Shown here piece by piece: positions 1-22,451 of a DNA stretch of 22,451 bases. Under the pieces are notes generated by a model that saw only the letters and a program-made list of their open reading frames with translations, did no database searches and was not told the origin of the DNA. Source of the stretch: a virus; IMG/VR virus record IMGVR_UViG_3300025671_012092, positions 1-22,451 of that record; one strand, 5' to 3'. The stretch's first letter is position 1. Every line of letters starts with the position of its first letter. The translations under genes were made by a program, and so were the position numbers.

Positions 1-1065
1 TCAGCGAGTCGGCTTCACGATCTCGCCAACGCGTCTGTAGACCGTCTCCGTGATGCGCTTGTCCGTGTGCCCCAGGAGGCGGCTGGCATCACCCAGGTCG
101 AGGATCTCGCTGGCGGCTTTCGGTCGGATATCGCGGAATTGGAACTGACGAATGCTCGCAGCAAGAATCCCATCTCCTTTCTCGCGGGCTGTCGCTATCG
201 CCCGGTCCCTGGCGTCGTCAAAGCGCAATCGCAGCATCGGCTTGGTCACCTGTCGCCCATCCTCCGTGACAATCAGGTACGGGCTCCGCACGCCGCGGGA
301 ACGCCTCTGCTCTATCAACCGCTCCACTAGTGTGCCTAAGTCATTCAAAACTCCGGCGGCAGTCAGGCGGATTCGTAGCTTTTTGGAAGTTTTGCCCTGG
401 GCAACCTGCAGGAACTCGTTAACCGCGTCTGCTTCCCGCATCGAAAGCACGTCCGCGGGGCGCTGGCCAGTCAAATAAGCCAGGTCCATGGCGTCGCGCA
501 ACTCCGAGGTCGCGACCGCATACACGGCGCTCCAGATTTCCTCGGTTGCGTAAAAGTCCCGCGGCACTTCCTTGTTCTTCCGCACGCCGGCGGCCGGGTT
601 GCTATCGGTGATCCCCCACTCGCGTGCGATGTTATAGATGTGCGAAAGCAGGGATATCTCGCGGTTGGCTCGTACCTTGGCGCTCCGCCCGTCCCGATAT
701 TGGGCTATGACCTGCGGCGTCACCGCATCAATGGGCGCATCGCTGAAGGCTTTGCGCAATTGCTTCAAGCTCAGCAGGTTATCGCTCTGCGTCTTCGGCG
801 CTTTGCCGGGGATGATCTCTCGCTCATAGCGGTCGAATACCTGGCCCAGCAGAGCGTTCTTCTTTGGCACTGGCTTGCAATCGAGCTTTGCCCATTCAGC
901 CTTGGCGATATCCAAATCACCCCCGAGCGGTATTTCCACCCGCTTCCCGTCTTCATTCCTCCCGTCGTAGTAGTACCCAACCCACTCTTTACCGCCTTTC
1001 AACGTGCGCACACGCCGAATCATTCGCGGCGGCAGGTCCCTGTTTGCCGCCTTTTTTGCTCGCAT
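1..1065 (-). CDS. int: Phage tyrosine recombinase (integrase)
   Basis: Site-specific recombinase that would insert and excise the phage genome at att sites. The 354-residue protein has the usual layout: an N-terminal arm-binding part (about 1-65), a core-binding domain (about 70-165) and a catalytic domain (about 170-354). Visible catalytic residues are Arg202 (TGQR), probably Lys225 (QGKTSK), Arg314 (FRDIR), His333 (LGH) and the nucleophile Tyr343 (TETVYRR). The usual box II pattern HxxR reads R311-D-I-R314 here, so the first His is replaced by Arg. The ATG at 1065 has an AGGA ribosome site formed by the last bases of the DUF4224 gene just upstream, so the two genes are probably translationally coupled. 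The stop codon is the first three bases of the window, so any att site beyond it is not visible. Confidence 0.95.
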   Translation of the reverse strand: MRAKKAANRDLPPRMIRRVRTLKGGKEWVGYYYDGRNEDGKRVEIPLGGDLDIAKAEWAKLDCKPVPKKNALLGQVFDRYEREIIPGKAPKTQSDNLLSLKQLRKAFSDAPIDAVTPQVIAQYRDGRSAKVRANREISLLSHIYNIAREWGITDSNPAAGVRKNKEVPRDFYATEEIWSAVYAVATSELRDAMDLAYLTGQRPADVLSMREADAVNEFLQVAQGKTSKKLRIRLTAAGVLNDLGTLVERLIEQRRSRGVRSPYLIVTEDGRQVTKPMLRLRFDDARDRAIATAREKGDGILAASIRQFQFRDIRPKAASEILDLGDASRLLGHTDKRITETVYRRVGEIVKPTR

Positions 1066-1069
1066 CGCT

Positions 1070-1306
1070 TTATCCTACTTTTGACAGATCCAGCGACCAG
1101 GTTTCAGCCGCGACGTTTTCTGCTGATGGTTTCACGCCTGCCAGTTTCATGCGGGCGTAGACCCGGCCGACTACCGGGCGCCTTGCCCGGGTCAGTACGT
1201 ACTTCCAGCCATTCCGGTTGAGCCACGCGATCTGGCCGGACGGGATCATGTAGCCTGTGATCGCTGCCAGCTCTTCCTCGGCAAGGGTTTCGCTTTGCAT
1301 TTCCAT
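1070..1306 (-). CDS. DUF4224 small protein upstream of the integrase
   Basis: A 78-residue protein with the DUF4224 pattern: an acidic start, LAAITGY, a Gln-Ile-x-Trp-Leu helix (QIAWLNRNGW) and R-R-P-V-V-G-R. In temperate phages this family commonly sits directly next to integrase. A role in excision or directionality is plausible but not proven. I chose the ATG at 1306 because AGAGG (1315-1319) lies 8 bases before it; the longer reading from a GTG at 1315 would bury that ribosome site. The ribosome site overlaps the stop codon of the membrane-protein gene upstream, and the gene ends four bases before the integrase start. The three genes therefore look like one coupled unit. Confidence 0.8.
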   Translation of the reverse strand: MEMQSETLAEEELAAITGYMIPSGQIAWLNRNGWKYVLTRARRPVVGRVYARMKLAGVKPSAENVAAETWSLDLSKVG

Positions 1307-1317
1307 GCTATGCACCT

Positions 1318-1548
1318 CTATACGTCAGGTTTGTCGAGAGAGCCGGCGGGCCGCGCTGTCTTGATGATGTGGATGACCAGGCCGAAGGTGATCAACATCC
1401 AGGCACAGGTGCCGGCGAATGCGCCGAGTAGCGCCTCGATGGTGCCGGTGCTGAGCAGGTCAGGCCCGAGCCAGGCGAGCCAGTAGCCGGTGCCGGCCAG
1501 GTACAGCAAAGCGCCCAGCAGGATCAGGGTGAGTTTCGTTGCGAACAT
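1318..1548 (-). CDS. Small two-helix membrane protein, unknown function
   Basis: A 76-residue protein with two hydrophobic segments, about residues 5-30 (ends LAWLG) and 38-63 (IEALLGAFAG to IHIIK), and a short charged C-terminal tail. I recognise no family. The ATG at 1548 has AAGGA six bases upstream, and that ribosome site directly abuts a 14-bp perfect palindrome (1560-1573). The stop codon overlaps the ribosome site of DUF4224, so it is probably co-expressed with the integrase unit. An inner-membrane location is inferred from hydrophobicity only. Confidence 0.65.
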   Translation of the reverse strand: MFATKLTLILLGALLYLAGTGYWLAWLGPDLLSTGTIEALLGAFAGTCAWMLITFGLVIHIIKTARPAGSLDKPDV

Positions 1549-1559
1549 GGGGTGTCCTT

Positions 1560-1573
1560 GCCGCTATAGCGGC
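1560..1573 (-). repeat. SD-adjacent palindrome (leader element A)
   Basis: GCCGCTATAGCGGC is a perfect 14-bp palindrome. On the minus strand it ends directly at the AAGGA ribosome site of the gene starting at 1548. The same layout (GCC..GGC hairpin, then AAGGA or similar, then start) recurs at 2513-2527, 4601-4610, 5604-5613 and 11539-11555. Confidence 0.6.
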
Positions 1574-1658
1574 TGACTTTGAAGGGGGAGGGGACTCGTG
1601 TTTCTCTTATACTGAGCTAAGCTGCGAGCTCAAATTGCGTAGCTCACAGAGGGAAATC

Positions 1659-2189
1659 ATGAAGCGATTTACTGATGCTATATTGAAATCTTTAGAGTAC
1701 AAAAACTGGTACGCCGCTCTATTTATGTCTTTGTCACTTCCGGACATTTGCTCAAAGCTTGAAGCGGCAAATAACAAGACAAGTGGGGTTAAGTACGCTG
1801 CTTGGTTTGATGAATATATGATGAATAAGTATTCCTTTCAGCATCCTCTTATGAACGGAAGAACTATATTTATGGATGGCGATTCATGCTACGCACTAAG
1901 ATGCTCGATGCTACATCAAGGTGATGCAGACCTAACCACTCAAAAGGTTCGGTCATTTTTAGATAGTATCCATTTCACAACAACAACTGGGCATTGCAAT
2001 CGCGTCAACGGCGTTTTGCAGCTAGATGTCAGTGCGTTTTGTACAGATGTCTGTAATTCAGTTGCTGAATGGCATGAGCGCTTTAAAACTAAAGATGGCG
2101 CCCAAGATAAGTTGAGAAATCTTTTTTTGGTTCATGTATCCGAGAGCAGTATTTTGGGTGGCTCAGTAGTTTTCGGTTCAAGTAGCTGA
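1659..2189 (+). CDS. Accessory protein with a possible HEPN Rx4H motif
   Basis: A 176-residue protein I do not recognise by name, though the DCYALRCSMLHQG block looks like that of a widespread uncharacterised family. R81-C-S-M-L-H86 fits the R-x4-6-H signature of HEPN ribonucleases, and a mostly helical N-terminal half would suit that fold. HEPN is an inference from the motif. The start is ATG 1659, preceded by AGAGGG (1648-1653); reading from 1539 would run through the opposing gene's start region. A -10-like TATACT lies at 1608-1613 with no clear -35 box. The gene is on the plus strand, against the operon around it, is visibly AT-richer than its neighbours and overlaps the end of the convergent DUF4406 gene by 58 bases. 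This suggests acquired cargo, possibly a phage-defence (abortive infection) gene. Confidence 0.75.
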   Translation: MKRFTDAILKSLEYKNWYAALFMSLSLPDICSKLEAANNKTSGVKYAAWFDEYMMNKYSFQHPLMNGRTIFMDGDSCYALRCSMLHQGDADLTTQKVRSFLDSIHFTTTTGHCNRVNGVLQLDVSAFCTDVCNSVAEWHERFKTKDGAQDKLRNLFLVHVSESSILGGSVVFGSSS

Positions 2190-2500
2190 CGCTCAACTGC
2201 TTTTTGAAGGCTTTCATGGGCTCCCACAACGCGCATCCCGAGGTGCTGGGCAATCAGGACTTCGAGCTGGGCGCCCTTCGATTCTTGCCAGCCGGACAGG
2301 GTGACCACGGTGTCGCAGTCCATCAGGGCGGCAATGTCGCGGCGCATACAGTCGGTCCAGGTGCCGCCGTCAGGGTTGATCTCGGCGGGGTTGGTGACGG
2401 CGTGGCCGGCGGCGCGCAGGTCGGCGGTCATGGCGTGGAAGGCTGCGAAGTTGAGATCGGGCAGGCCGGTCATGGGGCCGCTGAGGTAAATCCGTTTCAC
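2132..2500 (-). CDS. DUF4406 protein (nucleoside deoxyribosyltransferase-like)
   Basis: A 122-residue protein with the DUF4406 signature: an N-terminal IYLSGPMTG strand-loop, NFAAFHAMTADLRAAGH, NPAEINPDG, CDTVVTLSGW, then ESKGAQLEV near the end. The fold resembles nucleoside 2-deoxyribosyltransferases, so a nucleotide or base substrate is plausible, but activity is unproven. The start is GTG at 2500 with AAGGAC (2506-2511) five bases upstream; the longer ORF reading would run back through the methyltransferase gene. A CCGGGC-TAT-GCCCGG hairpin (2513-2527) lies just before the ribosome site. It follows the C5 methyltransferase in the leftward unit, and its last 19 codons overlap the convergent accessory gene. 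Confidence 0.8.
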   Translation of the reverse strand: MKRIYLSGPMTGLPDLNFAAFHAMTADLRAAGHAVTNPAEINPDGGTWTDCMRRDIAALMDCDTVVTLSGWQESKGAQLEVLIAQHLGMRVVGAHESLQKAVERQLLEPKTTEPPKILLSDT

Positions 2501-2512
2501 GATGAGTCCTTG

Positions 2513-2527
2513 CCGGGCTATGCCCGG
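2513..2527 (-). repeat. SD-adjacent hairpin (leader element B)
   Basis: CCGGGC-TAT-GCCCGG forms a 6-bp stem with a 3-base loop directly upstream of the ribosome site for the GTG start at 2500, the same arrangement as leader elements A, C, D and F. Confidence 0.6.
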
Positions 2528-2543
2528 GCGGTGGAGTGGGGAG

Positions 2544-4589
2544 TTATGCGGCGCGGGCTTGGCGTTGTTCCGCGCGCCACGGGTCGTTGGCCCGTGCCAG
2601 CGCGGCCATCGGCGGCGGGCTGACGCTGTTGCCGCACATGTGTACTTGCTGGGTCTTGGTGAACGGCTTGCCATCGGCGCCGTGGCTGATGATGTAGTCG
2701 GCCGGGAAGCCCTGAGCCTTGTAAAGCTCCGTGGGTTTCAGCATCCGCAAGCAGATGTCGACTATCACGTATGGCGTGCCTTTCACCATTACGGTGACCA
2801 TTGCTAGGCGGTCCTTGGTGGTGATCGTCGGTGCTGGTGAGTCGCAAGCGCTAGTGTTCTCGGTGCCGTAGTAGCTGATCAGGAAGGCGGCAACGCGCAG
2901 GGCGCCAGCTTTATGCTCTGGCGACAGCGTGAGCGACACCAGTGAACTTTTACCGCCGCCGCCGGCAGTAATGGTCGGCGCCGGATCTTCCAGGCCCTGG
3001 CCAACACTGCCGCCGAATGCCCGCTCCATGAATGCGCTGACCAGCCCGTGGTGCTGGCCGCCGGCGCTGACGGTGTGTAGCGGGTCATTGACGTCCCGTG
3101 CATCACAGTTGCCCCGCAGGTGAACCAGGTTTGCCGCCACCAGCTGCTGCTGGCTGCCGGTGTTGGTCACCGTGGTCATCGGGTTTTCAATGCTCTTGGC
3201 GTCGGTGGTGTTGAAGCCGCCATTCATCTGGGCCATGAACACCGTGGAGATGCCCATGGCGTGAGCGGCACCGGCCGGGCGCTGATAGTTGCCGCCGCTG
3301 GTGATGGTCGGCAATGGCTCGTCCAGCGCCTTGCCCGCGTCATCGAAACGGAACTTCACCAGGTGCGCCGCTGCGATCGCGCGGTGACTGCGAGTCATGA
3401 GCGTGCCGACTGGCTTATCCGCTGCTACCGGGTGCCCGGCGTAGACCGGGCCGCCGGCCCCAACCATCACAGGGCTGATCAGTGTCAGCTCACCGCGGTT
3501 CGCGCACGTGACCGTCGGCAGCGGTTCGAGCGGGTCGTTGATTCTGTCGCTGCCCTGGTGCGTTGCCGGTGCGATGATCGGGCTGACCACGCTGAAGGCG
3601 CCGCCCTTAGGGTAGGAGGTGATCGTGCGCAGCGGCTCACTGGCGGACTGCACTGCCTCGCCGGACCAGTTAGCAATCGGGACAATGAACGGCGCCGGGT
3701 TGTCGATGAGAAACTTCTTCATGCCCTTGGCAACGCGGCGCAGTGTGGCCGGGGCCAGGTCTTTCTTGCGACCGAAGATGCTTTTGCCCAGGTCGGTGAA
3801 GTCGATGCAGTCAGCAGCGGTTTTCCACTTCTGCTGGCCCTTGACCGGGTTTTTCGCGTGGGTTGGCTCCGGCCACACGATCGGCTTCCCATCGCACCGG
3901 GCGATCATGAACAGGCGTTCCCGGCTGGTTGGTGCGCCGAAGTCGCAGGCCTTAATCACCCTCCACTCAACGACATAGCCCATGCCTTCCAGCAGGGCTA
4001 CGAAACGGCGCCAAGTGCGGCCGCGCTGCCTAGGGTCAGGGATCAGGAACTGCTGGCCCACCGGCACAACTTCACCAGGTGCTGCAATTTCTCCGCTGAG
4101 TTTCACCACGCGGCCGGTGGCCTTGTCGCGCTTGGCGATCAGACGGCCCCACTGCAGGATCTGTTTCACGTTCTCAAGACTGATCACCCGGGGGCGCTTC
4201 TTGCCTCCCCACTTGAGGCCGATCCACGACAGGTTGCGGATCTCGCGCTTGCGCGGCTGACCGCCGGCCGCCTGGCTGTGATGGGTGCAGTCCGGCGACA
4301 TGTGGAACCAGCCCACGGCTTTGCCGCCGCACTCGGTATCCGGATCACCCTCGAACACGTCGGTGGTGAAGTGCTGGGCGCCTGGGTGGTTCACGGTGTG
4401 CATGCTGATCGCTTGCGGGCTGTGGTTCTTCGCCACGTTCACCGCGCGGCCCAGGCCCATTTCCAGCCCGGTACCGGCACCGCCACCACCGCAGAAGAAG
4501 TCGACAACGATCTCATCGTCCTGAGGGTTGAAGCCGAGTCCGTATTGGGTTTTGAAATCGAAGGGGTGTTTCTTCTGTTGTGCGGACAT
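2544..4589 (-). CDS. C5-cytosine DNA methyltransferase with internal repeat array
   Basis: Methylates cytosine C5 in DNA using S-adenosylmethionine. Motifs: SAM-binding DFFCGGGGAGTG (30-41), catalytic SPDC with Cys101, ENV (139-141), TSRERLFMIA (221-230), and the C-terminal ELYKAQGFP (621-629) with CGNSVSPPP (652-660). At 681 residues it is much longer than a typical 330-450 residue enzyme. The extra length lies between motif VIII and the C-terminal motifs, where about eight copies of a D/E-P-L-x-T-h-T unit recur at roughly 33-49 residue spacing (near 318, 352, 391, 424, 469, 502, 535, 584). The start is ATG 4589 with AAGGA six bases upstream. In temperate phages such enzymes commonly protect DNA from host restriction. 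It sits between the PP-loop gene and DUF4406. Target sequence unknown. Confidence 0.92.
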   Translation of the reverse strand: MSAQQKKHPFDFKTQYGLGFNPQDDEIVVDFFCGGGGAGTGLEMGLGRAVNVAKNHSPQAISMHTVNHPGAQHFTTDVFEGDPDTECGGKAVGWFHMSPDCTHHSQAAGGQPRKREIRNLSWIGLKWGGKKRPRVISLENVKQILQWGRLIAKRDKATGRVVKLSGEIAAPGEVVPVGQQFLIPDPRQRGRTWRRFVALLEGMGYVVEWRVIKACDFGAPTSRERLFMIARCDGKPIVWPEPTHAKNPVKGQQKWKTAADCIDFTDLGKSIFGRKKDLAPATLRRVAKGMKKFLIDNPAPFIVPIANWSGEAVQSASEPLRTITSYPKGGAFSVVSPIIAPATHQGSDRINDPLEPLPTVTCANRGELTLISPVMVGAGGPVYAGHPVAADKPVGTLMTRSHRAIAAAHLVKFRFDDAGKALDEPLPTITSGGNYQRPAGAAHAMGISTVFMAQMNGGFNTTDAKSIENPMTTVTNTGSQQQLVAANLVHLRGNCDARDVNDPLHTVSAGGQHHGLVSAFMERAFGGSVGQGLEDPAPTITAGGGGKSSLVSLTLSPEHKAGALRVAAFLISYYGTENTSACDSPAPTITTKDRLAMVTVMVKGTPYVIVDICLRMLKPTELYKAQGFPADYIISHGADGKPFTKTQQVHMCGNSVSPPPMAALARANDPWRAEQRQARAA

Positions 4590-4600
4590 AGAGAATCCTT

Positions 4601-4610
4601 GCCGGGCGGC
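4601..4610 (-). repeat. SD-adjacent leader element C
   Basis: GCC-GGGC-GGC precedes the AAGGA ribosome site of the methyltransferase gene and continues into GTGATC, matching leader element D (GCC-GGCT-GGC then GTGATT). The weak 3-bp stem alone would not be convincing; the shared flank is the evidence. Confidence 0.5.
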
Positions 4611-4641
4611 GTGATCTTTAAATTGGGGAGGGTGAAGTGAG

Positions 4642-5592
4642 TTATTCGCAGAGCCCATAGGCTGAAGAGCAGTTGCTCTGGCTGTCGGTTCGTGCGATGA
4701 GGTCGACCATGTCGAACTGGCGGCCGCCGCGCGCGGTGTTGCTCCAGTCGACGATTCTGTCAATTCCGTGTGTTACGGCGCTCACCTTGTCATCTGACCG
4801 GACGGTGGGGTCGGTGACGGTGGCGAAGAACGTAGCCGCGCCGCGCTTGCTGGCGATGCTTACCAGCCGCTCCCATTCGCGCACCCGGTCAACTTCCTCT
4901 GGCCACCTGGCCGCGATCTGCCGGAGCTCGTCTTTCGCGCACATGATGCAGGGCATACAGCCAACGCGATTGCAGCCTTGCAAGTACAGCGGGTTCGGCT
5001 TGATGCCGGCGGCCCGGTGAGCCTCGAATACCGAATCAACCGTCCATTTCAAAATTGGTCGGTAGTTGAACAGGCCGCCTCCAACCTCATCGCACTCTGG
5101 CAGGTACTTGCGGGCCGGCGACTCATCAGCCCGAACGCCTTGCCAGGACAGCAGCATGTTCTCGCCGTCCATGAGCGGCAGGTAAACCTGCTCGATGATT
5201 GGATTGCGCTTGAGCTCGTCGGTGCAGAAGCGCGCTTTGGTGCTGGGGAATCTGCCTTTCCACAGGCACAGGTCCAAAAATGGGTTGCCGGTAGGGTGAA
5301 GAACATCCAGGGCTCCGAGCACCACCGATTCCGCCACACCCTTCTCGCGCCACTTGGTCTCGATGAATTTGCGCTTGCCGGCGATCTGCCTGGAGAAGTC
5401 TGCTTTCACCCAACGGATGGGAACGCCAGTGGCTTCGGCCAGGTAGTGGATGTAGTCGTAGGTCTCTGGATGCTCATGCCCGGTGTCAGCCACTACCGCA
5501 CTGAGGTTCGGCACCTCCAGCTCGCGGGCGACCAGCAACGTAGCCGTGCTGTCTTTACCGCCGCTCATGCTGACGATATTGTGAGTGGGCAT
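4642..5592 (-). CDS. PP-loop protein of the PAPS reductase family with Cys cluster
   Basis: A 316-residue protein with a P-loop-like ATP pyrophosphatase motif SGGKDST (10-16), the D-T-G-H-E-H-P region (36-42) and ARFCTDELK (120-128) typical of PAPS reductase relatives. A tight cysteine group follows: C207, C212, C215 and C218 (GCNRVGCMPCIMC), which with C123 could bind a metal or Fe-S cluster. That is unlike classical assimilatory CysH and closer to sulfur-transfer relatives such as DndC or tRNA thiolases. The substrate is unknown; DNA or nucleotide thiolation, adenylation, or another adenylate reaction are possible. The ATG at 5592 has GAGGA upstream. It lies 52 bases before the methyltransferase start, which suggests joint expression and perhaps a joint role in DNA modification. 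Confidence 0.85.
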   Translation of the reverse strand: MPTHNIVSMSGGKDSTATLLVARELEVPNLSAVVADTGHEHPETYDYIHYLAEATGVPIRWVKADFSRQIAGKRKFIETKWREKGVAESVVLGALDVLHPTGNPFLDLCLWKGRFPSTKARFCTDELKRNPIIEQVYLPLMDGENMLLSWQGVRADESPARKYLPECDEVGGGLFNYRPILKWTVDSVFEAHRAAGIKPNPLYLQGCNRVGCMPCIMCAKDELRQIAARWPEEVDRVREWERLVSIASKRGAATFFATVTDPTVRSDDKVSAVTHGIDRIVDWSNTARGGRQFDMVDLIARTDSQSNCSSAYGLCE

Positions 5593-5603
5593 AGGGGGTC
5601 CTC

Positions 5604-5623
5604 GCCGGCTGGCGTGATTCGTT
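5604..5623. repeat. Direct repeat, copy 1 (leader element D)
   Basis: A 20-base sequence, GCCGGCTGGC followed by GTGATTCGTT, is repeated exactly at 5880-5899. This copy lies between the divergent starts of the PP-loop gene and the small plus-strand membrane gene, and forms the leader of the PP-loop gene. Confidence 0.8.
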
Positions 5624-5668
5624 AAGGTGGGTTATATGCTTTGCTGCTTATCAAACAAGGAGGTGGTA

Positions 5669-5863
5669 ATGGCGGGTAAAAAGCTTGAAGCGTTCCGCGA
5701 GTGGTTCAACCCAAAGCGTCGGCGGCGAGCAGGAGGCGCTTTGTTTATTACGTCGTTGGTCGGACCGTTTTTGTATCCAAGCGGTTACTGGGTCAGCGTG
5801 ATGACTCCGGGGATCATATTTTTCTTCAGTGCCTGGCCGTCCGACGCTCACGACAAGCGCTGA
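5669..5863 (+). CDS. Small membrane protein, unknown function
   Basis: A 64-residue protein: a basic N-terminal stretch (NPKRRRR around residues 15-21) followed by a hydrophobic region (about 23-57) that could form one or two membrane segments with Gly/Pro breaks. The start is ATG 5669 because of the strong AAGGAGGT ribosome site at 5657-5664; the upstream in-frame ATG at 5627 lacks one. It is divergent from the PP-loop gene and flanked by two identical 20-bp repeats (5604-5623 and 5880-5899), so the segment may have been gained or duplicated by recombination between them. No family recognised. Confidence 0.6.
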   Translation: MAGKKLEAFREWFNPKRRRRAGGALFITSLVGPFLYPSGYWVSVMTPGIIFFFSAWPSDAHDKR

Positions 5864-5879
5864 GTCTCAGCCTTCAATG

Positions 5880-5899
5880 GCCGGCTGGCGTGATTCGTT
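5880..5899. repeat. Direct repeat, copy 2 (leader element E)
   Basis: Exact 20-bp copy of 5604-5623. Unlike the other leader elements it does not precede a minus-strand gene; it lies upstream of the plus-strand PIN module and looks like a displaced leader left by insertion of cargo. Confidence 0.8.
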
Positions 5900-5924
5900 G
5901 ATATGGGGTATTGGTATGGGGGTT

Positions 5925-5965
5925 TTGAGTTGAGTACAGAATTCGCTTAGGCTTTAGCGACTAAA
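5925..5965 (+). promoter_or_regulatory. Candidate promoter and operator of the PIN module
   Basis: TTGAGT (5925-5930), 17 bases, then TAGGCT (5948-5953) is a weak sigma70-like match. It is followed by the dyad TTTAG-CGA-CTAAA (5953-5965), a possible operator. The ribosome site AAGGA (5973-5977) comes next. Confidence 0.35.
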
Positions 5966-5985
5966 ATTGCGCAAGGAATTTCAAA

Positions 5986-6270
5986 ATGTCACTTTCGATT
6001 CGCGAAGCATCCCGATCAGCAGTCGGTGCGGTAACTGAGCTCTTCGACGAACAATCAATCTCCAATGTAATGTTTGAAGAGGTTGATAAGGACACCGCCG
6101 GTAACTGGTTAATAACCGTAGGTTTCGATAGGAAGCTTGAAAAATCATCAGTGGGTTTGGGGGGGATGCTGGGTGAGGCTTTCAGAACCGAGCGAAAGTA
6201 TAAAGTTGTAAAGGTTGATGGCAGCGGCGAGGTGTTGTCGGTAAAAGACCGGCTGCTCGCTACCAAATGA
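5986..6270 (+). CDS. Partner protein of the PIN-domain gene
   Basis: A 94-residue protein of unknown family. It begins with a helical segment (REASRSAVGAVTELFDE), then alternating strand-like stretches (GNWLITVGFDRKL, ERKYKVVKVDGSGEVLSVKDR), an alpha-plus-beta pattern distantly like small stress or GvpO-type proteins, though I would not assign it. The start is ATG 5986 with AAGGA eight bases upstream. Its stop overlaps the start of the PIN gene (ATGA, 6267-6270), the classic arrangement of an antitoxin-toxin pair. No helix-turn-helix or other DNA-binding motif is evident, so an antitoxin role is only an inference from gene order. Visibly AT-richer than the surrounding operon. Confidence 0.7.
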   Translation: MSLSIREASRSAVGAVTELFDEQSISNVMFEEVDKDTAGNWLITVGFDRKLEKSSVGLGGMLGEAFRTERKYKVVKVDGSGEVLSVKDRLLATK

Positions 6271-6722
6271 AGCCGCGTGTTCTGATCGACACTAATCTTT
6301 TAATGCTACTTGTTGTGGGTTATTACGATAAAGATTTCGTTTCCGAACACAAAAGAACCAATAAATTTACGGCCGATGATTTTGAAGTACTCGAAATATT
6401 GATCGAAGGCGCGAATATCGTGTTAACACCTAACGTGTTGACGGAAGCTAGTAATCTTCTATGGCAATGTTCGGAGCCGCATAAATCTTTGATTAGGTCA
6501 AAACTCGCTCAAATTGCACATATTTGCGATGAGCAGTTTATTGCTAGCAGTGATGTGATTTCCTGCCCTGAATTCATGAACCTAGGCTTAACTGATGCCG
6601 GTATTCTGGAGCTCAAGAAGGTGTCAGGTCTAATTCTTACTCAAGATTTAGACCTGCATTTGGCAGCATTGGCCAGGGGGCTTGAAACCGAAAACTTCAC
6701 TCACTATAGAAATCTTATTTAG
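6267..6722 (+). CDS. PIN-domain protein (putative ribonuclease)
   Basis: A 151-residue protein with PIN-like acidic positions: Asp8 in VLIDTNLLMLL, a Glu in the LTEASNLLW segment (about 61), Asp in GLTDAGIL (about 112) and the C-terminal LTQDLDLHLAALARG segment. These would coordinate metal ions in a PIN nuclease that cuts RNA. The start overlaps the stop of the 94-residue partner gene by four bases, so translation is coupled. The pair is AT-richer than the flanking genes, opposes the early operon and ends at a strong bidirectional hairpin (6732-6766), which marks it as an autonomous cassette. It may be a toxin-antitoxin or defence module; the target is unknown. Confidence 0.8.
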   Translation: MKPRVLIDTNLLMLLVVGYYDKDFVSEHKRTNKFTADDFEVLEILIEGANIVLTPNVLTEASNLLWQCSEPHKSLIRSKLAQIAHICDEQFIASSDVISCPEFMNLGLTDAGILELKKVSGLILTQDLDLHLAALARGLETENFTHYRNLI

Positions 6723-6731
6723 CTCTTAGCT

Positions 6732-6766
6732 AAGGAGGGCCGACCTGCTGCAGATCGGCCCTTCTT
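6732..6766. terminator. Bidirectional terminator between convergent genes
   Basis: A 12-bp stem (AAGGAGGGCCGA with TCGGCCCTTCTT, one G-T wobble) around an 11-base loop. It lies between the stop of the plus-strand PIN gene and the stop of the minus-strand DUF2303 gene. The T-tract is short on both strands. Confidence 0.75.
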
Positions 6767-6767
6767 G

Positions 6768-7583
6768 CTACTTCGGATCGAACGCGCCCAGCGACAAAAC
6801 GGCAGCCAAACCGATTTTTTCCTGAAGCACGGCTTTGAACTCTTGCGCGATGTCTTCGCGTTGGACCTCTTCGCCAACCCAACGCAGTTTCAGTACCGGC
6901 TGGGAGCCGCTGGTGATGACCGAGAGGCGCAGGGTGATCTGTTGTTCGGTCAGGCCTTCGAACGGCACCGTGCGAAATTGCAACGACACGGGCAGGGTTT
7001 CTTTGCTGCGCGCTTCGATCTGATCCATTGCGCTTCGGCTGGCGCTGGTTTCGCCGACCGTGGTTTCCGATTCGCTGGACGCCTTGATGGTGATAGTGCG
7101 AACCGCGGCGATAGCTTTGGCCACCGGGATTGCATTGCCAGCTTCGTCAACCGGCGTGAGATACTGGTGCCAGTCCTCGATCCAATCGCTCAAATCCTTC
7201 TGACTGATACCGCGACCACCGATTGCCTGGGCGGCGGTGTAGCCGGCTGTTGCCTTCAGGCGAAGGATGGCGCGGTCGTCGGCGTGGCCAGGTTCTGCGG
7301 CAGTGCCGAGGTTGAACAGCAGGCCGCAGCTCATTTCGTCCTGATTAATGAAGCCGCGGGCGCCAGGCACTGCGCGTTCAACGACGTAAGCGCCGAAATC
7401 AGCCAGTGAGTGGGTGCTGTATGTGCCACGGAAGCGGCTGCGGCCAGCCTGGAAACGCTCAAGATCGATGACCTTTGCGCTTTCCGGCAATACCACGGTA
7501 GGGACCAGCGTTTCCAGCTTTTTGCCGGTGGCTTCCAGCGCGGTATCGGTGATGAGCTGAATTGCATCTTTGGTAAGTGACAT
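6768..7583 (-). CDS. DUF2303 (YfdQ-like) phage protein
   Basis: A 271-residue protein resembling the DUF2303/YfdQ family of temperate phages. Recognisable stretches are the N-terminal AIQLITDTAL, the central LADFGAYVVE (61-70), LFNLGTAAEPGHADDRA, and a C-terminal beta-rich part with LPVSLQFRTVPFEGL. Function is unknown; the family is usually encoded among early recombination and replication genes, as here. The ATG at 7583 has AAGGA eight bases upstream. It follows the 115-residue gene by 45 bases. Confidence 0.8.
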   Translation of the reverse strand: MSLTKDAIQLITDTALEATGKKLETLVPTVVLPESAKVIDLERFQAGRSRFRGTYSTHSLADFGAYVVERAVPGARGFINQDEMSCGLLFNLGTAAEPGHADDRAILRLKATAGYTAAQAIGGRGISQKDLSDWIEDWHQYLTPVDEAGNAIPVAKAIAAVRTITIKASSESETTVGETSASRSAMDQIEARSKETLPVSLQFRTVPFEGLTEQQITLRLSVITSGSQPVLKLRWVGEEVQREDIAQEFKAVLQEKIGLAAVLSLGAFDPK

Positions 7584-7628
7584 CGGTTATTTCCTTGGGT
7601 TGCGGAAGGGAGGGTGAGGCGGGATTGA

Positions 7629-7976
7629 TCAGGTACGGGGCTTGATTGGCGCTTCTTCGCGGGTGAAGAGCTGATCGTGCTTTTCAGCGAAGAGGGTGAT
7701 CTTTCCGCCGGAGCCAACGTGCATCGGCGTGTCCAGGCTGGTGTTCTCGCTGCGGGTACCGCGCTTGGTCGGCACCTTGTAGTCGAGCTTGTGCTTGATC
7801 TTCACCTGGCTGGATTCGCCGATCTGACTGAAGTCCAGGGTAATGACCAGCTTGCCGGCCTTGCCGTGGTCAACAACACCGGCGGCTACTTCGGAAAGGG
7901 CGTGGCCGATTTGGCTGGCAAAGGCGCCGCCGTTGAGTTCTTCAAGAAACTCGGCTGTATCGGTTGCGGTGGACAT
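7629..7976 (-). CDS. Conserved small phage protein upstream of DUF2303
   Basis: A 115-residue hydrophilic protein without a clear named domain. The N-terminal half is helical (EFLEELNGGAFASQIGHALSEVA). The middle looks like a pair of beta strands (KLVITLDFSQIG, QVKIKHKLDYKVP), and the C-terminus is a basic tail (EAPIKPRT). It resembles small proteins often encoded next to DUF2303 in phages, in the place of YfdP in E. coli, but I cannot confirm homology. The ATG at 7976 has GGAG upstream. Probably co-transcribed with the DUF2303 gene. Confidence 0.7.
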   Translation of the reverse strand: MSTATDTAEFLEELNGGAFASQIGHALSEVAAGVVDHGKAGKLVITLDFSQIGESSQVKIKHKLDYKVPTKRGTRSENTSLDTPMHVGSGGKITLFAEKHDQLFTREEAPIKPRT

Positions 7977-8067
7977 GGCTGTTTCTCCGGGATGGGATAG
8001 ATTCTGCTGGCCGGCAGTGCGAGCCAGGTTAGTCGGCGTCTCGCGCTGACCTGTTTGTGGATTCGCT

Positions 8068-8532
8068 TCACGCTGCGACCTTCTCCTGGTGCCAGGCGCC
8101 GACCGCTTCGAAGATCCGCGCGGCGTGTTCCTCGTCCAGAGACATCGCTTCAGGAATGGCGATCCAGCCGGAAGCGACCATCTGGCTTTGATTGGCCTCG
8201 TCGCGCAGCTTCTTGTAGCAATGCTCGATCACGTCTTCCAGGTGGTCGGAGAGGTAGACACCATCAGGTGCCACCTCCACCGACTTGCTGTACCGGTCGC
8301 CGCGGGCGTCGATGCAAAGCGCGCTGAGGTAGATCGTCCACCGGTGGGGAATGCCGCAGACGGCCTGGCCAATCTTCCCGGGCGCGATGTTCTTGAGCGA
8401 CTTGTAATTGATCATGCCCTGGCGACCGCTGGGGTCGATGTTCACCACGGCGACGTGATTGGAGGCCAGCAGTGAGCGGCACGACCGGGCGATGCGCACC
8501 TGGAGGTTATGCGGCTTTCGCTTCTTGCTCAT
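8068..8532 (-). CDS. Conserved phage protein, unknown function
   Basis: A 154-residue protein with a very basic N-terminus (MSKKRKPHNLQVRIARSCR) and an otherwise mixed globular composition, ending in a helix (AARIFEAVGAWHQEKVAA). I recognise no family. Its ATG at 8532 overlaps the stop of the 82-residue gene by four bases (ATGA), part of a chain of coupled genes running from 10329 to 8068. A 91-base gap without a gene follows before the next start at 7976. Confidence 0.7.
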   Translation of the reverse strand: MSKKRKPHNLQVRIARSCRSLLASNHVAVVNIDPSGRQGMINYKSLKNIAPGKIGQAVCGIPHRWTIYLSALCIDARGDRYSKSVEVAPDGVYLSDHLEDVIEHCYKKLRDEANQSQMVASGWIAIPEAMSLDEEHAARIFEAVGAWHQEKVAA

Positions 8533-8777
8533 AGGGCCTCCGCAAGTTTGCGCAGCGCGTTACGCTCGGCCCGGGTGATGGGCGGCTTGCGGCGCTTGAG
8601 GACGGTTTCGGGATCGATCTTGGTGGAGCGGGGCGGTGGCAGCGGTTTGCGTGGCGGGCTTGGCAACTGCGCGACTGTCCCGCCAGCGGCCAAGAACTCC
8701 GCCGTGCGCTCCGATATCGAGTAAGCGTCCTGGCGGTGCTGCTCGACCAAGCTGAGGTGGTTGCTGACGTAGGTCAT
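8529..8777 (-). CDS. Small phage protein with Pro-rich linker
   Basis: An 82-residue protein: helical N-terminus (HLSLVEQHRQDAYSI), a Pro/Arg-rich middle (LPSPPRKPLPPP, residues 38-49) and a basic C-terminal helix (ITRAERNALRKLAEAL). No family recognised. It overlaps both neighbours by four bases and is coupled behind the exonuclease gene, so a small accessory role in recombination is possible but unproven. Confidence 0.65.
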   Translation of the reverse strand: MTYVSNHLSLVEQHRQDAYSISERTAEFLAAGGTVAQLPSPPRKPLPPPRSTKIDPETVLKRRKPPITRAERNALRKLAEAL

Positions 8778-9418
8778 GCTGCTTTACTCCGCAGTTTCTC
8801 CTCATATCCGTCCACCAGCAGCTTGAACTCCCAAAGCTCCTCTTCAAGCTTGTCGATGTAGTTGTCGTCGCGCTTGAATTCCTGCCACCACAACTGGCGC
8901 CCGACCGATTCAAGGGCTGGGCAGTACATCCCGATGTGCCACCACTTGCGGCCGGTGATCCACATGCACCCCTGGACTTGGTCCATGATCTCGCTGGCGT
9001 CATTGTCGATGTGGAACGACCGAAGTTTTTCAGGGGCGAGGAAGCACTTGTACTCCGAGCCGCCATCTTCGCCGATGAACCCATCTGCACTGGCGCCAAA
9101 TGCGCCGTCGTCGGTTTTTACCAGTCCGACCTGGGTGACAATCAAACCAGTTTGAGCTTCATGCTCCATGCGGGCCTGGGGTTCCAGTTCATGCCCTCGG
9201 CGCATCTGCCAGGTCTCAAAACCACCATCCAGCGGCTTGCCGCTGATTCGCTCTACAGCCAGGCGGAAGGCGTAATCCTGAGCCTTGGCGGTTGGCTCGC
9301 CCTTGTTCGGTCCTGACTTGAGCTTCGCCCGTGCATCGCCAAACATGCTGGCGGTGATAACGCCTGCCCGTTCCTGGTGCCACTCTTCAGAGCCCTGCGC
9401 GCAATTCACGATGATCAT
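8774..9418 (-). CDS. YqaJ-type (lambda exonuclease-like) viral recombinase
   Basis: A 214-residue PD-(D/E)XK exonuclease that would resect one strand of double-stranded DNA ends for phage recombination. Visible motifs are the N-terminal GSEEWHQERAGVITAS (9-24), RGHELEPQAR (74-83, acidic residues at 77 and 79), GASADG with Asp112, SEYK with Glu122 and Lys124, and DQVQGCMWITG (146-156), all in the order found in YqaJ proteins. It overlaps the upstream annealing-protein gene by four bases (ATGA). That is the expected exonuclease plus annealing-protein pair, equivalent to lambda exo and bet. Confidence 0.9.
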   Translation of the reverse strand: MIIVNCAQGSEEWHQERAGVITASMFGDARAKLKSGPNKGEPTAKAQDYAFRLAVERISGKPLDGGFETWQMRRGHELEPQARMEHEAQTGLIVTQVGLVKTDDGAFGASADGFIGEDGGSEYKCFLAPEKLRSFHIDNDASEIMDQVQGCMWITGRKWWHIGMYCPALESVGRQLWWQEFKRDDNYIDKLEEELWEFKLLVDGYEEKLRSKAA

Positions 9419-10329
9419 TCTGGGATCTCCTCAAATTCAACTTCTTCGTCGGCTGGGGTGGCAGGCTGCTGGTCTCCGGCAGCTTCGCGTTCCGGCTTGT
9501 CTTCTTCGACGGCCTTGAGTTTCACTCCGCACGCCACCACCGCCGCCTTGAACAGGTCGTAGGCTGTTGTGTCCTTGGCGTCATTGATGACCGCTACACC
9601 GGCCTTCCAAACGTCTGTCAGTGCGTCGGGCGCGGTTGCTGCTTCGGCCTGGGCAATCCAGTGAGCGGACAGCGCGGGGTCATGAGGGACTGGAGCCGCC
9701 TTTTGGCTTTGCGCCTGCGCTTGCTCCTGTGGCCGCAGCTCCTCGGGAAGGTCTTCGATGTCCTGCGTGAAGATGTCCGATGCTGCGGTGACGTTGAGCG
9801 TCATGGCGATCATGGCTCGTTTGCAGGCCATCTTTAAGATGGTGTTGGCCAGGTCTGCCGGCTCGGTACGGATCTGATCGGCGGTGTTGCCGTTCTTGTA
9901 ATACTTCTTCCGGCGTAGGTTCTCTGGGGTGGCGTCCAATTCCGCTTTGCAGATGACGCCGCGCCACTTGTACTTCTCCTCGCTGGACGAGCATTCGCCT
10001 ACGCCTTCGCCGAGAGCGACGCCAGTCATTTGATGGCGTCCGACGCAGGTGACCCGGTAGCGCGCTACGCCTGGGCCCGACAGGTCTTCGATGCGGTATT
10101 CCTGCGCAACCCTGAAGGTCACACAAAGCACCTCAGCACCGGGCTTATACAGCGTTGGCTTTTGGGTTCCTGGGATGGTGCCGTAGTGCGTCTCGCGCTT
10201 CATGATGCCGTGCATCACTTCTTGCACCAGGTTAACGCGCTGGCGAATCTCCACGGCCGAGAAGCGGTGAACCTCGGCGGCGGTGAGGCCGGCACTCTCG
10301 CGCGCCGGCATTTGGATGATCTCGTTCAT
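9415..10329 (-). CDS. Putative ssDNA-annealing recombination protein
   Basis: A 304-residue protein with a conserved block HYGTIPGTQKPTLYKPGAEVLC (48-69, a two-part motif) and a second block LKMACKRAMIAMTLNVTAASDIFTQD (166-191). This pattern occurs in phage proteins encoded beside YqaJ-type exonucleases and sometimes grouped with Sak3-like annealing proteins; I infer the annealing role mainly from that position. The C-terminal third is low complexity and very acidic (DEEVEFEEIPE at the end), which resembles tails that contact SSB partners. The ATG at 10329 has GAGG upstream, seven bases after the coiled-coil gene ends. Alternative: an uncharacterised accessory of the exonuclease. Confidence 0.65.
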   Translation of the reverse strand: MNEIIQMPARESAGLTAAEVHRFSAVEIRQRVNLVQEVMHGIMKRETHYGTIPGTQKPTLYKPGAEVLCVTFRVAQEYRIEDLSGPGVARYRVTCVGRHQMTGVALGEGVGECSSSEEKYKWRGVICKAELDATPENLRRKKYYKNGNTADQIRTEPADLANTILKMACKRAMIAMTLNVTAASDIFTQDIEDLPEELRPQEQAQAQSQKAAPVPHDPALSAHWIAQAEAATAPDALTDVWKAGVAVINDAKDTTAYDLFKAAVVACGVKLKAVEEDKPEREAAGDQQPATPADEEVEFEEIPE

Positions 10330-10336
10330 GACGACC

Positions 10337-11527
10337 TCAGTAGGTGATGGCGATTGCTGGGATCTTGCGCTGGGCGATCAGTGTGATCGCCTGTTTGGCG
10401 CACTCCTCGGTCATGCCTCCGGCGATAAATGCGTCCAGCGCAGCACGGTTGATCTTTGCCTTGTGCGCTTTGTCGGCTTCACGGGCAACGGCCTGGCGAT
10501 TGATTTCGTCGGCAGCGGCATTTGCCCGGGCAATCTCTGCCAGCCTGGCCCGCTCTGCGGCTTCAGCTTGGCGACGTTCCGAGTCAATACGTTCTTGTTC
10601 GGCAAGCCGGACAGCGCCAGCTCGGTCGGCCTCTGCTTGCTCCAGCACCTGCTGGTGCCTGCGCTCGTCGTCGATCTTTTGCTGAGCTGCCCGCTGTTCG
10701 GCCTCGATCTTTTCCCGGGCAGCCTGGGCGGCGGCGCGCTCCGATTGCTCGGCGGCAAGTTTCAACTCCAGCTCCCGGCGATCAGCGGCAGCTTTTGCTT
10801 CGGCTTCGCGTTTGGCTGCAGCATCACGTTCGGCCTGTGCGCGCTGCTCGGCTTCACGGCGGGCACGCTCTTCTGCTTCTCGGACGATCTGGGCGTCACG
10901 CTCGCGCTGAGCCTGCGCTTCTGCCTCGGCCCGCAGCCTGATCAGCTCGGCTTGCTCGGCCTCGTACTGGGTGCGCTCGGCCAGCAAGGCGCGCAGCTTG
11001 GCGAGTGTCTGGTCTTTTACCTGTGCGGCTTCGGCCAGGAACTCTTCCCATGTGTCGCTGATTTCGACCAGTTCAAGCTGGGCGATGATGTCGGCGACCT
11101 GAGCGGCGGTCGGGGTCGCTTCGAAAACGGCCAGATCCTTGATAGCCTGGATTCCGTCAACGTGCTTATCTTTTCGAGCCTGCTCGGCGGCCTCCCAGTC
11201 GGTCAGGGGCTGTCGGGTGGCATCGCGCAGGCTGTCCATCTTGGTGACGAACTCGCGCAACTCGGCCTCGACGACCTTCGGCATTTCCTTGAGGCGTTTC
11301 AGGTAGTCGCGGCCCGGCTTCTCGACGGCCGTCTTCGATTTGCTGACGGTTGCTGCCAGGCTGGCGATGCGGGCTCGGCCCTTGGCGGTCTTGAGGTCAG
11401 GTACCTCGCCTGTTACTTCGGCCTTCACCGCCTCGAAGAACTGGCCCAGGCCACCGGCAACGTAAATGGCCGGCGCGTTGTCGGCGCTGATGTCGTCGAT
11501 GGTGATTACTTGCTGTTGTGCGGACAC
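10337..11527 (-). CDS. Long coiled-coil phage early protein
   Basis: A 396-residue protein. The N-terminal domain (about 1-160) is helical. The middle (about 185-345) is an Ala/Glu/Arg/Gln-rich coiled coil of TolA-like composition. The short C-terminal domain (INRAALDAFIAGGM ... RKIPAIAITY) is a block I recall from many phage proteins of this position. Automatic annotation as TolA would be misleading because no membrane segment exists. The start is GTG 11527 with GGGAG five bases upstream. Its first five residues, MSAQQ, are identical to those of the methyltransferase, and its leader hairpin (11539-11555) belongs to the same recurring type. It lies directly before the recombination pair, so a scaffold or accessory role in recombination is plausible. 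Confidence 0.8.
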   Translation of the reverse strand: MSAQQQVITIDDISADNAPAIYVAGGLGQFFEAVKAEVTGEVPDLKTAKGRARIASLAATVSKSKTAVEKPGRDYLKRLKEMPKVVEAELREFVTKMDSLRDATRQPLTDWEAAEQARKDKHVDGIQAIKDLAVFEATPTAAQVADIIAQLELVEISDTWEEFLAEAAQVKDQTLAKLRALLAERTQYEAEQAELIRLRAEAEAQAQRERDAQIVREAEERARREAEQRAQAERDAAAKREAEAKAAADRRELELKLAAEQSERAAAQAAREKIEAEQRAAQQKIDDERRHQQVLEQAEADRAGAVRLAEQERIDSERRQAEAAERARLAEIARANAAADEINRQAVAREADKAHKAKINRAALDAFIAGGMTEECAKQAITLIAQRKIPAIAITY

Positions 11528-11538
11528 GGTGACTCCCT

Positions 11539-11555
11539 GCCGCGATGCTCGCAGC
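11539..11555 (-). repeat. SD-adjacent hairpin (leader element F)
   Basis: GCCGCGA-TGC-TCGCAGC forms a 7-position stem with one mismatch, placed just upstream of the ribosome site for the GTG start at 11527, as in elements A to D. Confidence 0.5.
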
Positions 11556-11570
11556 GATTGAAGGTGTTGG

Positions 11571-11687
11571 TTATTGAGTGATTCGATCAGCTAGGGCGCC
11601 GAGCAACATCAGGAAGGTGCAGAGGGCGAGGGCAGAGAAAGAGCCGCGCCAGATCAGCATGCGCCTGGTGCGCTGGTGGGGAGTCAA
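11571..11687 (-). CDS. Possible 38-residue membrane peptide with TTG start
   Basis: A short frame encodes a basic N-terminus (TPHQRTRR), then one hydrophobic helix (FSALALCTFLMLLGALA) and the end DRITQ. The TTG start overlaps the TGA stop of the 64-residue gene upstream (CCTTGACT) and has GAGGA about six bases before it, consistent with coupled translation. An internal ATG gives a 29-residue version. Small single-helix membrane proteins are common in phage early operons. Support is the overlap, ribosome site and hydrophobic helix only. Confidence 0.45.
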   Translation of the reverse strand: MTPHQRTRRMLIWRGSFSALALCTFLMLLGALADRITQ

Positions 11688-11878
11688 GGCCGAATCCTCA
11701 CCGCGATGCGACCGCCCATCATGGTTGGCGCCAGGCGCTGCGGCAGATCCCGCACCAGGTCATCACGCTTACGGCCGATGAGCTCGTTGAAGGGAAGGCC
11801 GAAGCCCAAAATCGCGGTACGGCGCTCAATGTCGTCGAGCTGCTCGTCGATCAGCGATTTAACCGGTGCGGTGGTCAT
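11684..11878 (-). CDS. Small phage protein, unknown function
   Basis: A 64-residue protein with an acidic N-terminal helix (SLIDEQLDDIERRTAI) and a basic C-terminal half (GRKRDDLVRDLPQRLAP, then GRIAVRIRP). No family recognised. Its ATG overlaps the stop of the 63-residue gene upstream by four bases, and its stop overlaps the possible TTG start of the next peptide. It forms part of a tightly packed run of small early genes. Confidence 0.65.
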   Translation of the reverse strand: MTTAPVKSLIDEQLDDIERRTAILGFGLPFNELIGRKRDDLVRDLPQRLAPTMMGGRIAVRIRP

Positions 11879-12066
11879 GCTGCCTCCTTGCGCTGCCGGC
11901 TGGTCTTCAGCAGCCAGGCGCTGTAGTGGTGGAACTCTTCGGCGTTGATGGCGCCGGTAGTGAAATGGCGGACAATCAGCCTCTCAGTCAGCGATTCAGC
12001 AAGGTCTGTCGTGTCCGGATGCTCAAGCGCTAGCAGGGCGGTGGTTATCGCGACGTGCGGGCTCAT
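11875..12066 (-). CDS. Small phage protein, unknown function
   Basis: A 63-residue, probably all-helical protein (ALLALEHPDTTDLAESL, EEFHHYSAWLLKTSRQRKEAA). The start is ATG 12066, which overlaps the stop of the 145-residue gene by four bases (ATGA); the longer frame back to 12102 would lie inside that gene and has an Arg-rich shadow-like start. No family recognised. Confidence 0.7.
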   Translation of the reverse strand: MSPHVAITTALLALEHPDTTDLAESLTERLIVRHFTTGAINAEEFHHYSAWLLKTSRQRKEAA

Positions 12067-12500
12067 AGGCCGGCATCCACGTCGTCTTCTGCCTCTTCCC
12101 ATTCCGCTGCTACTGCGTCGGCGGCGTAGGGCCTGAGCAGATCCTCGGCGATCTTCTCGGCGGCTTCGATGGGTCGAGGCTGGCCGATCAAGTCAGCGGC
12201 GTGGCCGCGTGAATCTGCCTGGCTGCCAAGGATCGACGACAAGAACAGCCGGGCAAGAGAGTCGCGCTCGTCCAAGCCGTCAATCTGGCGTTGGTTCAGG
12301 TGGCCTTGCAGGTAAGTGCAGAACCGGTTGAACGTCACCACCTGCGGCTGGCCGTGGCGGCGCTTCCACTTGATGTCTATCCCGCACACCAACTGCTCGG
12401 CTGAGTGCTCCAGCCACTCCTGTTCCGGGTCCACCTCGCTGATCTCTGGAGGCAACTGAGCGTCGTAACGCTCCTGGCATATCTTCAATGCTGCGTTCAT
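12063..12500 (-). CDS. Conserved phage early protein, unknown function
   Basis: A 145-residue acidic protein. The N-terminus is helical with a short Pro-rich turn (QLPPEISEVDPEQEW). The centre contains FNRFCTYLQGHLNQRQIDGLDERDSLARLF, given here only as a recognisable helical region around residues 57-87. The C-terminus is very acidic (EWEEAEDDVDAGL). No family recognised. GGAGG lies five bases before the ATG, and the stop overlaps the next gene's start. Note the spacing of 18 bases after the upstream gene. Confidence 0.7.
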   Translation of the reverse strand: MNAALKICQERYDAQLPPEISEVDPEQEWLEHSAEQLVCGIDIKWKRRHGQPQVVTFNRFCTYLQGHLNQRQIDGLDERDSLARLFLSSILGSQADSRGHAADLIGQPRPIEAAEKIAEDLLRPYAADAVAAEWEEAEDDVDAGL

Positions 12501-12518
12501 GTTTGCCTCCAGGGGTCG

Positions 12519-12716
12519 TTATTCGGTGGGGATCGGCTTGAAAAGCTCAATCTCGTCGATTGGGTAGGCGCCGTTTTGCTCGCCGTAAAACCAGCGCTTG
12601 CAGTCGTTCGGCCTGGTGACCTCGACGCAAGGTTGCTCAACGCCATCCAAAATCATCAGGTATGAGGCGCCCGGCTTGGCGTCTGGCAGATCCTCAACCT
12701 TGATCCAATCGCTCAT
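12519..12716 (-). CDS. Small phage protein, unknown function
   Basis: A 65-residue protein. It starts with DWIKVEDLP and carries two strand-like stretches (SYLMILDGVEQPCVEVTR, DEIELFKPIP), typical of small beta-rich phage proteins that begin 'W-I-x-V'. No named family assigned with confidence. The ATG at 12716 has GGAGG six bases upstream. It lies between two other small genes in the same direction. Confidence 0.65.
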   Translation of the reverse strand: MSDWIKVEDLPDAKPGASYLMILDGVEQPCVEVTRPNDCKRWFYGEQNGAYPIDEIELFKPIPTE

Positions 12717-12737
12717 GGCGACCTCCAGTGTTTGGGG

Positions 12738-12935
12738 TTAGGCGGATGCGGCGTTGGGCACAGCTTCACGAAAGCGTGATGGGCTCCAGTCGCAAGCCTC
12801 ATCAGCAGGGATGTGGCCGAACATCAGCGTGCAGCGGCGGCAATGCACGCAGTCGCCGCAAGTCTTGCCTTCGGGCAGATTCATTTGGTCGGCGTTGTCC
12901 GCCGACCGTGGATATGGCTTTCGTTGCTCGCTCAT
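12738..12935 (-). CDS. Small Cys-rich, probably zinc-binding phage protein
   Basis: A 65-residue protein with CGDCVHCRRC in the centre and a further Cys in DEACDWSPSRF, giving five cysteines plus a nearby His (FGH). These could bind one zinc ion. The end, WSPSRFREAV, resembles small phage proteins with this zinc-knuckle arrangement. It is the first recognisable gene of the leftward unit, starting at ATG 12935 with GGAG six bases upstream. No strong promoter was seen just upstream, so transcription probably comes from PL at 14240-14268. Confidence 0.7.
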   Translation of the reverse strand: MSEQRKPYPRSADNADQMNLPEGKTCGDCVHCRRCTLMFGHIPADEACDWSPSRFREAVPNAASA

Positions 12936-13158
12936 AAATGACTCCGTGGATTTGGTTCACCTGTATTCGCTCAACACTCATGCCTCCCGCTGGTTGCCGA
13001 TGGGCGCGGGGGAGGAGTGCTGACGTAATAGAGGCGGGGGAAGGGCGGCTGCGGGAGTGTTGGCAGAAGAAGGTCAACAGTCTGCTAGGATTCAAGCCGC
13101 TGTTCGGGAGAAAGGCTGATCCTTTTGCCCGCTATGAATGACTACTTAGGGAAAAGAT
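12936..13158. other. Intergenic region between divergent genes
   Basis: A 223-bp gap between the leftward operon and the plus-strand DUF1993 gene. It has no convincing gene. TTGGCA (about 13060) followed by weak -10-like sequences could be a promoter for DUF1993, but the match is poor. Confidence 0.4.
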
Positions 13159-13677
13159 ATGTCGGTGTACTCAGTTACCATCCCCTGTTTCGCGCAAATG
13201 CTGCGAGCGTTATCGGCTCTTTTGTCTAAGGGCGAGGCCGCCGCTTTGGAGCGCGGTTATGACCCGCAAATTCTGCTTGGCGCTCGACTAGCACCTGATA
13301 TGCACGATCTGGCCCGGCAAATTCAGTACGCTTGCACTCAAGCCCAGGAGGCGGTGCAGCGACTTACACAGCGGCCGGTTGGCTCGCTCACTCCTCCGGA
13401 AAACTTGGCGGCAGCGAAGGAGCTAATCGAACGCACTTTGGCTGTTCTTGATTCAGCGGACCGCGCTCAAATAGAGGAAGGGGCTGAGCGTCAAATCGCT
13501 ATTGAGTTACCAAATGGCATGGCCTTCGATATGACCGGCAGCGAATACGCTGTGAACTGGGCTACTCCACAGTTCTACTTTCACCTGGTTACGGCTTACA
13601 ACATCTTGCGCCATAACGGTGTACCTCTCGGGAAAGCCGATTATGTACAGCACATGTTTGCTTACCTGCGTCAGTAA
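13159..13677 (+). CDS. DUF1993 family protein (cargo gene)
   Basis: A 172-residue protein matching the DUF1993 layout: an N-terminal helix VTIPCFAQMLRALSALLSKGEA, ARLAPDMHDLARQI (about 42-55), a central helical region, and the C-terminal QFYFHLVTAYNILRHNGVPLGKADY (about 137-161, given in parts as FYFHLVTAYNILRH and NGVPLGK). The family resembles DinB-type four-helix bundles; its activity is unknown. These genes normally sit in bacterial chromosomes rather than phage cores, so this looks like host-derived cargo. It runs on the plus strand inside the leader of the leftward operon and would be transcribed antisense from PL. An AGGG-type ribosome site precedes the ATG. Confidence 0.88.
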   Translation: MSVYSVTIPCFAQMLRALSALLSKGEAAALERGYDPQILLGARLAPDMHDLARQIQYACTQAQEAVQRLTQRPVGSLTPPENLAAAKELIERTLAVLDSADRAQIEEGAERQIAIELPNGMAFDMTGSEYAVNWATPQFYFHLVTAYNILRHNGVPLGKADYVQHMFAYLRQ

Positions 13678-13704
13678 TCTCGCTGTTTGAAGCCCGGTAA
13701 AACA

Positions 13705-13733
13705 CCCAGGCCCGCTACTGGCGACGGCCTGGG
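13705..13733 (-). terminator. Leftward terminator in the PL leader
   Basis: An 8-bp perfect stem CCCAGGCC/GGCCTGGG encloses a 13-base loop (CGCTACTGGCGAC in plus orientation). On the minus strand it is followed by TGTTTTAC, the better terminator orientation; on the plus strand the tail is only TTCGTT after the DUF1993 gene. The loop is shared with the hairpin at 13969-13993. Confidence 0.65.
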
Positions 13734-13846
13734 TTCGTTGCGTCAGCGGTGTGGCCCGTTGCCCGCTGCTGATTGCAGGGCTGGCCGGGGTGGGCGGCGA
13801 GCTTCCTCCTCACGGCGTCAAACAGCATCTGTTCGCCGTGGATCAC
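13715..13846 (-). CDS. Possible 43-residue leader ORF with GTG start
   Basis: A minus-strand frame in the PL leader starts at GTG 13846 with AAGGA three bases upstream (short spacing). It encodes HGEQMLFDAVRRKLAA followed by a Gln/Arg-rich tail and stops inside the loop of the terminator hairpin. It is basic, as lambda N is, and sits where an antiterminator could be, but length and spacing are marginal. Confidence 0.2.
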   Translation of the reverse strand: MIHGEQMLFDAVRRKLAAHPGQPCNQQRATGHTADATNPGRRQ

Positions 13847-13968
13847 AGGTCCTTACAACATGCACGCTACAGCTCTGAATGCCCGATTGAGTGGGGCAGG
13901 GTGCATGAGGTCCGGCGTTCCCAGCCGAGGCTATCGGGATCGCTAATTCAAATCTTTTGGAGCTGGCC

Positions 13969-13993
13969 GTGACCCGCTACTGGCGTCGGTCAC
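13969..13993 (-). ncRNA. Leader hairpin sharing its loop with the terminator hairpin
   Basis: GTGACC/GGTCAC forms a 6-bp stem around a 13-base loop, CGCTACTGGCGTC, which differs by one base from the loop of the hairpin at 13705-13733. The stem sequences are unrelated yet both pair fully, so the loop appears to be the conserved part. It lies in the leftward leader RNA. Confidence 0.45.
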
Positions 13994-14141
13994 CGGCTTG
14001 AATCAAATGTTCGTCCAGCCGCGGGCCTTTCGGCTTGTTCTCCCGCTGGATAACTGTTCTTGGCGCTTTACGCTGCACGCCCGGGTCAGTTGCCAACCCT
14101 CTGAACCGTTAAGGCCGGTTCATCGCTGCCTTTGAATCTGG

Positions 14142-14179
14142 GCCGGTGGTGATCCGGCAAGGGGTGTCGCTAAAGAGCG
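14142..14179 (-). promoter_or_regulatory. nut-like site: boxA plus boxB-like hairpin
   Basis: On the minus strand CGCTCTTTA (14171-14179) matches the boxA consensus bound by NusB/S10. Twelve bases further along, GCCGG-ATCACCA-CCGGC (14142-14158) forms a boxB-like hairpin. The site lies about 55 bases after the predicted PL start and upstream of the terminator at 13705-13733, the order found in lambda nutL. An antiterminator protein is not identified. Confidence 0.55.
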
Positions 14180-14195
14180 GCGAGCTTTTGGCTCT

Positions 14196-14225
14196 GGCGA
14201 TTCGCTGTGGCGATTCGCTGTGGCG
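14196..14225. repeat. Tandem 13-bp repeat at the start of the PL transcript
   Basis: GGCGATTCGCTGT occurs twice in tandem (14196-14208, 14209-14221) followed by GGCG. It lies within the first 40 bases of the predicted leftward transcript. Confidence 0.7.
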
Positions 14226-14239
14226 TCTCGATGAATGCA

Positions 14240-14268
14240 AATATAGGTAATCCCATATTTATCGTCAA
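14240..14268 (-). promoter_or_regulatory. Leftward early promoter PL
   Basis: On the minus strand TTGACG (14263-14268), exactly 17 bases, then TATATT (14240-14245): five of six matches at both sigma70 hexamers. Two repressor operators overlap it, at the -10 box and at the edge of the -35 box. The transcript would run left through the nut-like site toward the recombination genes. Confidence 0.75.
14243..14256. promoter_or_regulatory. Repressor operator OL1
   Basis: ATAGGTAATCCCAT matches the operator consensus ATGGGTATTCCCAT seen five times in the window. It overlaps the -10 box and spacer of PL, so binding would block the promoter. Confidence 0.65.
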
Positions 14269-14281
14269 TGGGTATTCCCAT
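14268..14281. promoter_or_regulatory. Repressor operator OL2
   Basis: ATGGGTATTCCCAT, with perfect ATGGG/CCCAT arms, is the best representative of the operator family. It touches the -35 box of PL; its centre is 25 bp from that of OL1. Confidence 0.7.
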
Positions 14282-14300
14282 AATTTTTATAGGAGGCGAT

Positions 14301-14324
14301 AAAAAGCCCGCTCAGTGGCGGGCT
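14301..14324 (-). terminator. Rho-independent terminator of the DUF1654 gene
   Basis: On the minus strand a 7-bp stem AGCCCGC/GCGGGCT with a 6-base loop is followed by TTTTT, directly after the stop codon at 14328. Confidence 0.85.
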
Positions 14325-14327
14325 CAT

Positions 14328-14579
14328 TTACGCATCGAAGTACTCGCGCCAACCGATCCTGACTGCGCCACCTTCCAAGTGCTCAATCCGGACACCGGCG
14401 GTTTCACTGATCTCATCAAGCAGTCGTTTCCAGTCCTCAGGGCTTTCGTGATCCAGCCTCGCCACCGTCACCGCCTGCACCTTTTGAACGCCTGGCGCGG
14501 CAATCAGCGCTTGCAGGCGCCGACCTGTGGCTTCGTAGGAAGAGGTCATTTGCGAGGTAGAAAAAGCAGGGCGAGACAT
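14328..14579 (-). CDS. DUF1654 family protein under LexA control
   Basis: An 83-residue protein with the DUF1654 pattern: a helical N-terminus (SSYEATGRRLQALIAAPG), then HESPEDWKRLLDEISETAGVRI (44-65, given here as one region around SPEDW and LLDEI) and a final strand AVRIGW. I know this family mainly from Pseudomonas and its prophages; its biochemical role is unknown. The ATG at 14579 has AAGGA seven bases upstream. A near-perfect LexA box at 14599-14614 sits just upstream, so the gene should be switched on by DNA damage. It has its own terminator and is separate from its neighbours, in the interval between PL and cI. Confidence 0.75.
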   Translation of the reverse strand: MSRPAFSTSQMTSSYEATGRRLQALIAAPGVQKVQAVTVARLDHESPEDWKRLLDEISETAGVRIEHLEGGAVRIGWREYFDA

Positions 14580-14598
14580 GTGGCATTCCTTACCATAA

Positions 14599-14614
14599 CT
14601 GTATGTATATACAG
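14599..14614. promoter_or_regulatory. LexA box (SOS operator)
   Basis: CTGTATGTATATACAG has the LexA form CTG-N10-CAG with an alternating AT centre. It lies 20 bases before the DUF1654 start codon on the minus strand. Confidence 0.85.
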
Positions 14615-14704
14615 TATTTGTGCCGCCACATAATGGCAAGGAGGAATTGAAATGCCATTTCGGGACGTGTAAATAATTCGCGCAGGTGCTTTGCAAGGGG
14701 CATG

Positions 14705-14727
14705 AAAAAGCCCGCTCTGGGCGGGCT
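14705..14727 (-). terminator. Rho-independent terminator of the superinfection gene
   Basis: On the minus strand AGCCCGC-CCAGA-GCGGGCT is followed by TTTTT, 17 bases after the stop of the gene at 14745. Confidence 0.85.
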
Positions 14728-14744
14728 CTGGCGACCTTGAGGTG

Positions 14745-15326
14745 TCAGTCTGTAATGGGGGCGTACTTGCCGCTGACCGAGTCCCTGTAGACGATCTCAC
14801 TAAATAGGCGCGGACCGTCTCGCAGGGCGGCCAGTGCCCGTTTCGCTTCATCCTTGGTCTCGTAGGGGCCGGCACCTACAGCAAGGCCGATCATCGACAC
14901 AACAGGGAGTCCTGCCATCGCTATGGCGTCCATGGTGCGCTCCTGTTCTTCCTTGTCGCGGCAGGCGGTAGACGCTACCCAGCCTTGCTTCAGGCGGGGC
15001 GACTTAACAGGCTCAACATCGGCACCGCAGTGCTTGCACTTGATGGCAGCATTCTTGATTGTCTCGGCGCAGTAAGGGCAGGCGCGATCATCTGATAGGG
15101 CCGGAGCAGGGGTGCTTTTTTCTGCTGACTTTTCCGTGTTTGCCGACGATGCCCACACTAAGGCGACCACCCAGCCCAGAAACGTCCAGCCTAGGAACAG
15201 ATTCACCAGAAAGATGGAGGTTCCATTGACGTGCTTGCGGTAGGAGGCAATAAACGTTGGAAAAAAATAGATGACGAAGCTGATCGCCAAGAGCAGGAAT
15301 GCAGCTGCTGGGTTTCCATTATCCAT
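14745..15326 (-). CDS. Superinfection-immunity membrane protein fused to zinc ribbon and SPOR-like domains
   Basis: A 193-residue protein with three parts. Residues 1-60 carry two membrane helices with the Imm-type pattern FFPTFIASYRKH and IFLVNLFLGWTFLGWVVALVW, as in T4-like superinfection-immunity proteins that block DNA entry by competing phages. Residues 83-100 are a zinc ribbon (CPYC ... CKHC). Residues about 115-193 include VGAGPYETKDEAKRALAALR, which resembles a SPOR domain that binds peptidoglycan. The composite suggests an inner-membrane anchor with soluble modules; topology is inferred. The ATG at 15326 has only a weak AGG upstream. It carries its own terminator and lies between PL and cI, the rex position of lambda, where exclusion genes are often expressed in lysogens. 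Confidence 0.8.
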   Translation of the reverse strand: MDNGNPAAAFLLLAISFVIYFFPTFIASYRKHVNGTSIFLVNLFLGWTFLGWVVALVWASSANTEKSAEKSTPAPALSDDRACPYCAETIKNAAIKCKHCGADVEPVKSPRLKQGWVASTACRDKEEQERTMDAIAMAGLPVVSMIGLAVGAGPYETKDEAKRALAALRDGPRLFSEIVYRDSVSGKYAPITD

Positions 15327-15418
15327 ATCAAAAACCTAATCCATTGAGCAGATCAGGCACTTTACCATTCGTGACGTACAGCCACCATTGGTGGAGCAGG
15401 GAAGGGCAGAGACAAGAA

Positions 15419-15437
15419 GCCCGGCGCAGGGCCGGGC
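15419..15437 (-). terminator. Probable terminator of the P63C gene
   Basis: GCCCGGC-GCAGG-GCCGGGC forms a 7-bp stem. On the minus strand it is followed by TTCTTG, a weak T-tract, about 50 bases after the stop at 15490. The 163-bp gap also holds the dyad CCACC-ATT-GGTGG (15383-15395) and no gene. Confidence 0.6.
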
Positions 15438-15489
15438 CTAGATTTGTGACGTATGAGAGAGTGGAGAGCGAAGCCATTATTCCACTACT

Positions 15490-16533
15490 TTATTTATCTC
15501 CCTCCTCAAGATCCATGGGGATCGTATTCCCGTAACGCGGGTGGATCAGATTCAGTTTATCGATGAAGTCTTCATAATCTTTGCTTAGCTTCATGATAGT
15601 TACCGCTGAGGCCAGATGCTCTCTCAGTTTTGGGTGCCCAGTGTCAACCGTGAGTCGTCTGTGGAGGTGCCCTTTTTTTGCATCTTTGCTGCTCTCCTTT
15701 TTCAGCTCAGCCAGCAACCCGGGTGCGAGACGCTTATAAACTATATCGTTTGTAAGAACGCCAAAATATTGCGGCCTATAATTTGCATTTTTTGGTGGAT
15801 AATCAAGCCCGCGGAGCTTGAAAATATACTCATAAAATTCTGAGGGGAAGGTCTTCACATACGGCTGGAGTTCCTTTGCAACAAACGCTTCAAGGATCTG
15901 CGCCAGCGCATCCTTGGCTCGATCTTTCTGATATCCAGTGGCTTCGTCGACGAGGGCAATAATGCCGACTCGAGCGAATCCACGAACCAGTACTTCACAC
16001 TGCTGAGCAATGTGCGTTTGTTGATAGTTTAGCGTTTCTGCTTTTCTCGCTGACAACACCGCCTCGCAGATATCTGCCAAGACAGTTGCGGGATAACCAA
16101 AAGTTACAACGCTTCCGTTAGTTCCTGATAGGAAGCGAATAGGGGTTGTGATCGCCGCCAGCAACCCCTCAGAAACAAAGGGGTTTACGCCTTTTGACTC
16201 AAGAAAAGACAGCATTCGGTCACCACCACTCCCCGTCCTGCTTCCTCGGCTCATTCCCAGGCCTGTAAAGAGACCTCGCTGGGATAAAACGCGGGTACCG
16301 TCCTCTAGGACATAGCAGGGGATTTCTGTATCGCCGATCTTGAGCGGATGCTCCGTTGAGCCATGTGTTGCCTTTGGGAGATTTCTGATCTCTGCCTTCG
16401 CCTTGGCGGCATTCTTGGCTATCTCAGTTCTACGTGCTGGGGTTAGCGAGGCCGCTCTCGCTTTCCCACCCACAGCTTTCCCAGAAGGCTTTTCAGCGGT
16501 TTTCTTGTCTTCCTTATCGATTTTTTCTGGCAT
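15490..16533 (-). CDS. P63C-domain phage protein
   Basis: A 347-residue protein. The first 55 residues are Lys/Ala-rich and look disordered. Residues about 60-190 are a conserved region (PCYVLEDGTRVLSQRGL, FGYPATVLADICEAVL). The P63C signature follows at about 192-275: IALVDEATGYQ, AKDALAQILEAF, TFPSEFYEYIF, TNDIVYKRLAPGLLAEL. P63C proteins occur in phages and bacterial genomes; the function is not established and an antirepressor-like or immunity-linked role is speculation. ATG 16533 has AGGAGT upstream. The gene has a private promoter embedded in three GCTTGCA repeats (16573-16618) and its own terminator, so it is probably expressed in the lysogen under autonomous control. AT-richer than the early operon. 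Confidence 0.85.
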   Translation of the reverse strand: MPEKIDKEDKKTAEKPSGKAVGGKARAASLTPARRTEIAKNAAKAKAEIRNLPKATHGSTEHPLKIGDTEIPCYVLEDGTRVLSQRGLFTGLGMSRGSRTGSGGDRMLSFLESKGVNPFVSEGLLAAITTPIRFLSGTNGSVVTFGYPATVLADICEAVLSARKAETLNYQQTHIAQQCEVLVRGFARVGIIALVDEATGYQKDRAKDALAQILEAFVAKELQPYVKTFPSEFYEYIFKLRGLDYPPKNANYRPQYFGVLTNDIVYKRLAPGLLAELKKESSKDAKKGHLHRRLTVDTGHPKLREHLASAVTIMKLSKDYEDFIDKLNLIHPRYGNTIPMDLEEGDK

Positions 16534-16566
16534 AACGGGAACTCCTAGTTGGCGATGCTAGGATGT

Positions 16567-16618
16567 ATTTAAGCTTGCATTACGGCATTCTGCAAGCAGA
16601 ATGTATATTTTGCTTGCA
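16567..16618 (-). promoter_or_regulatory. P63C promoter with three GCTTGCA operator-like repeats
   Basis: On the minus strand TTGCAG (16590-16595), 17 bases, TTAAAT (16567-16572). GCTTGCA occurs at 16573-16579 and 16612-16618, and inverted as TGCAAGC at 16591-16597, inside the dyad TTCTGC-AA-GCAGAA. Centres are 18 and 21 bp apart, so a repressor could bind one face of the helix across the promoter. Confidence 0.55.
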
Positions 16619-16666
16619 ATATGTGGGCTGTGGCCGCCCTCATTAAGACAAGAGCACTAGCTAACC

Positions 16667-16716
16667 TGAGTTGCTTCCCCCTCCAGAACCTTTGGCTTCA
16701 GAATGGAGGCAACTCA
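16667..16716 (-). terminator. Long hairpin after the cI transcription unit
   Basis: TGAGTTGC/GCAACTCA form an 8-bp outer stem, with CTCCA/TGGAG pairing inside. It lies 33 bases beyond the last gene of the cI unit and before the P63C promoter. There is no T-tract, so this is a possible rho-independent-like barrier or a processing site. Confidence 0.35.
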
Positions 16717-16749
16717 GCTTCCCCCCGCACAATCCTTACCGCCTTCAAC

Positions 16750-16989
16750 TCATCCGCCCGCACCGTAGAAGTGATTCAGCGCTATCAGCTCAACCACCGC
16801 CACGATGGTGCAGACCACAACGAAGCCAGGGCTGAAGACGCGCTTGCGATGGGATGAACTGCCGTCCGGCCAAATCCCAGCTTCGGTTGTGAAAACCACC
16901 ATGAGCGCCAGGAGGGCATAGGTCCACGCCTTGCTCCAGAAGCTCTGCTCTCGCCATGAGGTCGACGGCTTTCCAAGGGCGGAGGGCAT
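16750..16989 (-). CDS. Small membrane protein coupled to the repressor gene
   Basis: A 79-residue protein with two hydrophobic helices, about residues 21-40 (AWTYALLALMVVF) and 52-74 (FSPGFVVVCTIVAVVELIAL), and a basic Ser/His/Arg loop between them. The ATG overlaps the repressor stop codon by one base (TGATG), and AGAAG lies nine bases upstream of it, so it would be made in the lysogen together with CI. Position and topology suggest an exclusion or lysogenic-conversion function, as with membrane proteins next to other phage repressors; this is inference. Confidence 0.6.
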   Translation of the reverse strand: MPSALGKPSTSWREQSFWSKAWTYALLALMVVFTTEAGIWPDGSSSHRKRVFSPGFVVVCTIVAVVELIALNHFYGAGG

Positions 16990-17657
16990 CAGTAAAACTT
17001 CTGCAGTGCCTGCACGACGACCCCAACGATCCGACAGCTCTCGTCGACCGCTTCGATTGGGTAGCTTGGGTTCAGCGGCTTCAGAAACAGCCGACCGCCA
17101 TCGCTCACCAGCTTCTTGAATGTCGCTTCATTGCTGTCCCGCAGCTTGGCTACGACCAGCTTACCTGGCGCGACCTCAGCCTCGGTGTCCACCAGGATCA
17201 GCGTGCCCTCGGTGACGCTCTGGCCGGCGGGTGCCGTCATCGAGTCGCCTTTCACCTTCAGCCAGAACGCTGTGCCCTTGGAGTCGTACTCCGAGAACTC
17301 ATAGCTGTCCGAGAATCCGGCTGGGTAGGGCTCAACGGCTTCTGCCCAGGCGCCGGCGGCAACCCAGCTCACAACCGGGTAGCGGAATGATTTGGTGGGT
17401 TGGACCGCAATGGAGATGTTCGACTCTCCAGGGCTCGCGGTCGAACCTGCCGATAGCATGGGCCCGATCTCATCGGACAGCCATTTAGCGTTCACTCCGC
17501 ACGCGTCGGCGATCTTCACTACGTGCGCGGTGGCTTTCGATTTTCCACGCTCGAGGTCAGAAATCGACGTCTGCGTGATGCCTGCTTTGGCAGCCAACTC
17601 ACCCTGGTTGAGCTTGGCATGTCGGCGCGCTGTCTTTAAACGGTCTTTGAATTCCAT
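16989..17657 (-). CDS. cI: CI/LexA-type prophage repressor
   Basis: A 222-residue repressor that keeps the lytic promoters off. Residues 4-62 form a helix-turn-helix domain (LNQGELAAKAGITQTSISDLERGKS, in parts QGELAAKAG and TQTSISDLERG). Residues about 93-222 form an S24 peptidase domain with catalytic Ser139 (KGDSM) and Lys181 (ATFKKL). Ala101-Gly102 in VAAGAW is the expected self-cleavage site triggered by RecA after DNA damage. I chose ATG 17657; the much longer frame back to 18521 is antisense to the regulator gene there. No ribosome site is visible. The TAATAC -10 box ends seven bases before the ATG, so the message is probably leaderless, as lambda cI from PRM. Confidence 0.93.
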   Translation of the reverse strand: MEFKDRLKTARRHAKLNQGELAAKAGITQTSISDLERGKSKATAHVVKIADACGVNAKWLSDEIGPMLSAGSTASPGESNISIAVQPTKSFRYPVVSWVAAGAWAEAVEPYPAGFSDSYEFSEYDSKGTAFWLKVKGDSMTAPAGQSVTEGTLILVDTEAEVAPGKLVVAKLRDSNEATFKKLVSDGGRLFLKPLNPSYPIEAVDESCRIVGVVVQALQKFY

Positions 17658-17664
17658 CCGGCGA

Positions 17665-17693
17665 GTATTACGGGTGCTCCCATATCCTTGCAA
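17665..17693 (-). promoter_or_regulatory. Repressor-maintenance promoter (PRM-like)
   Basis: On the minus strand TTGCAA (17688-17693), exactly 17 bases, then TAATAC (17665-17670). The predicted start falls at or next to the cI ATG. The operator at 17670-17683 lies in the spacer and touches the -10 box, so repressor binding there would shut off its own gene. Confidence 0.6.
17670..17683. promoter_or_regulatory. Repressor operator OR, cI-proximal
   Basis: ACGGGTGCTCCCAT matches the consensus with two centre differences. It overlaps the cI promoter and is therefore the likely OR3 equivalent. Confidence 0.65.
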
Positions 17694-17717
17694 ATCGGTA
17701 TTCCCATAATCTACTAT
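17688..17717 (+). promoter_or_regulatory. Rightward early promoter (PR-like)
   Basis: TTGCAA (17688-17693), 18 bases, then TACTAT (17712-17717). Because TTGCAA is its own reverse complement, it can serve as the -35 box in both directions. CATAAT at 17705-17710 is an alternative -10 box without a good -35. Confidence 0.5.
17694..17707. promoter_or_regulatory. Repressor operator OR, central
   Basis: ATCGGTATTCCCAT lies directly after the shared -35 box, in the PR spacer. Its centre is exactly 24 bp from the centres of both neighbouring operators. Confidence 0.65.
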
Positions 17718-17731
17718 ATGGGTATACCCGT
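17718..17731. promoter_or_regulatory. Repressor operator OR, cro-proximal
   Basis: ATGGGTATACCCGT contains the perfect palindrome GGGTATACCC and covers the predicted PR start region, just before the GGAGGGG ribosome site of the Cro-like gene. Confidence 0.7.
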
Positions 17732-17744
17732 ATGGAGGGGCAGC

Positions 17745-17960
17745 ATGAACACTATTTATAAGGACCTCGTTGCCTTCTTCGGCACTCAGGAGGTCACCGC
17801 TGAAAAGCTCAAGGTTGATCAAAGCACCGTTTCCGGTTGGGTTCGTGAAAAGCACGGGATGTCTCCAGTGGTTGCCAAGCGAGCGGAGGCGTTGACCGGA
17901 GGTGCTTTCAAAAAAGAGTCCCTTTGTCCGTCGTTTCCCTGGGCCGAGATGGCTGCCTAA
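17745..17960 (+). CDS. cro: Cro-like helix-turn-helix repressor
   Basis: A 71-residue DNA-binding protein with a short helix-turn-helix. VTAEKLKVDQSTVSGWVRE covers residues 17-35, with the recognition helix around Gln26-Val33, the Cro/YdaS type. KRAEALTGG follows, as is usual for these small repressors. It would oppose CI at the shared operators and favour lytic growth. I chose ATG 17745, four bases after the GGAGGGG ribosome site; the longer frame from 17688 would start upstream of the promoter's -10 box. It is the first gene of the rightward unit, divergent from cI. Confidence 0.88.
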   Translation: MNTIYKDLVAFFGTQEVTAEKLKVDQSTVSGWVREKHGMSPVVAKRAEALTGGAFKKESLCPSFPWAEMAA

Positions 17961-18014
17961 GCGACATCCCTGTCCGCCATTCCATTGAAGCCAGATTAGA
18001 AGAGAGCAGTCCCC

Positions 18015-18635
18015 ATGAAAACGTCCAGTTCCAGACACACCGTACAAACCCGTGATCAGGTGCTGGTCGCTCATGCTGCAAACCAGATCGCGCGCACCAG
18101 TCTGAGCCAGGACGATTTCGCCCAGGCGCTGAGCCGCGAGATCTATCTGGCCGTACCCGCCTCGAAAATCGAGCTTGCAAAGGTTCCTGACTTTGAGGAT
18201 CTGGCCCGCAAAAACGACGTAGGTGAATTCATCAAGGCGACCGGCCGTTGGCTCAAGCGTGTTCAGCGCTGGCTGTCGGGCGATCAGGAAATGCCGTCCT
18301 GGCTGGAAGAGTCCTGGGTGAACGCCCTCGAGCCTGAATTCCGCGACCACTGTATCAACGAGCTGGCGAGCCGCCACGGCCTGACTGGCGCCCGCCAGAT
18401 GACCAGCGATCAATGCGCGAACAAAAGTTTCGGCGCGCTGATCCGCGCCCTGGGTGACGTGATCGACACCGGCAGCGAAGTGTTTGACGACCAGGTGATG
18501 TGCGAGCAGGACCTGCCGCACCTGCCTGCGTTCGCCAAGCAGTGCCGTCAGGTTGAAGCGAAGGCGGGGGAGTTGGGGCGCAAGGCTGAGCAGTTGCTCA
18601 AGGATGCCCGGCCCAATCTGAAATCTATCGCCTGA
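18015..18635 (+). CDS. YmfL-like phage regulatory protein (CII position)
   Basis: A 206-residue protein, mostly helical. Its central WLEESWVNALEPEFRDHC (about 96-113) and ELASRHGL (116-123) match the pattern of YmfL-like phage regulatory proteins (W-L-E-x-A-W-x-A-L-x-x-x-x-R). It lies directly after the Cro-like gene, the position of cII in lambda, so a regulatory role is likely, but no clear helix-turn-helix stands out to the eye. The C-terminus is a Lys/Glu-rich helix. A hairpin terminator follows the stop codon, so replication genes downstream may need read-through or a second promoter. Confidence 0.65.
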   Translation: MKTSSSRHTVQTRDQVLVAHAANQIARTSLSQDDFAQALSREIYLAVPASKIELAKVPDFEDLARKNDVGEFIKATGRWLKRVQRWLSGDQEMPSWLEESWVNALEPEFRDHCINELASRHGLTGARQMTSDQCANKSFGALIRALGDVIDTGSEVFDDQVMCEQDLPHLPAFAKQCRQVEAKAGELGRKAEQLLKDARPNLKSIA

Positions 18636-18650
18636 ATCCCAGGCACAAAA

Positions 18651-18673
18651 AAGCCGACGGTCGAGGTCGGCTT
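18651..18673 (+). terminator. Rho-independent terminator after the YmfL-like gene
   Basis: AAGCCGAC/GTCGGCTT form an 8-bp stem with a 7-base loop; an A-run precedes it and CTTCTTCT follows. It lies 16 bases after the stop codon at 18635. Confidence 0.8.
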
Positions 18674-18700
18674 CTTCTACAGCGGTTAGCGAGAGAAATC

Positions 18701-19546
18701 ATGCCAAACATTGTTGCGTTACACAACCCTCGGGGATTCACCCGTATGGACAATCAGATGATGGATGGCTTGATGGCCATCGATTTGTCGGCGCGTGAAC
18801 TGAAGATCGTTCTGTACGTGGCCAAAGCCACCTTGAACTTCAGCACCGGCGCCCATCGTATCCCTGCGGTCGATATCGCCAAAGCCACCCATATCCACCC
18901 TGACACGGTCTCGAAGGCTATCTCCGGATTGCTACGCCGCCGAGTGCTGTACCGCGAAGGTGGTGCGCGCGGCGACATTGGCGTTTGCGACCCGAAAGAG
19001 TGGATCTATGTCGTAGGGCCGAAACAGACCATATCGTCTGATTCGGCTCAAGTGGTCCGAATCGGATCAGGTGCGAAACAGACCGAAACCAACGACTCCC
19101 TTCTTTATACAAAGAAAGAACCCCTATTAACTCTTTCTTCGAAAGAGATTAATCCGCCCCAAGAGGCAGTCGAACCGCCGAAGCCTGATCGCAAGGCACC
19201 GTTCGGCATGGCCCAGTTGCTGGCCGACAACCCGTACAACGTTCCTGAGCAACTGCTCGCTGACTGGCTGACCCAGCGCAAGGCCAAGCGCGCCGCTGTC
19301 ACCGCCACCGTCTGGTCGACCGTGAACACTGAACTGGCCAAGTGCGCCGAGGCCGGGATCACCGCCGACGACGCAATCACCGAAGCGCTGAATTCCGGCT
19401 GGCAGGGTTTCAAGGCGTCCTGGGTGATCAAGCGCCTGGCTGAATCCGATCCTGCCCCGGCCCCTCAGTCTCGCCACACCGGCTTTGCTGATCGCAACTA
19501 CACCGACGGACTGATTCAGCGTGAGGACGGCTCCTATGCGATCTGA
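18701..19546 (+). CDS. O: Phage replication protein O-like initiator
   Basis: A 281-residue replication initiator. Residues about 10-105 form the winged-helix DNA-binding domain typical of lambda O and its relatives (GFTRMDNQMMDGLMAIDLSARELKIVLYV and IPAVDIAKATHIHPDTVSKAISGLLRRRVL, given as recognisable stretches within GFTRM, LSARELKIVLYV and HPDTVSKAI). Residues about 110-160 are a low-complexity linker, and 165-281 form the part expected to contact the helicase loader. It should bind iterons in the origin, which in lambda lie inside this gene; a candidate is seen at 19021-19147. GAGAGA precedes the ATG. The next gene, a DnaC-type loader, overlaps its end. Confidence 0.88.
   Translation: MPNIVALHNPRGFTRMDNQMMDGLMAIDLSARELKIVLYVAKATLNFSTGAHRIPAVDIAKATHIHPDTVSKAISGLLRRRVLYREGGARGDIGVCDPKEWIYVVGPKQTISSDSAQVVRIGSGAKQTETNDSLLYTKKEPLLTLSSKEINPPQEAVEPPKPDRKAPFGMAQLLADNPYNVPEQLLADWLTQRKAKRAAVTATVWSTVNTELAKCAEAGITADDAITEALNSGWQGFKASWVIKRLAESDPAPAPQSRHTGFADRNYTDGLIQREDGSYAI
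19021..19147. other. Candidate replication origin inside the O-like gene
   Basis: GAAACAGACC occurs twice (19021-19030, 19075-19084). CTGATTCGG and CCGAATC-GGATCAG form an imperfect inverted pair between them. An AT-rich stretch follows, with the dyads TTCTTT-ATAC-AAAGAA (19101-19116) and CTCTTTC-TTC-GAAAGAG (19131-19147). This matches the lambda layout of iterons followed by an AT-rich unwinding region in the linker of O. Confidence 0.5.
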
Positions 19547-20342
19547 GCCAGCCCAGCCAACCCCGGAACTGCCGCCGGGTACTCGCGTCCAGCCCGCCGA
19601 ATGCGAGACCCACGGCCACTACGATCAGAAGGTTTTCCCGGTACTGGGTAAGGAGCTGAAAAGCGGTTGCCCTGAGTGCGGCCGGATCATTCGCGAGAAG
19701 GCCGAAGCTGCGGAGCTGGCCAACAAGGCTATGGAGCTGCGTATGGCCATGGAGCGCAAGCTCGGCGCAGCGCTGATCCCAAAGCGCTTTGCCAGCAAAA
19801 CGTTGGATGGCTACGTCGCCACCACCACCGAACAGTGGAAGGCGCTGAACACCTGCCGCCGGTACGCCGCCGAGTTCGCGCAGATCGCCGAAACCGGACG
19901 TTGCCTGCTGTTGCTGGGCAAGCCAGGCACCGGCAAGACACACCTGTCCGTGGCGATCGCCAACGAGATCATGGCCAAGTCATCCGCGACGGCCGTCTAC
20001 CGCACAATCGGCGCCGTGCTGCAGGCCATCCGCGCCACCTACGATCACTCCAGCGATCAGAGTGAAAGCCAGATCCTGTCGAGCCTGATCAGCCCCTCGC
20101 TGCTCATCCTTGACGAGATCGGCGTCAGCAAGGAGAAGCCAAGCGACTTCGAGCTGACCACGCTGTTCGCAATCATCAACGGACGGTACGAGCAAATGCG
20201 CCCGACGGTCATCATCTCCAACCTTGATGCGAAGGCGCTGCCGGACGCACTCGGTGAGCGCTGCATTGATCGGTTGCGGGAGGGTGGGGTGATCGTCATG
20301 CCGTTCGAGTGGGAATCGCAGCGCGGCAAGGAGGGGTTCTGA
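19536..20342 (+). CDS. DnaC-like helicase loader (AAA+ ATPase)
   Basis: A 268-residue AAA+ protein that would load the host DnaB helicase at the phage origin, the job of lambda P. Cys23, His26, Cys45 and Cys48 form an N-terminal zinc site. Walker A is GKPGTGKT (128-135), Walker B is LLILDE (189-194), sensor 1 is TVIISN (224-229), and the arginine-finger region is ERCIDRLREGG (241-251). I chose ATG 19536 with GAGGA nine bases upstream, giving an 11-base overlap with the O-like gene; GTG 19521 is an alternative. AAGGAGGGG at its end serves the next gene. Confidence 0.93.
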   Translation: MRSEPAQPTPELPPGTRVQPAECETHGHYDQKVFPVLGKELKSGCPECGRIIREKAEAAELANKAMELRMAMERKLGAALIPKRFASKTLDGYVATTTEQWKALNTCRRYAAEFAQIAETGRCLLLLGKPGTGKTHLSVAIANEIMAKSSATAVYRTIGAVLQAIRATYDHSSDQSESQILSSLISPSLLILDEIGVSKEKPSDFELTTLFAIINGRYEQMRPTVIISNLDAKALPDALGERCIDRLREGGVIVMPFEWESQRGKEGF

Positions 20343-20343
20343 C

Positions 20344-20859
20344 ATGACCAAGCCGGCAAAGCCCCGCCCAATGCCCGTGTACCTGGTTCTGCGCCGCCTG
20401 GTCGATCCAGCGACCGGAAAGGAGGTGGCCGCGTTCGTGCCGTCATCCGACGCCGACCGGTCGATCCTTCGCGAGCGGGATTTCCGGATCAACACGAAGA
20501 TCCGCGCCGACCTCAAGCAGCCGCGCAACCCGCGGTTCAATGGCTTGGTCCACGGCCTTGGCCGGGTGCTGAGCCAGAACATCGACCGGTTCTCCGGCAA
20601 GCAGTCCCACGACGCAATCAAGGCCCTGCAACTTGAGTCGGGCGTGTACTGCGACGAGGAGCTGTTCGACATTCCCGGCCTGGGCCAACTCACCCGTAAA
20701 ACACCCCGCAGCCTTTCCTACGACTCAATGGGGGAGGAGATATTCCAAGATTTCTGGCGCCAGTGCTGCGCGTACCTGGTGCTGCATGATTGGCCAACCC
20801 TCACCGAAGAGCGCCTGACGGAAATGGCTGAGTTCGAAGCATTCAAGGAGGTCGCATGA
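20344..20859 (+). CDS. DUF1367-like phage protein
   Basis: A 171-residue protein with features of DUF1367: an early basic region, RNPRFNGLVHGLGRVLSQ (about 61-78), KALQLESG and the C-terminal TPRSLSYDSMGEEIFQDFWRQ (about 119-139, read as P-x-S-L-S-Y-x-S-M followed by F-Q-x-F). Function is unknown; family members sit in the nin-like region among replication and late-regulation genes, as here. The start lies one base after the loader stop, with AAGGAGGGG upstream. Confidence 0.6.
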   Translation: MTKPAKPRPMPVYLVLRRLVDPATGKEVAAFVPSSDADRSILRERDFRINTKIRADLKQPRNPRFNGLVHGLGRVLSQNIDRFSGKQSHDAIKALQLESGVYCDEELFDIPGLGQLTRKTPRSLSYDSMGEEIFQDFWRQCCAYLVLHDWPTLTEERLTEMAEFEAFKEVA

Positions 20860-21068
20860 GCCCATTCAAGGAAAGCCCAGAGTTCACGCGCCAACGGGAA
20901 ATCGATGAGGCTCGCTGCGGTGCTTATGAGGCTTACGTTTCACCATGGATGAACCGAGCTGCGCGCCGAACTGCAAGAGGCCGCATGCTGGTAGCGCAGG
21001 GAGAGGCGGCGGCGATGAAGGCCGAGATTGAAGTGCTGCGTCGTCAGGTTGAGGAGATGAGCGCATGA
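20856..21068 (+). CDS. Small phage protein with C-terminal coiled coil
   Basis: A 70-residue protein with a basic central part (MNRAARRTARGRMLVAQG) and a leucine/valine-spaced helix at the end (AEIEVLRRQVEEM). No family recognised. It overlaps both neighbours by four bases (ATGA), so it is translated in a coupled series with the DUF1367-like gene and ninG. Confidence 0.65.
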   Translation: MSPFKESPEFTRQREIDEARCGAYEAYVSPWMNRAARRTARGRMLVAQGEAAAMKAEIEVLRRQVEEMSA

Positions 21069-21646
21069 GTCTTTCCGTGAAACTACCCAAACCCAAGACC
21101 TGCAAGAACCCAGCATGCAGGGCCTCATTCGTCCCGCAGCGCCTCGGGCAGAACGTCTGCAACTACACCTGCGGCCTGGCCATCAAGGACGTCCACCAGG
21201 AGAAGGCGCGCAAGTCGCTGGCCCAGGTTGAGCGCCGCGAGATCAAGGTCCGCAAGGAGAAGCTGAAGAGTAGGGCGGATCATGCGCGCGACACGCAGAA
21301 AGCATTCAACGAATGGGTGCGCCTACGAGACGCCGATCTGCCTTGCGTGAGCTGTGGTCGCCACCACGACGGCCAATATCACGCGGGGCATTACAGGACA
21401 GTCGCAGCCAACCCGGAGATCCGATTCGAGCCTTTGAATGTCCACAAACAATGCGCCCCCTGCAATAACCACAAGTCGGGCGACATTGTGAATTACCGCA
21501 TTGAGTTGGTGAAGCGGATCGGCGCCGAGGCCGTGGAGTGGCTTGAAGGTCCTCATGAGGCCAAGAAGTACACCGTCGATGAGTTGAAGGCGATCACCGC
21601 CGAATACCGGGCAAAAACCAGAGAGCTGAAGAGGGCTGCAGCATGA
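21065..21646 (+). CDS. ninG: NinG (Rap-type) recombination nuclease
   Basis: A 193-residue protein matching NinG/Rap, a structure-specific endonuclease that cuts branched recombination intermediates. An N-terminal zinc site uses C13, C18, C32 and C36. A long basic helix follows (about 43-75). The nuclease region carries CVSCGRHHDGQYHAGHYRT (94-112, in parts CVSCG and QYHAGHYRT), FEPLNVHKQCAPCNNHKSGD (121-140, in parts NVHKQC and PCNNH) and LEGPHEAKKYT. All the usual Cys and His residues are present. Coupled by a four-base overlap to genes on both sides. Confidence 0.93.
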   Translation: MSLSVKLPKPKTCKNPACRASFVPQRLGQNVCNYTCGLAIKDVHQEKARKSLAQVERREIKVRKEKLKSRADHARDTQKAFNEWVRLRDADLPCVSCGRHHDGQYHAGHYRTVAANPEIRFEPLNVHKQCAPCNNHKSGDIVNYRIELVKRIGAEAVEWLEGPHEAKKYTVDELKAITAEYRAKTRELKRAAA

Positions 21647-21909
21647 CGCAGATTGCGCAAATCACTGGCGGCGCAAGTAGGCCATCAAAGGGCTGGCTGA
21701 AGCCTATGTTCCCGATCACGGGCAAGGCCCACTACTTCAATCAGGAAAAGGAATTCGCTGCGATCACAGCGCAAGGTAGGGCATATTTCTGGCGCTCGAT
21801 CTGCGGAATCGACACGGTAAGCACGGACAAAATGCCGATGTTCGAGCCTGGCAACTGGGACCGCTGCAAAAAATGTGAACTGAAATTGGCTCGGAGGGCC
21901 GCAGCATGA
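21643..21909 (+). CDS. Small phage protein with C-terminal Cys cluster
   Basis: An 88-residue protein with FWRSICGIDTVSTDKMPMFE in the middle (about 49-68) and WDRCKKCELKLARR at the end. CxxC with an upstream Cys suggests metal binding. It resembles small Pseudomonas phage proteins of unknown role encoded beside NinG. Four-base overlaps join it to ninG and to the following gene. Confidence 0.65.
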   Translation: MTQIAQITGGASRPSKGWLKPMFPITGKAHYFNQEKEFAAITAQGRAYFWRSICGIDTVSTDKMPMFEPGNWDRCKKCELKLARRAAA

Positions 21910-22451
21910 CCTATCGAAATGTTGTTTCAGCAGTAGTTCGGGCGCTGGCCGCCGAGACCATCAACTCCGCCGGCGGCTGCGACTTCGAGCCCAAGGTGCA
22001 GTGCGCCAAGCAGAAGGGGGAGATCGTCGGCAAGGAGGCGGCGTTTCTCCAGGACTGCTGGGTGTTCGGTAGGTTGCACAAGTCGCTCACCCCAGCGCAC
22101 TGGCGGGCGCTGGTGGCGAAGTACTCAACCCATACCGACCGCAAGCATGCAGCGATCGCGGAGCTGACTCGCGTGATGCGTTCGCCTGCGCCGGAGCGGT
22201 TCCTGCATTGCGCTGTGGTTACCTGGGCAATGCCTCGGTTGCCAGGCGTGGACGGGAAGCGCTCCACCAACGTCCTACCGGCCGGCTGGTACGAGATGGA
22301 CAACTGGTCAAACGAACCGCATCCGATTAAGACCCAGGAGCGGTGGAGGCGTGACATTCGCAAGGCGCTGGAGCGGGAAGTGGATCAGGCTTTGGTGTCC
22401 GCTCAAGCCCTGCTGGATGCGGATGGACTCATTGATACACAAGCCGCTTGA
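21906..22451 (+). CDS. Unassigned phage protein in the late-antiterminator position
   Basis: A 181-residue protein. Recognisable stretches are LHKSLTPAHWRALVAKYSTH (about 58-77), ERFLHCAVVTWAMPRLPG and W-Y-E-M-D-N-W, followed by TQERWRRDIRKALEREVDQAL. I do not recognise a named family. It is the last gene of the coupled nin-like series, where Q-type late regulators are found in lambdoid phages; that function is inferred from position only. The stop codon is the last three bases of the window. Its start overlaps the previous gene by four bases. Confidence 0.75.
   Translation: MTYRNVVSAVVRALAAETINSAGGCDFEPKVQCAKQKGEIVGKEAAFLQDCWVFGRLHKSLTPAHWRALVAKYSTHTDRKHAAIAELTRVMRSPAPERFLHCAVVTWAMPRLPGVDGKRSTNVLPAGWYEMDNWSNEPHPIKTQERWRRDIRKALEREVDQALVSAQALLDADGLIDTQAA

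Follow-up and report, generated by a model that had tools for sequence, protein, structure and literature searches.

What is a small AT-rich gene, read against its neighbours, doing in the early region of a temperate phage, and what kind of protein might it encode? The DNA that raises this question, referred to below as the window, is a virus record of 22,451 bp, taken at its full length; its relatives include the temperate Pseudomonas phages UFJF_PfDIW6 and phiAH14a. Genes in the first 17 kb or so run mainly leftward, interrupted by two AT-rich stretches that read rightward. The one nearer the left end is the open reading frame (ORF) 1659–2189, called here the cargo gene. The features of this part of the window are the following.

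1–1065, leftward set: integrase-like ORF, named from reading the ORF.
1318–1548, minus strand: hydrophobic, membrane-like ORF of 76 amino acids, left flank of the cargo site (ORF list; DNA matches in other Pseudomonas phages).
About 1554–1593, no strand: conserved intergenic element with the palindrome GCCGCTATAGCGGC, marking the cargo site (identity in phages, viral contigs, consensus).
1659–2189, plus strand: HEPN-like cargo gene, 176 amino acids, member of phrog_18591 (ORF list, profile match, relatives).
1737–1751, plus strand: LPDIC motif, residues 27–31, with D29 as candidate acidic helper residue (conservation).
1899–1916, plus strand: R81-CSML-H86, an Rx4H motif, at the end of the predicted helix 74–87 (conservation in relatives, position in the model).
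2132–2674, minus strand: right-flank leftward ORF containing KRIYLSGPMTG, its true start probably internal (ORF list).
2544–4763, leftward set: cytosine-methyltransferase-like ORF, named from reading the ORF.

Directly adjoining the ATG of the cargo gene on its upstream side is a purine-rich stretch resembling a ribosome site, AGAGGGAAATC. The GC content of the ORF is 40.7%, against 58.9% in the remainder of the window, and the 531-bp segments of lowest GC in the whole contig are the cargo gene itself. It lies between leftward ORFs, and with the one on its right, the minus-strand ORF 2132–2674, it shares 58 bp, the two overlapping tail to tail. The first-pass annotation, which described an AT-rich gene on its own strand, was therefore right on both counts: the gene is the AT-richest stretch of the window and opposes its neighbours. 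A scan for sigma-70 promoters and terminators around it gave nothing above chance.

The second AT-rich opposing intrusion lies at 5986–6722 and consists of an ORF of 94 amino acids, followed by an overlapping ORF of 151 amino acids that reads like a PIN-domain nuclease (MKPRVLIDTNLL...). Neither has a match in Pfam, NCBIfam or PADLOC; the pair is perhaps a two-gene defence or toxin-antitoxin cargo. Just to its left, a 32-bp direct repeat, 88% identical, occupies 5604–5635 and 5880–5911 and is possibly a second joint sequence for cargo.

The cargo protein belongs to phrog_18591 (E 7e-41), a family of unknown function. It has no match in Pfam, NCBIfam or PADLOC, known defence models included, nor, by sequence, in the PDB. 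Relatives are present in phages of Acinetobacter, Escherichia, Arthrobacter, Gordonia and Bacillus, where some sit beside lysis genes, on plasmids, in many IMG/VR contigs and in 59 genome contigs from many phyla, archaeal MAGs among them. Five genome copies (L100, L106, L107, L109 and L114) are split over at least two frames, as expected of decaying cargo genes or assembly errors. In six pairs with measurable divergence the Ka/Ks ratio is 0.12–0.31, which indicates purifying selection; against the closest relative (L117, 59% identical) silent sites are saturated and pN is 0.27. This selection and the wide conservation rule out a spurious ORF. The gene is richer in AT than its flanks in 121 of 125 loci, and in all 69 loci where the flanks have a GC content of 50% or more; together with the recurrent cargo site described below, this supports the earlier proposal that it is an acquired gene. 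Its neighbours vary: at most 8 of the 118 lineages share a given neighbour family, counts that are approximate, since gene calling is crude in GC-rich DNA. The absence of a recurrent neighbour characterises it as a stand-alone, travelling gene, agrees with the suggestion that it has no antitoxin partner, and led us to reject the idea that it is one half of a two-gene system.

The gene had been likened to HEPN ribonucleases on account of R81 and H86, along with its composition, strand and position. In a single sequence such a motif means little, because Rx4H occurs in 21% of shuffles of the protein (Rx4-6H in 52%). Relatives were gathered by tblastn and by peptide patterns that exclude the motif, giving 38 non-redundant sequences. 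Of these, 35 have R81 and 34 have H86, which bears out the expected conservation and lifts the motif above chance; an earlier set of 47 rows had each residue in 46. P28 is present in all 38 and D29 in 35, the remaining three having glutamate. P28, D29, R81 and H86 are invariant in an alignment of 94 rows, but some of those rows were retrieved by means of the motif itself, and the alignment is therefore no independent evidence for the arginine and histidine; likewise, where YALRC..LH served as a search pattern, these residues were left uncounted in the matches. Outside one clade of four Sulfitobacter plasmid sequences (L009, L369, L370 and L371), R81 and H86 are each found in 34 of 34. In that clade H86 is replaced by tyrosine and C31 by alanine in all four, R81 by lysine and D29 by glutamate in three. 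That separated motifs change jointly suggests that D29, C31, R81 and H86 form one site; the Sulfitobacter copies are perhaps inactive or re-purposed. The residue after R81 is cysteine in most members, and asparagine in a phage subfamily (L043–L054) that carries R-N-A-F-L-H. In HEPN motifs the residue following the arginine is usually N, D or H (PMC3710099), a rule that the sequence of this subfamily matches; the more frequent cysteine departs from it and weighs against a HEPN assignment.

The AlphaFold2 model of the cargo protein, calculated from 94 sequences, has a pLDDT of 93.5 and a pTM of 0.88. Its first helix is formed by residues 2–13 and its second, which holds the LPDIC motif, by residues 17–35. 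These are followed by an insert consisting of a short helix and a hairpin, a third helix (residues 74–87) that ends in R81 and H86, several strands, and a last helix (residues 124–142). R81 and H86 are five residues apart on the one predicted helix. L043, a relative with the R-N form of the motif, is modelled with the same order of helices. The canonical HEPN order is a helix pair, an insert and a second helix pair (PMC3710099), and it is this order that the model has, with R81 and H86 ending the third helix. When the models were compared with the PDB by Foldseek, however, no significant match was obtained for either the cargo protein or L043; the most probable of the weak matches of L043 are chains of AbiV, with probabilities of 0.20 at best and E values of 2.5 or worse. 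AbiV (PDB entry 9bj7) is a small abortive-infection protein of the HEPN clade that is without the histidine of the HEPN motif (PMC3710099). The anticipated resemblance to HEPN folds shows in the helix order; the Foldseek scores do not reach significance.

Scanning the 94 family members against Pfam, NCBIfam and PADLOC yielded only scattered weak matches and no Pfam HEPN match. Among them, L043 matches the PADLOC model CARF_HEPN over the motif (E 4.8e-5), which, with 94 members scanned, is no more than suggestive of a HEPN relationship; CARF_HEPN relatives for a bridge profile were absent from 544 genomes. HHalign and hmmsearch comparisons with small, home-made and shallow alignments of pEK499_p136, Abi_C, DUF4145, HEPN and Cthe_2314 were not significant, and of eight pEK sequences, three exceeded the scores of their own shuffles, though only slightly. 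On reading its sequences, the pEK499_p136 HEPN family (PF18736) resembles the cargo family in having R-N-x3-H ahead of strands and a final helix, but the two have no significant sequence or profile similarity. Membership of the cargo protein in the HEPN group is probable, judging from conserved residues and a confident model with HEPN helix order; as neither Foldseek nor profile comparisons reached significance, we use the term HEPN-like and stop short of calling the protein a proven member.

The same comparisons leave room for a different small alpha/beta family, in which the conserved R, H, D and W would belong to another enzyme or a binding site and the gene would still be phage cargo, serving for instance in superinfection exclusion or counter-defence. 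The lack of significant structural and profile matches to HEPN speaks for this, as does the conservation of P28, W138, L25, L85 and H112, equal in degree to that of R81 and H86. We nevertheless consider it rather unlikely, given the helix order, the invariant arginine and histidine ending the third helix, the R-N subfamily and the CARF_HEPN match of L043.

Adjoining the cargo gene is a conserved element of about 40 bp that contains GCCGCTATAGCGGC, a perfect 14-nt palindrome, and closely precedes the start codon of the leftward gene 1318–1548. Over 39–40 bp the element is 100% identical in phiAH14a and SC_8_H2H8_2017, both of which are without the cargo gene. In the contig of the closest homologue (L117) the layout is the same as in the window: leftward gene, element, rightward cargo, leftward methyltransferase. 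A search for a 21-mer of the element, CCTTGCCGCTATAGCGGCTGA, finds it in at least 120 viral contigs, with a single copy in nearly every stretch. Because its consensus reaches the start codon of the leftward gene, the element may also be the leader of that gene; an operator and a recombination joint are further possible roles. In the 101 contigs with enough flank around the element, the right-hand 600 bp have less than 50% GC in 29 cases and the left-hand 600 bp in two. The longest right-hand ORF opposes its surroundings in 26 of the 29 AT-rich cases, compared with 9 of 45 GC-rich ones (Fisher p 2e-9), and related phages include empty versions, with no cargo at the element.

Cargo proteins at the element differ widely, and many match no defence family yet. 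Of 31 chosen from these, 27 were compared with Pfam and 23 with PADLOC. Among the families matched are HEPN_AbiU2 (L277), putAbiC (L140 and L257), AbiP and RNase LS/RnlA, the last including its HEPN domain, along with nucleases of the HNH or restriction type. A fixed site, varied cargo, empty versions and known defence genes among the cargo are the features of a prophage defence hotspot, and the window gene accordingly sits where related phages keep anti-phage genes. HEPN_AbiU2 (PF18734) and RNase LS/RnlA (PF18869, PF15935) are themselves RNase families of HEPN type with a connection to phage defence. Neither model matches the window protein, and RnlA, which is larger, comes with the antitoxin RnlB. 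The defence role put forward in the first-pass annotation is thus backed by a site shared with AbiU2 and RNase LS/RnlA genes, while defence activity itself we infer. Four further cargo proteins (L305, L298, L283 and L336) have no Pfam match and carry the R-x4/5-H strings RHNFAAH, RNMREH, RSKALAH and RHRVIH, respectively; judged by these strings they are possibly further HEPN-like genes.

These data are best explained by a single-gene abortive-infection RNase of HEPN-like type, carried at a spot where phages keep defence cargo, a reading we hold to be somewhat more probable than its negation. The gene would be a stand-alone ("moron") gene of a Pseudomonas temperate phage, and its product a small, divergent HEPN-type protein, probably a metal-independent endoribonuclease acting through R81 and H86, with D29 as likely helper residue and an active site at the interface of a putative dimer. 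Its most likely role would be to defend the lysogen against other phages. By analogy with Tha, a tail-activated HEPN anti-phage system of Staphylococcus aureus prophages that is triggered by tail proteins and restrained by an inhibitor and by antisense early transcription (PMC11087260), the gene may be expressed in the lysogen and its product harmless until a component of the incoming phage activates it. The activated protein would then cut RNA, and growth would stop before the invader finishes. During lytic growth of its own phage, the leftward early transcript, antisense to the cargo gene, may turn it down, again as in Tha. Tha is likewise a defence protein of temperate phages with a HEPN-type Rx4H motif (R265 and H270); its gene lies near lysogeny genes. 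However, it has about 300 amino acids, with an extra amino-terminal part, and a cognate inhibitor, Ith, whereas the cargo protein has 176 and its gene is without a recurrent neighbour. The likeness is not drawn from sequence.

The location inside the early leftward region, and relatives in many phages, in part beside lysis genes, would also suit a lytic-cycle gene, encoding an RNase or RNA-binding protein for host shutdown or for countering host defences. Yet the gene opposes the early genes, its family recurs on plasmids and in chromosomes, and it is accessory, related phages having the element without cargo, so we judge a lytic function quite improbable. HEPN toxins often come with partners, such as HepT/MntA and RnlA/RnlB, and the overlap of the cargo gene's end with a leftward ORF would yield antisense RNA, but a toxin of an addiction pair, with a small RNA, an overlapping antisense transcript or an unlinked gene as antidote, is a shade less probable still, as no neighbour family stands out across the 118 lineages and an Rfam scan around the gene gave no match.

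Both kinds of system are known already: phage-defence RNases of HEPN type, and hotspots of defence genes in phages. In the available text on P2/P4 and other prophage hotspots (Rousset 2022, PMC9122126), these are small sites with fast turnover of diverse anti-phage genes, like the cargo site, which differs in phage type and place, being in the leftward early region of Pseudomonas phages beside a conserved palindrome; that text does not list it among its hotspots. A search of open-licence papers, whose silence is weak evidence, gave no mention of phrog_18591, no account of the family as HEPN and no comparable Pseudomonas phage site. What is new is that the cargo gene adjoins the conserved element of about 40 bp common to at least 120 viral contigs. 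The fullest version of the favoured reading is doubtful when taken as a whole: an uncatalogued HEPN-like family would serve across many phyla as a single-gene RNase of abortive infection that has neither an antitoxin nor a sensor as partner, and would occupy here an undescribed defence-cargo site of Pseudomonas phages, in which a palindromic element anchors opposing cargo and an early antisense transcript switches it off in the lytic cycle.

The one-gene HEPN-like reading offers a testable function for a widely distributed family of phage genes that has none assigned. The cargo site, which a single DNA pattern finds, can be used to list new anti-phage genes from Pseudomonas phages. A one-gene HEPN system would also raise the question of how a single small RNase stays quiet until infection.
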